From assembly GCF_026712185.1 (NCBI RefSeq), contig NZ_JAPPUX010000004.1:496001-560000 (forward strand): a DNA stretch of 64,000 nt. Reading direction: 5' to 3'. A model generated the notes under the pieces. It saw only the letters and a program-made list of their open reading frames with translations. It had not been told where the DNA came from and made no database searches. The position numbers and the translations under genes were made by a program. The DNA is from Nocardioides pini (GTDB lineage Bacteria > Actinomycetota > Actinomycetes > Propionibacteriales > Nocardioidaceae). Below are positions 1-64,000 of this stretch, piece by piece (positions within the stretch are counted from its first letter, which is position 1; each line of letters starts with the position of its first letter).

Positions 1-773
1 CCGACCAGGTCACGCACCCGGTGCACGACTTCCTCTTCACCTACTACTCGCAGCGCCCCGCGCAGCTGCGTCGCTGGCACCCCGGCTTCGGGGTCGGCCT
101 CGAGGACGCGGAGGAGCACGCCGGCCTCAAGGGCTACGCCGGCGACCCGGTCTCCGTCACCACGGCGTACGTCGTCTCGCAGCGCCCGCTGCTCACCCAG
201 CTGCACACCCTGCTGACGGCGACGGCCGCCCGAGCGCCGCAGCTCGGCTGCTTCGGCCTGCACGAGTGGGCGATGGTGCACCGGTCGGCGGAGCACGGCA
301 CCCGCCACGACCGGCCCCTCCGGCTCGGCGCCGAGGGCACCGACGCGGTCGTCGAGTCCCACCGGATCGCCTGCTCGCACTTCGACGCCTTCCGCTTCTT
401 CACCCCCACCGCCCGCCCGCTCAACACGCTCCAGCCGGGCCGCGACGACCGGCCCGCCTTCGAGCAGCCCGGCTGCCTGCACGCAGGGATGGACCTCTAC
501 AAGCACGCCTTCCGGCTCACGCCGATGGTGCCCAGCGACCTGGTCGCCGACTGCTTCGAGCTGGCCCGCGACATCCGGGTCCTCGACATGCGCGCGGCGC
601 CCTACGACCTCGCCGACCTCGGGTTCGAGCCGGTGCGGATCGAGACCGCCGAGGGCAAGCGGGAGTACGCCGAGGCGCAGCGCGTGTTCGCCGAGCGCGG
701 GGCTCCCCTGCGGCGGCGGCTGGTCGAGGAGTGCGAGCGCCTGCTCGCAGCCGGCGAGCCTCAGAACTCGTAG
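1..773 (+). CDS. 3-methyladenine DNA glycosylase-like protein (5' truncated)
   Basis: The reading frame is open from the first bases of the window, so the start lies outside it and about 257 codons are visible. The product has a run FLFTYYSQRPAQLRRWHPG and an HEWAMVH segment typical of an actinobacterial family that databases usually label 3-methyladenine DNA glycosylase. I know of no catalytic residues that can be pointed to here, so the enzymatic name is a family label rather than something the sequence proves. The tail overlaps the convergent sulfotransferase gene by 13 bp. Confidence 0.7.
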   Translation, partial: DQVTHPVHDFLFTYYSQRPAQLRRWHPGFGVGLEDAEEHAGLKGYAGDPVSVTTAYVVSQRPLLTQLHTLLTATAARAPQLGCFGLHEWAMVHRSAEHGTRHDRPLRLGAEGTDAVVESHRIACSHFDAFRFFTPTARPLNTLQPGRDDRPAFEQPGCLHAGMDLYKHAFRLTPMVPSDLVADCFELARDIRVLDMRAAPYDLADLGFEPVRIETAEGKREYAEAQRVFAERGAPLRRRLVEECERLLAAGEPQNS

Positions 774-1408
774 CCGAAGGCCTCGATGGTGTCGGCGAAG
801 ACCGTCGCGACCCGCTGCTTGGACGCGGGCGTGTAGAGCTCGCGGTAGTGGCCGGCGGGGCGGGCGTTGCCCTTCGCGCGCGGCAGGTCGGGCTCGCCCG
901 GCAGGCCGAGGTGGTCCCAGACCTCGCGGAGCTCGGTGTCCAGGTTCTCGTAGCGCAGCACCCGGTCGAGCGCCATCTTGCCGCGGATGCGGTAGAGGCG
1001 CCGGTTGTTGGCGAGCTGCTCGATCCAGATCTCCTGGACGTAGGCCTCGAAGTCGGGCAGCTCGGGCCGGTCCTTGTACTTCCAGTAGTAGAGGGAGACG
1101 ACCGCGTCCCACGGGTTCCGCTCGATGGCGAAGGTGAAGTAGTCGTTCCACGGCTCCGCGCCGACCAGGTCGCGGGTGGCCTTGGCGCCCATGTGGTTGT
1201 AGGCCTTGCGGGGCAGCGGCGGGGACTCGAAGTTCTGCGGCCCGCGACCGCCGGCGGCCTGCCGCAGCCTCTCGTCCTCGGGACTGATCTCGGTGATGAT
1301 GTCGTCGGGTCCGCACACCTTGGACAACGCGATCTCCACGCTCGTGCCCGCCGTCTTGCGGGTCTTGAGGAAGATGAAGCGGTGCTGGTGGGACGCGATC
1401 ACGGGCAC
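761..1408 (-). CDS. sulfotransferase-family protein
   Basis: A protein of 215 aa starting at a GTG just before the N-terminal FIFLKTRKTAGTSVE. This matches the 5'-phosphosulfate-binding loop of sulfotransferase family 2 proteins, which transfer sulfate from PAPS to carbohydrates or other acceptors. A second conserved region, FAIERNPWDAVVSLYYWK, corresponds to the 3'-phosphate-binding R-P-x-S-like stretch. A longer upstream frame exists, but it runs antisense through the pentapeptide gene, so I reject it. The substrate cannot be told from sequence. The gene is divergent from the pentapeptide gene (48-bp gap) and convergent with the glycosylase-like gene. Confidence 0.82.
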   Translation of the reverse strand: MPVIASHQHRFIFLKTRKTAGTSVEIALSKVCGPDDIITEISPEDERLRQAAGGRGPQNFESPPLPRKAYNHMGAKATRDLVGAEPWNDYFTFAIERNPWDAVVSLYYWKYKDRPELPDFEAYVQEIWIEQLANNRRLYRIRGKMALDRVLRYENLDTELREVWDHLGLPGEPDLPRAKGNARPAGHYRELYTPASKQRVATVFADTIEAFGYEF

Positions 1409-1456
1409 GACCCTATCCGTCCCACCCTGCCGGGCGGCACGGCTACGGTGGGCGCC

Positions 1457-2065
1457 GTGACAGAGGCCCCGGCAGCCAGCGACGAGCACTTCCGCGGCGA
1501 CGACTGGTACGGCGACGACCTCGGCGCCGCGCGCTTCGTCGCGTGCACCTTCACCGACGTCGACCTGTCCGAGAGCACGTCGTCCGGTGCGACCTTCGAG
1601 CGGTGCACCTTCCACGGCGGCCGCTTCAACGCCTCGACCCACACCGCGACGGCCTTCGTCGGGTGCGACTTCCGGCGCACGTCGTTCTTCGACGCGACGC
1701 TGGAGGGCTGCAAGCTGGTCGGGTCGGTCTTCGCGGAGTGCACCCTGCGGCCCCTCACGGTCGTGGGCGGGTCCTGGCTGGGCGTCACGATCCGTGGCTC
1801 CAACCTCTCGCGCCTCGACCTCACGGGCGTCGACCTGCGCGAGGCCGACCTGTCGATGTCGGACCTCACCCTGACGACGCTCGCCCACGCCCGCCTCGAC
1901 CGGGCCGTGCTGCGACAGGCGAGGCTCGACCGCACCGACCTGCGGGGCGCGAGCCTCGACGGCGTCGACCTGTCGGCGGCCGAGCTCCGGCGGACCCGGC
2001 TCGACCTCGCCGGCGCCGTGCTGCTCGCGGAGCTCCACGGGGCGGACATCGACACCTCGGCCTGA
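1457..2065 (+). CDS. pentapeptide-repeat protein
   Basis: A 202-aa protein beginning at GTG. From about residue 25 to the end it is built of A(D/N)LXX-type pentapeptides (for example FVACTF, FERCTF, LREADLSMSDL, LDRTDLRGASLDGVDLS), which fold as a right-handed quadrilateral beta-helix. There is no signal peptide or membrane segment, so it is probably cytosolic. Some family members mimic DNA and protect gyrase, as in Qnr/MfpA, but most have no known role, and nothing here assigns one. It is divergent from the sulfotransferase and convergent with bioQ. Confidence 0.85.
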   Translation: MTEAPAASDEHFRGDDWYGDDLGAARFVACTFTDVDLSESTSSGATFERCTFHGGRFNASTHTATAFVGCDFRRTSFFDATLEGCKLVGSVFAECTLRPLTVVGGSWLGVTIRGSNLSRLDLTGVDLREADLSMSDLTLTTLAHARLDRAVLRQARLDRTDLRGASLDGVDLSAAELRRTRLDLAGAVLLAELHGADIDTSA

Positions 2066-2170
2066 GCCAGCCGCGCGGCGCGCTCCCGCCACGTACACAG
2101 GACCCGGCCCCTGACCCGGTGCCCGGCCCGGCCCCTGACCCGAGGCGGAGGAGTGGGTTGGAGGGGGCGG

Positions 2171-2722
2171 TCAGGCGAGCCGGGCGCGCAGACCGTCGAT
2201 GACCAGGTCGAGGCCGAGGTCGAAGTCGGGCAGCGAGTCGAGCGAGCGCTCCACGGCGCCGAGGCCGACCGCCTGGCGGGCGGTCTGCTCGTCGAAGGCG
2301 TGACCGAACACGTAGTGCACGAGGGTGCGGGACGCGACGGCGACCAGCTCGTCGGGCACGTCGGCGTCGGTGAGGATCTTCTCCATCTCCGCGACCGGTG
2401 CCGCGGCGCCGAGCCCGAAGGCCCACACCGTCGCGACGACGTCGGCACCGTCGGTGCAGGCGAGCATCGCGTGCCGCAGCTCCGAGCACACCTCGCGGAG
2501 CTGGTCGGGCCACTCCGAGGCCGTGCGCGGTCGCGCACCCCGCGCGAGAACCTCGTCGGCGACCGCCGCGAGGAGGGCCTGCTTGCTCGGGAAGTGGTGG
2601 TAGATCGCGCTCGGCTGGACCTCGAGCTCGGCCCCCAGCCGGCGCATGGTCAAGGCTGAGAGGCCGTGGGTGTCGAGCAGGGTCACGGCGTGGGCGAGCA
2701 CGTCGCTGCGGCGGTGGCGCAC
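2171..2722 (-). CDS. bioQ: TetR-family repressor, probable BioQ
   Basis: A 183-aa TetR regulator. The N-terminal helix-turn-helix (about residues 5-50, TMRRLGAELEVQPSAIYHHF) is followed by an all-helical ligand/dimer domain. It is transcribed divergently from bioYMN. The 100-bp gap holds a perfect palindrome containing TGAAC-N3-GTTCA. In Corynebacterium and Mycobacterium, the TetR repressor BioQ binds a TGAAC-N3-GTTAC/GTTCA type motif in front of biotin genes. Gene position and operator together support BioQ controlling biotin uptake and itself. The ligand is not visible from sequence. Confidence 0.82.
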   Translation of the reverse strand: MRHRRSDVLAHAVTLLDTHGLSALTMRRLGAELEVQPSAIYHHFPSKQALLAAVADEVLARGARPRTASEWPDQLREVCSELRHAMLACTDGADVVATVWAFGLGAAAPVAEMEKILTDADVPDELVAVASRTLVHYVFGHAFDEQTARQAVGLGAVERSLDSLPDFDLGLDLVIDGLRARLA

Positions 2723-2773
2723 GCACCCTCCCGGTGGCTGGACGGCGTTGACGGCTTCTTCGCCGCCACCCTA

Positions 2774-2792
2774 ACCTGAACACCGTTCAGGT
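2774..2792. promoter_or_regulatory. predicted BioQ operator
   Basis: A perfect 8-bp inverted repeat, ACCTGAAC-ACC-GTTCAGGT, sits between the divergent bioQ and bioY starts (51 bp from bioQ, 31 bp from bioY). It contains the TGAAC-N3-GTTCA core known for BioQ, so it is placed to repress both directions. Confidence 0.8.
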
Positions 2793-2823
2793 CAATCGCA
2801 GCTCCGTCAGCAAGGACCCCCCG

Positions 2824-3429
2824 ATGTCTGCCATCACCCGGCCCGAGACCACCCCCACCTCCTCGGGCTCCGCGTCCCCCGCGCGCGACATCGCGCTCGT
2901 CGCGGCCTTCGCCGCCCTCATCAGCGCGAGCGCCTACGTCGGCGCCATCCCGGTCGGCAGCGCAGGCGTGCCCATCACGCTGCAGACCCTCACCGTGATG
3001 CTGGCTGGCTGCATCCTGGGCCCGCTGCGCGGCTTCGCGGCGGTGACGCTCTACCTCGCGCTCGGTGCCGTCGGCCTGCCGGTCTTCGCCGAGCACTCGT
3101 CGGGCATCGGCGTGTTCAGCGGTCCGAGCGGCGGCTACCTCATCGCGTTCCCGCTCGCCGCGGCCCTCGGCGGCTTCCTCGTGAAGTACGTCGCCCGCGA
3201 GCGGCGCACCCGCGCGATCGTGATCTTCGCCTGCTCGTTCACCGCGAGCGTCCTGGTCATCCACCTGCTCGGGATCCTCGGCATGATGCGCTTCTTCGAC
3301 ATCTCCTTCGCGGAGGCCGCCACCTACGACGCGCCGTTCTGGATCGGCGACCTGGTGAAGACGTCGCTGGTGGCGATGATCGCCGCCGAGGTGCACCGCG
3401 CGTTCCCGCAGCTGCTGCACCGCGACTGA
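2824..3429 (+). CDS. bioY: BioY, biotin-specific S component of ECF transporter
   Basis: A 201-aa integral membrane protein with about six hydrophobic segments. It has BioY family landmarks: ALISASAYVGAIPVGSAGVPITLQTLTVMLAG near the N-terminus and GPSGGYLIAFPLAA in the middle. BioY binds biotin at the outer membrane face and delivers it with the ECF module. The start is the ATG at 2824. The first 25 residues are a Ser/Pro/Thr-rich cytosolic tail. It is the first gene of bioYMN and is followed after 1 bp by bioM. Confidence 0.93.
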   Translation: MSAITRPETTPTSSGSASPARDIALVAAFAALISASAYVGAIPVGSAGVPITLQTLTVMLAGCILGPLRGFAAVTLYLALGAVGLPVFAEHSSGIGVFSGPSGGYLIAFPLAAALGGFLVKYVARERRTRAIVIFACSFTASVLVIHLLGILGMMRFFDISFAEAATYDAPFWIGDLVKTSLVAMIAAEVHRAFPQLLHRD

Positions 3430-3430
3430 G

Positions 3431-4129
3431 GTGACGTCGATCCAGCTCGATGAGGCCGCGGTCCGCGTCCCCCTCCCCGGACGGGGCGAGCGCGAGATCC
3501 TCGCCCCCACCACCCTCACGCTCACGGAGTGGCGGGTGGCCGTGATCGGCGCCAACGGCTCAGGCAAGTCGACCCTCGCGCGGCTCGTCAACGGCCTGGT
3601 CCGGCCCTCGTCCGGACGGGTGCTGGTGGACGGCCTCGACGTGGCGCGGGACGGGGCCGCCGTACGCCGCAAGGTCGGGTTCTGCTTCACCGACCCCGCG
3701 GCCCAGCTCGTCATGCCGACCTGCGTGGAGGACGTCGAGCTGTCACTGCGGCGCACCGTCGCGGACGCCGACGAGCGCCGCCGGCGCGCCATGGAGGTGC
3801 TGTCCGCCCACGGGCTCGCCGACCACGCCCACGACTCGGTGCACTCGCTGTCGGGCGGGCAGCGGCAGCTGCTCGCGCTCGCGGGCGTGCTCGCGACCGA
3901 CCCGGTGGTGGTCGTCGCCGACGAGCCGACCACCCTGCTCGACCGGGCCAACACCCGCCGCGTCGCGGACCGGCTGCTCGGGCTCGAGCAGCAGCTCGTG
4001 CTCGTCACCCACGACCTCGACCTCGCCGCGCGCTGCGACCGCGTCATCGTCGTCGATGCCGCCCGGGTCGTCGCCGACGGCCGCCCGGACGAGGCGATCG
4101 TGCACTACACCGACCTGGTCGACGCGTGA
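3431..4129 (+). CDS. bioM: BioM, ECF ATPase of the biotin transporter
   Basis: A 232-aa ABC ATPase starting at GTG. It has Walker A GANGSGKST (about residue 38), signature LSGGQRQ (about 140), Walker B VVVVADEPTT and the switch histidine VTHD. It energises BioY/BioN-mediated biotin import at the inner side of the membrane. It starts 1 bp after the bioY stop, so the genes are surely cotranscribed and probably translationally coupled. Assignment to biotin rests on its place in the bioYMN operon. Confidence 0.92.
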   Translation: MTSIQLDEAAVRVPLPGRGEREILAPTTLTLTEWRVAVIGANGSGKSTLARLVNGLVRPSSGRVLVDGLDVARDGAAVRRKVGFCFTDPAAQLVMPTCVEDVELSLRRTVADADERRRRAMEVLSAHGLADHAHDSVHSLSGGQRQLLALAGVLATDPVVVVADEPTTLLDRANTRRVADRLLGLEQQLVLVTHDLDLAARCDRVIVVDAARVVADGRPDEAIVHYTDLVDA

Positions 4130-4142
4130 GGCGGGTGAGCCG

Positions 4143-4751
4143 ATGAGCGACCTCATGGCGGGGCTGCACCAGCCGGGCGACACGCTGCTGCACCGGCTGC
4201 CCGTCGGCGCCAAGGTGCTCGGCCTGGCTGTCCTGAGCCTGGCCATCGTGACCGTGCGCGACGTGCGGGCCGCCGTGGTGTTCCTCGCCGTGACCCTGCT
4301 GCTCGCCGCGCTCGCCCGGGTCCCGCTGCGCTCGGTCTGGCGGGCCACGCGCGGCGTGCTCGTCGTCGCGGTCGTCGCGAGCGCGTTCCAGTGGTGGTGG
4401 TACGGCGCCGAGAAGGCCGTCGAGACCTTCCTCGACCTGCTCAGCCTCGGCCTGGCGGCGCTGTCGCTGACCGCGACCACGTCCGTCAACGAGATGGTGG
4501 ACGCCCTGGCCCGCTGGGCGCGACCGCTCCGCTTCGTGGGGGTCGACCCGGACCGGGTGGCACTCACCGTCGCGCTCACGATCGGCGCGCTGCCGGGGAC
4601 CATCGCGATCGCGCGCGAGACCCGCGACGCGGCCCGGGCCCGCGGCCTCGACCGCGACCCCCGGGCCTACCTCTCCCCCTTCGTCATCCGTGTCGTCGCC
4701 CGCGCCCACGAGTCGGGCGACGCGCTCCACGCACGCGGGATCGGCGACTGA
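4143..4751 (+). CDS. bioN: BioN, ECF transmembrane (T) component of the biotin transporter
   Basis: A 202-aa membrane protein with about five hydrophobic segments. The C-terminal coupling helices carry the EcfT signature motifs (ARARGL near residue 160 and ALHARGIG at the end) that contact the ATPase. I chose the ATG at 4143 because the product then begins like other BioN proteins (MSDLMAGLHQPGDTLLHRLP) and the gene starts 13 bp after bioM. Its stop codon abuts the stop of the convergent VOC gene. The two stops form a perfect 14-bp palindrome (4745-4758). Confidence 0.9.
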   Translation: MSDLMAGLHQPGDTLLHRLPVGAKVLGLAVLSLAIVTVRDVRAAVVFLAVTLLLAALARVPLRSVWRATRGVLVVAVVASAFQWWWYGAEKAVETFLDLLSLGLAALSLTATTSVNEMVDALARWARPLRFVGVDPDRVALTVALTIGALPGTIAIARETRDAARARGLDRDPRAYLSPFVIRVVARAHESGDALHARGIGD

Positions 4752-5138
4752 TCAGTCGAGGGGCTGGGCGAGGAACCACCGGTGCCCGAACGGGTCGCGG
4801 AACACCGCCACCCGGCCCGCGGGCGGGCTGTCCTCCGGCCCGCGGTCGAGCGTCACGCCCGAGGCGACCACCCGGTCGCAGGTCGCGTCGACGTCGTCGA
4901 CCCGCAGGTGGAGCGAGACGTCGGCGCCCCGCGAGGGGTCGGGCGCCGCCACCCCGGCGGAGTCGAACTCGTCCGACATCATCCAGCGGCCGTCGCCGAC
5001 CGCGAGCTCGACGTGGCCGACCCGGCCGTCGTCCATCACGATCGGCTCGAGCACGACCTCGGCGCCCAGCACGTCGACGTACCACTGGATCGCGGCCCGC
5101 GCGTCCGAGACGCAGAGGTACGGCGTCAGCTCGCCCAT
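4752..5138 (-). CDS. VOC-superfamily (glyoxalase/bleomycin resistance-like) protein
   Basis: A 128-aa protein with the paired beta-alpha-beta-beta-beta modules of the vicinal oxygen chelate fold: LTPYLCVSDARAAIQWYVDVLGAEVV, then VSLHLRVDDVDATCDRVVASG and FRDPFGHRWFLAQPLD. It resembles the PhnB/YciE-like branch often annotated as glyoxalase. The substrate is unknown. It lies 9 bp downstream of the amidase on the same strand and may be cotranscribed. Confidence 0.82.
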   Translation of the reverse strand: MGELTPYLCVSDARAAIQWYVDVLGAEVVLEPIVMDDGRVGHVELAVGDGRWMMSDEFDSAGVAAPDPSRGADVSLHLRVDDVDATCDRVVASGVTLDRGPEDSPPAGRVAVFRDPFGHRWFLAQPLD

Positions 5139-5147
5139 GGCGTCACC

Positions 5148-6539
5148 TCACCAGCCGGGCGGGCGCCTGTCCACCCATGGCGCGGCCGCCTCGACCTGCG
5201 CCGCCAGCGAGAGGAGCAGCTCCTCCTCGGCCGGGCGGGCAGCGAGCATCACGCCGACCGGGAGGCCGTCGCCGGTCCAGTGCAGCGGCAGCGACACCGC
5301 GGGCATGCCGGTGACGTTCCAGGCGCTCGTCCACGGCGTGAACGCCTTCTGGGCCGCGAAGTCGCTCGCCGGGTCGGCGTCGTCGCGCAGCGCACCGACC
5401 TCGACCGGCGGGCTCGCGAGGGTCGGCGTGAGGACGACGTCGTAGGGCGCCAGCGCGGTGAGAGCCGCGGCGGCGTGCTGCCGGAGCCGGCCGATGGCGA
5501 GCCCGAACTCGGGTCCGCTGACGGCGTGGCCGAGCCCGCTGAGCCACCGGGTGAGCGGGCGGAGGCGGTCCTCGCGGCCGGGCGGTGCGGGCGAGAGGGC
5601 GGTCAGCACCGCCCAGCAGGTCTCGAAGTCGGCGACGGCCTCGCGCGGGATCGGGACCGGCACGTCCTCGACGTCGTGGCCGAGGTCCTCGAGCAGGCGT
5701 GAGGCGTCGTCCCACGCGGTCACCGACGACGGGTGGACGTCGACGTCGGCGATGACAGGCGTGAGGAAGCGCGCGACCCGCAGCCGGCCCGGCTCGCGGT
5801 CGCAGGCGTCGAGGAACGTGCCCGACGACTCGGGCGCCCAGAACGGGTCACCGACGCGCCGCCCGGCGAGCACGTCGAGGAGCGCCGCGGCGTCGCGCAC
5901 GCTGCGGGCGAGGGTGCCCGCCGTCGCGAGCCCGACCGGGTCGCCGTAGCGCGGCGCACCGCTGATCCGGCCGCGCGAGGGCTTGAGGCCGACGAGGCCG
6001 CAGCACGACGCCGGGATCCGGATCGAGCCGCCGCCGTCGGAGCCGGGCGCGACGGGCAGCAGCCCCGCCGCGACGGCCGCGGCGGCGCCGCCGGACGAGC
6101 CGCCGGCGGTGCGGGTGGTGTCCCACGGCGTGACCGCCGGCGGGGCGACGTCGGGCTCGGTGTAGCAGGGCGAGCCGAACTCGGGCGTGCTCGTCTTGCC
6201 CAAGCTCGGCAGGCCGGCCGCCTCGACGGTCAGGACGAGGTCGTCGGACTCCTCGGGCACGAAGTCGTCGTAGGCCGCGGAGCCGAAGGTGGTGCGGACC
6301 CCGGCCGTCGGGTGGAGGTCCTTGATGCCCGTCGGGACGCCCCAGAGCGGACCCGCGTCCGTGGGGCGCCCCTCCTCGGCCAGCCGGCGCGCGTGGTCGC
6401 GCGCCTGCTCGTGGGTGGTCGTGATGAACGCGCCCACCGTGTCGGCTCGGTCGGCGTAGTGCTCGACCAGCTCGAGCGGCGACACCTCGCGGCGGCGTAC
6501 GGCGTCACCCTGCTCGAGCGCGGTCAGGTCGTGGAGCAC
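5148..6539 (-). CDS. amidase (amidase-signature family)
   Basis: A 463-aa amidase-signature enzyme that hydrolyses an amide bond with a Ser-cisSer-Lys triad. The lysine is in WGVPTGIKD (residue 73). The serine-rich stretch [16 protein letters not shown] and the nucleophile region [12 protein letters not shown] follow. I chose the GTG at 6539 ([10 protein letters not shown]) because the family begins with this helix. The longer upstream frame runs into the 74-bp palindrome. It differs from gatA further along the window, so it is a stand-alone amidase whose substrate I cannot name. Confidence 0.88.
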
Positions 6540-6608
6540 ACCGGCGAACCTACCGCCGGCGATGGCGAGGAGGTCGCCCAGCGGCCTGTCACAGCGCCGC
6601 CGATCCGC

Positions 6609-6682
6609 CTGTAACGCCGGGTTAGGTCGTCTACCCACCTGGATATATCCCAGTGGGTACAAGCACTAACCCGGCGTTACAG
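6609..6682. repeat. 74-bp concentric palindrome with AT-rich centre
   Basis: Perfect 17-bp arms CTGTAACGCCGGGTTAG (6609-6625) and its complement (6666-6682) flank a second inverted repeat with the same centre: TACCCAC (6632-6638) and GTGGGTA (6653-6659) around GGATATATCC (6641-6650). About 31 of 37 base pairs could form. It lies between the FMN reductase end and the amidase start, both on the minus strand. It may act as a terminator, protein-binding site or REP/MITE-like repeat. There is no T-tract. Confidence 0.8.
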
Positions 6683-6729
6683 CGTCACGTCGGCGCCCAC
6701 GACGTGGGCCGTCCCCGATGGGCGGCAGG

Positions 6730-7284
6730 TCAGGCCGCGATCTCGACCTCGTGCGCGACGAGGGCGTCGAGGGCGCCGAGGAAGCGCTGCACGGCCTCCT
6801 CGTTCTCCAGCGGGTCACCGTCGAGGGCGGGCTCGTCGACGACGATGCCCTCCACCACGACGGCTCCGGCGATGGTGGCCGAGTGGCGGGCGTGCTCGTG
6901 CGACCACTTGCCGCCGTACGGCGTGGGGGTGGCACCGATGGCCGCGAAGGGCTTGCCGACGATGGCGCCCTGGCCGTAGGGCCGCGACAGCCAGTCGATC
7001 GCGTTGTTGAGCACGGCCGGCATGGTGCCGTTGTACTCCGGCGTCACGGCGAGCACGCGGTCGGCACTGGCGACGGCCTCGCGGAGGGCGGTCGCGGCGG
7101 CGGGAGCCGACTCGCCGTCGATCTCCTCGTTGTAGAACGGGACGGCGTCGATGCCCTCGACGACGTCGACGGTGACGCCCGCGGGGGCGTGGTCGCGGAG
7201 GTGCTCGGCGATGCGACGGTTGAGCGAACCGGCGCGGTAGGAACCGAGGAGGACGGCGACACGGGTCTGCTTCTGAGTGGTCAT
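6730..7284 (-). CDS. NADPH-dependent FMN reductase
   Basis: A 184-aa flavodoxin-fold protein. It has the FMN phosphate-binding loop GSYRAGSLNRRIAEHL at the N-terminus and the conserved TPEYNGTMPAVLNNAIDWLSRP segment of the NADPH-dependent FMN reductase/azoreductase/chromate reductase group. The ATG at 7284 starts immediately before the first beta strand. It is divergent from a TetR gene across a strong 22-bp palindrome, so it is probably the target of that regulator and induced by a quinone-, azo- or electrophile-type signal (inference). Confidence 0.9.
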   Translation of the reverse strand: MTTQKQTRVAVLLGSYRAGSLNRRIAEHLRDHAPAGVTVDVVEGIDAVPFYNEEIDGESAPAAATALREAVASADRVLAVTPEYNGTMPAVLNNAIDWLSRPYGQGAIVGKPFAAIGATPTPYGGKWSHEHARHSATIAGAVVVEGIVVDEPALDGDPLENEEAVQRFLGALDALVAHEVEIAA

Positions 7285-7291
7285 GCTCCTC

Positions 7292-7313
7292 GAAACGGAC
7301 CGTGGTCCGTTTC
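7292..7313. promoter_or_regulatory. predicted TetR operator
   Basis: Perfect 10-bp arms GAAACGGACC and GGTCCGTTTC, separated by GT, lie 8 bp upstream of the FMN reductase start and 43 bp before the divergent TetR gene. This is the usual layout of a TetR autoregulated divergon. The AT-rich ends stand out against the GC-rich background. Confidence 0.8.
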
Positions 7314-7355
7314 TATTCCGTGCGGCCCGACATTCCTCCGACCTAGGCTGGGGGC

Positions 7356-7943
7356 GTGACCCGTCTCCTGCCGCTGGCCGACGAGCCTGCGCCGGAGCGG
7401 GCCGACGCGGCACGCAACCGCGAGGCGATCCTCACAGCGGCGCTGCGCCTCGTGGAGACCCGGGGCGTCGGCTGCGTGACGATGGACACCGTCGCGGCGG
7501 AGGCGGGCGTCGGCAAGGGCACGCTGTTCCGGCGCTTCGAGAGCCGCGAGGGCCTGATGGCCGCGGTCCTCAACGAGTCCGAGACGGCTTGGCAGGCCCG
7601 TGTGATCTCGGGTCCCCCGCCGCTCGGGCCGGGGGCTCCGCCCCTGGAGCGACTCCTGGCGTTCGGTCACTCGCGGATGCGCGTCAACGTCACCCACGGC
7701 GACCTCATCCGGGCCGCGACCGGCCATGACCCGGTGCGCTCGCGGGCGGCCGCGGGCTTCGCCCTCATGCACGTCCGCCACCTGCTCGGCCAGCTCGAGG
7801 TCACGGGCGACCTGCGCTTCCTGGCGTTCGCGCTGCTCGCCCCGCTGGAGGCGATGGCGCTCGAGCAGCAGCGGGTCGACGGGATCAGCCTCGAGCAGAT
7901 CGAGCGGGCCTGGGACGACCTCGTGGCACGCGTGGTCGGCTGA
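7356..7943 (+). CDS. TetR-family transcriptional regulator
   Basis: A 195-aa regulator starting at GTG. The TetR helix-turn-helix occupies about residues 20-70 (ILTAALRLVETRG, then VAAEAGVGKGTLFRRF). The C-terminal ligand domain belongs to the AefR/SbtR-like branch. It probably represses itself and the divergent FMN reductase through the 7292-7313 palindrome. Its stop codon lies inside a hairpin shared with the convergent cimA end. Confidence 0.88.
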   Translation: MTRLLPLADEPAPERADAARNREAILTAALRLVETRGVGCVTMDTVAAEAGVGKGTLFRRFESREGLMAAVLNESETAWQARVISGPPPLGPGAPPLERLLAFGHSRMRVNVTHGDLIRAATGHDPVRSRAAAGFALMHVRHLLGQLEVTGDLRFLAFALLAPLEAMALEQQRVDGISLEQIERAWDDLVARVVG

Positions 7944-7963
7944 GCCCGGACGCCGCCGGGCTC
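7942..7963. terminator. bidirectional hairpin terminator between tetR and cimA
   Basis: Perfect 8-bp arms GAGCCCGG and CCGGGCTC with a 6-nt loop lie between two convergent genes and overlap the TetR stop codon. There is no T-tract, which is common for high-GC actinobacteria. Confidence 0.6.
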
Positions 7964-7979
7964 GACGCCGAGCCGCTCC

Positions 7980-9560
7980 TCAGCGGTGCTGCCGGCGCAG
8001 GCCGAAGGCCAGGCCGTCGACGAGCGCACCCCACGACGCCTCGATGACGTTGGCGCCGACGCCGACGGTGACCCAGGACGACTCCCCGTCGGTGGTCTCG
8101 ATGAGCACGCGGGTGATGGCGTCGGTGCCGTGGCCCTGGTCGAGGATGCGGACCTTGTAGTCGATCAGCTCGAACTTCGCGACCTCGGGGAAGGCCTGCC
8201 CGATCGCCTCGCGCAGCGCCGCGTCGAGGGCGTTGACCGGGCCGTTGCCCTCGCCGGTGACGACGTAGCGCACGCCCTCCGACCGCAGCTTCACGGTCGC
8301 CTCGGAGACGGCCTCGCCGTCGGTGCGGGTCTCGGTGATGACGCGCCAGGACTCGACGTCGAAGTACGACGGGCGCGCGCCCTCCACCTCCTCGGCGAGC
8401 AGCAGCTCGAACGAGGCGTCGGCGGCCTCGAAGGTGTAGCCCCGCTGCTCGAGCTCCTTGACCCGGTCGGTCACCCGCGTGACGAGGTCGCGGTCGTCGG
8501 ACAGGTCGTAGCCGAGCTCACGGCCCTTCAGCTCGATCGAGGCGCGCCCGGCCATGTCGGAGACGAGCAGGCGCATGTCGTTGCCGACGACGAGCGGGTC
8601 GAGGTGCTGGTAGAGGTCGGGGTCGACCTTGATGGCGCTGGCGTGGAGGCCGGCCTTGTGGGCGAACGCCGACGTGCCGACGTACGGCTGGCGCGACGCC
8701 GGCGGCACGTTGGTGACCTCGGCCACGGCGTGCGCGATGCGGGTCGCCTCGCGCAGGAGGCCCTGGGGCAGGACCGTGCGGTCGAGCTTGAGCTCCAGGT
8801 TGGCGACGACGGTGACGAGGTCGGCGTTGCCGGTGCGCTCGCCGTAGCCGTTGATGCAGCCCTGCACGTGCGTCGCGCCCGCGGCGACGGCGGCCAGCGA
8901 GTTGGCGACCGCGCAGCCGCTGTCGTTGTGGGCGTGGATGCCGACGCGGGCGCCCGTGGTCTCGAGCACGTCGAGCACGACGTCGGACACCCAGTCGGGC
9001 AGCATGCCGCCGTTGGTGTCGCACAGGGCGACCACCTCCGCGCCGGCCTCGGCCGCCGTGCGCAGCACCTCGAGGGCGTACGCCCGGTTGGCGCGGTAGC
9101 CGTCGAAGAAGTGCTCGGCGTCGAGGAAGACGGTCTGCCCCTCCTCGCGCAGGTGCGTGACCGTGTCGCGGACCATGGCGAGGTTCTCCTCGAGCGTCGT
9201 GCGCAGCGCGAGCTCGACGTGGCGGTCGTGGGACTTGGCGACGAGCGTGACGACGCCCGCGCCGGAGTCGCGGAGGGCGGCCACGAGCGGGTCGTCGGCG
9301 GCCCGTACGCCGGCCCGGCGGGTGGCGCCGAAGGCCGCGAGCCGTGCGTGGCGCAGGTCGAGCTCCTCGCGGGCACGGCGGAAGAACTCGGTGTCCTTGG
9401 GGTTCGCACCCGGCCAGCCGCCCTCGATGTAGCCCACGCCGAGGCCGTCGAGCTGCTTGGCGATGCTCAGCTTGTCGGCGACCGAGAGGTTCAGGCCCTC
9501 CTGCTGGGCGCCGTCGCGCAGGGTGGTGTCGTAGACGTGGAACGAGCCGTGCAGGTCCAT
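7980..9560 (-). CDS. cimA: (R)-citramalate synthase
   Basis: A 526-aa protein of the LeuA/CimA family. The N-terminal TIM barrel has the metal-binding DTTLRDGAQQEG motif (residue 10 on) and IHAHNDSGCAVANSLAA with the metal histidines. The C-terminal LeuA-type allosteric domain spans about residues 395-520. Citramalate synthase condenses pyruvate with acetyl-CoA and feeds 2-oxobutyrate, hence isoleucine, without threonine deaminase. The Ile-coding leader upstream supports an isoleucine role over leucine (2-isopropylmalate synthase). The start is the ATG at 9560; the Shine-Dalgarno sequence is weak. Confidence 0.9.
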   Translation of the reverse strand: MDLHGSFHVYDTTLRDGAQQEGLNLSVADKLSIAKQLDGLGVGYIEGGWPGANPKDTEFFRRAREELDLRHARLAAFGATRRAGVRAADDPLVAALRDSGAGVVTLVAKSHDRHVELALRTTLEENLAMVRDTVTHLREEGQTVFLDAEHFFDGYRANRAYALEVLRTAAEAGAEVVALCDTNGGMLPDWVSDVVLDVLETTGARVGIHAHNDSGCAVANSLAAVAAGATHVQGCINGYGERTGNADLVTVVANLELKLDRTVLPQGLLREATRIAHAVAEVTNVPPASRQPYVGTSAFAHKAGLHASAIKVDPDLYQHLDPLVVGNDMRLLVSDMAGRASIELKGRELGYDLSDDRDLVTRVTDRVKELEQRGYTFEAADASFELLLAEEVEGARPSYFDVESWRVITETRTDGEAVSEATVKLRSEGVRYVVTGEGNGPVNALDAALREAIGQAFPEVAKFELIDYKVRILDQGHGTDAITRVLIETTDGESSWVTVGVGANVIEASWGALVDGLAFGLRRQHR

Positions 9561-9602
9561 CGGAGGTCTCTCGGTCGCGGATCGGGGCGGATGTCGGGGC
9601 AG

Positions 9603-9629
9603 AAAAAAACCTCCTGGGGTGCAGGAGGT
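9603..9629 (-). terminator. intrinsic terminator of the cimA attenuator
   Basis: Read on the minus strand, an 8-bp stem (ACCTCCTG with CAGGAGGT) and a 5-nt loop are followed by seven T residues. It lies 43 bp before the cimA start and 26 bp after the leader peptide stop. A preceding hairpin (9629-9657) begins exactly at the leader stop codon. It pairs TAG/CTA, CGCG/CGCG and CGGG/CCCG, as a pause or alternative structure would. Confidence 0.85.
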
Positions 9630-9654
9630 AGGCGCGGCGGGGAGTCCCGTCGCG

Positions 9655-9684
9655 CTAGGCAATGATGATGGTGCTGATGGTCAC
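9655..9684 (-). CDS. isoleucine leader peptide of cimA
   Basis: A 9-codon open frame starting at GTG, with GAGG upstream as a possible ribosome site, encodes MTISTIIIA. Four of nine codons are Ile, three of them consecutive, and two are Thr. It is followed by an intrinsic terminator and then cimA. This is the arrangement of ribosome-mediated attenuation: low charged Ile-tRNA should stall the ribosome and prevent termination. The gene is too short to test by homology. The evidence is codon content plus position. Confidence 0.85.
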   Translation of the reverse strand: MTISTIIIA

Positions 9685-9766
9685 GACCTCATCGTGCCAC
9701 CGATCCGGCGCTCTTGAGACGGACGTCTCGGCATCCGGTCGGCGTCCGCTCGCCACCCGCGACGAC

Positions 9767-9803
9767 GCCCCGGGTGCCACCCCCCACGAGTGACACCCGG
9801 GGC
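9767..9803. terminator. hairpin terminator downstream of the M43 protease
   Basis: Ten-bp arms GCCCCGGGTG (9767-9776) and CACCCGGGGC (9794-9803) extend inward after one mismatch by CAC/GTG. It lies 124 bp beyond the metalloprotease stop codon and upstream of the cimA leader. The rest of 9685-9926 shows no coding signal on either strand. The cimA promoter should lie there. Confidence 0.55.
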
Positions 9804-9926
9804 ACGCCATTCCCCCCAGTGGTGGGCCAAGTCCACCGCCTCCGCCGGACAGCGACCACGAACAGCGACCCGCACACTTCTCGTACAGTTCGCCGGCTCC
9901 GCGCGGCCCGGTCCGGCCAGCGCGAC

Positions 9927-10961
9927 TCAGCCGATTGCGCGGTACTCCGTCCAGGCCAGCTGCATCCGGGCGGCCTGCCCGGCGGTGAACTGCGTCATGC
10001 AGGAGTCGTAGGTGTAGTCCATGAAGTTGGTGATCGGGTCGACTCCGCCACCGGCGCACGTGTCGCGCCCGACCGGGCACTGGAAGGCCGGCGAGGCCTC
10101 GGGCGCGGTGTCGGCGACGTAGTCGCCCGGCTCGGAGCACCCACCCTGGAACGTGTGGTAGAGCTCGAGCCAGTGGCCGACCTCGTGCGTCGCCGTGTCG
10201 CCCTCGCCGTAGGTCGCGTAGGCCCGGCTGTCGCCGGTGTCGTTGGGTACCGAGGGCAGCGTGCGGAAGTCGATGACCACGCCGTCGCGGTACCTCGGGA
10301 GCGGGTTGCCACCCGTGGCAGCGGGGTCGAAGTCGGACGGGAAGGTCGCCCAGCCGAGGAGCGACTGGCCCAGCGACGCCGAGTAGATGTTGAGGGTCTC
10401 CGTCGTGCTGTCGCCGTAGAGAGCCTGCTTCATCTTCATCTCCTTGCTGCTCCCTCGGAACCGCTGCGGCTCGGCCCCGTTGGGATAGATCATGTTGAAC
10501 CACTGGGGCTCGTAGGTGCGGGTGACCCGCTCGAGCACGAAGGAGAAGCCGTGCGGGGCGTAGGCCTCGTTGAGCACCCGGATCTGCTCGGCGATGCGGG
10601 CGTCGGAGAGGTCGCCGCCCTCCTGCCCGCGGTCCTTGGCGATCACGTGGAAGCGCACGGGGATGGTCACGGGCGCGAACGCGGCCGGTGCGGCCGCGGC
10701 ACCGGGCTTGCCCCGCGCGGACGTGCGCGCCGCCCGTGCGGACCTCATCGCCCCGGCCAGGGGGTCCTTGTGCACGACGTGGAGGTCGTCGCGCGGGATC
10801 GTGCCGGCGGGTGCGGCGGCGACGTCGCCGTAGTCGATGCAGTCGGTGGGCTTGTCCTTGGCCGGCGCGCCGGACGACGGCGTCGACATGCCCAGCCCGA
10901 GGGCCAGTGCAGTGACGGCGACGCCGAGTCGGCGTACGGCAAGGGTGCTGCGCAGGTGCAT
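9927..10961 (-). CDS. secreted zinc metalloprotease, M43 (pappalysin-like) family
   Basis: A 344-aa protein with a signal peptide (residues 1-32, cleavage near SSGAPA) and a pro-region of about 60 residues. The catalytic domain carries HEVGHWLELYH at about residue 260, followed by the Met-turn NFMDYTYDSCM. M43 proteases cleave extracellular proteins. The usual motif is HExxHxxGxxH. Here the glycine is a glutamate (DNA reads CTC GAG CTC), which is unusual since that glycine allows the turn before the third zinc ligand. All three histidines and the catalytic Glu remain. Cysteine pairs in the C-terminal third suit an exported protein. Confidence 0.87.
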   Translation of the reverse strand: MHLRSTLAVRRLGVAVTALALGLGMSTPSSGAPAKDKPTDCIDYGDVAAAPAGTIPRDDLHVVHKDPLAGAMRSARAARTSARGKPGAAAAPAAFAPVTIPVRFHVIAKDRGQEGGDLSDARIAEQIRVLNEAYAPHGFSFVLERVTRTYEPQWFNMIYPNGAEPQRFRGSSKEMKMKQALYGDSTTETLNIYSASLGQSLLGWATFPSDFDPAATGGNPLPRYRDGVVIDFRTLPSVPNDTGDSRAYATYGEGDTATHEVGHWLELYHTFQGGCSEPGDYVADTAPEASPAFQCPVGRDTCAGGGVDPITNFMDYTYDSCMTQFTAGQAARMQLAWTEYRAIG

Positions 10962-11056
10962 GGGGTCCCCTCACGTGGTCGGTTGGAGGGACCGTAAGCC
11001 CGTCGAGGCGCTTCGGAGAAGACCCACCTTGGGGTGGGTCCGGCGCCTCGACGACG

Positions 11057-11090
11057 CGAGGGCCCCCGACCGGGTGGTCGGGGGCCCTCG
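11057..11090. terminator. strong hairpin terminator after the DUF5709 gene
   Basis: A perfect 15-bp stem, CGAGGGCCCCCGACC with its complement, and a GGGT loop lie 21 bp past the DUF5709 stop codon and 95 bp before the metalloprotease start on the same strand. It has no T-tract. Confidence 0.75.
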
Positions 11091-11111
11091 TCGGGGGCGC
11101 TCGTCGGGGGC

Positions 11112-11723
11112 TCAGTCCAGCCCGTCGGGCTCCTCGTCCACGACCTCGCCGTCGAGGAGCAGGGGGTCCTCGTCCTGCGGGTCGTCGACCACGTGCACGG
11201 CCGCCTCCTCGGCTCCGGCCGCGGCACCGTCGATGCCGACGTCCTCGGCGACGAGGTCCTTCTCGGTGTCGGTCCGCACGCCCTCGTCGGCGGCCACGAG
11301 CCGTCCCGCGCGCTCGCCCTCGGCGCCCTCGACGTCGGCCTGGACGGCCTCGCCCTCGGTGGAGTCCTCTGCCACCATCGCGGCGAGGTCGCCACGCGCG
11401 GCCTCCTCGTCGGCGACCTCGTAGGGGTCGGGCTCGGCGACCTCCTGCTCGACCCGCTGGTCGAGCGACTCGCCCAGGCTCTCCTCGAGCGGGGTGTTGC
11501 CGTAGCCCTGCGCCGCCGACCACTTCTCGGGCGGCGAGTAGCCCTCGTCGAGCGGCTCCGCGAGACCGCGGTCGTCGACGAGGCTGTCGCCCTCGCCCTG
11601 CGGCTGGTCCTCGTCGTCGACGCTGTAGCCGTGGTAGCTCTCGCCGTCGGTGGTGTCCCCGGTGACGTCGACCGCGGGATCGGTGCCGATCTCGCTGCTG
11701 ATGTCGGGCTGGTCCGGGCTCAT
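11112..11723 (-). CDS. DUF5709 acidic protein
   Basis: A 203-aa, strongly acidic protein starting MSPDQPDISSEIG. It has the ESYHGYSVDDEDQPQGEGDSL and GYSPPEKW stretches typical of the actinobacterial DUF5709 family. It is rich in Asp/Glu/Ala, poor in hydrophobics, has no membrane segment and is probably largely disordered. The function of the family is unknown. The gene stands alone, bounded by a strong terminator downstream. Confidence 0.85.
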   Translation of the reverse strand: MSPDQPDISSEIGTDPAVDVTGDTTDGESYHGYSVDDEDQPQGEGDSLVDDRGLAEPLDEGYSPPEKWSAAQGYGNTPLEESLGESLDQRVEQEVAEPDPYEVADEEAARGDLAAMVAEDSTEGEAVQADVEGAEGERAGRLVAADEGVRTDTEKDLVAEDVGIDGAAAGAEEAAVHVVDDPQDEDPLLLDGEVVDEEPDGLD

Positions 11724-11794
11724 CGGTCCTCCTGCTGTCGGGTGCGTTGACCCGCTAGGTACCCCGGTCGGGCCTGCCTGAACGGCGAGGTCCG

Positions 11795-13522
11795 TCACAA
11801 CCAGCCGGGCAGCCGCACGTCGGAGAACGGCGCCGAGTCGTACGGCGCCCAGCTGGTGCCCTGCGCCGACGCGGCGGCGGCGAGCCCGGACCCGGCGGCC
11901 GCGACGAGCGGCGTGACGAGCAGCCACGGCACCGCACGGCGGGCGAGCGGGTCGACGAGACGGTGGACGGGCGAGCGCAGCCGCTCCGAGCCCGGGCCCC
12001 ACCAGGTGGACAGGGCGAACATGCCGCCGATCACGGCGAGCGACGTGGGGAGCGACAGCGAGGCCGCGAAGCAGAGCAGGGCCACCGCGCAGGCGATGCC
12101 CGCGCTCCAGAGGAACAGCAGCAGCGCGCCGCTGAGCCCGGCGACCGCGTGCCAGGGCGCGGCGAGCAGCACCTGGATGCCGTCGTACCACTTCGCCCCG
12201 CGACGGTCGCGCCGGCTGCCCGCGGAGGACGCCGCGAGCGAGCCGCTGCGCAGCAGCCAGACGGCGACGAAGAGGACGGCGAGCGCGACGTAGGGCGCGA
12301 ACGTGATGGCGCCCGCGACCACACCGCCGACGGCGAGGAGCGTCAGCGTGCGTCGGAGCCGCTGACCGGCCGGGACGTGCGGGCGCGCGGGCGGCCCGTA
12401 GTCGGCGACGTGCTCCGTCGAGCCGTCGGGCAGCACGCGGGTCTGCCGGTGCGGCAGCGTGCCGGCGTCGCCCCACCCGGTCGTCTCGTCGTGGTCAGGA
12501 CCGTCGTCACCCGGCCGGTCCCAGTCGTGGGACCAGTGGACGGGCTCGGCCTCGGGCCGTGCGTAGGACGGTGCGGTGAAGGGCGCGGCCGGCTGGGCCA
12601 CGGCCGCGGCGCTGCCGACGCGGGTCGGCGCCTCGAGGTCCTGGCGGACACCCGCGACGTAGGGAAGCGTGACCGGGGCGGGCGTGCGAGCCTCACGCGC
12701 GTCGGGCTCGGGCGAGCCCAGGTCCTCGAGCCAGTCGCGGACCTCCTCCAGCGTCGGGCGGTCCGCGGGCTCCGGCGCGAGCGCCTCCTCGACGAGCTCC
12801 ATCACCCCGGGGTCCAGGCCCGCGAGGTCGTGCTCACCGCGGCGGACGCGGTCCATGACCGCCACCGACGGACCGCGGCCGTAGGGTGCGCGGCCGGTGC
12901 CGGCGTACGCCACCGTGGCCGCCCACGCGTGGACGTCGGACGCGACGGTGGCGTCGTCGCCGTAGAGGATCTCCGGGGCGAGGTAGCCCGGCGTGCCGAG
13001 CAGCCAGCCGTTCATCGTGATGCGCGAGTCCTCGGCGACGCGAGCCAGGCCGAAGTCGATGAGGATGGGCGTGCGGCCCTCCATGATGACGTTGGACGGC
13101 TTGACGTCGCGGTGCAGCACGCCGACCGAGTGGACCGCCTCGAGCGCCTCGGCGAGGCAGTCGGCGAACCACAGCAGGTCGCCGCCCTCGAGGGCGCCCT
13201 CCTCCTGCACGTGGTCGTGCAGCGACAGACCGGGCACGTAACGCGTGGCGACGAAGGGGATCTCGCCGAACGGGTCGGCGTCGACGATCTCGGCGATGCG
13301 ACGGCTGCGGATGCGGCTCAGCGAGCTGACCTCGCGTGCCAGGCGGCGCCGGGCCTCGTCGTCGCCGACGACGTGCGGGCGCAGGACCTTGATCGCCACC
13401 GGTCGCTCCCCCGGCTTCTGCCCCAGGTGGACCACACCCATCCCGCCCTCACCGAGGCGGGCACGCAACGCGTAGCCGCCGACGGTCAACCCGGGCGGCG
13501 GCGCCTTCGGGGACGTCGTCAC
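11795..13522 (-). CDS. membrane-anchored serine/threonine protein kinase
   Basis: A 575-aa protein starting at GTG (MTTSPKAPPPG). The kinase domain spans about residues 12-260: glycine loop LGEGGMGVVHLG, catalytic lysine in VAIKVLRP, HRDVKPSN catalytic loop, DFGLAR metal-binding motif and GTPGYLAPE. An Asp/Pro-rich linker of about 130 residues follows. The C-terminal 190 residues hold about four to five hydrophobic segments instead of PASTA or other sensor domains. It is divergent from the DksA/TraR-type gene, 90 bp away. The target proteins are unknown. Confidence 0.92.
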   Translation of the reverse strand: MTTSPKAPPPGLTVGGYALRARLGEGGMGVVHLGQKPGERPVAIKVLRPHVVGDDEARRRLAREVSSLSRIRSRRIAEIVDADPFGEIPFVATRYVPGLSLHDHVQEEGALEGGDLLWFADCLAEALEAVHSVGVLHRDVKPSNVIMEGRTPILIDFGLARVAEDSRITMNGWLLGTPGYLAPEILYGDDATVASDVHAWAATVAYAGTGRAPYGRGPSVAVMDRVRRGEHDLAGLDPGVMELVEEALAPEPADRPTLEEVRDWLEDLGSPEPDAREARTPAPVTLPYVAGVRQDLEAPTRVGSAAAVAQPAAPFTAPSYARPEAEPVHWSHDWDRPGDDGPDHDETTGWGDAGTLPHRQTRVLPDGSTEHVADYGPPARPHVPAGQRLRRTLTLLAVGGVVAGAITFAPYVALAVLFVAVWLLRSGSLAASSAGSRRDRRGAKWYDGIQVLLAAPWHAVAGLSGALLLFLWSAGIACAVALLCFAASLSLPTSLAVIGGMFALSTWWGPGSERLRSPVHRLVDPLARRAVPWLLVTPLVAAAGSGLAAAASAQGTSWAPYDSAPFSDVRLPGWL

Positions 13523-13612
13523 GGCACGAGGATACGGCGGGAGCCGGGCGTTCCCCCGGTCCCGGACCCCGCGTCGCGCGCCGCTGTCGCACCCGTGGGC
13601 GACGATGGAGGG

Positions 13613-13957
13613 GTGGAGGACGTACGACGGCGCCTGGCGCACGAGCGCGAGCAGGCGCTCGCGCGGCTGGCCAGCCTGACCGGCGACCACGAGTCCATCG
13701 TGGCGGCCTCCCTCGACACCAACGCCGACGACGAGCACGACCCCGAGGGCGCGACGATCGCCTTCGAGCGCTCGCAGATCGGCGCCCTCGTGCGCCAGGT
13801 GCGGCACCACGTGGCCGAGGTCGACGCGGCGCTCGACCGCGTCGAGGACGGGTCCTACGGCGTGTGCGAGTCCTGCGGGGGCGACATCGGCGCGGCGCGG
13901 CTCGAGGCCCTGCCGGCGGCGCGCACGTGCATCGGGTGTGCGTCCCGCCGGGCGTAG
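13613..13957 (+). CDS. DksA/TraR-type C4 zinc finger protein
   Basis: A 114-aa protein starting at GTG. An N-terminal helical hairpin of about 80 residues is followed by a C-terminal four-cysteine zinc finger, CESCGGDIGAARLEALPAARTCIGC. This is the plan of the DksA/TraR/YocK group, which insert a coiled coil into the RNA polymerase secondary channel. The acidic tip of true DksA cannot be confirmed by eye, so polymerase binding is an inference from the family. Confidence 0.87.
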   Translation: MEDVRRRLAHEREQALARLASLTGDHESIVAASLDTNADDEHDPEGATIAFERSQIGALVRQVRHHVAEVDAALDRVEDGSYGVCESCGGDIGAARLEALPAARTCIGCASRRA

Positions 13958-14002
13958 CTCCTCGGGGTCCGGCTCATCGCCGCATGCCTGACCCTCGCCG
14001 AG

Positions 14003-14055
14003 GGTGGCGGCGCACGACATCCCCGACGACCCGATCGATGTCGTGTGCCGCCACC
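14003..14055. repeat. 53-bp inverted repeat between the zinc finger gene and the histidine kinase
   Basis: Arms of 18 bp: GGTGGCGGCGCACGACAT and its complement with one mismatch that would be a G-U pair in RNA. A 17-nt spacer separates them. It lies 45 bp after the zinc finger gene and 75 bp before the histidine kinase. A smaller inverted repeat ACCCTC/GAGGGT (13991-14005) touches its left end. It could be a terminator of the upstream gene or a regulator site for the two-component operon. Confidence 0.65.
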
Positions 14056-14130
14056 CACGTGCGCGGGCAGGCCGAGCACTCGGCCGTCCGGCCGATCCCG
14101 GCGGCAGGCACGGCGCACTAGCGTGCACCC

Positions 14131-15273
14131 GTGCTCGCCCAGGTCCGATCCGCCGCGCTGTCCGTCTGGCGCCTCCCCGCGCCGCTGGACGCCCGTCCAG
14201 CGGGACGCCTCGACTACGCGTTCGTCGTGGTCGCCGCGGTGGTGGCCGTCATCGAGGTCACGCTGGTCAACCCCGACCTGGAGGGTCGCTGGCTCGCGCT
14301 CACGTCGTTCCTGGCCTGGCTGCCGTCACTGCTGGTCCGACGCACAGCGCCGCTGGTGCCGGCGGGGGCGTTCGTCGTCGTGGCGGCGGCTCTGCGCGTG
14401 GTCGAGTGGACGACCGGTGAGGTTCCCGGCGACCTCGGGACTGCCGTCGTCGCGCTCCTCATCCCCTACTCGCTCACCCGGTGGGCCGGGGGCAAGGACG
14501 CCGTCACGGGCCTCTTCCTCTTCTTCTTCGTCGCGGGCAGCTCCCTGCTGTCGCAGGACCTGCCCGCCGCGGACCGGATCGGCGGCACCTCGGTCGTCGT
14601 GGCGGCGGTCGCGCTCGGCGCCGCGGTCCGCGCCCGGTCGATGCTGCGCGCGCGCCAGCTCGACGACGTACGCCGTGACGAGCGGGAACGGCTCGCGCGG
14701 GACCTGCACGACACGGTCGCCCACCACCTCACGGCCATCGCGATCAGCGCCCAGGCGGGGCTCGCGGTCGCGGAGCACGAGCCGGCGGCCGCGACCGATG
14801 CGCTGCGCCGCATCGACGAGGAGGCGACGCGCACCCTCGCGGAGACGCGCAAGGTGCTGCGCGTCCTCCGGACCGACGACGAGGCGCCCGGGCGTCCGCT
14901 GGCCGACCTGCTCGGCCTGGCCAGCGGCGGACCCGGGCCGATGGTGACCGTCGCGCTCGACGACGACCTCGACGACCTGCCCCCCACGATCGCGGCCGCC
15001 CTGCAGCGCATCGCGCAGGAGGCGGTGGCCAACGCGCGCCGTCACGCCCGTGACGCCACCTTCGTGCAGGTCCGGGTCACCCGCGAGGACGACCGCGTCC
15101 GGCTCGTCGTGACGGACGACGGGCGGGGCTCGGCCGGCAGCGGCGACGGCTTCGGCATCGTCGGGATGACCGAGCGGGCGACGCTCCTCGGCGGTCACCT
15201 GGAGGCCGGCTCGCTGGCGCCGCTCGTCGGCTGGCGGGTCACTGCCACACTGCCACTGGAGGAGGCCCGATGA
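14131..15273 (+). CDS. NarL-type sensor histidine kinase
   Basis: A 380-aa protein starting at GTG. The first 160 residues contain four to five membrane helices with almost no extracellular loop, suggesting the membrane itself or a small lipophilic agent is sensed. A HisKA_3 dimer/phosphoacceptor region follows, RDERERLARDLHDTVAHH, with the phosphorylated His in DLHD (about residue 193). A HATPase_c domain with TDDGRGSAG and GFGIVGMTERA completes it. It overlaps the response regulator by 4 bp (ATGA). Confidence 0.92.
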   Translation: MLAQVRSAALSVWRLPAPLDARPAGRLDYAFVVVAAVVAVIEVTLVNPDLEGRWLALTSFLAWLPSLLVRRTAPLVPAGAFVVVAAALRVVEWTTGEVPGDLGTAVVALLIPYSLTRWAGGKDAVTGLFLFFFVAGSSLLSQDLPAADRIGGTSVVVAAVALGAAVRARSMLRARQLDDVRRDERERLARDLHDTVAHHLTAIAISAQAGLAVAEHEPAAATDALRRIDEEATRTLAETRKVLRVLRTDDEAPGRPLADLLGLASGGPGPMVTVALDDDLDDLPPTIAAALQRIAQEAVANARRHARDATFVQVRVTREDDRVRLVVTDDGRGSAGSGDGFGIVGMTERATLLGGHLEAGSLAPLVGWRVTATLPLEEAR

Positions 15274-15914
15274 CGCTGCGCGTGCTGGTCGCCGACGACC
15301 AGGAGATCGTCCGCACCGGACTGGCGATGATCCTGAACGCCCAGGAGGGCATCGAGGTGGTCGCCACGGCCGTCGACGGCCAGGACGCGGTCGAGCAGGC
15401 CCGTGCCCTGCGCCCCGACGTGTGCCTCCTCGACATCCGCATGCCCCGGCTCAACGGCATCGAGGCGACCCGCGCGCTCGCGGGGCCGGACGTCGCGGAC
15501 CCGATGGCCGTGGTGGTGGTGACGACGTTCGACCTCGACGACTACGTCTACGGGGCGCTCCTCGCCGGTGCGCGCGGCTTCCTGCTCAAGGACTGCGGGC
15601 CCCAGCTGCTCACCCACGCCGTGCGCGCCGCGGCTGACGGCGGTTCGCTGATCGCCCCGACCGTGACCACTCGGCTGCTCCGCAGCTTCGCCCACCGCGA
15701 CACTCCCCCGCAGCCCGTCTCGCCCCTGACCGAGCGCGAGGAGCAGGTGCTGGTCGCGGTGGCCCGCGGGCTGACCAACCACGAGGTCGCCGCCGAGCTC
15801 TACATCTCGCTCAGCACGGTGAAGACGCACCTCGGCTCCCTCATGGCCAAGCTCGGCGTCCGCAACCGCGTCGAGCTCGCGCTCTGGGCCTACCAGACCC
15901 GCCGGCTCGACTGA
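15270..15914 (+). CDS. LuxR/NarL-type response regulator
   Basis: A 214-aa protein. The receiver domain (residues 1-120) has the acidic pair ADDQE, phosphoacceptor Asp in VCLLDIRMPRLNG, and the switch Thr/Lys region (LLKDCGP). The C-terminal LuxR helix-turn-helix (about 148-210) contains LTEREEQVLVAVARGLTNHE and LSTVKTHL. It is translationally coupled to the sensor kinase gene. No target can be named. Its last 25 bp overlap the convergent DUF2306 gene. Confidence 0.93.
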   Translation: MTLRVLVADDQEIVRTGLAMILNAQEGIEVVATAVDGQDAVEQARALRPDVCLLDIRMPRLNGIEATRALAGPDVADPMAVVVVTTFDLDDYVYGALLAGARGFLLKDCGPQLLTHAVRAAADGGSLIAPTVTTRLLRSFAHRDTPPQPVSPLTEREEQVLVAVARGLTNHEVAAELYISLSTVKTHLGSLMAKLGVRNRVELALWAYQTRRLD

Positions 15915-16570
15915 CGCGCCTGCGACCGCCGGACCAGCCACTCGGCCACGGCGAGGTTGAGGACCCACGCGAAGCCCATCCCGGCGGCCTTGAGGTCACC
16001 GCCCGGCTGGTCGACGACGAGCACCATCGGGCCGAGCACGAGCGCCTGCGTGCCGGCGCCCAGCGCGATGGCGTACGACCTCGCCATCCACCGCTGGTGC
16101 GTGCGCACGTCGCGAGCGCGGATCGCGGCGAGGCCGAGCACGAGCCCCACCGCCATGAGCGTGCCGAAGAAGAGCCGCAGCCACATCAGGGCCGTGTTGT
16201 CGTGTGCCGGCAGGCGGTCGGACACCGCCATCACCAGCCCGCTCACCGCCGCCGCGAGGCCGGCCGGGACGAGGACGCGACCGCTCCACCGGTGCCAGCG
16301 CGGACGGCGGGCACGGAACGACGGCATGAGCTGGAAGGCCCCCAGCACGCAGTAGGTCGTCGCCCCGACGATGTGCACCACGACCGGGACGGGGAGGTCG
16401 AAGAAGCGGGCGTTCTCGGCCGTCCGGCCCGACGAGAGGTCGACCAGCCGGGCGGCGCCCGCGACCGACGGCACGAAGGTCAGCGCGAGCAGGCTCGCGG
16501 GGATCCACCACTCGCGGCGGGAGCGTGGCGGAGCGTCGGTGCGGCCCGCTCGGGAGGCAGTCGTGGTCAT
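15890..16570 (-). CDS. DUF2306-family membrane protein
   Basis: A 226-aa protein with about six to seven membrane helices. It contains VVHIVGATTYCVLGAFQLMPSFRARRPRWHRWSGRVL and RAHQRWMARSY-like segments (here RTHQRWMARSYA) typical of DUF2306, with histidines that could bind haem. I chose the ATG at 16570 (MTTTASRAG). A longer frame upstream is antisense to the nhaA end. The role is unknown. Confidence 0.85.
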   Translation of the reverse strand: MTTTASRAGRTDAPPRSRREWWIPASLLALTFVPSVAGAARLVDLSSGRTAENARFFDLPVPVVVHIVGATTYCVLGAFQLMPSFRARRPRWHRWSGRVLVPAGLAAAVSGLVMAVSDRLPAHDNTALMWLRLFFGTLMAVGLVLGLAAIRARDVRTHQRWMARSYAIALGAGTQALVLGPMVLVVDQPGGDLKAAGMGFAWVLNLAVAEWLVRRSQARQSSRRVW

Positions 16571-16626
16571 GCGAGGAGCCTCGTCGCGCCGGGCGTACGA
16601 CGCATCGGCCCGCGGGCCGGACCGGG

Positions 16627-18513
16627 TCAGCCGATCGGCCGAGGCACGCCCTGCGACGACTCGAGCGCCTCGATGAGGGTCCGCGCGTCGTGGGGCCCGA
16701 TGTGGCGGGTCTCGCCGATGAAGAAGGTGGGGGTGCCCCGCACGCCGCTCTCCTCCGCCGAGGCGACGTCGTGGGCGACGTGCCGGGCGAGGTCGTCGTC
16801 GTCGAGGTCGCGCAGGAACTGCTCCACGTCGAGGTCCAGCCCGGCGGCGTAGCCGAGGAGGTCCTCGAGCTCGAGCTCGTCCTGGTGGGCGAAGAGCACG
16901 TCGTGCATGTCCCAGTAGCGCCCCTGCCGCGCCGCCGCCTCGGCGCCCAGCGCGGCGAGCTCGGCGTGCGGGTGGACCGGCAACGGCAGGTGCCGGGTCA
17001 CGTAGCGCAACCGGTCGCCGAAGTGCGCCCGCAGCTCCTTGCCGACCCCGCTGACCCGGGCGCAGAAGGGGCACTCGAAGTCGAGGTACTCCACCAGCGT
17101 CAGCGGTGCGTCGACCGGACCGGTGATGTGGTCACGCGCCGGGTCGACCGGCCGGCTGAGGTGCGTCGGGAGCGCCGCGTCGCGCTGGCCGAGGAAGCGC
17201 GCGGCGAAGCGGAACGCCAGCCACCCGGCGAGGCTCGCCAGGGCGGCGGCCAGCAGGACGCCCACCCGGGCCTCGTCCTGCAGGCGCGACGACTCGAAGG
17301 CGAGGCTGATGATGAGCAGCGACACCGTGAAGCCGATGCCGGACAGCGCGCCACCCGCCAGCGTGTGGCCCAGGCCCACGCCCTGCGGCAGCCGCCCCCA
17401 GCCCAGCCGCACGCTCGTCCACGCGCCCGCGAAGATGCCGAGGGCCTTGCCGACGACGAGGCCGAGCACGATGCCCCACATGAGCCGCGACCCGAGGGCG
17501 TCGCCGAGGACGCCGTCGCGCAGGTCGACACCGGCGTTGGCCAGCGCGAAGAGGGGTACGACGACGTGGCTGGTCGGGGTGTGCAGCGCCTCCTGCAGGC
17601 GCTCGTTGACGGAGATGGCCCGGGTCAGCGACCGCCGGGCGGCGCGCTGCACGCCCGGCATCGGCGACTGCCGGAAGGCGCGGAAGCTCCGCGCCGCGTC
17701 CTCGACGTCGGACCGCCGCGGGTCGAGGGCGGGCACCAGCAGGCCGCTCAGCATGCCGGCGATCGAGGCGTGCACGCCGGACTCCAGGGTGGCGAACCAC
17801 AGCACCAGCACGACGAGCACGTAGGGCGCCGCCTGCCAGACCCCAGCGCGGTCGAGGCCGACCAGAACGAGGAGGCACGCGGCGGCGACGGCCAGCGCGC
17901 CGAGGGCGAGCTCGTCGGAGTAGACGACGCCGATCACGCTCACGGCGACGATGTCGTCGATCACGGTCAGCGTGAGCAGGAAGATCCGCAGCTGGGTGGA
18001 GACCGCCGGCCCCACGAGCGCCATCACCCCGAGCAGGAAGGCGGTGTCGGTGCCGATCACCGCACCCCACCCGGCTGCGGCCTCCCCGGAGGGGTTGAGG
18101 GCCAGGAAGATGGCCGCCGGCACGAGCATGCCCATCACGCCCGCGACCAGCGGCACGACCACGCGGCTGCGGTCGACGAGCTCGCCGATGGCGAACTCCT
18201 TGCGGACCTCGAGGCCGATGACGAAGAAGAACACGACCATCAGGCCGTCGTTGATCCAGTGGTGCAGGTCCATCGTCAGGCCGCCGTCACCGAGCGTGAT
18301 CGACAGCTCGGTGTGCCACAGGTCGACGTAGGACTGCGACCACGGCGAGTTCGCCCAGACCAGGGCGATCAGCGCGGCCACCACCAGCATGCCCGCGGAG
18401 CCGGACTCGGTCCGGATGAAGTCGCGCAGCGAGCGCGAGCTCTGGGCCTCGAACGCCACGGACCCCGAGCAGGAGGACTGGTCGGGGTCCGGGTGGGGCT
18501 CGGACGTGCTCAC
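16627..18513 (-). CDS. nhaA: Na+/H+ antiporter NhaA fused to a C-terminal DsbA-like thioredoxin domain
   Basis: A 628-aa protein starting at GTG, which overlaps the ilvE stop by 4 bp (GTGA). Residues about 20-435 are Nha[16 protein letters not shown] and [14 protein letters not shown] hold the paired Asp residues of the ion site. Residues about 450-628 form a DsbA-like thioredoxin fold with the active site [11 protein letters not shown] and a cis-Pro region [11 protein letters not shown]. This NhaA-thioredoxin fusion is known from other Actinobacteria. Cytosolic or exported location of the thioredoxin domain depends on the NhaA helix count. Confidence 0.92.
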
Positions 18514-19583
18514 ACGACCCGGTGCATCCAGCCGAAGGTGTCCTCGGCGCGCCCGAACTGCATGCCGACCAACGCCTCGCGGATCTGCATGGTGAGCTCG
18601 GTGCTGGACGGCGCGGGAGTGACGCCCTCGGGAGAGCGGAGCTCGCCGACCGGGGTGACGACCGCCGCGGTGCCGCAGGCGAAGACCTCGGTGATCTCGC
18701 CGGAGGCGACGCCGTCGCGCCACTCGTCGATGGAGAACTTGCGCTCCTCGACGGCGTGGCCGAGCTTGCCGGCGAGCTCGATGATCGAGGCGCGGGTGAT
18801 GCCCTCGAGGATCGTGCCGGTCTCCGGGGTGACCACCCGGCCGTCGGCGTGGACGAAGAAGAGGTTCATCCCACCGAGCTCCTCGATGTAGCGGAACTCC
18901 TGGTCGTCGAGGAACACGACCTGGTCGCAGCCCTGCTCGATCGCCTCGCGCTGGGCGGCGAGGGACGCGGCGTAGTTGCCGCCGGTCTTGGCCGCGCCCA
19001 TGCCACCCCGGCCGGCGCGGGTGAAGGACTCCGAGAGCCAGAGGTTGACCGGCTTCACGCCGCCCTTGAAGTAGGCGCCGGCGGGCGAGGCGATCACCAT
19101 GAAGGTGACGTGCTGGGCCGGGCGGACGCCGAGGAAGACCTCGGAGGCGAACATGAACGGCCGCAGGTAGAGCGACTTCTCGCCCTCGCTGCCGGGCACC
19201 CAGCGCTGGTCGGCCTCGACGAGCGCGTCGACGCACGCGACGAAGTCGTCGACCGGCAGCTCGGGGAAGGCGAGCCGCTGCGACGAGCGGACCATCCGGG
19301 CGGCGTTCTGCTCGGGCCTAAACGTCCAGATCGACCCGTCGGCGTGCCGGTAGGCCTTCATCCCCTCGAAGGTCTCCTGCGCGTAGTGCAGCACCGCGGT
19401 CGCCGGGTCCAGCGTCAGCGGGCCGTAGGGCTCGATGCGCGCGGCGTGCCAGCCCTCCTGGGGCGTCCACTCGACCGTGAGCATGTGGTCGGTGAAGTGC
19501 TGCCCGAACCCGGGGTTCGCGAGGATCTCCGCGAGCCGGGTGTCGTCGACCGGACGGGGGTTGGCGGTGGTGCTGATCTGCAT
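18510..19583 (-). CDS. ilvE: branched-chain amino acid aminotransferase
   Basis: A 357-aa fold-type IV PLP enzyme of the eukaryote-like BCAT group. The PLP lysine is in [14 protein letters not shown] (about residue 200), and [11 protein letters not shown] and [14 protein letters not shown] line the cofactor site. It performs the last, reversible step of Ile, Leu and Val synthesis. It lies 35 bp downstream of leuB on the same strand and overlaps nhaA by 4 bp, so all three are probably one transcript. Confidence 0.95.
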
Positions 19584-19618
19584 GGGGTCAACCTACTCAA
19601 GTCTGGCTCGGGCCCACC

Positions 19619-20707
19619 TCAGAGGCGGGCTGCGATGGCGTCCCCGACCTCGCTCGTACGACGGCTCGTGCCCGGGTCGCGCTCGGTGAGGTCGGCCAGC
19701 ACGGCCGCCTCGATCGCGGCGGCCGCCTCGGCGTGGCCGAGGTGGTCGAGCAGGAGCGCGGCGGAGAGGATCGCGGCGGTCGGGTCGGCCTTCTGCTGCC
19801 CGGCGATGTCGGGGGCGGAGCCGTGGACGGGCTCGAACATGGAGGGGGCCGTCCGGTCGGGGTTGACGTTGCCGGAGGCGGCCAGCCCGATGCCGCCGGT
19901 GATGGCGGCGGCGAGGTCGGTGATGATGTCGCCGAAGAGGTTGTCGGTGACGATCACGTCGAAGCGGGCGGGGTCGGTGGCCAGGAAGATCATGGCCGCG
20001 TCGATGTGGATGTAGTCGGTCGTCACGTCGGGGTGCTCGGCCCCGACCGACTCGAAGAGCCGCCACCAGAGGGACCCGGCGTTCGTCAGCACGTTGGTCT
20101 TGTGGACCAGCGTCAGCTTCTTGCGCGGTCGCTTCTGCGCGCGGGCGAACGCGTCGCGCACCACCCGCTCGACGCCGTACGCCGTGTTGACCGAGACCTC
20201 GGTCGCGACCTCGGCCGGCGTGCCGACCCGCAGCGCACCGCCGTTGCCCGTGTAGGGGCCCTCGGTGCCCTCGCGCACGACCACGAAGTCGATCTCGCCC
20301 TTGTCCAGGACGTGCCCGGCGAGGGGTGAGACGGAGCCCGGGAGGAGTCGCGACGGACGCAGGTTGACGTAGTGGTCGAGCTCGAAGCGCAGCTTGAGGA
20401 GCAGGCCGCGCTCGAGGATGCCGGGCGGCAGGTTCGGGTCGTTGGGCCTGCCGCCGACGGCACCGAGCAGGATCGCGTCGTGCCCGCGGATCTCCGCGAG
20501 CACCGAGTCGGGCAGCACCTCGCCGGTCGCGAGGTAGCGCTCGGCGCCGAGGTCGTAGCGCGTCGACTCGAACTTCACCGGCGAGGCGACCTCGAGGACC
20601 TTGAGGGCCTCGGCGGTCACCTCGGGGCCGATGCCGTCGCCGGGGATGACGGCGAGGGTGGGGCTCCCGGTGTCGCGGGCTGCTGCGGTCTGGTCGGTCT
20701 CAGGCAT
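19619..20707 (-). CDS. leuB: 3-isopropylmalate dehydrogenase
   Basis: A 362-aa NAD-dependent decarboxylating dehydrogenase of leucine synthesis. It shows [17 protein letters not shown] at the N-terminus, substrate Arg residues in [20 protein letters not shown], and the metal/NAD segment [19 protein letters not shown] followed by [12 protein letters not shown]. The ATG at 20707 (MPETDQ) is chosen because a 46-codon gene ends 10 bp before it. No leucine-coding leader is visible. Confidence 0.95.
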
Positions 20708-20717
20708 GCGGCGAACG

Positions 20718-20858
20718 TTAGTTGTCGTCCGGACGCTGGCCGCCGCCGTCTCGCAGGTCAAGCGCGGTCTGGACGGCGACCGCCGTGTTCTCCGCGCTGC
20801 GGGGGTTCTCCGGGTCGTGGGCCGCGGGGCCCCAGGTGTCGGGGTACATCTGGTACAT
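20718..20858 (-). CDS. 46-aa small protein upstream of leuB
   Basis: A short gene with a good ribosome site (GGAG, 8 bp before ATG) and GC-rich third positions. It encodes [20 protein letters not shown] and continues to end QRPDDN. It ends 10 bp before leuB and is probably cotranscribed. It is hydrophilic with no membrane segment or Cys, and is not rich in Leu (2 of 46), so it is not an attenuation leader. I do not recognise a named family. Its coding bias suggests a real, perhaps widespread, actinobacterial microprotein. Confidence 0.7.
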
Positions 20859-21278
20859 CGGTCTCACTCCTACGTGACGGTGTGGGTGAGCGCGAAGCCG
20901 CCGACACCGCGGCGGGTGGGGGCAGCAGGACGGCGGGGATCGCCCGGGCCCGGCTGCCGGCCGACGAGCGTGCGGGTCGCGCAGGACTGCGGCGGACCCG
21001 CCGCGAAGGCGGCGGCTTCGAGCTCTGCCGAGCTGGCGCTCGGCGGAGGGGCGAAAGGCCGGGTGGCGGAACCTCGTCGACGCCGAACACCGCGACGAGG
21101 TGGCCTCTCTGTCAGGCCTCGCCGCGGCGATCGATGAGTACGAAGACGCTCCGCATGGTGCAGCGACTGTACGACTGCCGGACGGGCCGCCGCACGCGGT
21201 TTCCCCGAACGTGTCAGATCGTGAGATGTCCGCCCGTCCACTGGGATCGCTCGCCAGTGGTGACACACTCGGCTCCTC
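20859..21278. other. 420-bp intergenic region with a hairpin
   Basis: No convincing coding signal is seen on either strand: the open frames lack codon bias and ribosome sites. It should hold the divergent promoters of the small protein/leuB operon and of the methyltransferase. A hairpin with 10-bp arms (CTCTGCCGAG 21023-21032, CTCGGCGGAG 21039-21048, one G-T pair) and a 6-nt loop lies in the middle. Its role is unknown. Confidence 0.5.
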
Positions 21279-21845
21279 ATGTCTGCTCCTCCGGAACTCC
21301 CCGACATCGTCCAGCGCGCGTTCGACGTGTGCCGGCAGGCCGGCTACGTGGCGTTCTGCCGCAACGAGACCGGTCGCCTGCTCGCGACCCTCGCCGCGAC
21401 ACGGGGCGGCACCATGGCGGAGTTCGGCACCGGCTGCGGGGTCGGCACCGCCTGGCTGCGCAGCGGCGTTCGCAACGGGGCCCGGATCCTCACCGCCGAG
21501 CTCGACGAGTCGCTGGCCGGGGCCGCGTCCAAGATCTTCGACGACGACGCCGAGGTCGAGGTGCTCGCCGCCGACTGGAGCGTGCTGCGCGAGCACGGCC
21601 CCTTCTCCCTGCTGTTCCTCGACTCCGGCAGCCCGTCCGAGGTGGGGGTCGACGCCGTCATCGACCTCGTCGAGCCCGGTGGCATCGTGGTGCTCGACGA
21701 CTTCGCGCCGTGCGAGTCGTGGCCGCCGATCACCTACGGGCGGGTCGACACCCTGCGGGAGCAGTGGCTCACCGACGACCGCTTCACGGCCGTCGAGGTG
21801 ATGGTGGCCGCCGACGCGTCCGCCGTGATCGCCACCCGGCGCTGA
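21279..21845 (+). CDS. SAM-dependent O-methyltransferase-like protein
   Basis: A 188-aa class I methyltransferase fold. It has AdoMet-binding motif I MAEFGTGCGVGTAWL, an acidic residue closing strand 2 (TAELDES) and the strand-4 motif FSLLFLDSG. The later LVEPGGIVVLDDFAP resembles the DD metal site of catechol O-methyltransferase-like enzymes. The substrate is unknown. The gene is followed after 19 bp by the gamma-glutamyltransferase-like gene on the same strand, so they may be cotranscribed. Confidence 0.85.
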   Translation: MSAPPELPDIVQRAFDVCRQAGYVAFCRNETGRLLATLAATRGGTMAEFGTGCGVGTAWLRSGVRNGARILTAELDESLAGAASKIFDDDAEVEVLAADWSVLREHGPFSLLFLDSGSPSEVGVDAVIDLVEPGGIVVLDDFAPCESWPPITYGRVDTLREQWLTDDRFTAVEVMVAADASAVIATRR

Positions 21846-21864
21846 CCACCGGCGGCGGCCCCCA

Positions 21865-23370
21865 GTGAGACCCCTTGCCGTGGCGGCGCCGAGCCACCAG
21901 GCCGCCGACGCGGCCACGTCGGTCGCCCGCGACGGAGGCTCTGCCGTGGACGCCGCGATCGCGGCCGCCCTGGTGGCGATGGTCACCGAGGTCGGGCTCG
22001 TCTCGCTGAGCTCCGGCGGCTTCGTCACCGTCCAGCCGGCCAGCGGGTCGGCGTACACCGTCGACGGGTGGATGGACCGGCCCGGCATCGGTCGCGCCGC
22101 AGGTGCGCCGGCGGCCGAGACGTGGGACGTCGCGACGGAGTACGGCGGCGGGGTCGAGATCACGATCGGCGCGGGGTCGGTGGCGACGCACGGCTCCCTG
22201 GCCGCCTTCGGCGAGGCGCACGCGCGCGACGGCCGGCTGCCGTGGGCCGAGCTCGTCGGCCCGGCGATCGACGTCGCGCGGAGCGGCTTCGCCCTCGGCT
22301 CGGCCTCGCGCTACTACCTGCGCCACGTCCACGAGTCGATCTTCGGGTGGGACCCGGCGAGCCACGCCGCCCTGCACGACGCGACGGGTCGGCTCACCGA
22401 GGACCTCGTCGTCGTGGCCGACCTCGCGGCCACGCTGGAGCAGATCGCCGCCGACGGTCCGCGCGCCCTCCACGAGGGCGACCTCGCCGAGGCCATCGCC
22501 GACGACGTCGTCGGCCGCGGCGGCCTGCTGGGGCGCGCCGACCTCGCGGCGTACGCGCCGGTCGTCCGCGACCCGCTGACCACGCGCGTCGCCGGGTGGA
22601 CCCTCGCGACCACGACGCCCCCGTCCGTCGGCGGGGTGGTCCTCGCGTCCATGCTGCGGCTGCTCGAGGACCGGCCGCGGGGGCCGTGGGACGCCGACGA
22701 CGTCGAGCACCTCGTCCGGGTGCAGCGGGCGGTCCTGGGCCACCGGCGCGAGGTGCTCGAGGTCGCCGCCGACCTCCCCGCCGCGTCCCGCGCGTGGCTG
22801 GACCGGGTCGACCGCGACCACCGTGCGGTGCTCGAGTCGGGCTCGACGGCGCACGTCTCGGTCACCGACGCCGACGGCGCTGCGTGCTCGCTCACGGTGT
22901 CGTCGGGCTACGGCGCCGGCATGGTCGCCGCCGGCACCGGGATCTGGCTCAACAACTGCCTCGGTGAGCAGGAGCTCAACCCGCCGGCGCGCGACGTGGC
23001 CCCGGGGGCGCGCCTGCTGTCGAACATGGCGCCGGTGGTCGGGCGCCACGACGACGGGTCGACCCTGGCGATCGGCTCCCCGGGCGCAGACCGCATCACG
23101 ACGGCGGTCGTCTGCGCCGTCGCCGGGTTCGTCAACGGCGGGCTCGACCTCGCGGCCGCCGTCGCCCACCCCCGGGTGCACGTCCACCGCGCGGGGCTGC
23201 CGGACGAGGACGTGCGCCGCGAGGGCGAGCCGACGATGTACTTCGGTGGCGTCGGTGCGGCGCTGGCCCGCGCCGACGGGACCCTCGAGGCCGTGGCCGA
23301 CCCGCGCCGCGAGGGCGAGGCCCGGGTGGTCGGGCTCAGCCCTCGCTCGGAGCCATCACGTCCACGGTGA
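21865..23370 (+). CDS. gamma-glutamyltransferase-family protein with altered nucleophile position
   Basis: A 501-aa Ntn-hydrolase of the gamma-glutamyltransferase family, starting at GTG without a signal peptide, so probably cytosolic. The family normally self-cleaves before a Thr in a TTHxSVxD motif. Here the sequence reads GSTAHVSVTDADGAACSLT (about residue 328), which places Ala where the catalytic Thr is expected and keeps the Thr one residue earlier. The rest is well conserved (GIWLNNCLGEQELNP, RLLSNMAPVV). It may be inactive, may use the shifted Thr, or may belong to a divergent subgroup. It overlaps the convergent yczE gene by 35 bp. Confidence 0.85.
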   Translation: MRPLAVAAPSHQAADAATSVARDGGSAVDAAIAAALVAMVTEVGLVSLSSGGFVTVQPASGSAYTVDGWMDRPGIGRAAGAPAAETWDVATEYGGGVEITIGAGSVATHGSLAAFGEAHARDGRLPWAELVGPAIDVARSGFALGSASRYYLRHVHESIFGWDPASHAALHDATGRLTEDLVVVADLAATLEQIAADGPRALHEGDLAEAIADDVVGRGGLLGRADLAAYAPVVRDPLTTRVAGWTLATTTPPSVGGVVLASMLRLLEDRPRGPWDADDVEHLVRVQRAVLGHRREVLEVAADLPAASRAWLDRVDRDHRAVLESGSTAHVSVTDADGAACSLTVSSGYGAGMVAAGTGIWLNNCLGEQELNPPARDVAPGARLLSNMAPVVGRHDDGSTLAIGSPGADRITTAVVCAVAGFVNGGLDLAAAVAHPRVHVHRAGLPDEDVRREGEPTMYFGGVGAALARADGTLEAVADPRREGEARVVGLSPRSEPSRPR

Positions 23371-24034
23371 ACCACGGCAGCATCAGCTGCGTGAGCGGGC
23401 CGATCGCCAGCGCGTAGACCACGGTGCCCACACCGAGGACGCCGCCGAGCAGCAGGCCGATCACGACGACGGACACCTCGAGACCGGTGCGCACCAGCCG
23501 CAGCGAGAGACCGGTGCGCCGCGACAGGCCGGTCATCAGGCCGTCGCGCGGCCCGCGGCCGAGCTGCGCGCCGATGTAGAGCGCGCTGGCCAGGCCGCAG
23601 AGCAGGACGCCGCCCACCATCAGGCCGAGCCGCGCCGCCATCGCGTCCGGGCGGTCGAGGACCGCGAGGGTCGCGTCGGCCGAGAGGCCCACGACGACCG
23701 CGTTGCTGATCGTGCCGAGCCCGGGCATCTCCCGCAGCGGGATCCACAGCACGAGCACGACGAAGCTGAAGAGCACGACCGCCTGGCCCAGCGTCATCGG
23801 CACGTGGCGGATGAAGCCGGAGTGCAGCACGTCCCACGGCGCGAGGCCCAGCGCACCGCGCACCATCAGCGCCAGCGAGACGCCGTACAGGAAGAGCCCG
23901 ACGTAGAGCTGGGGCAGGCGGCGCGCGAGCCGTCCGGCGCGCAGCTGGGCGACCGGGCCCAGGTCGACGAGGACGCCGCGAGGCGCGGGGACGGTTCTGG
24001 CGGGGGCAGGGGCGGTGCTCGGCATGGACCCCAT
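23336..24034 (-). CDS. yczE: YczE-family membrane protein
   Basis: A 232-aa protein with about five membrane helices. It carries the YczE/YyaS family stretches LYVGLFLYGVSLALMVRGALGLAPWDVLHSG and QLGRGPRDGLMTGLSRR. The family is thought to be transport-related but has no settled function. It is divergent from a MocR regulator, a pairing predicted by comparative genomics (YczR-YczE). Start choice between 24034 and 24025 is uncertain. Confidence 0.85.
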   Translation of the reverse strand: MGSMPSTAPAPARTVPAPRGVLVDLGPVAQLRAGRLARRLPQLYVGLFLYGVSLALMVRGALGLAPWDVLHSGFIRHVPMTLGQAVVLFSFVVLVLWIPLREMPGLGTISNAVVVGLSADATLAVLDRPDAMAARLGLMVGGVLLCGLASALYIGAQLGRGPRDGLMTGLSRRTGLSLRLVRTGLEVSVVVIGLLLGGVLGVGTVVYALAIGPLTQLMLPWFTVDVMAPSEG

Positions 24035-24044
24035 CCTGACCCCA

Positions 24045-24084
24045 AGTGGCCTTGTCCGACATAGCCAATCGTGGAACAGTGGCC
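24045..24084. promoter_or_regulatory. predicted MocR operator: AGTGGCC direct repeats 33 bp apart
   Basis: Two identical AGTGGCC heptamers at 24045-24051 and 24078-24084 occupy the short gap between the divergent yczE and MocR genes. The 33-bp period is close to three helical turns, putting both on one DNA face. MocR regulators typically bind direct repeats, so these are good candidate half-sites. Confidence 0.6.
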
Positions 24085-24087
24085 TGC

Positions 24088-25539
24088 ATGAGCCGCATCG
24101 TCAGCGCCCAGCGCGTGGCCACCCTCGTCGGGGACTTCCCCCGCTCCCCCGCCTACCTCGGCCTCGCCGAGAGCCTGCGCGTGCTGATCGGTGACGGCCG
24201 CATCGGCATCGACGTGCGGCTGCCCAGCGAGCGCGACCTCACCACGTCGCTCGACGTCTCGCGCACCACCGTCACCCGCGCCTACGAGGTCCTGCGCGAG
24301 TCGGGGTACGCCGAGGCGCGGCGCGGGTCGGGCACCTACACCACCGTGCCGGGCGGGCAGCGCCGCGCGCACGACCGCTCGCTGATGCCGGGCACCGGCG
24401 GGGAGGACGTCATCGACCTCAACTGTGCGGCGCACTCGGCGCCCCCCGGCCTCGTCGAGTCCTACCAGCGCGCCACCGAACAGCTGCCGGCGTACCTCAG
24501 CGGGCCCGGCTACTTCCCGCTCGGGGTGCCCGCGCTGCAGGCCCGGATCGCGGCGTCCTACGAGGCCCGCGGGCTCCCGACGCTTCCCGAGCAGGTGATG
24601 GTCACCGCCGGCGCGCTGGCGGCAGCGTCGGTGGTGGCGCAGGCGTTCACCGCGCCAGGCGAGCGGGTCGTCGTCGAGTCGCCGACGTACCCCAACGCGA
24701 CCCAGGCGGTCCGGCACGCGGGGGCGCGCCTGGTGGCGGCGACCGTCGACCCCGACGGCTGGGACCTCGACGCGCTGGCCGCCACGCTGCGCCAGACCTC
24801 GCCGCGCCTCGCCTACCTGATCCCGGACTTCCAGAACCCCACCGGCCAGCTGATGAGCGACACCCAGCGCGAGGAGCTCGCCCGGGCCCTGGCCCGCACC
24901 CGCACGACCGTCGTCGCCGACGAGGCCCACCAGGCGCTCGCCCTCGCGCCGGGCCTGGCCGACGACATGCCGAGCCCGCTCGCGGCCCACGCGCACGACG
25001 CGATCACCATCGGCAGTGCCAGCAAGTCGTTCTGGGGCGGATTGCGCCTGGGCTGGGTGCGCGCCCCGCTCGCCGACATGGACCGGCTGCTGCAAGCCCG
25101 CATCGGCCTCGACCTGGGCGCGCCGGTCTTCGAGCAGCTCGTGCTGGCCGACCTGCTCGACCGCGCCGACGAGGTGCTCCCGCTCCACCGCGAGCGGCTG
25201 CTCACCGGACGCGACGCCCTCGTCGCCGCCGTCCGCGAGCACCTCCCGTCGTGGCGCTTCCGCGTGCCCGACGGCGGGCTCGCGCTGTGGTGCGAGCTGC
25301 CCGATGCCCTCGGCACCGCGACGACCGCCGAGGCGGAGCGCCGGGGCGTCGTGGTCGCCCCGGGTCCGGTCTTCGCGGTGGAGGGCGGCCTCGACCGCTT
25401 CGTGCGCATCCCGTGGACCGCCTCCCCCGACGACCTCACCGAGGCCGTACGACGCCTCGCAGCCGCGTGGGAGCACGTGTCCACCGACGCAGCCCGGCCG
25501 GCAGCGCGTCGCGCTGCCGGCCGGGTGATGGTCGCCTAG
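24088..25539 (+). CDS. MocR-type PLP-dependent transcriptional regulator (YczR-like)
   Basis: A 483-aa fusion. The N-terminal GntR winged helix (about residues 15-80) contains LPSERDLTTSLDVSRTTVTRAYE. A fold-type I aminotransferase domain follows, with the PLP-site Asn/Asp region IPDFQNPTGQ and the Schiff-base lysine in GSASKSFWGGLRLGW (about residue 313). MocR proteins sense PLP or amines rather than transaminate. Divergence from yczE and the direct repeats between them suggest it controls that gene. The ATG at 24088 is chosen to place the helix-turn-helix at the usual distance. Confidence 0.9.
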   Translation: MSRIVSAQRVATLVGDFPRSPAYLGLAESLRVLIGDGRIGIDVRLPSERDLTTSLDVSRTTVTRAYEVLRESGYAEARRGSGTYTTVPGGQRRAHDRSLMPGTGGEDVIDLNCAAHSAPPGLVESYQRATEQLPAYLSGPGYFPLGVPALQARIAASYEARGLPTLPEQVMVTAGALAAASVVAQAFTAPGERVVVESPTYPNATQAVRHAGARLVAATVDPDGWDLDALAATLRQTSPRLAYLIPDFQNPTGQLMSDTQREELARALARTRTTVVADEAHQALALAPGLADDMPSPLAAHAHDAITIGSASKSFWGGLRLGWVRAPLADMDRLLQARIGLDLGAPVFEQLVLADLLDRADEVLPLHRERLLTGRDALVAAVREHLPSWRFRVPDGGLALWCELPDALGTATTAEAERRGVVVAPGPVFAVEGGLDRFVRIPWTASPDDLTEAVRRLAAAWEHVSTDAARPAARRAAGRVMVA

Positions 25540-25560
25540 CGGCGGCCTGTCAGACGAGCG

Positions 25561-28059
25561 TCACCAGTTGACGCGCACCTTGACGGTGCCGTTGCCCTGG
25601 AATCCCTCGACCCGCATCGTGGTGCCGGTCTTGGGCGGGTTGACGCTGTACCAGCCCGGCTTGTAGCGACCCGGGTGGGTGGCGCCGCCGTGCTCGTCGC
25701 TGCCGTACCACCACGTCTTCATGTCGTCGAAGAGCGGGACGGCCGGCTTCGACGCGACGGTGCCGGTGCGGGTCTGCACCGTGCCGTTGACGAGGTACTC
25801 CTCCTGGAGCGAGATGGCGTCGGTCGCCTCCGGGCCGAAGGTGGAGTCGTAGGACAGGAAGCGAGGACGCAGCAGCGTGCCGTCGCTCCAGTGCGTGAGC
25901 TCGGGGTGGGCGTCGATCGGCAGGATCTCCCCCGCACCCGGGTGGGTGCTCACGTTGTTGTCCCCGTACATCGTGTTCCAGTAGTTGATGAGCACGCCGT
26001 TCTGGTACGGGAAGAGCTGGACGCGGTCCGGCTGCGTCTGGAGCCAGCCGAAGTTGTACGCCGTCTTCAGCGAGGTGTCGTAGCCGTCGTACTGGCGGTT
26101 CTCGGCGATGTAGGCGTTGAAGAACTTCTCCACCTCGGTGCCGGTCGTCCGCTTGAACCCGTCGAGGACCCAGCCCTCGTCGGTCTCGGCGGTGCCGATG
26201 GGCTTGCCGTCGATCGCGATGTCGTCGACGAACAGCCCGCGCTCCACGGCGGCGACGTCGGTCCAGTAGCGCAGCCGCACGGCGTTGGTGCCGGCCGGCA
26301 GCGTGGCGGTCAGGTCGACCCAGCCACCCGAGGTGCCGGTGATGCCGTTGCCCTCGTTCTGGGTGTTCGGGTTGGTGTTCGTCGACCGGTTGGTCGGCAC
26401 GGTCTTCCAGGTGGTGCCGCCGTCCGTGGAGGCCTCGAGGTAGGCGTAGTCCCAGTCGGTCTCGATGACGTAGTCGACCTTCGCGGTGAAGCTCGACCCG
26501 GTGACGCCGGTCTTCGTCATGGTCGTCCGGAGGTTGTCGCCCTCACCGGACCAGAACATCTGCTGACCGGCGAACGGCTTGCCGAGGGCGCGATCACGCG
26601 TGAGGTCGGGCAGCACGGAGACGAGTGCCTGCGCACCCCCGGTCGACGCCGGCACGTTCTTGCCGAGTCGCACCTCCTTGCGCTCGCCGGGCTGGACCAG
26701 GTCGTAGAACGGACCGTTGCCGCCCTGCTCGTCGAGCCAGCCGAGCTGCAGCAGCTCCCACACGCCCATGTCGACGGGCGCGTCACCGGTGGTGTCGCCA
26801 CCGTCGCCGATGTTGGAGCCGGACGACATCAGCGTCCAGAAAGCGGTGCTGTTCTCGCCACCGCCGGTGTTGCCCGAGGTGTCGTAGAGGTCGGGCAGGC
26901 CGAGGTCGTGGGCGTACTCGTGCGCGAACACGCCGAGGCCACCGTTCTCCGGCTGGATGGTGTAGTCGCCCACCCAGACGCCGGTCGGGTTGTTGGGCAC
27001 CGGGTTGGCCGCAGTGTTGCCGAGGCCGAACGCGCCGCCGTTGGAGCCGATGTTGACGCCGGTCTGGCCACCGGGGCCACCCGCCTGCAGGTTGGAGTAC
27101 CAGCGGTGGCTCCAGATCGCGTCGCTGCCGTAGATCGGGTCGCTGGCAGCCTCGTCGCCGCCGGCGTGGACGATCTGGAAGTGGTCGATGAAGCCGTCGG
27201 GCTCGTCGTAGTTGCCGTCACCGTCGACGTCGTAGCGGTCCTGCTGGTCGAAGGTCTTCAGGTAGGCCCGGACCTGGTCCATCGTCTGACCGCTCTTGAG
27301 CTGGTTGTCGACCCACACGGCCATCGCGTCACGCACGAGCGCCTTGGTCGACGCGCACGAGGTGACCGCGGCTCCGAGCGGCGTGCCGCAGTAGCCACGA
27401 CCGTAGAGCGCCTGGTTGTAGGGCACCTTGACCCACTCGGTCACGTCGCCCTCGATGCTGTAGCGACCCGAGGACTGGGTCTCGTAGTACTCCTTCATGC
27501 GGTTGAAGTACATGTCCTCGTAGTGCTCGCGGTTGAAGTCCTCCTGCCAGATGGTGGAGTTGTCCTTCGTCCGGTCGGGCTCGGGGATCTGGTTGTGCAG
27601 CGGGCCGTCGTAGGTCGTCGGCTGCGGCGACGGGAGCTTGAACGGCGGGGTGTCGGTGAAGCAGCCGGCACCGCACGCGGTGCTGCCGGCGCCCGGGTAG
27701 CGCTGGTTCCCGAACTCGGCGAGCACGACGAAGATCTTGTCCGTGCCCTCCCGCTCGAGCGGGATCTGCTGGCCCTTGGGCGTGCCCTTGGGGAAGGGGC
27801 TCTTGCCGCGCATCACGCGCTCGAGGGCAGCCTTGCGCTGCTCGTCGCGCTTCTCCTTGATCTTCAGCGGGTGCCGGGGCTCGTGGCCCTCCTGCGCCCG
27901 CTCGTCGGCAGGCGCCTCGAGGGCGGCCTCCGAGGCCGGGTCAGCGGCGGTGCCGGGTTCGGCGTTCGTGGGTGCGCCCATGAGCAGCCCGGCGGCCACG
28001 AGGCCGGCTGTCGTCGCGAGTGCTGCCGCCCGGGTGGTGCGGCGTGCGAGGTGTGTCAA
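25561..28059 (-). CDS. secreted M6-family (immune inhibitor A-like) metalloprotease
   Basis: An 832-aa exported protein. The signal peptide is residues 1-33 (RRTTRAAALATTAGLVAAGLLMG, Ala-rich cleavage region). A pro-region to about residue 105 follows. The M6 catalytic domain has the zinc motif HEYAHDLGLPDLYD at about residue 380. A MAM/concanavalin-like beta domain follows (WDYAYLEASTDGGTTW, LFVDDIAIDG), with a C-terminal region typical of InhA-like proteases. Family members degrade extracellular proteins. Codon use is like its neighbours. A possible MtrA-type site lies upstream. Confidence 0.93.
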   Translation of the reverse strand: MTHLARRTTRAAALATTAGLVAAGLLMGAPTNAEPGTAADPASEAALEAPADERAQEGHEPRHPLKIKEKRDEQRKAALERVMRGKSPFPKGTPKGQQIPLEREGTDKIFVVLAEFGNQRYPGAGSTACGAGCFTDTPPFKLPSPQPTTYDGPLHNQIPEPDRTKDNSTIWQEDFNREHYEDMYFNRMKEYYETQSSGRYSIEGDVTEWVKVPYNQALYGRGYCGTPLGAAVTSCASTKALVRDAMAVWVDNQLKSGQTMDQVRAYLKTFDQQDRYDVDGDGNYDEPDGFIDHFQIVHAGGDEAASDPIYGSDAIWSHRWYSNLQAGGPGGQTGVNIGSNGGAFGLGNTAANPVPNNPTGVWVGDYTIQPENGGLGVFAHEYAHDLGLPDLYDTSGNTGGGENSTAFWTLMSSGSNIGDGGDTTGDAPVDMGVWELLQLGWLDEQGGNGPFYDLVQPGERKEVRLGKNVPASTGGAQALVSVLPDLTRDRALGKPFAGQQMFWSGEGDNLRTTMTKTGVTGSSFTAKVDYVIETDWDYAYLEASTDGGTTWKTVPTNRSTNTNPNTQNEGNGITGTSGGWVDLTATLPAGTNAVRLRYWTDVAAVERGLFVDDIAIDGKPIGTAETDEGWVLDGFKRTTGTEVEKFFNAYIAENRQYDGYDTSLKTAYNFGWLQTQPDRVQLFPYQNGVLINYWNTMYGDNNVSTHPGAGEILPIDAHPELTHWSDGTLLRPRFLSYDSTFGPEATDAISLQEEYLVNGTVQTRTGTVASKPAVPLFDDMKTWWYGSDEHGGATHPGRYKPGWYSVNPPKTGTTMRVEGFQGNGTVKVRVNW

Positions 28060-28221
28060 CTGGGGGGATCCCTCCTGGGAGGCAGGGAGGCCCCGGGACA
28101 GAGTTCGTCGCCCGAGACTTCCCTGAACTCAACGACCGCCGCCCGATGCGGCGATCCGACGCGGATCGTCCGTCGTGAGGTGGCTCACAGGGAAGATCCT
28201 CCACGGCAAAAAGACGGTCTC

Positions 28222-28237
28222 GTTACCGAACTGTGAC
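28222..28237 (-). promoter_or_regulatory. MtrA-like direct repeat upstream of the M6 protease
   Basis: On the minus strand the sequence reads GTCAC-AGTTCG-GTAAC, close to the GTAAC-N6-GTAAC direct repeat described for the actinobacterial regulator MtrA, which controls many cell-wall and secreted hydrolase genes. It lies about 163 bp before the start codon. The remainder of 28060-28293 shows no coding signal. Confidence 0.4.
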
Positions 28238-28293
28238 CTGCGGGATCCCCTACGGGTGGGCGAGGGCCGGTGGCCCGGCCGGCACCCGTCGGC

Positions 28294-29904
28294 TCAGGAG
28301 AGGTCGACCGCGCGCGCCGAGGCCGCCTGCATGGCGGCCTCGATCTCGGCCAGCGTCTCGGCCGGGATCGCGGAGTCGACGCTGAGCGCGACGAGGGCGG
28401 CGCCGCCCTTGTCCTGGCGGGAGACCTGCATCCCCGCGATGTTGACGGCGGCGTCGCCCAGGATGCCGCCGATGACCCCGACCATGCCGGGACGGTCCTC
28501 GTAGGTGAAGAAGGCGAGGTGGGTCGTCGGCTCGATGTCGACGTCGAAGCCGTTGACCTCGACCAGCCGCTCCTTCTGCGCGATCCCCACGAGCGTGCCG
28601 CTCACCGACACCTGGGTGCCGTCGGCGAGGGTGCCCCGCAGGGTGATCAGGTTGCGGTGGTCGGGGCTCTCCGCCTCGGTGACCAGGCGCACCTCCGTGC
28701 CACGCTCGGCGGCGAGCAGCGGCGCGTTCACGTAGGAGACCTGTTCCTCGACGATGTCGGCGAACACCCCCTTGAGGGCGGCGAGCTCGAGGACCTTGAC
28801 GTCGTACTCCGTGATCTCGCCGCGCACCTCGACGTCGAGCTGCTGGGCCACCTCGCCGGCGAGGGAGGTGAACACCCGGCCGAGCTTCTCGGTGAGCGGG
28901 ATGCCGGGACGGACGTCCTCGGCGATGACGCCGCCCTGCACGTTGACGGCGTCGGGCACCAGCTCGCCGCTCAGGGCGAGCCGGACCGAGCGGGCGACGG
29001 CGACGCCGGCCTTCTCCTGGGCCTCGTCGGTCGACGCGCCGAGGTGGGGCGTGGCGACGACGTTCTCCAGCTCGAAGAGCGGGCTGTCGGTGCAGGGCTC
29101 GCTCGCGAAGACGTCGAGGCCGGCGGCGGCGATCTGGCCGGTCTTGAGGGCGTCGTAGAGCGCAGCCTCGTCCACGATCCCGCCGCGGGCGGCGTTGACG
29201 AGCACCAGGCTCGACCTCGCGCGGGCGAGCTGGTCGGCCCCGATCAGGCCGACCGTCTCCGGCGTCTTGGGCAGGTGGACGCTCATGAAGTCGGACTCGG
29301 CCAGCAGGGTGTCGAGGTCGACGAGGCGGACGCCCATCTGCGCGGCGCGCCCGGCCTGGACGTAGGGATCGTAGGCGATCACCTTCATGCCGAAGGCGCT
29401 GAGGCGCTGCGCGACCAGGACGCCGATGCGGCCGAGGCCGACGATGCCGACGGTCTTCTCGTAGAGCTCGATGCCGGTGTACTTCGAGCGCTTCCACTCC
29501 CCGCCGCGGAGCGCGGAGTGGGCCGGGCTGATGTGGCGGGCCGCGGCGAGCATGAGCGCGACGGCGAGCTCGGCGGCGCTGACGATGTTGGAGGTCGGCG
29601 CGTTGACGACCATGACGCCGGCCTGGGTGGCGGCCCGGACGTCGACGTTGTCGAGACCGACGCCCGCGCGGGCGACGACCTTGAGCCGCTTGGCCGCGGC
29701 GAGGGCCTCGGCGTCGACCTTGGTGGCCGAGCGGACCAGGATCGCGTCGACGTCGGCGATCGCCGGGATGAGCTCGGCGCGATCGGCACCGTTGCAGCTC
29801 CGGATCTCGAAGTCCGGGCCGAGCGCCTCGATCGTGGCAGGGCTCAGCTCCTCGGCGATGAGCACGACGGGCCGGACGGCGGGCGCGGGAGCAGGTGCGT
29901 TCAC
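28294..29904 (-). CDS. serA: D-3-phosphoglycerate dehydrogenase
   Basis: A 536-aa enzyme of the long, mycobacterial-type class. The substrate and NAD domains occupy residues 1-310 (VGIVGLGRIGVLVAQRL nucleotide loop, VNAARGGIVDEAAL and catalytic His in ATPHLGASTDEAQ). An intervening allosteric substrate-binding domain and a C-terminal ACT domain (LAFFTYEDRPGMVGVIGGILG) follow. It commits 3-phosphoglycerate to serine synthesis and is usually inhibited by serine through the ACT region. The 135-bp gap to the divergent YdeI-like gene should contain its promoter. Confidence 0.95.
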   Translation of the reverse strand: MNAPAPAPAVRPVVLIAEELSPATIEALGPDFEIRSCNGADRAELIPAIADVDAILVRSATKVDAEALAAAKRLKVVARAGVGLDNVDVRAATQAGVMVVNAPTSNIVSAAELAVALMLAAARHISPAHSALRGGEWKRSKYTGIELYEKTVGIVGLGRIGVLVAQRLSAFGMKVIAYDPYVQAGRAAQMGVRLVDLDTLLAESDFMSVHLPKTPETVGLIGADQLARARSSLVLVNAARGGIVDEAALYDALKTGQIAAAGLDVFASEPCTDSPLFELENVVATPHLGASTDEAQEKAGVAVARSVRLALSGELVPDAVNVQGGVIAEDVRPGIPLTEKLGRVFTSLAGEVAQQLDVEVRGEITEYDVKVLELAALKGVFADIVEEQVSYVNAPLLAAERGTEVRLVTEAESPDHRNLITLRGTLADGTQVSVSGTLVGIAQKERLVEVNGFDVDIEPTTHLAFFTYEDRPGMVGVIGGILGDAAVNIAGMQVSRQDKGGAALVALSVDSAIPAETLAEIEAAMQAASARAVDLS

Positions 29905-30039
29905 AGCGGGGTCCTCGGGTGATCAAGGGTGTGTGCGGGGACTGCACGACGCTGTGCCCGGCCCACCCTACTCGCGGGAGGGACCCGCGTCGCACCGCCC
30001 CAGCATCCGGACGTCGTACCAGGCGCCTACGATCCCGGC

Positions 30040-30612
30040 ATGGGCGCGATGGACGACGCGGAGCTTCTCGAGGCCACGACGGTCGAGGCGTGGCGCACGT
30101 GGCTGCGCGACCATCACGAGCAGCCGCTGGGCGTGTGGCTGGTGAGCCCGCGCCGGGCTGCCGACCGCCCGTTCTCCTACGAGGACGCCGTCATGGAGGC
30201 CCTGCGCTACGGGTGGGTCGACTCGACGGTCCGTCCGGTCGACGAGCACCGCTCGAAGCAGTGGTTCGCCCCGCGCCGCAGGGGCAGCATGTGGACGCGC
30301 ATCAACAAGGGACGCATCGCCCGGCTCGAGGAGGCGGGCCTGCTCGAGCCCGCCGGCGCTGCCGCGGTCGCCGTCGCCAAGGAGACGGGCATGTGGACCT
30401 TGATGGACGACGTCGAGGACGGCGTCGTCCCCGACGACCTCGCCGCCGCGTTCGACGACCACCCGGGCTCGCGCGAGCACTGGGACTCCTGGTCGCCGTC
30501 CGCGCAGAAGCTGATCCTCACGTGGATCGTGCTGGCCAAGCGACCCGAGACAAGGGCGACGAGGGTGCGGACCACCGCCGAGAAGGCGGCTCAGGGGGTC
30601 AAGTCGCAGTGA
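30040..30612 (+). CDS. YdeI/OmdA-family protein
   Basis: A 190-aa protein with AWRTWLRDHHEQPLGVWLV at the N-terminus, then YEDAVMEALRYGWVDST and FAPRRRGSMWTRINKGRI, characteristic of the family annotated as YdeI or OmpD-associated. Some members affect resistance to cationic peptides, but biochemistry is unknown. A C-terminal helix-rich part (WDSWSPSAQKLILTWIVLAKRPETRATRV) is also typical. I start at the ATG 30040. A second ATG at 30049 is possible. It is convergent with the DsbA-like gene, 3 bp apart. Confidence 0.82.
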   Translation: MGAMDDAELLEATTVEAWRTWLRDHHEQPLGVWLVSPRRAADRPFSYEDAVMEALRYGWVDSTVRPVDEHRSKQWFAPRRRGSMWTRINKGRIARLEEAGLLEPAGAAAVAVAKETGMWTLMDDVEDGVVPDDLAAAFDDHPGSREHWDSWSPSAQKLILTWIVLAKRPETRATRVRTTAEKAAQGVKSQ

Positions 30613-30615
30613 CGC

Positions 30616-31320
30616 TCAGACGGCGCAGCCGTCCGGGCCGCACTCGTCGCCGGTCGCCAAGACCTCGATCCTGGGGTGCGACTCCGACCACGCCCGCTCC
30701 AGCACCTGCGTGAAGACCTCGGTCGGCTGCGCCCCGGAGACGCCGTACTTCTCGTCGACGACGAAGAACGGGACGCCGCTGGCGCCGTAGGCCTGTGCCT
30801 GCGCCACGTCGGCGTGCACGTCGGACTCGAACTCCCGGGAGCCGAGGACCTCCTCGACCCGCACCGCGTCGAGTCCCTCCGCCTGCGCGACCTCGCGCAG
30901 CACGGCGTGGTCGGCGACGTTGCGTCCCTCGGTGAAGTACGCCGCGAGCAGGGCCTCCTTGACCCGGCCCTGCAGCTCGTTGCCCCCCTGCTCGTGTGCG
31001 AGGTGGATCAGCCGGTGGGCATCGACGGTGTTGAGGTGCAGCGTCTGCGAGAGCCGGTAGGCCAGGCCCTCCTCGGCCGCGACCGCCTCGACCCGGTCCT
31101 GCATCTGCTGGGCGCCCTCGGGCGACTGGCCGTACTTGCGGGCCAGCATCACCGTCGTGCTCTCCGTCGGCCGGGTCGGCGCACCCGGGTCGAGCTGGAA
31201 GGAGCGCCAGTGCACCTCCACCTCGTCGGCGTGCTCGAACTCGGCCAGGGCGTTCTCGATGCGCCGCTTGCCGATGTAGCACCACGGGCAGACGACGTCG
31301 GACCAGATCTCGATCTTCAC
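30616..31320 (-). CDS. FrnE-like DsbA-family oxidoreductase
   Basis: A 234-aa cytosolic protein starting at GTG. The thioredoxin fold begins at once with IEIWSDVVCPWCYIGKRRIE, the CPWC active site at about residues 11-14. The helical insert and the cis-Pro region GASGVPFFVVDEKYGVSGAQ fit the FrnE subfamily, which acts in disulfide exchange and is linked to polyketide enzymes and stress in some actinobacteria and Deinococcus. A second cysteine pair sits in the C-terminal ECGPDGCAV tail, as in FrnE proteins with two motifs. Confidence 0.9.
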   Translation of the reverse strand: MKIEIWSDVVCPWCYIGKRRIENALAEFEHADEVEVHWRSFQLDPGAPTRPTESTTVMLARKYGQSPEGAQQMQDRVEAVAAEEGLAYRLSQTLHLNTVDAHRLIHLAHEQGGNELQGRVKEALLAAYFTEGRNVADHAVLREVAQAEGLDAVRVEEVLGSREFESDVHADVAQAQAYGASGVPFFVVDEKYGVSGAQPTEVFTQVLERAWSESHPRIEVLATGDECGPDGCAV

Positions 31321-31364
31321 GTCGGCACCAACACGCGCCCCGAGCTGCGTGTTCCCCGCGCGGC

Positions 31365-32864
31365 TCAGGCCTCCTGGTGGCGCACCTTCGCCCGGCGGGC
31401 GACGTAGCTCACGGCGAAGCCCAGGACGAGGGCGAGGAGGACGCCGAGGTTGGCGTAGGCCCAGGGGCCCTCCCAGTAGGGACCGGCCGGGTCGTCGACG
31501 TAGGTGCCGAGGCCGAGGGGCTCGAGGAGGAAGCCCTGCCAGTTGTTCCACTCGGCGTCGGTCGCGAAGTTGTTCACGACCAGGCCCCAGCCGATGACCG
31601 AGGCTCCGACCATCGTCAGGACCGAGGTGACGTCGACCGAGCCGTAGCGCCCTGCCGCGTCGAACAGCGCCTCGTCGTCGTAGTCGCGCTTGCGCAGCGC
31701 GATGTCGGCGATCATGATCCCGGCCCACGCCGCCAGCGGGACGCCGAGGGTGATGAGGAAGCTCTGGAACGGGCCCAGGAAGTCCTCCGCGAAGAAGACC
31801 ACCCAGATCGTGCCGAGGGTGAGGATCACGCCGTCGACGAACGCCGCCGCCGGTCGCGGGATGCGGACGCCCAGCGACAGCAGCGTCAGGCCCGAGGAGT
31901 AGATGCCGAGCACCGCGCCGCTGACGAGGGCGAGGATGGCGGCGATGAGGAACGGCACGAGGAACCACGTGGGCAGCAGGGTGCCGAGCGTGCCGATCGG
32001 GTCGGCGACGATCCCGGCGGACAGCTCCTCGGAGGAGCCCGCCAGCAGCAGCCCGAAGACCACCAGCAGGACCGGGGCGATCGCTCCGCCGAAGGTGTTC
32101 CAGCCGACGATGGCGGCGCCCGGGGCGTCGCGGTGCTGGTAGCGCGACCAGTCGGCGGCGATGTTGATCCAGCCGAGCCCGAAGCCGGTCATCACCATGA
32201 CGAGCGCCCCGACCATCTGCTGCGCGCTGCCGCTGGGGATCGCGCTGACGGCCGACCAGTCGATCTCGTCGAGGGTGAGGACCACGTAGACAATCGTGGC
32301 GATGCCGGTGATCCACGTCAGCACCGACTGCATCCGCATGATCACGTGGTAGCCGGCGACGCTCGCCGAGACGATCAGGAGCGCGACGACGATGGTGGCG
32401 ACCACCTGCGTCGTGGTGCCTCCCGACCAGCCGAGCTGGTCGAAGATCGTGGCCGTGGCGAGGACGGCGAGGATCGCGAGGAACGTCTCCCAGCCGATGG
32501 AGACGAGCCACGACACGACCCCGGGCAGCTTCTGGCCGTTGACCCCGAAGGCCGCCCGGCTCAGCACCATCGTGGGGGCGGAGCCGCGCTTGCCGGCGAT
32601 CGCGATGATGCCGCAGAGCGCGAACGACACGACGATGCCGACCACGGTGACGACGAAGGCCTGGACGAACGAGATGCCGAAGCCCAGCACGAACGAGCCG
32701 TAGCTGATCCCGAAGACCGACACGTTGGCCGCGAACCACGGCCAGAACAGGTCACGAGGGCGCGCCGTGCGCTCGGACTCCTCGATGATCTCGATGCCGG
32801 TCGTCTCGACACCGAGGCGACGGGTCTGCTCCAGCCCCGACGCGGGCGTGGTCGTGTTGCTCAT
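31365..32864 (-). CDS. NCS1-family cytosine/purine permease
   Basis: A 499-aa membrane protein with about 12 helices. Helix 1 is preceded by PRDLFWPWFAANVSVFG, the usual NCS1 N-terminal signature. GWINIAADWSRYQHRD in the middle is the substrate/cation helix region. NCS1 carriers import nucleobases, hydantoins or pyridoxine-like compounds with Na+ or H+. Cytosine permease-type is the likeliest but the substrate cannot be fixed. No catabolic partner gene is adjacent. Confidence 0.87.
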   Translation of the reverse strand: MSNTTTPASGLEQTRRLGVETTGIEIIEESERTARPRDLFWPWFAANVSVFGISYGSFVLGFGISFVQAFVVTVVGIVVSFALCGIIAIAGKRGSAPTMVLSRAAFGVNGQKLPGVVSWLVSIGWETFLAILAVLATATIFDQLGWSGGTTTQVVATIVVALLIVSASVAGYHVIMRMQSVLTWITGIATIVYVVLTLDEIDWSAVSAIPSGSAQQMVGALVMVMTGFGLGWINIAADWSRYQHRDAPGAAIVGWNTFGGAIAPVLLVVFGLLLAGSSEELSAGIVADPIGTLGTLLPTWFLVPFLIAAILALVSGAVLGIYSSGLTLLSLGVRIPRPAAAFVDGVILTLGTIWVVFFAEDFLGPFQSFLITLGVPLAAWAGIMIADIALRKRDYDDEALFDAAGRYGSVDVTSVLTMVGASVIGWGLVVNNFATDAEWNNWQGFLLEPLGLGTYVDDPAGPYWEGPWAYANLGVLLALVLGFAVSYVARRAKVRHQEA

Positions 32865-32893
32865 GACGGCATCGTAGGGCCGTTCGAGGTGCT

Positions 32894-32935
32894 GCTGGTC
32901 GAGGAAGGCGCCCTGGCGCGACCTCCTCGACCAGC
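32894..32935. terminator. hairpin terminator of the ilvBNC operon
   Basis: Perfect 12-bp arms GCTGGTCGAGGA and TCCTCGACCAGC, with a smaller GCGCC/GGCGC hairpin inside. It starts 14 bp past the ilvC stop codon and ends 30 bp before the permease start codon on the same strand. No T-tract. Confidence 0.75.
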
Positions 32936-32948
32936 GGCTCGTCGCTCG

Positions 32949-36336
<3,388 letters not shown>

Positions 36337-36379
36337 GTCCTTCTCTCCCAAGTGTGCGGTGTCCGGCGATGAGCCCATG

Positions 36380-36413
36380 AAAAAACCCCTCGGCCCGGTG
36401 GGCGACGAGGGGT
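36380..36413 (-). terminator. intrinsic terminator of the ilvB attenuator
   Basis: On the minus strand, an 8-bp stem ACCCCTCG/CGAGGGGT, extended inward by GCCC/GGGC, is followed by six T residues. It ends 43 bp before the ilvB start and begins 26 bp after the leader stop codon. A small GGCC/GGCC hairpin follows the leader stop directly. Confidence 0.85.
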
Positions 36414-36439
36414 GACGCGCGTGCGTTGGCCGACTGGCC

Positions 36440-36481
36440 TCAGCTCACGCGTCGCGTGCGTACAAGAATCTCGGTGCGCAT
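36440..36481 (-). CDS. ilvB leader peptide (Ile-Leu-Val)
   Basis: A 13-codon frame encoding [13 protein letters not shown], with consecutive ATT CTT GTA codons for Ile, Leu and Val. CTT and GTA are rare codons in such GC-rich DNA, which favours stalling. Leaders of very similar sequence precede ilvB in Streptomyces and mycobacteria. With the terminator at 36380-36413 it forms a multivalent attenuator of ilvBNC. The region 36482-36588 upstream holds the promoter and no gene. Confidence 0.9.
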
Positions 36482-36588
36482 GCGACAACCGTCGTCGCCG
36501 GGGCGGTCCGGCGTCAAGCAAGTGTGACAGGCGTCCCAGTATCTGGAACGCGAGTCTCGCGATGTGGCCGAGGCCGGTCGACTCCGGG

Positions 36589-37275
36589 TCAGGAGCGGCC
36601 GGAGCGCGTGCAGACGCAGTGCCGGTTGCCGTCGGCGTCCTCGAGCACCCAGTAGGACGGCGCGAAGCGGTCGCTCACGAGGCGTCCGCCGGCCGCGATC
36701 GCCGCCTGCACGCGCCGCTCGCCGTCGTCCTCGGGGACCCACACGTCGAAGTGCCACCGCTGCTCGTGGTCCTGCTCGGGCAGGGCGGGGTCGTCCTCGC
36801 TGGGCTCGGTGGGCCCCTGGAACCACAGGCCCGGCACCTGGCCGCTCGGGTCGACCGGCTCACCGTGCTCGCCCACCTCGCCGCCGAGCAGCGCAGCGTA
36901 GAACGGCGCCAGCCGCTCCCCCGCCGCGGTGTCGAGGCCCGGCTCGATCTGGGTCAGCCCGGCCACGTCGGCCTCGACCCCCGCCTCGGCCGCGAACCCG
37001 CTGATCCGGCGGGCGAGGTCGACGTCGCGGCTGGTGACGCCGCCGACGTCGTGGCTCGAGAGGGTGACGACGACCTCCGGGTAGGTCAGCGAGACGTCCG
37101 GGTGGTGGTCGGCCTCCTCGGCCGCCGCACCGATGCGGTCGACCAGCGCCAGCCCCGTGGCGAAGTCGCCGGTGCGGAACCGGGCGCGGATGCCGGTGAG
37201 GAGCAGGCGCCAGTCGTCGAGACCGTCCGTCTCGCGGACCTGCTGCGCGGTGAGCTTCTGCTTCGGGTCGGCCAT
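36589..37275 (-). CDS. pterin-4a-carbinolamine dehydratase-VOC fusion protein
   Basis: A 228-aa two-domain protein. Residues 1-100 are a PCD/DCoH domain with ADHHPDVSLTYPEVVVTLSS and HDVGGVTSRDVDLA, the conserved His pair of dehydratases. Residues about 115-228 are a VOC-like module (LAPFYAALLGGEV, RWHFDVWVPEDD, YWVLEDADGNRHCVC). PCD recycles the cofactor of pterin-dependent hydroxylases, but no such hydroxylase is seen nearby, so the true substrate may differ. The fusion recurs in Actinobacteria annotations as a VOC protein. Confidence 0.85.
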   Translation of the reverse strand: MADPKQKLTAQQVRETDGLDDWRLLLTGIRARFRTGDFATGLALVDRIGAAAEEADHHPDVSLTYPEVVVTLSSHDVGGVTSRDVDLARRISGFAAEAGVEADVAGLTQIEPGLDTAAGERLAPFYAALLGGEVGEHGEPVDPSGQVPGLWFQGPTEPSEDDPALPEQDHEQRWHFDVWVPEDDGERRVQAAIAAGGRLVSDRFAPSYWVLEDADGNRHCVCTRSGRS

Positions 37276-37316
37276 GCGGTCGACCCTGCCACGCCGCACC
37301 GACAGCGGGCCACCCC

Positions 37317-38333
37317 TCAGGCGAGGGTCTGGGTGATCTCCCGGGTGTCGCCGTCGACCGCGACCCGGGCGAGCGCCCCGTTGACCAGCGGCAGGTGCGG
37401 CGGCACGTGCCCGATCTCGAGGTCCCACACGATCGGCAGGTCGAGGCGGCCGAGGGCGTCGAGCACCGCCTCCCGCTGGGTCAGGTCGGCGTGGTCGGGC
37501 GCGTTGGTGCGACCGACCAGCACGGCGGCCGCCCGGTCGAACCACCCCGCCAGCCGCAGGGAGTGGAGGTAGCGGCAGATGTTGACCGCGTGCTCCTCGC
37601 ACGCCTCGACGTAGACGATCGTGGGCTCGTCCAGGCCCTCGGCCCACGCCCGCACGTCGCCGTACGGCGTGCCCGCGAGGTTCGCGATCGTCTCCGCGCA
37701 GCCGCCGACCAGCCGGCCGGTGACGTCCAGGCGACCGCCGCCCTCCACCTCCCAGCCGCCCTCGCCGACGTGTCTCCACTCGGTGGCGCGCACGTCCTCC
37801 TCGAACCTCACCCACTCGGCGACGAGGCCGGAGTCGCGCTGCACGAACGGGCCGGGTCCACCGGCGAGGTCGAGCCAGTGCAGCAGGCCGTCGGGGACGG
37901 CGTACGGCGTGTCCGCGAGGTTGTCGCCGTGGAGGGTCGCCCAGCCGAGGCGCGTGGTGAGGGGCACGAGGACGGTGGACATGTCCGAGTAGCCGACGAG
38001 CCAGGTGGGCTCGGCGTCGGCGAGGGCGTCCCAGTCGAGCAGGTCGACCATGTCGATCGCGGTCTCGCCGCCCCACGGGGGCACGACGCAGTGGATCGCG
38101 GGGTCGGCGAGCATCCGGGTCAGCTCGGCCGCGCGCTGCTCCGCCGGGGCCGAGGTGAGGCCGTCGCCGTAGAGGCACTCCCCCACCACGACGTCGTACC
38201 CACGTCCGCGCAGCCAGTCGAGGCAGAAGTCGATCCGCGCCGCCGAGGGCCCCTCGACGCCGGCGGACGGCGCGGTCACCGCGACGCGGTCGCCGGGGCG
38301 GAGCGGGGCCGGGAAGCGGAGTGGTCGGGCCAT
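37317..38333 (-). CDS. S66-family peptidase (LD-carboxypeptidase/MccF-like)
   Basis: A 338-aa serine peptidase. It has the nucleophile in GYSDMSTVLVPLTTRLG (about residue 115), the Glu in IVYVEACEE and the His in EIGHVPPHLPLVNGA, the Ser-Glu-His triad of S66. LD-carboxypeptidases trim peptidoglycan tetrapeptides in the cytosol. MccF-type relatives cleave microcin C-like aminoacyl adenylates. The sequence does not decide between them. No signal peptide. Confidence 0.88.
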   Translation of the reverse strand: MARPLRFPAPLRPGDRVAVTAPSAGVEGPSAARIDFCLDWLRGRGYDVVVGECLYGDGLTSAPAEQRAAELTRMLADPAIHCVVPPWGGETAIDMVDLLDWDALADAEPTWLVGYSDMSTVLVPLTTRLGWATLHGDNLADTPYAVPDGLLHWLDLAGGPGPFVQRDSGLVAEWVRFEEDVRATEWRHVGEGGWEVEGGGRLDVTGRLVGGCAETIANLAGTPYGDVRAWAEGLDEPTIVYVEACEEHAVNICRYLHSLRLAGWFDRAAAVLVGRTNAPDHADLTQREAVLDALGRLDLPIVWDLEIGHVPPHLPLVNGALARVAVDGDTREITQTLA

Positions 38334-38358
38334 GACCCGAGTCTGTCACTGTGTGTCC

Positions 38359-38811
38359 ATGGGTTTCGGTGACGCCGTGCAGCAGGCCATCCACGCAGGG
38401 ACCGGCGTCCCGCGGCTCTACGTCGCGGCGACCAGGGCGGGCCTCGGCCCCTCGGACGCGTTCGAGGTGCTGCGCATCTCGCAGGCCGCCCTGCAGGCGG
38501 CCGCGAGGCACGGGCGCGGGATCCCCGGTCGCACCAACGCGATGCGGCACTTCATGTGGCAGGCGGTCCTCACCGCGCGCTTCGGGCTGGAGACCGCCCG
38601 GTCGATCGCCGCCGCGCAGGAGGCCGGCACCCCGAACCGGCGTGACTCCCGGGTCGACGAGCACAACAACGCGGCCGGGCAGGCCTACGGGTCCGAGCAC
38701 GCCTCGGACCTCGCTGGGCTGACGCCGTCGGAGGCGATGACCAGCCTGGTGCCCGTGGCGCTGGGCCTGTGGGAGAGCGGGGAGCTGGTCTGGGTCATGC
38801 CCAGGTCGTGA
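38359..38811 (+). CDS. DUF6973-like protein
   Basis: A 150-aa helical protein with NAMRHFMWQAVLTARFG and DSRVDEHNNAAGQAYG, a pattern recalling the uncharacterised DUF6973 group found in actinobacteria, sometimes at the end of secreted toxin-like proteins. Here it stands alone without a signal peptide. The His/Asp/Glu/Asn pattern suggests a metal or catalytic site (inference). I chose the ATG at 38359. The end overlaps the convergent deaminase by 17 bp. Confidence 0.7.
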   Translation: MGFGDAVQQAIHAGTGVPRLYVAATRAGLGPSDAFEVLRISQAALQAAARHGRGIPGRTNAMRHFMWQAVLTARFGLETARSIAAAQEAGTPNRRDSRVDEHNNAAGQAYGSEHASDLAGLTPSEAMTSLVPVALGLWESGELVWVMPRS

Positions 38812-39241
38812 GGCCCTCGCGGTCGTGCTCGCCGCCCGGCCACACCGCGCGCACCACGCCCGCCGCCGCGAGCGCCTTGCGGCAGCCCGGGCACGGCGGG
38901 TCGGTGATGTAGGCGGTCGCGCCCTTCGTGTCGCGCGTCGCGAACAACAGGGCGTTGACCTCGGCGTGGATGGCGATGCAGAAGCCCTCCGTGCCCGGCC
39001 GGTCGTAGTCGCCCAGCCCGGGCACGACGTCGTACCTGAGCTGCCCGCGCGGGCACGCCCCGGCCAGGCAGTCGTCCTCACCCGGCGCCGCCCCGTTGTA
39101 GCCGGTCGCGATGATGCGGTGGTCGATGGTGAGGACCGCGCCCACGCGGCGACGCGTGCACTTGGCCCGGGCGGCGACGGCGTCGGCGATGCCGAGGAAG
39201 TAGTCGTCCCAGCCGGGGACGGTCTGCAGGTCGCTGCTCAC
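38795..39241 (-). CDS. deoxycytidylate (dCMP) deaminase-like protein
   Basis: A 148-aa zinc deaminase. It has CIAIHAEVNALLFA with the zinc His and catalytic Glu, and TDPPCPGCRKALAAAG with the two zinc cysteines. An additional CLAGACPRGQ Cys/His-like insert resembles the ComEB/dCMP deaminase class. It would make dUMP for thymidylate synthesis or act in nucleotide salvage. It is the last of four overlapping minus-strand genes led by kynureninase. Confidence 0.88.
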   Translation of the reverse strand: MSSDLQTVPGWDDYFLGIADAVAARAKCTRRRVGAVLTIDHRIIATGYNGAAPGEDDCLAGACPRGQLRYDVVPGLGDYDRPGTEGFCIAIHAEVNALLFATRDTKGATAYITDPPCPGCRKALAAAGVVRAVWPGGEHDREGLTTWA

Positions 39242-39654
39242 GGGAGCACAGACTGCCCGATCTCGCCGGGGTTGTAGGCGACTTCCCAGCGGAAGCTGTC
39301 GGGATCGGCGAAGTAGCCGGTGTAGCCGCCCCAGTCCCGCTCGACCGGCTCGCCGATCTCCTTGGCGCCGGCGGCGGCCGCCTGCTCCAGGACGGTGTCG
39401 ACGCCCCGCTTGGTGGCGACGTTGTGGGCGAGGGTGATGGGGGGTACGCCGCCGCGCGCGGGGTGGTGGCCGACCTCGTCGACGAAGAAGGACTCGGCCC
39501 AGAGGCTCAGCACCACCTTCTCCGCGACCCGGAACATGAGCACCTCCCCGGCCTCGTGCAGCTCGGGCTCCCAGCCGAGGCCGTCGACGTAGAACTTCCG
39601 GGAGGCCTCGAGATCGGTCACGACGAGGGTGATGAAGCTGACGCGCTGGTCCAT
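39238..39654 (-). CDS. VOC-superfamily protein
   Basis: A 138-aa glyoxalase/dioxygenase-fold protein (MDQRVSFITLVVTDLEASRKFYVDGLGWEPE, then GYTGYFADPDSFRWEVAYNPG). Its end overlaps the deaminase start by 4 bp and it begins 1 bp after the acetyltransferase stop, so it is within the kynureninase operon. Metal ligands are plausible but the substrate is unknown. Confidence 0.85.
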   Translation of the reverse strand: MDQRVSFITLVVTDLEASRKFYVDGLGWEPELHEAGEVLMFRVAEKVVLSLWAESFFVDEVGHHPARGGVPPITLAHNVATKRGVDTVLEQAAAAGAKEIGEPVERDWGGYTGYFADPDSFRWEVAYNPGEIGQSVLP

Positions 39655-39655
39655 C

Positions 39656-40420
39656 TCATGCCTCCTGCTGCTGGTCGGGCGCCGGCGGTCGGGCTGCCAG
39701 GCGCGTGCGCTGGCGGCCCGTGTCGTCGAAGTTGTCGTCATCGAGCCACGCGTCGAGCGCCGCGCGCACGCGCGGCCACTCGAGGTCGGTGATCGAGAAC
39801 CAGTCGGTGTCGCGGTTGCGGCCCTTGTAGACCAGGGCGTTGCGGAACCGGCCCTCCCAGATGAAGCCGAGCCGGATCGCGGCCCGGCGCGACGGGGCGT
39901 TGAGGCTGTCGCACTTCCACTCGAGACGGCGGAAGCCGAGGTCGTCGAAGACGTGGCGCATGAGCAGCGCCATCGCCTCGGTCGCGGCCCGGCTGCGCTG
40001 CAGCTGCCGCCCGAAGATGATCCCGCCGACCTCGATCGAGCCCGTCGCCGGATCGATGCGCATCAGCGAGCATAATCCGACGGCCGCGTCGACCTCGCGT
40101 GCCACGATCGCGAAGGACACCACCGCCGGCGCGTCGACCATGTTCTCGACGATCGCGGCCAGCTCCTCGCGCGTGCGTGGCCGCTCCCAGACGGAGTAGG
40201 TCCACAGCGGGTCGTCCGCCTCGCGGCACAGTGCGGTGAACAGGTCGTCGACGTGCTGCAGCCCGATCGGCTCGAGCCGGACCCCCCGGCCCTCGAGCAC
40301 CACGTCCTTCGCCGGCGCGGTCGCCCCCGTCCACTCGACGGGTCGCCCCAGCGGCTGGCCGTGGTCGTTGGTCGACCGGGTCCGGGTCGCCGAGAGCCGC
40401 ACCCCCACCGGACCGGTCAT
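39656..40420 (-). CDS. GNAT-family N-acetyltransferase (RimJ/RimL-like)
   Basis: A 254-aa protein, start overlapping the kynureninase stop (ATGA). The GNAT domain covers about residues 45-225: EGRGVRLEPIGLQHVDDLFTAL, the acetyl-CoA loop region FGRQLQRSRAATEAMALLMRHVF and the strand-helix LEWKCDSLNAPSRRAAIRLGFIWEG. This is the RimJ/RimL-like branch acting on protein N-termini or small amines. The C-terminal tail is hydrophilic. Confidence 0.88.
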   Translation of the reverse strand: MTGPVGVRLSATRTRSTNDHGQPLGRPVEWTGATAPAKDVVLEGRGVRLEPIGLQHVDDLFTALCREADDPLWTYSVWERPRTREELAAIVENMVDAPAVVSFAIVAREVDAAVGLCSLMRIDPATGSIEVGGIIFGRQLQRSRAATEAMALLMRHVFDDLGFRRLEWKCDSLNAPSRRAAIRLGFIWEGRFRNALVYKGRNRDTDWFSITDLEWPRVRAALDAWLDDDNFDDTGRQRTRLAARPPAPDQQQEA

Positions 40421-41640
40421 CGCAGCGCCTCCGCCACCGCGGCGATGCCGCGCTCGACCTCGTCGAAGGAGGTGGACAGCGGGGACAGGCCGATCCGCAG
40501 GCCGCCGGGGTCGCGGTAGTCGGGGATCACGTCGCGCTCCCACAGCACCGCGGTGACCTCACGCATCCGTTCGTGGTGCAGCGTGACGTGACCGCCGCGC
40601 CGGTCGGGGTCGCGTGGCGAGGCGAGGGTGACCTCGGGCAGGGTCGCATCGGCGAGCTCGACGGCGTACGACGTCAGGGCGACGGACTTGGCGCGGATCG
40701 CCTCGATGCCGGCCTCCTCGACCAGCTCGAGCATGTCGCGCATCGCCACCATCCCGAGGATCGGCGGGGTGCCGGAGATGAACCTGCGGATGCCGGGCGC
40801 CGGGGTGTAGCCCGGTCCCATCAGGAACGGGTCGGCGTGGCCCATCCAGCCCTGGATCGGCTGGGTGAGCACGTCCTGGAGGCGTGCGTTGACGTACCCG
40901 AAGGCCGGGGAGCCCGGTCCGCCGTTGAGGTACTTGTAGGTGCAGCCGACGGCCAGGTCGGCGCCCCACTCGTCGAGGGCGACGGGCACGGCGCCGGCGG
41001 AGTGGCACAGGTCCCACAGCACCAGCGCGCCGGCGTCGTGGCTGATGCGCGTGAGCTCCGGCGCGTCGGCGAGCCAGGCCGAGCGGTAGGCGACGTGGTT
41101 GAGCACGACGAGGGCGGTGCGCTCGCCTACCGCCTCGCGGAGCTGGTCGGCGGTGACGCCCTCGGCCGTGTCGACCTCGATCCACCGCAGCGTGAGCCCG
41201 CGCTCGGCAGCGATGCCCTCGGCGACGTAGCGGTCCGTCGGGAAGTTGTCGGTGTCGATGACGATCTCGGTGCGGCCGGGATCGGTGCGCACCGCGTGGT
41301 CGACGGCGGCACGCATCAGCTTGTAGAGCCACACCGTGGTCGAGTCACCGACCGCTGTCTGCCCCGCCGCGGCACCGAGGCATATCCGGGCCAGGTCGTC
41401 GCCGAGCGTCGTCGGCAGCTCCATCCACTGCTCGTCCCAGCCACGGATCAGGCGGCCGCCCCAGTCGTTCTCGACGAACGCTCCGAGCCGTTCGGCCGTC
41501 GCGGCGACGGGTCGGCCGAGGGAGTTGCCGTCGAAGTAGACGAGGTCGCTCGCGGCACCGACGAAGCGGTCGCGGAAACGGGCGAGCGGGTCGGCGGCGT
41601 CGAGCTCGGCTGCGCCGGGATGGATCGGAGTGGTCACCAC
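40417..41640 (-). CDS. kynU: kynureninase
   Basis: A 407-aa fold-type I PLP enzyme that splits kynurenine to anthranilate and alanine. It has FDGNSLGRP at the N-terminus, PLP Asp/His region VLWDLCHSAGAVP and the Schiff-base lysine in GCTYKYLNGGPGSPAF (about residue 228). Other kynurenine-pathway genes (kynA, kynB) are not in the window. It leads an overlapping gene set with a GNAT, a VOC protein and a deaminase. Confidence 0.93.
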   Translation of the reverse strand: MVTTPIHPGAAELDAADPLARFRDRFVGAASDLVYFDGNSLGRPVAATAERLGAFVENDWGGRLIRGWDEQWMELPTTLGDDLARICLGAAAGQTAVGDSTTVWLYKLMRAAVDHAVRTDPGRTEIVIDTDNFPTDRYVAEGIAAERGLTLRWIEVDTAEGVTADQLREAVGERTALVVLNHVAYRSAWLADAPELTRISHDAGALVLWDLCHSAGAVPVALDEWGADLAVGCTYKYLNGGPGSPAFGYVNARLQDVLTQPIQGWMGHADPFLMGPGYTPAPGIRRFISGTPPILGMVAMRDMLELVEEAGIEAIRAKSVALTSYAVELADATLPEVTLASPRDPDRRGGHVTLHHERMREVTAVLWERDVIPDYRDPGGLRIGLSPLSTSFDEVERGIAAVAEALR

Positions 41641-41686
41641 GGCAACCTATCGGCCGCCCGTTCCGTGCGGTGGGTCCGGCCGGGCG

Positions 41687-43378
41687 TCAGTAGCAGACCG
41701 CGCCGTGGGCGGCGCTCTGGACGACCTTGCGGTACTTGCCGAGGACGCCACGGGTGTACTTCGGCGGCAGCGGCTCCCAGCCCTCGGCCCGCGCGGCCAG
41801 CTCGGCCTCGTCGACGTGGACGTCGAGGGTCATGTTGGCGACGTCGAGGGTGATCTGGTCGCCGTCGCGCAGGAACGCGATGGGACCGCCGTCGCTCGCC
41901 TCGGGGGCGATGTGGCCGACGCAGAGGCCGGTGGTGCCGCCGGAGAAGCGACCGTCGGTGATCAGCAGGACGTCCTTGCCGAGGCCGGCCCCCTTGATCG
42001 CCCCCGTGATGGCGAGCATCTCGCGCATCCCGGGACCGCCCTTGGGGCCCTCGTAGCGGATGACGACGACGTCGCCGGCGGTGATGGCGCCCTCGGCGAG
42101 CGCGTCGAGCGCCTTGCGCTCGCCGTCGAAGACCCGAGCCGTGCCGGTGAACGTCGAGTCGTCGAAGCCTGCGCTCTTCACGACCGCCCCCTCGGGAGCG
42201 AGCGTGCCCTTGAGGATGGTGAGTCCGCCCGTCGCGTGGATCGGCCGGTCGAGCTGGCGCAGGATCTCGCCGTCGAGCGGCTTCGGGTCGAGGTCGGCGA
42301 GGTTCTCGGCCATCGTCTTGCCGGTGCAGGTGAGCACGTCGCCGTGGAGGTGGCCGCCGTCGAGCAGGGCGCGCAGCAGCACCGGGATGCCGCCGACGCG
42401 GTCGAAGTCGGTCCACACGAAGCGGCCGAACGGCTTCATGTCGGCCAGGTGCGGGACCGTGCGGCCGATGCGGGTGAAGTCGTCGAGCGTCAGGTCGACC
42501 TCGGCCTCGCGGGCGATGGCCAGCAGGTGGAGGACGGCGTTCGTCGAGCCGCCGAGCGCCATCGCCATCGCGATCGCGTTCTCGAAGGCGGGGCGGGTCA
42601 TGATCTGGCGGGCGGTGATGCCCTGGCGCAGCATGTTGACGACCGCCTCGCCCGACTTGTGCGCGAAGCCGTCACGCCGGCGGTCCACCGCTGGCGGGCT
42701 CGAGCTGCCGGGCAGGGACATGCCGAGCGCCTCGGCGACGCTGGCCATCGTGTTGGCGGTGTACGCCCCGCCGCAGGCGCCCTCGCCCGGACAGATCGCG
42801 CGCTCGATCTCGTCGACCTTCTCGCGGGTGATCTTGCCGGCCAGGCAGGCACCGACGGCCTCGAATGCGTCGATGATGGTGACGTCCTTGCCGTCCACCT
42901 GGCCCGGCATGATCGTGCCGGCGTAGAGGAAGACGCTGGCCAGGTCGAGCCGCGCGGCGGCCATGAGCATCCCCGGCAGCGACTTGTCGCAGCCGGCGAG
43001 GAGCACGGAGCCGTCGAGGCGCTCGGCCATCATCACCGTCTCGACCGAGTCGGCGATGACCTCGCGGCTGACGAGCGAGAAGTGCATGCCCTCGTGGCCC
43101 ATCGAGATGCCGTCGGAGACCGAGATCGTGCCGAACTCCAGCGGGAACCCGCCGCCCGCGTGCACCCCGTTCTTCACGGCCTTGGCGAGCCGGTCGAGGG
43201 ACAGGTTGCAGGGGGTGATCTCGTTCCAGCTCGACGCCACACCGATCTGGGGCTTCTCCCAGTCGTCGTCGCCCATGCCCACGGCGCGCAGCATGCCCCG
43301 GGCCGCAGCCTTCTCGAGCCCGTCGGTGACGTCGCGGCTGCGGGGCTTGATGTCGGGTCCGTCGGCTGCGTGAGTCAT
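41687..43378 (-). CDS. ilvD: dihydroxy-acid dehydratase
   Basis: A 563-aa Fe-S dehydratase of Ile/Val synthesis. The cluster cysteines lie in [23 protein letters not shown] and [19 protein letters not shown]. The length and the C-terminal barrel ([18 protein letters not shown]) are standard. It lies 46 bp upstream of kynU on the same strand and about 5 kb from ilvBNC. No leader or attenuator is seen before it in the short 66-bp gap. Confidence 0.96.
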
Positions 43379-43444
43379 GCCTGCAGGCTAGTGGTCGCGT
43401 CCTGCTTCCTCGGCCGGTGTCTCATCGCGGTCGCGGAGGGTGGG

Positions 43445-44092
43445 TCAGGCCGCCGGCCGCTGGAACCGTGCCTCCCGTCGCTCGTCCAGGAAGCGCACCT
43501 CGGCGGCCAGCTGCCCCAGCGCCGGATGGTCGTCCGGAGTGCCGTGCAGCTCGCGCTCGACCCGCTTCCAGAACGACGAGAGGCGGTAGCGCACCGCCGG
43601 GTCCCCCGTCCGCCTCGACCTGTCACGACAGGCGAAGGCCTCGACGGACGTCATGGCCCGCAGGCGCCGCGGGACCCACCATCCCGTCGCCCGCAGGTCG
43701 ACGTGCGCCGGGTAGCGGCTGCCCCCGTGGGTGCGAGCGCCGTCGGCACGCATCGGCCCGACCTCCTGCCCGTCCTCGTCGAGGACGGTCGCGCGCAGCC
43801 TGGCGAGCTGCAGCAGCCGCTCGACCACACACGCACGCGGGCTCGTACGACCTGTCTCCCACCGCGCCACCACCGACTGCGACACCTTCAGGATCGCGGC
43901 CAGGCCACGCTGGGAGACGTTGAGGATGCGCCTGACCCGGCGGACCATGCCGGGGATCCCGCCGTCGAACGGACCCATGAACCAGTAGTCGCGCTCGGCC
44001 TGCGACCGGTTGGCCAGGCAGTCCCAGGTCGCCGCGTCGTCCTGCGCCGTACCAGCCTGCTGCTCCTCGTCCTGCTGACCCACCCGTTCCAT
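43445..44092 (-). CDS. XRE-type helix-turn-helix regulator
   Basis: A 215-aa protein. The helix-turn-helix lies at about residues 50-100 (VRRILNVSQRGLAAILKVSQSVVARWETGRTSP). A C-terminal region rich in Arg and Trp is of unknown role (DLRATGWWVPRRLRAM, FWKRVERELHG). I chose the ATG at 44092 (MERVGQQDEEQQ). The target is unknown. It is followed downstream by ilvD, 66 bp beyond its stop. Confidence 0.8.
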   Translation of the reverse strand: MERVGQQDEEQQAGTAQDDAATWDCLANRSQAERDYWFMGPFDGGIPGMVRRVRRILNVSQRGLAAILKVSQSVVARWETGRTSPRACVVERLLQLARLRATVLDEDGQEVGPMRADGARTHGGSRYPAHVDLRATGWWVPRRLRAMTSVEAFACRDRSRRTGDPAVRYRLSSFWKRVERELHGTPDDHPALGQLAAEVRFLDERREARFQRPAA

Positions 44093-44292
44093 GGCCCCGC
44101 CTCTCCGTACCGGCACCCGCGGTCGGGCGCCCCGTACTCCCAGCCCAGCGGTCAGCACCCACAACGGTCAGCCGTCGTCCACAGACGCCGTTCCCGTGCC
44201 CGCGAGGAACCGGGCTGTGGATGCTGTGTGGCCCGATCCGGGCAGCACCGGTTCACGAGGTCACCCCCGCTGGCCCGCCCTTCCCGCCCGTG

Positions 44293-44327
44293 CTTGCCCA
44301 TGAGTCGCTCAGGGACTCACCGGCAAG
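44293..44327. repeat. palindromic repeat copy A
   Basis: Core TGAGTC-N7-GACTCA at 44301-44319, extended by outer arms CTTGCC and GGCAAG after two unpaired bases, giving a 35-bp element. The outer right flank (CCGGCAAG) resembles that of copy E (CTGGCAAG). Confidence 0.8.
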
Positions 44328-44365
44328 AGGCGAGGCGTACGAGTGCGAGCGGGGCAACGGGGCCT

Positions 44366-44384
44366 TGAGTCGCTGGGAGACTCA
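44366..44384. repeat. palindromic repeat copy B
   Basis: Core TGAGTC-GCTGGGA-GACTCA, identical through 19 bp to copy D inside the DUF4430 gene. It is flanked by GGCC on both sides (GGCCT/CCGGCC). It is 65 bp from copy A and 26 bp from the end of the SRPBCC gene. Confidence 0.8.
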
Positions 44385-44409
44385 CCGGCCAGTGCGGGCG
44401 ACGGGGCGG

Positions 44410-44868
44410 TCAGGCGCCCCGCTCGGCCTGGGCCTTGAGGTCGGCGAGTCCGCGGTCGAAGTCCTTGGCGATCGCCTTGTCGAAGAAGAGCTTGCCGCCC
44501 ACCGACATGATCGCGCTGCGGGTGCCGGTCATCGTCCAGGTGACGTCGGTCGCCTCGCCGACCGGTGCGAGGTCGAAGCGGGTGACGTTGGTGGCCTTGA
44601 AGGGCTTGAGGAAGACCAGGTCGACGACGACCGAGGTCGCGGTGGACCCGGTCATGGTCATCTCGCCCTCGCCGGCCTTCCTGTTGCCGGCCCAGCGGTA
44701 CGTCGAGCCGACACCGTGGTCCGGGCCCGAGTACTGCCGGTCGAGGCCGGGGTCGAGCCCCTCCCAGGGCGACCACTTCTGCCATTCGCGGAAGTCGTCG
44801 AGGAGGGCGTGGATCCGGTCCGGGGACGCCTGGATGCGGGTGCTCCGCGAGAGGGAGAAGTCGGCCAT
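44410..44868 (-). CDS. SRPBCC (polyketide cyclase/START-like) protein
   Basis: A 152-aa protein with the helix-grip START fold: SLSRSTRIQASPDRIHALLDDFREWQKWSPWEGLD at the start, and a long C-terminal helix (DKAIAKDFDRGLADLKAQ). The family binds hydrophobic ligands, but the ligand is not evident. Alone on its strand, 44 bp downstream of the exo-sialidase-like gene. Confidence 0.87.
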   Translation of the reverse strand: MADFSLSRSTRIQASPDRIHALLDDFREWQKWSPWEGLDPGLDRQYSGPDHGVGSTYRWAGNRKAGEGEMTMTGSTATSVVVDLVFLKPFKATNVTRFDLAPVGEATDVTWTMTGTRSAIMSVGGKLFFDKAIAKDFDRGLADLKAQAERGA

Positions 44869-44912
44869 GGCGCGAGGGTAGACCTCAGCGGGGGCGCGGC
44901 GTGGGCGTCACG

Positions 44913-46013
44913 TCAGATCCGCGCGGCACGGACCACGAGGACGTCAGGGAGGTCCTTGTGGATCTCCTGCCACGACGCTCCCTCGTCGGGCGAGGCCCAG
45001 ACGCCGCCGTTGCGGCCGCCGAAGTAGAGGCCGTGCTGGTCGTGGTCGTCGGCGCAGAGGGCGTCGCGCATGACGGCCGTGTAGTAGCCGTCGGGCAGGA
45101 TCCCCTCCCCGAGCGGCTCCCAGGTCGAGCCGGCGTCGGTGGTGCGGTAGACCCGCGCCTTGCCGTCCACCGGCCAGCGGGCCTCGGCCCCGGTGATCGG
45201 GAAGTTGTAGGCCGTGCCGGCGCGGTGGGGGTGGGCGACCATCGCGAAGCCGAACTCGGTCGGCAGCCCCGGGGCGATGTCCTGCCAGGACGCGCCCCCG
45301 TCGTCGGAGCGGTAGACGCCACCGTGGTTCTGCAGGTAGAGCCGCTCGGGGTCCACGGCGTCCCGCGCGACCTTGTGCACGCACTGGCCGAACTCGGGGT
45401 AGTTGCGCTCACCGGGGAAGAACTCCGCCTTCACGCCGGTGTTCGACGGCGCCCACGACGAACCGCCGTCATCGGTGACGTACACCCCGCCCGTGGACAG
45501 CGCCGCCAGCACGCGTGAGGGGTCCGACGGGTGCGGGAGGATCGTGTGGAACGCCTGGCCGCCGAAGCCCGCGTTCCACTCGGGGCGGTGCGGGTGGTCC
45601 CACAGGCCGCGGACGAGCGAGAAGGTCTCGCCCCGGTCCTCCGAGCGGAAGACCGCGCCGGGCTCGGTGCCGGCCCAGACCACGTTGTCGTCGCCGTCCG
45701 CCGACGGGCCGGGCGTCAGCTGCCACACGCGGGCCAGGGTGGCGCCCGTGTCCTCGGGGAAGCGGGCGGCGCCGTTCGGCGTCTCGTCCCAGGTGGCCCC
45801 GAGGTCGTCGGAGCGCCAGACCTGCGGGCCGAGCCAGCTCGACGAGGCGCCCGCGAGCAGCCGCGGCGTGCTGCCGCGGGTGTCGATCATGACGGAGTAG
45901 ACCTGCTCCATCGGGAAGTGCGGCCCCGTCCAGTCCCACGACGTGCGGGCCTCGTCCGACGTCCCGAGCCACATGCCCTTGCGGGTTCCGACCATGAGCA
46001 GCGTGCGCGACAT
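44913..46013 (-). CDS. BNR/sialidase-like beta-propeller protein
   Basis: A 366-aa protein with repeated Asp-box motifs (S-x-D-x-G-x-T/S-W): RSDDLGATW, RSEDRGETF, VTDDGGSSW, RSDDGGASW, RTTDAGSTW, ASPDEGASW. It begins TLLMVGTRKGMWL without a signal peptide. Such propellers occur in sialidases and photosystem assembly factor Ycf48-like proteins. The sialidase catalytic Arg triad is not evident, so I call only the fold. It is divergent from a PadR regulator. Confidence 0.85.
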   Translation of the reverse strand: MSRTLLMVGTRKGMWLGTSDEARTSWDWTGPHFPMEQVYSVMIDTRGSTPRLLAGASSSWLGPQVWRSDDLGATWDETPNGAARFPEDTGATLARVWQLTPGPSADGDDNVVWAGTEPGAVFRSEDRGETFSLVRGLWDHPHRPEWNAGFGGQAFHTILPHPSDPSRVLAALSTGGVYVTDDGGSSWAPSNTGVKAEFFPGERNYPEFGQCVHKVARDAVDPERLYLQNHGGVYRSDDGGASWQDIAPGLPTEFGFAMVAHPHRAGTAYNFPITGAEARWPVDGKARVYRTTDAGSTWEPLGEGILPDGYYTAVMRDALCADDHDQHGLYFGGRNGGVWASPDEGASWQEIHKDLPDVLVVRAARI

Positions 46014-46044
46014 CGGGCCTCCACGGCGGCGGGTTGGATGACTA

Positions 46045-46057
46045 TTCCGATTAGGAA
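46045..46057. promoter_or_regulatory. predicted PadR operator
   Basis: TTCC-GATTA-GGAA inverted repeat in an AT-rich patch between the divergent propeller and PadR genes, 19 bp before the PadR ATG and 32 bp from the propeller start. Confidence 0.5.
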
Positions 46058-46075
46058 CACTACTCTCGAGGAGCG

Positions 46076-46639
46076 ATGAGTCAAGACGTCCCGGTGACGG
46101 GCTACGCGATCCTCGGCCTCCTCACGTTCGGCGACGAGCTGACGGGGTACGAGATCAAGCAGCGCGCCGACATCACCCTCCGCTTCTACTGGGTCTCCCC
46201 CGCGATGAGCCAGATCTACACCGAGCTGCGACGCCTCACCGGGCTCGGGCTGGTGCGGGCCGACGCGCGAGCGGACGGCGGCCGCGAGGTGACGACGTAC
46301 GCCATCACCGACGCCGGCGAGCGGGCGCTGAAGGAGTGGATGGACCGGACGCCCGCCGGCTTCCCCGTCCTCAAGCACACGGTGCTGCTGCGGCTGCTGA
46401 TCGGGCACGCGAGCGAGCCCGGGCAGACCCGGCGCATGCTCCTGGACTACCTGGCCGAGCTGGAGCGGGCCACGACCGACCTCACGGAGGTGCGGGAAGC
46501 CCTGCGGGGGGCGGACCGGCCGGGCGAGCCGTTCCGGTTCCCCTCGCTGGTCGCGGACTGGGGCCTCGACTACTTCGCCGCCGAGGGCCGTCACGCACGC
46601 CGCGCGCTGGACAGCCTCGAGGACGGCGAGCCTCGCTGA
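46076..46639 (+). CDS. PadR-family transcriptional regulator
   Basis: A 187-aa regulator. The N-terminal winged helix (YAILGLLTFGDELTGYEIKQRA, then SQIYTELRRLTGLGLVRAD) and the C-terminal PadR_C/Vir-like dimerisation helices fit the AphA/PadR class. It probably controls itself and the divergent propeller gene through the operator in their 62-bp gap. Ligand unknown. Confidence 0.9.
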   Translation: MSQDVPVTGYAILGLLTFGDELTGYEIKQRADITLRFYWVSPAMSQIYTELRRLTGLGLVRADARADGGREVTTYAITDAGERALKEWMDRTPAGFPVLKHTVLLRLLIGHASEPGQTRRMLLDYLAELERATTDLTEVREALRGADRPGEPFRFPSLVADWGLDYFAAEGRHARRALDSLEDGEPR

Positions 46640-46652
46640 ATAGTCTTGCCGG

Positions 46653-47564
46653 GTGACCCAGCGACCGAGCTCGACCCTGCTCGGACCGGTCGGCCTCGTC
46701 CTGGTCGGGATCCTCTCGGTCCAGGTCGGCGCGGCGATCGCCAAGGGCCTGTTCGGGGAGATCTCCCCGACCGCGATGGTGTGGCTGCGCCTGGTGACGA
46801 GCGCGCTCGTGCTCGCCGTGGTCGCCCGGCCGCGGTTCTCCGGCCGCACGCGGCACGACTGGCTCGTCGTGCTCGCCTTCGGGGGCAGCCTCGCGACGAT
46901 GAACTGGGCGATCTACCAGTCGTTCTCCCGGATCCCGCTCGGCATCGCGGTGACGATCGAGTTCATCGGCCCGCTGTCCCTGGCCCTCCTCGGCTCGCGG
47001 CGGGCGCGTGACCTGGTGTGGGTGCTGCTGGCCGGCATCGGGGTCGCCCTGCTCGGCTTCCAGCGGACCGGGCTCGACCTGGCCGGCGTCGGGTACGCCC
47101 TGCTCGCCGGCGCCGCGTGGGCGGCGTACATCCTGCTCAGCGCGAGCACCGGGCGGCGGTGGGCCGGGTTCGACGGGCTCGCCGTGGCGAGCATCGTCGC
47201 GGCGGTCGCGATGACGCTGCCGGCGCTGCTGAGCGCGGGTACGTCGCTGTGGGACGGGCGCGTGCTCCTGATCGGTGCGCTCGTGGGGGTGCTCAGCTCG
47301 GTCATCCCCTACAGCTGCGAGCTCGTCGCGCTGCGCAGCCTGCGGCCTGCGGTGTTCGGCATCCTGATGAGCCTCGAGCCGGCCGCTGCGGCGCTCGCCG
47401 CGATCGTGGTGCTGCAGGAGCACCTGTCGCCCCTCCAGTGGCTGGCCATCGGCTGCGTCGTCGCCGCGTCGATCGGGGCCACCCGCTCCGGGTCGGCCCC
47501 CGGTGAGCCCCCCGGCCATCGCGGCGAGGAGCATTCGGCCGCACCCGGCACACTGGCCACATGA
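46653..47564 (+). CDS. EamA-family (RhtA-like) drug/metabolite transporter
   Basis: A 303-aa protein starting at GTG with about ten helices, the duplicated EamA fold. It shows MNWAIYQSFSRIPLGIAVTIEFIGPLSLAL and SSVIPYSCELVALRSLRPAVFGILMSLEPA, which are typical of RhtA-type threonine/homoserine exporters. It starts 13 bp after the PadR gene and may be cotranscribed with it. Substrate not fixed. Confidence 0.88.
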   Translation: MTQRPSSTLLGPVGLVLVGILSVQVGAAIAKGLFGEISPTAMVWLRLVTSALVLAVVARPRFSGRTRHDWLVVLAFGGSLATMNWAIYQSFSRIPLGIAVTIEFIGPLSLALLGSRRARDLVWVLLAGIGVALLGFQRTGLDLAGVGYALLAGAAWAAYILLSASTGRRWAGFDGLAVASIVAAVAMTLPALLSAGTSLWDGRVLLIGALVGVLSSVIPYSCELVALRSLRPAVFGILMSLEPAAAALAAIVVLQEHLSPLQWLAIGCVVAASIGATRSGSAPGEPPGHRGEEHSAAPGTLAT

Positions 47565-47574
47565 CGGGGGCGAC

Positions 47575-48750
47575 ATGACGAGCGGCCGCACACGATCGCG
47601 TCTGGCCGTCGGCGCGCTGGTCCTCACGCTCGGAGCCGCGTCCGGATGCTCCTCCGACGGCACCGACGCCGAGCCGATCCCCCGTGTCACCCAGCCCACC
47701 GACCTGCCGAGCCAGCCGACTCCCACGGACGGCCAGACCGACGGCGAGTCCGCGCCCGGCGCGCCGCCGGGGACCCGCGGCGGGCCGCCGGAGGTCGTCG
47801 ACACGCTCGTCCGGGGGCTCGAGGTCCCGTGGGGCGTGGACTTCCTGCCGGACGGCGACGCCGTCGTCACGGAGCGGATCTCCGGTCGGGTGGACCGCGT
47901 CTCGGCGGACGGCGAGGTGACGCCCCTCGGCACGCTCCCGGACGCCGTCCCCCAGGGCGAGGCCGGCCTCCTCGGCGTCGCGGTGTCCCCGGACTTCGTC
48001 ACCGACCAGACGCTGTTCTTCTACCTGACGACCGGCACCGACAACCGCGTCGTCCGCACGCGGCTCGACGGCTCGCGGCTAGGAAGGACGACGGTCGTCC
48101 TCGACGGCATCCCCGCCGGCTTCATCCACGACGGCGGCCGGATCGCCTTCGGCCCCGACGGCGACCTCTACGTGACGACCGGCGAGACCGGTGACCCCGA
48201 GCTCGCCCAGGACCCGCGGAGCCTGGCCGGCAAGATCCTCCGCATCACCCCCGACGGCGAGCCCGCCCCCGGCAACCCCGACCCCGACTCCCCGGTCTGG
48301 TCGCTGGGCCACCGCAACGTGCAGGGCCTCGCGTGGGACGACGAGGGACGCCTGTGGGCCTCCGAGTTCGGCGACTCGACGTGGGACGAGCTCAACCTCG
48401 TCGAGAAGGGCGGCAACTACGGCTGGCCGCGTGTGGAGGGGGCCGGCGGCGGGTCGTCGTACATCGACCCGCAGCTCGTGTGGCCGGTCGACCAGGCCTC
48501 GCCGAGCGGGCTCGCCTTCGCGGACGGCCACCTGTGGATGGCCGGCCTGCGGGGCCAGCGCCTGTGGCGCATCCCGGTGTCCGCCGGCGGACAGGCGGCG
48601 AAGCCCCGGGCGTTCCTCACCGAGGAGTACGGACGGCTGCGCACCGTGGCCGCCGCACCCGACGGCCTGCTGTGGCTGACGACCTCCAACCGCGACGGGC
48701 GCGGTGAGCCCACGCAGGCCGACGACCGGATCCTCCTCGTCCGGCCCTGA
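47575..48750 (+). CDS. PQQ-dependent sugar dehydrogenase-like lipoprotein
   Basis: A 391-aa exported protein. The signal peptide ends in a lipobox LGAASGC (Cys about residue 25) and is followed by a Pro/Thr-rich spacer. The beta-propeller is of the glucose/sorbosone dehydrogenase type: RGLEVPWGVDFLPDGDAVVTER, HDGGRIAFGPDGDLYVTTGETGD and GHRNVQGLAWDDEGRLWASEFG. Known members oxidise sugars using PQQ and Ca2+. Relatives without confirmed cofactor are common. I start at the ATG 47575 because the signal peptide begins there. Confidence 0.9.
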   Translation: MTSGRTRSRLAVGALVLTLGAASGCSSDGTDAEPIPRVTQPTDLPSQPTPTDGQTDGESAPGAPPGTRGGPPEVVDTLVRGLEVPWGVDFLPDGDAVVTERISGRVDRVSADGEVTPLGTLPDAVPQGEAGLLGVAVSPDFVTDQTLFFYLTTGTDNRVVRTRLDGSRLGRTTVVLDGIPAGFIHDGGRIAFGPDGDLYVTTGETGDPELAQDPRSLAGKILRITPDGEPAPGNPDPDSPVWSLGHRNVQGLAWDDEGRLWASEFGDSTWDELNLVEKGGNYGWPRVEGAGGGSSYIDPQLVWPVDQASPSGLAFADGHLWMAGLRGQRLWRIPVSAGGQAAKPRAFLTEEYGRLRTVAAAPDGLLWLTTSNRDGRGEPTQADDRILLVRP

Positions 48751-48776
48751 CCCGCGTCGGCGGCCTCAGCCCGGAC
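48739..48776. terminator. imperfect hairpin between convergent genes
   Basis: GTCCGGCCCTGA (48739-48750) and TCAGCCCGGAC (48766-48776) pair with one bulge, spanning the stop codons of the sugar dehydrogenase and the ECF S component. Possibly a bidirectional terminator. Confidence 0.45.
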
Positions 48777-49590
48777 GTACGACGGCGCGGCGGGCGGCGC
48801 GGCGCAGCGTGGTGAGGATCGCCGGTCCGAGCACGGCGATCGCGATGCCGGTGGTGATCGCCCGCCCGGTGTCCCAGCCGCCGGTCGACGTCAGGAGCGT
48901 GTAGACGAGGAACCGGTGCGCGTTCTCCAGCACCGGCGCACCGGCGACGTAGGCCAGCGCCCCCTCGTGCCCGGGAACCACGATGCCCAGGGTGAACGGC
49001 CAGAAGCTCAGGTTCATCAGCATGCCGTAGAGGTAGGACGCGACCACCGCGTAGGCGATCAGCATCACGATCTCCGCGCGGCCGGTCACCCGCCGCGGCA
49101 GCAGGCCCGCGCCCATGCCGACCCAGGCCGCGCACATCATCTGGAACGGCAGCCACGGCCCGACGCCCGCGGTCAGCAGCGCCGAGGCGAACAGCGACGT
49201 GCAGCCGAGCACGAAACCGAACCCGGCCCCGAAGACGCGACCGCCCAGCACGAGGAGGAAGAAGACCAGCTCGATGCCGGCGGTCCCGGCGCCGAGGCCA
49301 CGCATCACCGCGTTGATCGCGGAGAGGACCCCGAGGACGGCCAGCACCCGGGAGTCCATGCCGCCCTCCCCCATCTCGGCGAGCACGACGACCATCACGA
49401 GCGGGAGCAGGGCCAGGAAGATGAACGGTGGCTCGACCCGGTCACCGGGCTGGGCCACCAGCAGCAGCGGCCAGCACAGCATCATCAGGCCGCCGAGCGA
49501 GGCGAGGACCAGCACCGCGGCCGTCCGCGGGCCGATCGGGAGGGCGACCGCCGGCGGGGTCGACGTCCGGGTGCGCTCGAGGATGCTCAT
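48766..49590 (-). CDS. ECF transporter S component, predicted cobalamin-specific
   Basis: A 274-aa protein with six to seven helices: VLVLASLGGLMMLCWPLLLVAQ, LGAGTAGIELVFFLLVLGGRVFGAGFGFVLG and LPFQMMCAAWVGMGAGLLPRRV are in the style of ECF S components (QueT/CbrT-like). Its ATG overlaps the stop of the EcfA gene by 4 bp, and it ends the riboswitch-led operon. The cobalamin assignment rests on that riboswitch and the upstream binding proteins, not on a residue I can point to. Confidence 0.8.
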   Translation of the reverse strand: MSILERTRTSTPPAVALPIGPRTAAVLVLASLGGLMMLCWPLLLVAQPGDRVEPPFIFLALLPLVMVVVLAEMGEGGMDSRVLAVLGVLSAINAVMRGLGAGTAGIELVFFLLVLGGRVFGAGFGFVLGCTSLFASALLTAGVGPWLPFQMMCAAWVGMGAGLLPRRVTGRAEIVMLIAYAVVASYLYGMLMNLSFWPFTLGIVVPGHEGALAYVAGAPVLENAHRFLVYTLLTSTGGWDTGRAITTGIAIAVLGPAILTTLRRAARRAVVRPG

Positions 49591-51203
49591 GGGCGTCCCG
49601 CTCCCGTGCGCGCCAGTGCCGCGGCGACCTCCTCGACCACCAGCCACGGCGGTCCGAGGACCTTGGTGACCTGCGGCGCGAATGACGGCGACTCGGCGAG
49701 CACGCGTCGCGGCGTGCCCTGCGAGACGATCTCGCCCTCGGCCATCACGACGACCTCGTCCGCGACGTGAGCGGCGAACTCGACGTCGTGCGTGGCGAGG
49801 AGGACCGCGTGGTCGTCGGCGGCGAGGTCGGCGACGATGCGCGCCAGCTCCGCCTTGCCGGCGTAGTCGAGGCCGCGGGTCGGTTCGTCGAGCAGCACGA
49901 CCGGGGGACGGGCGGTGAGGATGATGGACAGCGCGAGCGCGAGCCGCTGCCCCTCCGAGAGGTCACGCGGGTGGACCGTCTCGTCGATCCCCGGGGCGAG
50001 CCGGTCGAGGAGCCCCCGGCAGGTCCCGGGCTCGGCCTCGGCCCCCGCGTCGGCGGCGGCGCACTCCTCGGCGACCGTCTCGAGGTAGAGCAGGTCGGCG
50101 GCGGTCTGCGGCACGAGCCCGACGCGCGGACGCCGTTCGGAGGGCGCCAGCTCGGACGGGTCGTCGCCGGCGACGTCGACCGTCCCCGAGCGTCGCCTGC
50201 CGGTGCCCTGCAGCGCCCAGATCAGGCTGGACTTGCCGGAGCCGTTGCGACCCATGAGGACCGTGACCTGCCCCGACGCCAGCGTGAGGTCGACCCCGCG
50301 GACGGCGACGTGCGAGCCGTGGACCACGGTGACGCCCCGTGCGGCGAGCAGCGGCTCGGCTGCCGACGCCGACGTCGGCTCGGGCGGTGCCACGTCGGGC
50401 AGCGACCGGGCCAGGCGACGTGCGTCGCGCACGGTCAGGGGCAGCGGGTCCCAGCCGACGAGGCGGCCGAGGTGGACGAGCGGCGGCGCGACCGGCGAGT
50501 CGACGAGGATCCGGTGCGGCTCGTCGACCCGGATGCCACCGTCACCGGTGACGAGGCAGATGCGGTCGGCGAACGGGACCACGCGCTCGAGCCGGTGCTC
50601 GGCGAGGAGGACGGTCAGGCCGAGGTCGTGGACCAGGCGGGTGATGGTCGCCAGGACCTCCTCGGCCGCGGTCGGGTCGAGGGCGGAGGTGGGCTCGTCG
50701 AGGACCAGCACGCGCGGGTGGGTGGTCAGCACGGCCCCGATGGCGACGCGCTGCTGCTGCCCGCCCGAGAGCGTGCGCAGGTCGCGCGAGCGCAGGTCGG
50801 CGATGCCCAGCAGGTCGAGCGTCTCCTCGACCCGGCGACGCATGGTCTCCGGGGCGGTCCCGAGCTGCTCCATGCCGTACGCCAGCTCCTCCTCGACCGT
50901 GTCGGCGACGAACCCGGCGAGCGGGTCCTGGCCGACGTAGCCGACGAGGTGCGCCCGCTCCCGTGGCGGCTGGTCGACGATGCTCTGCCCGTCGAGGAGG
51001 ACGTCGCCGGTGAGCACGCCGCCGGTGAAGCGCGGCACGAGGCCGGTGACGATGCCGAGGAGCGTGGACTTGCCGACGCCGGTCCGGCCGGACACGAGGA
51101 CCAGCTCGCCCTCCTCGAGCGAGAGGTCGACGCCGGCCAGCACCTGGTGCTGGTCGTAGCGGAAGCCGATGTCGCGCAGCTCGATCACACCGTGGCCGTT
51201 CAC
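49587..51203 (-). CDS. double-domain ECF ATPase (EcfA-EcfA' fusion)
   Basis: A 538-aa protein starting at GTG, with GTGA overlap to the EcfT stop. Two ABC domains are present. Domain 1 (about 5-225) has SGRTGVGKSTLLG, LSGGQQQR and VLVLDEPTSALD. Domain 2 (about 280-510) has MGRNGSGKSSLIW, a variant signature LSEGQRLA and VVLLDEPTRGLD. Fusing both ATPases in one chain is known in actinobacterial ECF modules. It powers the T/S pair for the vitamin. Confidence 0.93.
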   Translation of the reverse strand: MNGHGVIELRDIGFRYDQHQVLAGVDLSLEEGELVLVSGRTGVGKSTLLGIVTGLVPRFTGGVLTGDVLLDGQSIVDQPPRERAHLVGYVGQDPLAGFVADTVEEELAYGMEQLGTAPETMRRRVEETLDLLGIADLRSRDLRTLSGGQQQRVAIGAVLTTHPRVLVLDEPTSALDPTAAEEVLATITRLVHDLGLTVLLAEHRLERVVPFADRICLVTGDGGIRVDEPHRILVDSPVAPPLVHLGRLVGWDPLPLTVRDARRLARSLPDVAPPEPTSASAAEPLLAARGVTVVHGSHVAVRGVDLTLASGQVTVLMGRNGSGKSSLIWALQGTGRRRSGTVDVAGDDPSELAPSERRPRVGLVPQTAADLLYLETVAEECAAADAGAEAEPGTCRGLLDRLAPGIDETVHPRDLSEGQRLALALSIILTARPPVVLLDEPTRGLDYAGKAELARIVADLAADDHAVLLATHDVEFAAHVADEVVVMAEGEIVSQGTPRRVLAESPSFAPQVTKVLGPPWLVVEEVAAALARTGAGRP

Positions 51204-52300
51204 GCCATCACCTCGCGTCGGACCGGGGCGGTGGCCGGGACGGGGGTCGCGACCGCGGGAAGGGCGCCGAGGACGCCCAGCGCGAGGGCGAGCGGCGAGA
51301 GGTACGGGACGACGTCCACGCCGGGGTAGGCCACGACGACCTGCGTGTGGCTGACGTACCAGCCGAGCACGGCGACGGCGACGCCGACACCCACGGTCAG
51401 GAGCTCGGCCCCCCGCCACGCGTCGGGCCGGTAGCGGGTGCGCTGCACCCGCCGCCCGGCGCTCGCGAGTCCGACGACCGCGACCGCCACACCCGCGGCG
51501 AGCATCGGCAGCGCGAGGACCTGCGGGGCGGTGGGGTCCAGCCAGGCGTACGTCCCGACGCAGATGCCGGTCAGGGCGAGCAGCAGCAGGGACCCGGTCA
51601 CCCACCGCTCCCGCACGCTCGCGCCCCCGGAGCGGCCGTAGCCGCGGGTGTCCATGCCGGCCGCCAGGGACAGCGAGCGCTCGAGCGCGTCCTCGAGGAC
51701 CGGCACCAGGAAGCGCCGGAGCCGTCCGACGCCGCTGGTGGCGCCGCCGCGCAGCGCCTGCGCCGCCCGGACCCGGCGCGCACTCTCCGCGAGCTGGGGG
51801 AAGATCGTCACCGCGACGACGAGGGCCGTGCCGATCTCGTAGAGCGCCGGCGGCACGGAGGCGAGCACGCGCTTGGGGTTGGCCAGCGAGTTGGCGGCGC
51901 CCACGCAGATGATGATCGCGGCGAGCCGGAGCCCGTCGTACAGGCCGGCCAGCGCGGCCTCGCTGGTGACCGGGCCGAGCAGCCGGATGCCCGCCGCCCA
52001 GTCCGGCAGCGGGATCTCGGGCAGGTCGAGGAGCACGTGGCCGATCTCCTGGCCTCCGAAGACGATCCGGAAGACCACACGCATCACGACGGTGAACAGC
52101 GCGAGCAGCACGTAGAGCCGGAACGACCGGCCGAAGGGGTGACCGGACCGACGCGCCATCACCACCACCGTCGCCGACCCCATGATGAGGAGCAGCAGCA
52201 ACGGGTTGGTGGTGAGGGAGGCCGCCGTGGCCAGCCCGATCGCCCAGGCCCACCAGGCGAGCGGATGCAGGTCACGCGGCAGTGCCGTCGGTCCGGTCAC
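51200..52300 (-). CDS. ECF transporter T (transmembrane) component
   Basis: A 366-aa protein starting at GTG. About five helices are followed by coupling helices with AQALRGGATSG and GMDTRGYGRSG, the two EcfT Arg-Gly signatures. An additional C-terminal part has about three more helices (longer than the usual 250-270 aa). It lies 6 bp after the DUF4430 stop and overlaps the EcfA gene, fixing it in the riboswitch-led operon. Confidence 0.92.
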   Translation of the reverse strand: MTGPTALPRDLHPLAWWAWAIGLATAASLTTNPLLLLLIMGSATVVVMARRSGHPFGRSFRLYVLLALFTVVMRVVFRIVFGGQEIGHVLLDLPEIPLPDWAAGIRLLGPVTSEAALAGLYDGLRLAAIIICVGAANSLANPKRVLASVPPALYEIGTALVVAVTIFPQLAESARRVRAAQALRGGATSGVGRLRRFLVPVLEDALERSLSLAAGMDTRGYGRSGGASVRERWVTGSLLLLALTGICVGTYAWLDPTAPQVLALPMLAAGVAVAVVGLASAGRRVQRTRYRPDAWRGAELLTVGVGVAVAVLGWYVSHTQVVVAYPGVDVVPYLSPLALALGVLGALPAVATPVPATAPVRREVMA

Positions 52301-52306
52301 GGCGCG

Positions 52307-53467
52307 TCAGACCCCCCGTCTACGACGCGCCACGACCGCGCTCCCCGCGATGGCGACCACGAGGAGCCCGAGCACGCCCCAGGTGAGGGCCGCCGGCACC
52401 CGGGCAGGAGTGCCCGCCTGCGGGTCGGTCGCCTCGGAGGACGCGCTCGGCACTGAGTCCCCCGGAGACTCAGCGGCGGAACCGGAGGCGTCGCCCCCGG
52501 AGCTGGACGGTGAGTCGCTGGGAGACTCACCGCGGTCGGAGCCCTTGTCGGACGCCTTGTCGGACGCCTTGTCGGCTCCCTCGTCGGCCCCCTTGTCACC
52601 CTTGCCGTCGCCGGTCTCCCCGGCCCCTCCCGGGCCGGCGCTGCGCTGTGAGTCTCCTGGAGACTCACTGGCAAGGGGCGCCTGGGAGGGCGTCCCGGAC
52701 GCGGACGGAGACGCCGACGAGGACGTCGACGGGCTGGACGAGGGGCTCGACGAGGGGCTGGAGCCCGAGCCGCCGGAACCACCCGAGCCACCGGACGGCG
52801 AGGACGGGCTGCTGGGCTGGGACCCACCGCCCGCGCCGGAGCCCGACCCCGAACCGCCGCCGCCGCCACCCGACCCGCCACCCGAGCCGCCGCCCGGGCT
52901 GGGCGAGGAGGTCGGGGACGACGTCTGCGACGGGAAGGACGTGGGCGAGGGCGAAGGGGTCGAGCTGGGGGTCGACGTCTTCGTCACCGGAGGAGCGACC
53001 CCCGGTGGAACGCTGGACCCGGCGGCGCGGTCCTGCTGCCACGACCAGGCGACCGAGCCCCCGGCCGGGACGGTCAGCGACCCCACGCCGTAGGACGAGT
53101 ACGTCCACGACGCCGTGGACCCGTCGGCCCACCACAGGCCCCAGTAGGCGTTGGCCGGCGAGGCGTTGACGCACGGGTCGCTGGCGGGGACCCCGTTGAC
53201 GCGGCACACGAACCCGGGCTGGCGGGTCGCATAGGTGATCCCGACCCCGACCGAGGCGAAGATCGCCGCGGCGCTCTTGCCGCCACCGTCGGCCGAGCAG
53301 GCGGTGACCATGCCGCCCCCGAGCTCGCGGTAGTCGACCACGACGCTGACGCCGCCCGAGGAGGCACACGTGGCGGCGCTCGCCGCCGGGGCCGACCCGA
53401 GGGCGAGCCCCGGGGCGGCCACCAGCAGGAGCGCGGTGAGCACGCGGCGCACGGCGTACGTCGTCAT
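52307..53467 (-). CDS. membrane-anchored DUF4430 (transcobalamin C-terminal-like) protein
   Basis: A 386-aa exported protein. Signal peptide to about residue 31 (APAASA). A DUF4430-like beta domain covers residues 35-145 (VSVVVDYRELGGG, FVCRVNGVPASDPC, YWGLWWADG, SYGVGSLTVPAGGSVAWSW). A long Ser/Pro/Gly linker to about 345 and a C-terminal helix followed by RRRRGV complete it, so the domain would be displayed outside the membrane. DUF4430 corresponds to the cobalamin-capping beta domain of transcobalamin. Three TGAGTC-N7-GACTCA palindromes encode in-frame ESPxDS in the linker. Its start overlaps the upstream toroid gene by 4 bp. Confidence 0.85.
   Translation of the reverse strand: MTTYAVRRVLTALLLVAAPGLALGSAPAASAATCASSGGVSVVVDYRELGGGMVTACSADGGGKSAAAIFASVGVGITYATRQPGFVCRVNGVPASDPCVNASPANAYWGLWWADGSTASWTYSSYGVGSLTVPAGGSVAWSWQQDRAAGSSVPPGVAPPVTKTSTPSSTPSPSPTSFPSQTSSPTSSPSPGGGSGGGSGGGGGGSGSGSGAGGGSQPSSPSSPSGGSGGSGGSGSSPSSSPSSSPSTSSSASPSASGTPSQAPLASESPGDSQRSAGPGGAGETGDGKGDKGADEGADKASDKASDKGSDRGESPSDSPSSSGGDASGSAAESPGDSVPSASSEATDPQAGTPARVPAALTWGVLGLLVVAIAGSAVVARRRRGV
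52454..52472. repeat. palindromic repeat copy C (inside the DUF4430 gene)
   Basis: TGAGTC-CCCCGGA-GACTCA. On the coding strand it reads GAG TCT CCG GGG GAC TCA, giving ESPGDS near the end of the linker. Confidence 0.8.
52511..52529. repeat. palindromic repeat copy D (inside the DUF4430 gene)
   Basis: TGAGTC-GCTGGGA-GACTCA, identical to intergenic copy B. It encodes ESPSDS in the same phase as C and E, 57 bp from copy C. Confidence 0.85.
52649..52667. repeat. palindromic repeat copy E (inside the DUF4430 gene)
   Basis: TGAGTC-TCCTGGA-GACTCA, encoding ESPGDS; its right flank CTGGCAAG matches copy A's CCGGCAAG. Confidence 0.8.
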
Positions 53468-55326
53468 CGCAGCGTCACGCCCCTCGAGCCGGAGCGCAGG
53501 GCGGGGAACTGGCCCACCGCGCGCACGCGCACCCTGGCCCGGCCGTCCGGCAGGGCCACGCGGGCGACGAAGCGACCCTTGGCGTTGGCGCGACCCTTCG
53601 CGAGCGTCCGACCGGCGACGATGACCTTCACCTTCTCCCGGGCAGCGAGTCGACGGACCAGCACGCGGGTGCGTGGACCGTCACCGGCGAGGGTCGAGAC
53701 CTTGAGCCGGCGCTTGCCGAGGACGCGGACCTCGGCACCGACCTGGCCGGCGGAGCCGACGAGCACGTAGGCAGCGGTCGTGGTGGTCGTCGGGAGGGTG
53801 ACCGACCGGGTCAGCGCACCGTCCGATGCCGCGACGACCGTGGTGTCCGACAGGCCGGGGCCGCGGAGCACGAAGCGCGCGCCCGCGGCGGCGCCGAGGA
53901 CGTCGAGGGCGACCTTGCTGCCGGCCTTGCGGAACCCGGCGGGGGCGGCGAGACGGACCCCGGCGACCGAGCCGCGGGCGTCAGGCTGCACCACCGCGAC
54001 GGTGTGCGAGGTCGCGCCGTCGCGACCGGTGAGGGTGTACGTCGCCCCGCCGGCCGTGGCGGGGAGGGTGACCTTGCTGCTCAGCGTGCGGTCCGAGCCG
54101 ACGACGACCGTGCGGCTGCCCTGGATGCCGGGGCCGGTGAGGCAGAACCGGTCGCCCACGGCGCCACCGGTGGCGGTGAGGGTGGCGGTGCCGCTCGTCG
54201 CGGTGCCGGTCGAGGTCACCGTCAGCGCCTTCGCGGAGCCGCGCGCGTGCGTCAGTCCGGCCACGGCCTGGACCGTGGCGCGCCACCACTGGTCACGAGC
54301 CGCGCCGATGCCGCTCGCGGAGGCGCTGTCCATCGCGGTCCTGTCGTAGGCCAGGGCGCCCTCCTCGCCGGCGAGCGGCGAGCTCGCGGGCTGCGGACCG
54401 ACCTGGAGCGCGCTCACCCACTCGGCCGCGCGGCCGGCCTGCTCGCAGGTCCCGGCGGCCGCGAGGGCGCTGGCTGCGAGCCCGGTGCTGTTGGTGTTGG
54501 GGTCGGGCGTGAACGCGCTGCCGACGAAGGATCCGTCGGCCTTCTGCGTGGCGGCGAGCCAGGCGACCGCCTTGGCGATCGCGGCGTCCACGGCGGCGGG
54601 CCGCGGCGAGGTGGCGGCCAGCTGGCTGACGACGAACGCGGTGGTGTCGGTGTCGGTGGGGTCGGTGCCCTCGACGCACGACTGGTCGGCCGCCGACGCG
54701 TCGGTGGTGAAGAAGACCCGGAAGAAGCCGGAGGAGCACTGCTGCTTCAGCAGGAAGTCGGTCGCCGCGGCGGCCTTGCCGGAGCCGGCCGCCGAGAGCC
54801 CGCGCACGGCGAGCGCCTGGCCGAAGCTGTTGGCGTAGTCGCCGTAGGCGGACAGGTCCGCGAGACGGCCCGCGCTGGGACCACCCTCGGTCACCCGTGC
54901 CTCGGTCTCGGCGACCAGGTCGAGCCCGCCATAGGCCCGCGGGTCGGCGCCGGACACCTGGGCGAAGACGAGCGACTTGGCGAGGGAGCCCGAGTAGCGC
55001 TCCGTGGGCGCCGGGGCGGCGTACTCCTGGATGCGCGTGGAGAGCGCCGAGCGGATCTGGCGGACCAGGGCCTGGTCGCCGCCGACCTCGTCCATGCTGA
55101 GCCCGATGTCCATCGTCATGCCGAGGTCGTCGAAGTCGTAGGTGTCGTTGTGGATGACACCGTCGGTGAGCTGGGTGGCGAGCCACCCGGTGCCGGCGCG
55201 CGCGGCGCTGGTGGCCGGGGCGTCCGTCGCGGCCTGGGCCGGGGCGAGCAGGGGTTGCGCCACCGCGGTGGCGGCGACCGAGAGGGCGAGACCCGACAGG
55301 GCCGTCCTCGACAGGGAGAACTTCAT
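53464..55326 (-). CDS. secreted alpha-toroid (terpenoid cyclase/transcobalamin N-domain-like) protein, riboswitch-controlled
   Basis: A 620-aa exported protein. Signal peptide to about residue 32 (LAPAQAA). Residues 40-370 form helical repeats of the prenyltransferase/squalene cyclase-like toroid: FLLKQQCSSGFFR, DTDTTAFVVSQLAATS, WLAATQKADGSFVG, NTNSTGLAASALAAAG. This fold is that of the alpha domain of intrinsic factor and transcobalamin. The C-terminal 240 residues look like two Ig-like beta domains (TATLTATGGAVGDRFCLTGPG). It is the first gene behind the cobalamin riboswitch; ATG 55326 has AGGGAAGG before it. Cobalamin binding is an inference. Confidence 0.85.
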   Translation of the reverse strand: MKFSLSRTALSGLALSVAATAVAQPLLAPAQAATDAPATSAARAGTGWLATQLTDGVIHNDTYDFDDLGMTMDIGLSMDEVGGDQALVRQIRSALSTRIQEYAAPAPTERYSGSLAKSLVFAQVSGADPRAYGGLDLVAETEARVTEGGPSAGRLADLSAYGDYANSFGQALAVRGLSAAGSGKAAAATDFLLKQQCSSGFFRVFFTTDASAADQSCVEGTDPTDTDTTAFVVSQLAATSPRPAAVDAAIAKAVAWLAATQKADGSFVGSAFTPDPNTNSTGLAASALAAAGTCEQAGRAAEWVSALQVGPQPASSPLAGEEGALAYDRTAMDSASASGIGAARDQWWRATVQAVAGLTHARGSAKALTVTSTGTATSGTATLTATGGAVGDRFCLTGPGIQGSRTVVVGSDRTLSSKVTLPATAGGATYTLTGRDGATSHTVAVVQPDARGSVAGVRLAAPAGFRKAGSKVALDVLGAAAGARFVLRGPGLSDTTVVAASDGALTRSVTLPTTTTTAAYVLVGSAGQVGAEVRVLGKRRLKVSTLAGDGPRTRVLVRRLAAREKVKVIVAGRTLAKGRANAKGRFVARVALPDGRARVRVRAVGQFPALRSGSRGVTLR

Positions 55327-55334
55327 GGTTCCTT

Positions 55335-55389
55335 CCCTCGCTGCAACAACGAGGGAGGCGGAATGCACCGGCTCGCCCCGCTGCATTCC
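55335..55389 (-). promoter_or_regulatory. expression platform hairpins of the riboswitch
   Basis: On the minus strand, an 8-bp hairpin GGAATGCA/TGCATTCC (55382-55389 with 55360-55367) is followed by CCCTCG/CGAGGG (55350-55355 with 55335-55340). The latter's right arm merges into the ribosome site AGGGAAGG of the toroid gene. There is no T-tract, so control is probably at translation initiation. Confidence 0.65.
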
Positions 55390-55415
55390 TCGACAGCGAT
55401 GGTGATAAGACGCGT

Positions 55416-55560
55416 CGAGGCGGGTGTTCCGGCTCGCACGGGATCGCTCCCGTGCCCACGGTTGCGGGTCAGCGTCGGTTTCGGACCGACTTTCCCCACC
55501 TCGGGCGTGTGTGGTGCCGACCCGGTCGGGTGCGGCGAGCGCAGCCTAGCCCCGCCTCGG
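55416..55560 (-). ncRNA. cobalamin (AdoCbl-type) riboswitch
   Basis: On the minus strand the highly conserved elements occur in order. A P1 stem CGAGGCGGG (55551-55559) pairs with CCCGCCTCG (55416-55424). A GGGGAAAGTCGGTCCG region follows, with hairpin GTCGGT/ACCGAC. The B12-box is GACCCGCAACCGTG (55457-55470). A peripheral stem GCACGGGA/TCCCGTGC precedes the 3' signature GAGCCGGAACACCCGCC (55419-55435). It sits 90 bp before the toroid gene and heads the ECF operon. Confidence 0.93.
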
Positions 55561-55573
55561 CCCGGAGCGCACG

Positions 55574-55613
55574 TCGGCCCGGCGTCCCTGAGATGGGAGG
55601 GACGCCGGGCCGA
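55574..55613. terminator. strong hairpin terminator between the two toroid genes
   Basis: A perfect 16-bp stem TCGGCCCGGCGTCCCT with its complement and an 8-nt loop, 30 bp past the stop of the upstream toroid paralogue and before the riboswitch. It separates the two transcription units. No T-tract. Confidence 0.8.
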
Positions 55614-55642
55614 TCGTGTTCAGCTGGTGGAGCGGGTGTGAC

Positions 55643-57052
55643 TCAGTTGCGCACCAGGATGGTCGTACGGGCCTCGTCGTCCGAGGTCTTGACCAGACCG
55701 ACGCGACGCTGGTTGCCCGTCGGCAGCTGGAGCTTGCGCACGATCTTGGTGCCCTTCGTCTTGCCCTTGACGCGGCGGAAGTCGCCCTTGACCTGCATGC
55801 AGGCGCTCTCGCCGGGCGCCAGCCCGTAGACGCGGAACTGGACGCGCTCGCCGGCCCGGGCCTGCTTGCGCACGGACTCGATGCGGAACCTGTCCTTGCT
55901 CGCCGGGGCGAACTGCAGGCCGAGGATCGCCTGGGCCGTGGCGCGGCGCCACTCGTCACGGGCCTCTGCGGGGATGCCGGTGGCCTTCGCTGCCTTGGAC
56001 CGGTCCTTGCGGAAGGCGACGGCACCGGTGTCCTTGGTCAGCGCCGTGCGGCACTTGTACTTGTCGACCGGCTGGTTCTTGCGAACCCAGAGCGCAGCCT
56101 TCTGCGCGGCGTCGGACTGACGCATCAGGCCGAGCGCGTACCCACCGAGGGCGGTGGTGTTGGTGTTGATCTGCGCACCGTCACCGGAGCTGCGCAGGGC
56201 ACCGCTGTTGCGCTGCTTGTCGATCATCCAGGCGCTGGCCTTGTCCAGGGCGGCCTTGACCGCCGGGGAGTTGTCGTGCGACTCGATCAGGTTGATCATC
56301 GCGAGCGCGGTGGCGTCCGTGTCGGACGAGCTGCCGGGCGCGCCCTCGGTGCACGACTGGTTGGGGACGTTGGCCTTCTCGAAGTTGAGCCGGAAGTAGC
56401 CCGACGCGCACTGCTGCTTGAGCAGGAAGTCGCGAGCCGCAGCCGCCTCGGTCGACCGGGCGAGCGACAGCTCGCGTACGGCGTAGGACTGGCCGACGAC
56501 GTTGGCGTAGTTGCCGTCCGCCGACTTGTCGAAGATCCGACCGGCGATGGCAGCAGCCTGCGGCTCAGCGGCCGGGTCTGCGGGCACGTTGGCCGTGCGC
56601 TCCTCGAGGCGGGCGACGAGGTTCTTCCCGCCGTAGTCGATCGGGCTCTCACCGGCTGCGCGGGCGAAGGCCGCGGCCTTGCCGAGCGCTCCCGCGTAGG
56701 ACTCCTTCGTCCCGTCACCGACGTACTCGTCGACGCGCGGCTTGAACGCGGCGTTGATCGCCGCGACCCCGGACTCGTGGCCCGGGACGCTGTGCAGGGC
56801 CAGACCGGTGTCGAGGGTCAGGCCGAAGTCGGGGCCGTTGCTGCCGACCATCAGCCCGTTGGCGAGCTCGTCGGTGATCCAGTCGGCCGCGACGGTGGAC
56901 GGGGTGCTGTCGGTATTGATGCCCGCCTTGGCACTGCGCAGGGCCGACGAGGTGTCGGCGGTGGCGGGCGGAGCGGCGAGCACTCCTGCCCCGAGGGCGA
57001 CCGTCGACAGGGCGACGGCCGCGGTTCGGATGGGTCGAATGCGATGGTGCAT
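55643..57052 (-). CDS. secreted alpha-toroid protein, paralogue of the riboswitch-controlled protein
   Basis: A 469-aa exported protein: signal peptide to about residue 32 (LAAPPATA), then toroid repeats sharing clear landmarks with its neighbour (YANVVGQSYAVREL, FLLKQQCASGYFR, DTDATALAMINLIES, NTNTTALGGYALGLM). It ends in one beta domain (ARAGERVQFRVYGLAPGESACMQVKG). The ATG at 57052 follows AGGAAG. It has its own terminator and no riboswitch. It might be a second binder, or bind another ligand. Confidence 0.8.
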   Translation of the reverse strand: MHHRIRPIRTAAVALSTVALGAGVLAAPPATADTSSALRSAKAGINTDSTPSTVAADWITDELANGLMVGSNGPDFGLTLDTGLALHSVPGHESGVAAINAAFKPRVDEYVGDGTKESYAGALGKAAAFARAAGESPIDYGGKNLVARLEERTANVPADPAAEPQAAAIAGRIFDKSADGNYANVVGQSYAVRELSLARSTEAAAARDFLLKQQCASGYFRLNFEKANVPNQSCTEGAPGSSSDTDATALAMINLIESHDNSPAVKAALDKASAWMIDKQRNSGALRSSGDGAQINTNTTALGGYALGLMRQSDAAQKAALWVRKNQPVDKYKCRTALTKDTGAVAFRKDRSKAAKATGIPAEARDEWRRATAQAILGLQFAPASKDRFRIESVRKQARAGERVQFRVYGLAPGESACMQVKGDFRRVKGKTKGTKIVRKLQLPTGNQRRVGLVKTSDDEARTTILVRN

Positions 57053-57130
57053 GACTTCCTTCCCGCTCGCGCGGGGTCCCACGACGGCACGCAGCCGCCA
57101 GCCCCCTTGTGGCACGAGCGTTTCGTTGGT

Positions 57131-57165
57131 GATGTGACCAATGTGACGCGTCACCACCGTAACAA
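57131..57165. promoter_or_regulatory. palindrome and direct repeats upstream of the toroid paralogue
   Basis: A perfect 12-bp palindrome GTGACGCGTCAC (57143-57154). On the minus strand two copies of GTCACAT are spaced 9 bp apart, and a GTTAC half-site is at 57157-57163. The region 57053-57187 contains no gene. This cluster is about 90 bp before the start codon and is the best candidate regulator site for it. Confidence 0.45.
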
Positions 57166-57187
57166 GTTGTCTAGACCATGCAATTCG

Positions 57188-58693
57188 TCAGGAGAGCTTC
57201 TCCAGGATCAGCTCGCGCACCCGTCCGGCGTCGGCCTGGCCGCGCATCTCCTTCATCACCGCGCCGATGAGGGCACCCGCGGCCGCCACCTTGCCGTCGC
57301 GGATCTTGTCGGCGACGTCGGGGTTGGCGGCGATCGCGTTGTCCACGGCCGCACCGAGCGCGCCGTCGTCGGACACCACCGCCAAGCCGCGCTTGTCCAC
57401 GACCTCGTCGGGCGTGCCCTCTCCCGCGAGGACACCCTCGAAGACCTGGCGGGCGAGCTTGTCGTTGACGACCTTCTCGTCCACCAGCGCCTGGATGCGG
57501 GCCACGTCGGCCGGGGTGATCGGCAGGTCGACGAGGTCGACGCCGTCCTCGTTGCTGCGGCGGGCGAGCTCGCCGAGCCACCACTTGCGGGCGGCCTGCG
57601 GAGCCGCCCCCTCCGCGATGGTCTGCTCCACGAGCCCGAGCGCACCGGCGCCGATCGTGTCGCGCATCTCCATGTCGCTGAAGCCCCACTCGGCCTGCAG
57701 GCGCGCGCGGCGCACGGTCGGGTTCTCCGGCAGCGTCCCGCGCAGCTCCTCGACCCACTCGCGACTCGGCGCGACGGGCACGAGGTCGGGCTCGGGGAAG
57801 TAGCGGTAGTCCTCCGCGTCGGACTTCTCCCGCCCGCTGGTGGTGATGCCGGTGTCCTCGTGCCAGTGACGGGTCTCCTGGAGGATCGAGCCGCCGCCGC
57901 TGAGGATCGCGGCGTGCCGCTGCATCTCGTAGCGCACCGCCCGCTCGACCGAGCGGAACGAGTTGACGTTCTTCGTCTCCGTGCGGGTGCCGAGGGTGCC
58001 GCTGCCCTTGGGCGAGAGCGACAGGTTGACGTCGGCGCGCAGGTTGCCCTGGTCCATCCGGGCCTCGGAGACGCCGAGCGCCACGATGAGCTCGCGCAGC
58101 TGGGCGACGTAGGCCCGGGCGACCGCGGGCGCCTTCTCGCCCGCGCCGAGGATCGGACGGGTCACGATCTCGATGAGGGGGATGCCGGCGCGGTTGTAGT
58201 CGACCAGCGAGTAGTCGGCGCCGTGGATGCGACCGGTCGAGCCACCGACGTGCAGCGACTTGCCGGTGTCCTCCTCCATGTGGGCGCGCTCGATCTCGAC
58301 GCGGTAGGTCTCCCCGTCCACGTCGACGTCCATGTAGCCGTCGAAGCAGATCGGCTCGTCGTACTGCGACGTCTGGAAGTTCTTCGGCATGTCCGGGTAG
58401 AAGTAGTTCTTCCGGGCGAACCGGCACCACTCGGCGATGTCGCAGTTGAGCGCGAGGCCGATGCGGATGGCCGACTCCACCGCCTTGCCGTTGACCACCG
58501 GCATCGCGCCGGGCAGGCCCAGGCAGGTCGGGCACACGCCCGCGTTGGGCTCGCCGCCGAAGACGGCCGGGCAGCCGCAGAACATCTTGGACGCGGTGTT
58601 GAGCTCGACGTGGACCTCGAGGCCGAGGGCCGGGTCGTAGGCCTCCAGCACGTCGTCGAAGGGCATGAGGTCCTCGGTGCGGGTCGCGGTCAT
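57188..58693 (-). CDS. gatB: aspartyl/glutamyl-tRNA amidotransferase subunit B
   Basis: A 501-aa protein of the GatB/GatE family. The kinase-like cradle has [19 protein letters not shown] with zinc-site Cys residues, plus [15 protein letters not shown] and [10 protein letters not shown]. The C-terminal YqeY-like tail domain ends [21 protein letters not shown]. It activates Glu-tRNA(Gln) or Asp-tRNA(Asn) so that amidation can proceed. Its ATG overlaps the gatA stop by 4 bp. Confidence 0.96.
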
Positions 58694-60207
58694 CGGGCTG
58701 CTCCTGCCAGGACGGGGGCCTTGTCGAGGAGCGGACCGCCCCACTGGTCGGCGTGCAATGCCTCGAGGGCGGCACCGACGCGGTAGACGCGGTCGTCGGC
58801 CAGGGCCGGCGCGAGCACCTGGAAGCCGCTGGGCAGGCCGTCCTCGTCGGCGAGGCCGTTGGGGACGGAGATCCCCGGGACGCCGGCGAGGTTGGCCGGG
58901 ATGGTGGCGAGGTCGTTGAGGTACATCGCCATCGGGTCGTCGAGCTTCTCCCCCAGCTTGAACGCCGTCGTGGGGGCGGTCGGCGAGACCAGCACGTCGA
59001 CGTCGGCGAAGGCGGCGTCGAAGTCGCGGCTGATGAGCGTGCGGATCTTCTGGGCCTGGCCGTAGTAGGCGTCGTAGTAGCCGCTCGAGAGCGCGTAGGT
59101 GCCGAGGATGATGCGGCGCTTGACCTCGTCACCGAAGCCGGCGTCGCGCGTCGCGCGCATGACCTCCTCGGCGCTCGGGTCGCCCTCGGGGGTCACCCGC
59201 AGGCCGTAGCGCATCGCGTCGAACTTCGCGAGGTTGCTGGACGCCTCGGCCGGCAGGATCAGGTAGTAGGTGGCGAGGGCGTGCACGAACGACGGGCACG
59301 ACACCTCGACGACCTCGGCGCCCGCCGCGACCAGCAGGTCGACCGACTCCTGGAAGCGTGCCATCACACCGCCCTGCCAGCCCTCGCCGGCGAGCTCGGT
59401 GATCACGCCGACCTTCACCCCGCTCATGTCCGCGGTGGCGCCGGCCCGTGCCGCCTCGGTGAACGAGGGCCAGTCCTGCTGGATGGAGGTGGAGTCACGC
59501 GGGTCGTGGCCGCCGATCACGTCGTGGAGCATCGCCGCGTCGAGCACGGTGCGGGTGACGGGGCCGGCCTGGTCGAGGCTGTTGGCGAGCGCCACGAGGC
59601 CGTAGCGGGACACGCCGCCGTAGGTCGGCTTCACGCCGACGGTGCCGGTGACGGCGCCGGGCTGGCGGATGGAGCCACCGGTGTCGGTGCCGATGGCCAG
59701 CGGTGCCTCGAAGGCGGCGACGGCGGCGGCCGAGCCGCCGCCCGAGCCGCCGGGGATGCGGTCGAGGTCCCACGGGTTGCGGGTGGGCCCGTAGGCGGAG
59801 TGCTCGGTGGAGGAGCCCATCGCGAACTCGTCCATGTTGGTCTTGCCCAGGATCGGCAGGCCGGCCTCGCGCAGCCGCGCGACGACGGTGGCGTCGTAGG
59901 GCGGGACCCAGCCCTCGAGGATCTTCGAGCCACAGGTGGTCGGGAGCCCGCGGGTGGTCAGGACGTCCTTGACCGCGATCGGTACGCCGTCGAGCGGGCC
60001 GCGTGCCTCGCCGCGGGCGCGGCGGGCGTCGGAGTCGGCCGCGTCGGCGAGGGCGCCGTCACGGTCGACGTGCAGGAAGGCGTGCACGGCACCGTCCACG
60101 GCGTCGATGCGGTCGAGGTGGGCCTCGGTGAGCGCGACGGAGGTGACCTCGCCGGCGGCGAGACCCTCGGCGAGCGCGGCAGCCGTGCTGCGGGTCAGGT
60201 CGCTCAT
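58690..60207 (-). CDS. gatA: aspartyl/glutamyl-tRNA amidotransferase subunit A
   Basis: A 505-aa amidase-signature glutaminase with Lys in [11 protein letters not shown], serine stretch [15 protein letters not shown] and nucleophile region [13 protein letters not shown]. It supplies ammonia from glutamine to GatB. I prefer the ATG at 60207, which has AGGAGG at proper spacing and overlaps the gatC stop (TGATG). A GTG at 60210 is also possible. Confidence 0.96.
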
Positions 60208-60506
60208 CACGCCTCCTCGCCGAGGATCCGCGGGACGGAGAACCGCTGGTCCTCGACGGCGGGCGCGCCGGACAGCGCCTCCTCGGCCGTCAGGCCCGGC
60301 ACCACGACGTCCTCGCGGAAGACGTTCGTCAGCGGGAGGGCGTGCGAGGTGGGCGGCACGTCGTCCCCGGCGACCCCGTTGATCGAGGCCACCGACTCGA
60401 GGATGACGCTCAGCTGGGGCGCCAGGTGGTCGAGCTCGGCGTCGGAGAGGTCGATGCGGGCGAGCATGGCCAGGTGGGCCACCTCGTCCCGGGAGATCTC
60501 AGGCAT
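60207..60506 (-). CDS. gatC: aspartyl/glutamyl-tRNA amidotransferase subunit C
   Basis: A 99-aa protein wrapping the GatA/GatB interface ([33 protein letters not shown]). The first gene of gatCAB, with normal length. Confidence 0.95.
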
Positions 60507-60674
60507 GGGTTGATCCTAGGTCCCCGCCCGGCCCGCGCCCGCGCCCGGTCGGGACCGTGGTCCTGATCGTCCCGCCCGGCCGGGATCACCGCCCCATGCG
60601 CCGGGAAGTGCCACCGGACGAGCGTCGTCACCACGGCGACGGGACCCCCCGACGCCACGGCCGAGGAGATGGCG

Positions 60675-62285
60675 ATGCGGGCACGGTGGACGACAGCGGC
60701 GGTGACGGTGGCGGCGGTGCTGGCGGTGGCGACGGGGTGCGCGGCCGGCGGGCGCACGGGCGGGGACTCGGCGACCGAGGCGGGCGCGGACGGCGGGGCG
60801 GCGATCGGCATCCCCCTGGCGCAGGCGGACACGGAGGTGGACGAGGGGGCGACCGAGGGGGCGACCGAGCCGGTGGAGCCGGAGCCCACCCCCGAACCGC
60901 GCGGGTCGGAGGACTGGCGCGTGACCAGGACGTCGCTGCACGGCGAGCTCGCGGCCTACACCACGCACGCCAGCGGCCTGCCGGGCACGCGGGTGGGGCT
61001 GAAGGTGTCCACCACCGAGGGCGGCTGGGAGGCGGCGGCCTTCCGGATCGGGTCCTACGAGGGGGGCACCGGGGCGTTCGTCTGGGAGTCCGGCTTCCGG
61101 AAGGGTCGGCAGCAGCCGGCGCCGCGCTACTCGTCGTACGAGCGGCGCACGGTGGTCGCCCCCTGGGAGCGCGACCTCACCGTCGACACCTCGACGTGGG
61201 AGCCCGGCTTCTACGTCTTCCGGCTGCGCACCGACACCGGGTGGGAGACCCAGGTGCCGTACGTCGTGACGTCGGGGTCGGCGAGGGGCACCGTCGCGCT
61301 GGTGGCGCCCGTCACGACGTGGCAGGCCTACAACGAGTGGGGCGGATACAGCCTGTACGCCGGCGCCAACGGCGACAGCCCCAGCCACGCGGTGAGCTTC
61401 GACCGGCCCTACAACGGCGCGACCGGCGCCAACGACTACCGCACGGCGGCGATCCCGGTCGTCGTGCGGGCCGAGAGCACCGGCGTGCCCCTGTCGTACT
61501 TCACCAACGTCGACCTGCACACCACGCCGGACGCGCTGGCCGGTGCCCGCGGCTACGTCTCGATGGGCCACGACGAGTACTGGACCAACACCATGCGCGA
61601 CGTCGTCCTGGCGGCCCGCGACGCCGGGACCAACCTGGCCTTCCTGGGCGCGAACACCATGTACTGGCGGATCCGGCTCGAGCCCGGCACCGAGGGTCCG
61701 GCCCGCGTCGTCGTCGGCTACCGGCACTCTGCGCACCTCGACCCGCTCTACGCGCAGGGCTCGGTCGACGCCACGGCGATGTTCCGCGAGCCGCCCGTGC
61801 CGCGCCCCGAGCACGACCTGCTGGGGATGCAGTACGAGTGCTACCCCGTCGACACCGACTACGTCGTCGCCAGCCCGGACTGGTGGGGCTTCCGCGGCAC
61901 CGGCGTGCGTCGCGGCGACCACGTGCCCGGCCTGGTGGGTCCCGAGGCCGACCGCGTCTACCCGGACGGCCGGCTGCCGCGCCCCCTGCAGGTGCTCAGC
62001 CACTCGCCGTACTCCTGCCGGGGCGTCGCCACCACGACGCAGTCGGTCTACTACACGACCACCTCGGGGGCCGGGGTGTTCAACGCCGGCACGCTGCGCT
62101 GGGGCTGCGCGATGGTCGACCGGTGCGAGCGCCCGCTGGGCGCCGCGACCCGCGAGTTCACCCGGACGGTGACCGGCACCCTGGTCACGGAGTTCGCCCG
62201 TGGTCCGGTCGGCGCGCGGCACCCGGCCCGGGACAACGTGGACGCGTTCGACCTCTCCACGGCGAACACGGTCCCGGCGAGCTGA
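60675..62285 (+). CDS. N,N-dimethylformamidase beta subunit-like lipoprotein
   Basis: A 536-aa exported protein with lipobox VLAVATGC (about residue 22) and an acidic/Pro spacer. The main part matches the C-terminal domain of the dimethylformamidase large subunit: WQAYNEWGGYSLYAG, VSFDRPYNGATGANDY, RGYVSMGHDEYWTNTMRD, LGANTMYWRIRLE. These are conserved in many secreted actinobacterial proteins of unknown substrate, so amidase activity is not implied. I use the ATG at 60675 since GAGGAG lies 6 bp before it. Confidence 0.87.
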   Translation: MRARWTTAAVTVAAVLAVATGCAAGGRTGGDSATEAGADGGAAIGIPLAQADTEVDEGATEGATEPVEPEPTPEPRGSEDWRVTRTSLHGELAAYTTHASGLPGTRVGLKVSTTEGGWEAAAFRIGSYEGGTGAFVWESGFRKGRQQPAPRYSSYERRTVVAPWERDLTVDTSTWEPGFYVFRLRTDTGWETQVPYVVTSGSARGTVALVAPVTTWQAYNEWGGYSLYAGANGDSPSHAVSFDRPYNGATGANDYRTAAIPVVVRAESTGVPLSYFTNVDLHTTPDALAGARGYVSMGHDEYWTNTMRDVVLAARDAGTNLAFLGANTMYWRIRLEPGTEGPARVVVGYRHSAHLDPLYAQGSVDATAMFREPPVPRPEHDLLGMQYECYPVDTDYVVASPDWWGFRGTGVRRGDHVPGLVGPEADRVYPDGRLPRPLQVLSHSPYSCRGVATTTQSVYYTTTSGAGVFNAGTLRWGCAMVDRCERPLGAATREFTRTVTGTLVTEFARGPVGARHPARDNVDAFDLSTANTVPAS

Positions 62286-62307
62286 GACAGGTCGGGTCGA
62301 GTCGGTC

Positions 62308-62934
62308 ATGATGATCGCCATGGGCCCCTCTCGCCGCCGCGCCGGGTGGACCGCGCGCGTCGGCGTCGCGGTCGCGGTCGCGGCGCTCGCGGTCGGCTGC
62401 TCGGACAACAGCCCGCCCGACGACGAGCGGGACCCGACGCCGGAGTCGGCCGCGCTCCGGGTCCAGACGGTCAGCGGCGCCGAGCGCCTCGACGAGCAGA
62501 CCCGCACCGAGGTCGAGGGGGCCGTCGGTGACGTCCTCTCCGACTACGTGGTCGCCGCCTTCCTCGGGGACTTCCCCCGCCAGGAGTTCGTCCGGGCGTT
62601 CGAGCCCTTCACCAGCGTGGCCGCACGCAAGGCGACCCGCGACATCGACCGGCTCACCGCGGCCACGGCGCGCGACGCCACCGCCGTGCGTGCGACCGAC
62701 CTCGACGCCAGGCTCTCGTTCCTGACCGGGGAGGGCGAGGTGATCGGCGGGACGGCCGCGGTGCACTTCGCCTTCGAAGCGACCATGGAGGACGGCACGA
62801 CGCGACCGCTGGTGCTCGACGGACGCTTCATGCTCGAGGCCGACGACGACGGCACCTGGTCCGTGTTCGGCTACGACGTCAGCTTCGACGACGGCGACGA
62901 GACGCCCGCCGAGGCGGAGGGAGGCGGGGCATGA
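62308..62934 (+). CDS. putative lipoprotein of unknown function
   Basis: A 208-aa exported protein. The N-terminus is basic then hydrophobic, ending in lipobox AALAVGC. A domain of about 150 residues (VGDVLSDYVVAAFLGDFPRQEFVRAFEPFT, ending WSVFGYDVSFDDGDE) is similar in style to small lumenal/periplasmic NTF2-like folds. I do not recognise a family. It overlaps the LCP gene by 4 bp, suggesting a role with it at the cell wall. Start choice among ATGs at 62308, 62311 and 62320 is uncertain. Confidence 0.7.
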   Translation: MMIAMGPSRRRAGWTARVGVAVAVAALAVGCSDNSPPDDERDPTPESAALRVQTVSGAERLDEQTRTEVEGAVGDVLSDYVVAAFLGDFPRQEFVRAFEPFTSVAARKATRDIDRLTAATARDATAVRATDLDARLSFLTGEGEVIGGTAAVHFAFEATMEDGTTRPLVLDGRFMLEADDDGTWSVFGYDVSFDDGDETPAEAEGGGA

Positions 62935-63866
62935 GCCGGAGCATGGGGTGGCGCACGGCCTGGGTACGCCGCACCGCGACGCTGGCGGCGCTGCTCGCCG
63001 GCGCCGCGCTCGTCGTACCGGCCGCCTCCGTGCACCCGACGCGCATCAGCCTGACGACCGTCGGCACGGCCAAGGCGGTCGACGCGGGCGACGGCATCGT
63101 CTGGGTCCTCGCCCTCGGCTCCGAGGCCTCCCCCGGTGACGACGTGTCGACGGGCCTGACCGACGCCATCCAGCTCATCGGCGTGCACCTCGACACCGGC
63201 CGGGCCGTCGCCATCGGCCTCCCCCGTGACCTCTACGTCGAGATGAGCGACGGCCGCGCCCGCCTCAACACCGCCCTGCGCGACGAGGGGCCCGACGGGG
63301 TCGCCCGCGAGGTGGACGACCTGATGGGCATCGAGCCGGACGTGGTCGTGGTGACCGGGTTCGAGGGGTTCCTGTCGATGATGGGCGCCGTGGGCGACGT
63401 CGAGGTGGACTCGCCGCAGGCCTTCACGACCGAGGACGGCGACGTCCGGGTGCGGCGTGGTCGCAACACGTTCGACGCCGAGGAGGCGCTCTACTACGCC
63501 CGCACCCGCGAGACGCTCCCCGGCGGCAGCGACTTCGAGCGCGCGGCCAACCACCAGCGGCTGCTCCTCGGCGTGCTCGACCGGCTGCGCGAGGCCGAGG
63601 ACGAGGCGGGCTTCATGGAGGCGGTCACGCTGTCCGCGCTCGGCGGGCTGCAGACCGACATGTCGCCCGCCCAGGTCTACCGGCTCGTGCAGGCGCTGAC
63701 GACGGTCGACCCGCGCCGCACCGACGCCTGCATCATCGTCGGCACGTTCGGGGTGGAGAGCGGCGCCTCGGTGGTCTACCCGGACGTGGAGCAGGCGCGA
63801 GCCGTCGGGCTCGACGCCCGGGACGACGCACGGCTGCAGGGCGGCTGCCGCGACGGGTCCGGCTGA
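62931..63866 (+). CDS. LytR-CpsA-Psr (LCP) family protein
   Basis: A 311-aa membrane-anchored protein with one N-terminal helix (residues 14-33). The LCP domain shows TDAIQLIGVHLDTGRAVAIGLPRDLYVEM, RARLNTALRD and ALYYARTRETLPGGSDFERAANHQRLLLGVLDRL with the conserved pyrophosphate-binding Arg residues. LCP enzymes attach teichoic acids or arabinogalactan-type polymers to peptidoglycan. No LytR_C domain is present. The start overlaps the preceding lipoprotein gene. Confidence 0.9.
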   Translation: MSRSMGWRTAWVRRTATLAALLAGAALVVPAASVHPTRISLTTVGTAKAVDAGDGIVWVLALGSEASPGDDVSTGLTDAIQLIGVHLDTGRAVAIGLPRDLYVEMSDGRARLNTALRDEGPDGVAREVDDLMGIEPDVVVVTGFEGFLSMMGAVGDVEVDSPQAFTTEDGDVRVRRGRNTFDAEEALYYARTRETLPGGSDFERAANHQRLLLGVLDRLREAEDEAGFMEAVTLSALGGLQTDMSPAQVYRLVQALTTVDPRRTDACIIVGTFGVESGASVVYPDVEQARAVGLDARDDARLQGGCRDGSG

Positions 63867-63883
63867 CCGGACGTCCGTCAGCC
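63861..63883. terminator. bidirectional hairpin at the LCP/LuxR convergence
   Basis: GGCTGAC-C-GGAC / GTCC-GTCAGCC: eleven pairs with one bulged C, containing both stop codons of the convergent genes. Confidence 0.6.
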
Positions 63884-64000
63884 GAGCCCCGCCTCCCGCG
63901 CCTTGACGATCGCCTGCGCGCGGTGCGCCACCTGCAGCTTGGCGAAGATGTTGCTGGCGTGGTTGCGGACCGTCTTGACCGACAGCCCGAGCTGCCGCGC
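63878..64000 (-). CDS. LuxR-family regulator (C-terminal end only)
   Basis: The last 40 residues are visible. The end of a LuxR/FixJ-type helix-turn-helix, LGLSVKTVRNHASNIFAKLQV, has the recognition helix with KTVRNH, then REAGLG and TGA. The rest lies beyond the window, so whether it has a receiver domain is unknown. Confidence 0.85.
   Translation of the reverse strand, partial: ARQLGLSVKTVRNHASNIFAKLQVAHRAQAIVKAREAGLG

Follow-up and report, generated by a model that had tools for sequence, protein, structure and literature searches.

The 64,000-nucleotide stretch of Nocardioides pini DNA analyzed here (the window) raises the question of whether its citramalate synthase gene, cimA, is under the control of an attenuator that senses isoleucine and, if so, how such an attenuator would switch. 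Enterobacterial trp, his, and ilv attenuators carry codons for the pathway product in a leader peptide, with an intrinsic terminator 3′ of it. A sequence-only reading of the window had placed before cimA a leader with three consecutive Ile codons, a hairpin at its stop codon, and an 8-bp terminator with seven T residues. All of these parts were found on the minus strand, with GTG as the start codon of the leader:

9691..9696, minus strand: predicted -10 hexamer CACGAT with TG ahead (TGG-CACGAT), 6 nt 5′ of the leader GTG
9684-9655, minus strand: leader ORF GTG ACC ATC AGC ACC ATC ATC ATT GCC TAG, encoding VTISTIIIA and a stop, conserved in relatives
9678-9676, minus strand: fourth Ile codon (ATC) of the cimA leader
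9661..9669, minus strand: control codons ATC ATC ATT, three consecutive Ile codons inside the cimA leader ORF
9655-9632, minus strand: P1 hairpin GCGCG-a-CGGG / CCCG-c-CGCGC, proposed antiterminator on the basis of folding, compensatory changes, and masking geometry
9629-9609, minus strand: T, intrinsic terminator hairpin ACCTCCTG / CAGGAGGT, 8 bp with loop CACCC, 2 bases after P1
9609-9603, minus strand: U-tract of T (T7), its first T paired
7980..9560, minus strand: cimA, citramalate synthase, ATG at 9560, assigned by TIGR00977 and domain matches

The cimA product scored 652 bits against TIGR00977 (cut-off 450) and matched PF00682 (HMGL-like), PF22617 (HCS_D2), and PF08502 (C-terminal LeuA allosteric domain). 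The 5′ arm of P1 begins 5 nt past the last Ile codon, and its first base is the G of TAG. Folding of the RNA from 9690 to 9595 gave both hairpins, along with weak pairing across the leader; the whole fold, at -35.2 kcal/mol, had z = -4.1 relative to dinucleotide shuffles and was equaled in stability by 0 of 200 of them. A covariance model of 54 copies (53 relatives and the window copy) had its only convincing match in this genome at cimA, with a score of 67.4 bits and E 4e-15 within that genome; the next-best match in the same genome reached 17.5 bits (E 0.58). An Rfam search at gathering and permissive thresholds placed no model at its gathering score over the element, where just two plus-strand matches were seen (E ~0.3, well under their gathering scores), and the element lacks the curated Rfam aptamer match that would mark a T-box or riboswitch. 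Elsewhere in the window, a cobalamin riboswitch (Rfam RF00174, 35.1 bits, gathering 31.5) lies at 55402-55517 on the minus strand. The terminator before cimA is notable because predictions of intrinsic terminators in Nocardioides are few (30; PMC2965389).

Comparison with other genomes was anchored on the cimA gene (TIGR00977) rather than on the leader. Of 197 genomes sampled evenly from the class, 150 had a TIGR00977 match above the cut-off, and upstream DNA was compared at 148 of these loci, excluding the window's own locus and one truncated gene and keeping one locus (L128) with a short upstream stretch of 282 bases. Under a first rule, calling a short ORF with at least two consecutive Ile codons and a nearby stop, leaders were found at 94 of the 148 loci (including L176, which is probably false), versus 13 on the reverse complement and a mean of 4.7 (max 10) in shuffles. 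Runs of at least three Ile codons occurred at 23 of the 148 loci, at none on the reverse complement, and in shuffles at 0.14 on average (max 1). Ile was the sole residue with such an excess of runs over the opposite strand. A second rule, calling a U-tracted hairpin with an Ile-containing leader ORF 5′ of it, gave elements at 100 of the 148 loci and in 27 of 33 families. Both rules called 88 loci, at least one rule called 106 (one probably false), and neither called 42. The second rule also found 48 elements in 78 further sequences (the window and 77 of 80 loci, with the partial cimA matches L055, L073, and L077 excluded), or 148 of 226 overall. The covariance model score and the recurrence of this design before cimA across most of the class sample together place the window element beyond chance.

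The Ile-codon attenuator of cimA put forward in the sequence-only reading is supported among close relatives, as Ile codons, hairpin, and terminator recur at named Nocardioides and Nocardioidaceae loci (L014, L006, and L008). The accompanying test of conservation among relatives came out in its favor, with the Ile leader extending far beyond the family. The element is nonetheless not universal, and the 42 class loci without it include 4 of 13 in the window's own family by both rules. Leaders were also missing by either rule at 14 of 14 loci of family f18, among them L098, L114, L116, and L117, and at 14 of 15 loci of family f26, whose fifteenth locus is the probable false match L176. At one named locus without a leader, from a metagenome-assembled genome (L031), a family search of this locus alone put cimA directly 3′ of ilvE. 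The absence of leaders before cimA may in part reflect operon position. Two Nitriliruptoria cimA loci (L068:75-158 and L070:2265-2357) have leaders ending in TIIIRPLP and IGIIRLLP before the stop, with a hairpin over the stop codon and no U-tract by eye; these are possibly Ile leaders that work differently.

Codon choice in the leaders differs from that in the genes they precede. Run Ile codons in the 100 class leaders were ATT 140 times, ATC 72 times, and ATA 0 times. At 47 named leader-bearing loci, the leaders used ATT 63 and ATC 43 times versus 17 ATT, 721 ATC, and 3 ATA in the cimA genes, and background trinucleotides upstream numbered 101 ATT, 399 ATC, and 60 ATA. The third base was T in 125 of 207 leader Ile codons versus 47 of 460 other leader codons, and all of these codon counts come from related lineages and imply no exact probability. 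The rarely used ATT codon would presumably slow the sensor. The window leader is less biased toward ATT, with ATC, ATC, ATC, and ATT. In 12 of 100 automatically called leaders, the last run was just one Ile codon, and single-Ile leaders are seen in family f9 (CITT, LITH, CITT, and CITP at L107, L115, L119, and L128), where P1 and T are kept. Because the residue immediately before the Ile run is Leu or Val in 49 of 100 leaders (some V are GTG and maybe starts), sensing is perhaps not purely Ile everywhere, and in some lineages it may extend to other branched-chain amino acids.

The leader had initially been described as an Ile-Thr peptide. Its Ile half holds up in the excess of Ile, but Thr is not conserved: just 46 of 100 leaders have it within six residues ahead of the Ile run. 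Runs of two Thr codons numbered 29 forward versus 11 reverse across the 148 loci, and Thr was rejected as a second sensed residue. The proposal that CimA serves the isoleucine route gains support from the excess of Ile, given that sibling leaders before ilvB and leuS carry Leu and Val codons instead. The same genome also holds a threonine-deaminase candidate over its cut-off, and no Ile leader was apparent by eye in 370 bases before its ilvA.

Sequence upstream of the leaders suggests where transcription would start. In 82 of 101 elements, a [TC]ANNNT hexamer lay 6-8 nt 5′ of an in-frame start, versus a mean of 8.4 (max 15) in a shuffled upstream control, and the hexamer nearly always had TG just ahead of it. 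When the start was chosen by the hexamer, the last Ile was codon 7 or 8 in 76 of 92 hexamer-bearing leaders. The cimA leader of the window is predicted to be translated leaderless from a transcript starting at ~9684, and no convincing -35 of its predicted promoter was seen by eye. This prediction agrees with the ilvB, leuS, and leuA leaders of S. lividans, which are mapped as leaderless (PMC8079986). Where mapped, in C. glutamicum and S. lividans, ilvB leaders are leaderless.

The two hairpins keep a characteristic spacing. The distance from the 3′ end of P1 to T was 0-2 nt in 90 of 100 elements (shuffle mean 21, max 26) and 0 nt in 73. Measured from the last Ile codon, the 5′ arm of P1 began at 3-7 nt in 77 of 100 (shuffle mean 28, max 39) and at 3-9 nt in 94 of 100. 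Both spacings (3-7 and 0-2 nt) were present in 73 of 100 elements, compared to a mean of 5.2 (max 9) after shuffling the intervening sequence. Loop length of P1 ranged from 3 to 66 nt, and the leader stop codon fell anywhere from immediately past the last Ile codon to 30 nt farther. Thus the Ile-to-P1 and P1-to-T distances are constrained while the others drift.

Pairing in both hairpins was examined in an alignment of 54 copies, comprising 42 class loci (no more than three from any family), 11 hand-picked named loci, and the window. In these copies, which were selected by run length and spacing and exclude long-loop Streptomyces copies, 106 cells of P1 and T changed on both sides versus a shuffled mean of 26.6 and 8-19 in slid controls, and 94.4% of cells were paired versus 44-61% when slid. 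Three P1 pairs are invariant and so are uninformative on covariation. No third conserved helix or antiterminator overlapping T was found among ungapped 4-bp helices in the same columns of at least 30 of 54 copies; those passing this test were only P1, T (with shifted T registers), and pairings of a G-run with the U-tract. When the 3′ arm of T was omitted from the fold of 101 copies, P1 invaded the 5′ arm of T by 0 bases in 29, 1 base in 10, 2 bases in 35, and at least 3 bases in 27 (max 6), and in family f19 and similar copies P1 can be extended six bases into T. The conserved point of the P1/T arrangement is the missing linker.

We estimate a probability of about 80% that the cimA element is a ribosome-mediated transcription attenuator sensing charged Ile-tRNA. 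It combines two properties expected of an attenuator, namely a conserved short ORF with a run of end-product codons and, from sequence, an intrinsic terminator between this ORF and cimA. Comparison of sequences shows conservation of the leader with its Ile run, of P1 and T and the distances between these parts, and of the -10 spacing, as well as covariation within P1 and T. What we infer is the polarity set out below, that P1 blocks T by abutting it, that initiation is leaderless, and that Ile is what the cell senses. Transcription would begin at the leader GTG or no more than a few bases away from it, with a ribosome predicted to load straight onto the 5′ end. With Ile-tRNA charged, the ribosome would reach the stop codon and its leading edge would cover the 5′ arm of P1. 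P1 would be prevented, T would form behind the polymerase, and transcription would stop before cimA. With Ile-tRNA scarce, the ribosome would wait at the Ile codons and leave the 5′ arm of P1 largely free. P1, formed flush 5′ of T almost without a linker, would then stop T from closing to the U-tract, and cimA would be transcribed. Such a block of T closing to its base would act at the polymerase exit.

The geometry of this switch was modeled with a ribosome whose leading edge lies 11 nt beyond the A-site codon, in keeping with the 26-nt footprint of PMC13236596. Counting only the contiguous outer P1 helix and excluding 8 of 100 elements in which P1 is unusually placed (n = 92), mean masking of the P1 5′ arm rose from 24% at the first Ile codon through 66% at the last to 100% at the stop. 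Masking of the arm was complete in 91 of 92 elements with the ribosome at the stop, in 9 of 92 with it at the last Ile codon, and in none of the 92 with it at the first. Because P1 is masked at the stop and free at the first Ile codon, it is the structure that Ile stalling would permit and hence the candidate antiterminator. The switch would work most cleanly with the ribosome at the opening codon of the Ile run, as the arm is already 66% masked at the last. Experiments on related attenuators bear on this kind of mechanism from both sides. In M. tuberculosis, changing LVVI to AAAA in ilvB1 abolishes induction (PMC13236596), which supports the kind of mechanism, and mutants of C. glutamicum ilvBNC support adjacent terminator and antiterminator hairpins with one trinucleotide in common (PMC11857589), the closest published mechanism that we found. 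Counting against it, altering codons of the ilvB leader in S. coelicolor reportedly left regulation unchanged (as cited in PMC1262725). The Leu or Val next to the Ile run, the leaders whose last run is a single Ile codon, the 42 class loci without the element, and the lack of a good -35 by eye in the window also weigh against an Ile-sensing attenuator.

Within this reading, the part assigned to P1 is the less secure: we consider it an even wager that P1 is the blocking antiterminator. P1 and T have no bases in common in the window copy and could coexist thermodynamically, which speaks against the proposed steric block by abutment. Nested within the attenuation reading is a variant in which the same Ile sensor operates with P1 as a pause or protector hairpin, like segments 1:2 in the leader of trp, while readthrough depends on an unrecognized, lineage-specific antiterminator. 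Classical attenuators carry a separate antiterminator, and this variant would also accommodate the coexistence of the hairpins and the copies, as in family f19, whose P1 extends six bases into T. Weighing against it are the lack of a third conserved helix in the 54-sequence alignment and the constraint on the spacing of P1 to both the Ile codons and T while its loop is free. We regard this variant as rather unlikely.

Two further explanations would do without transcription attenuation. The hairpin pair could be the terminator of the upstream M43-peptidase-like gene (9927-10961), which lies on the same strand as cimA and ends ~240 nt ahead of the leader, making the Ile ORF incidental. That leader and terminator recur before cimA in 27 of 33 families (a comparison leaving out upstream genes), that a -10-like element sits between the peptidase-like gene and the leader, and that Ile runs exceed controls all make this extremely improbable. 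Slightly less so, although still very improbable, is that Ile stalling acts after transcription by altering mRNA stability or translation of cimA rather than termination. A U-tracted terminator is conserved between leader and cimA, and cimA starts ~40 nt beyond the U-tract, where the alignment ends. Termination controlled by a ribosome translating Ile codons remains our preferred reading.

Elements of similar design precede other genes, including one in the same window (both features by eye):

36440..36481, minus strand: ilvB leader, sibling element with control codons ATT CTT GTA
36413-36385 (approximately), minus strand: terminator abutted by a P1-like hairpin of ilvB, with U-tract at 36385-36380

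In 61 genomes of the window's family, the covariance model had a match at E 0.05 in 51, most of them not assigned to genes. Among 19 weaker matches from this family, 14 were before leuS, 4 were before ilvB, and 1 (L259) was without gene assignment. Across 149 genomes of the phylum, 41 had a match at E 0.001. Twenty matches examined from outside the class had ilvB (13), cimA (2), leuA (1), or leuB-type genes (2) downstream, with L273 and L278 left unassigned. For ilvB, the gene was directly downstream in 7 (L267, L269, L270, L271, L274, L279, and L285) and behind another gene in 6 (L272, L275, L276, L277, L281, and L282). At L277 and L282, the scaffold has a Val-rich leader and is followed by an isochorismatase-like gene (by eye) and then ilvB; the L277 gene product matched no NCBIfam family at 1e-20. 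The two cimA matches outside the class have four Ile codons in a row (L268 and L280, the latter leader by eye), and the leuA match has an LLL leader (L266). L283 and L284 carry, within their first 150 bases in match orientation, VIII and VVII leaders before leuB-type 3-isopropylmalate dehydrogenase genes (NF002898 over cut-off), and these Ile and Val codons hint at a role outside leucine synthesis.

Sibling leaders read LVLI, LLL, VIII, and so forth according to the gene, with no leader by rule in 9 of 38 stretches. Control codons were Leu before leuS and leuA, Leu/Val/Ile before ilvB, and Ile before cimA. From these sequences, the codons follow the downstream gene while the scaffold is constant. 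The bias toward A/U-ending codons was weaker in ilvB/leuS-type leaders (46 of 108 run codons versus 24 of 108 others). A broader possibility, which we advance tentatively and at less than even odds, is that Actinomycetota use one modular two-hairpin scaffold for cimA, ilvB, leuS, leuA, and leuB. It would consist of a leaderless leader, control codons ~5 nt before P1, and P1 flush against T, with codons varying by gene (the Ile codons of cimA biased to rare ATT) and a steric switch at the polymerase exit without a separate antiterminator.

The closest known systems are the actinobacterial ilvB (ilvBNC/ilvBHC) attenuators of C. glutamicum, S. lividans/S. coelicolor, and Mycobacterium, which similarly have a short ORF with branched-chain codons, hairpins, a terminator, and an amino-acid gene downstream (PMC8079986, PMC11857589, PMC13236596, and PMC1262725). 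The likeness extends to the window's own ilvB, which has one, and to the ilvB copies found by the model built on cimA. The present element differs in controlling cimA, in its Ile-centered run, and in that P1 and T in the window lack the common GCC trinucleotide of the C. glutamicum model (PMC11857589). Actinobacterial leuS attenuators share a run-bearing leader, hairpin, and terminator and are leaderless in S. lividans (PMC8079986), but they have Leu codons, a tRNA-synthetase target, and P1 arms resembling GCCGCG/CGCGGC, as opposed to GCGCG/CGCGC at cimA (by eye). For leuA, the actinobacterial LEU element has been described as a pseudoknot and the leader in S. lividans as having no typical terminator (PMC8079986), whereas the cimA element has a terminator and two successive hairpins. 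Relative to the enterobacterial trp, his, and ilv attenuators, it has a predicted leaderless start and no conserved T-overlapping antiterminator was found. We found no published cimA attenuator in the accessible parts of a literature mostly outside subscription journals and without supplements (including PMC4046766, PMC12452182, and PMC13158618). Of the eight S. lividans leaders that PMC8079986 lists in its main text, none precedes cimA, and the words citramalate and cimA are absent from that main text and from the accessible text of PMC1262725.

A widely conserved, Ile-centered attenuator of cimA appears to be real on the strength of these comparisons. It joins the known actinobacterial leader-peptide attenuators, and the two-hairpin abutment switch is its more interesting part. 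If true, the citramalate route to isoleucine would be under Ile-centered attenuation in much of the class, and the leaders would provide independent genomic evidence that these TIGR00977 proteins serve isoleucine synthesis. The alignment makes it testable how actinobacterial attenuators switch without a conserved terminator-overlapping antiterminator, a long-unclear point, and the covariance model can be used to annotate branched-chain and leuS leaders in the phylum. The element is also a possible target for deregulating flux through the isoleucine pathway in Streptomyces and relatives.
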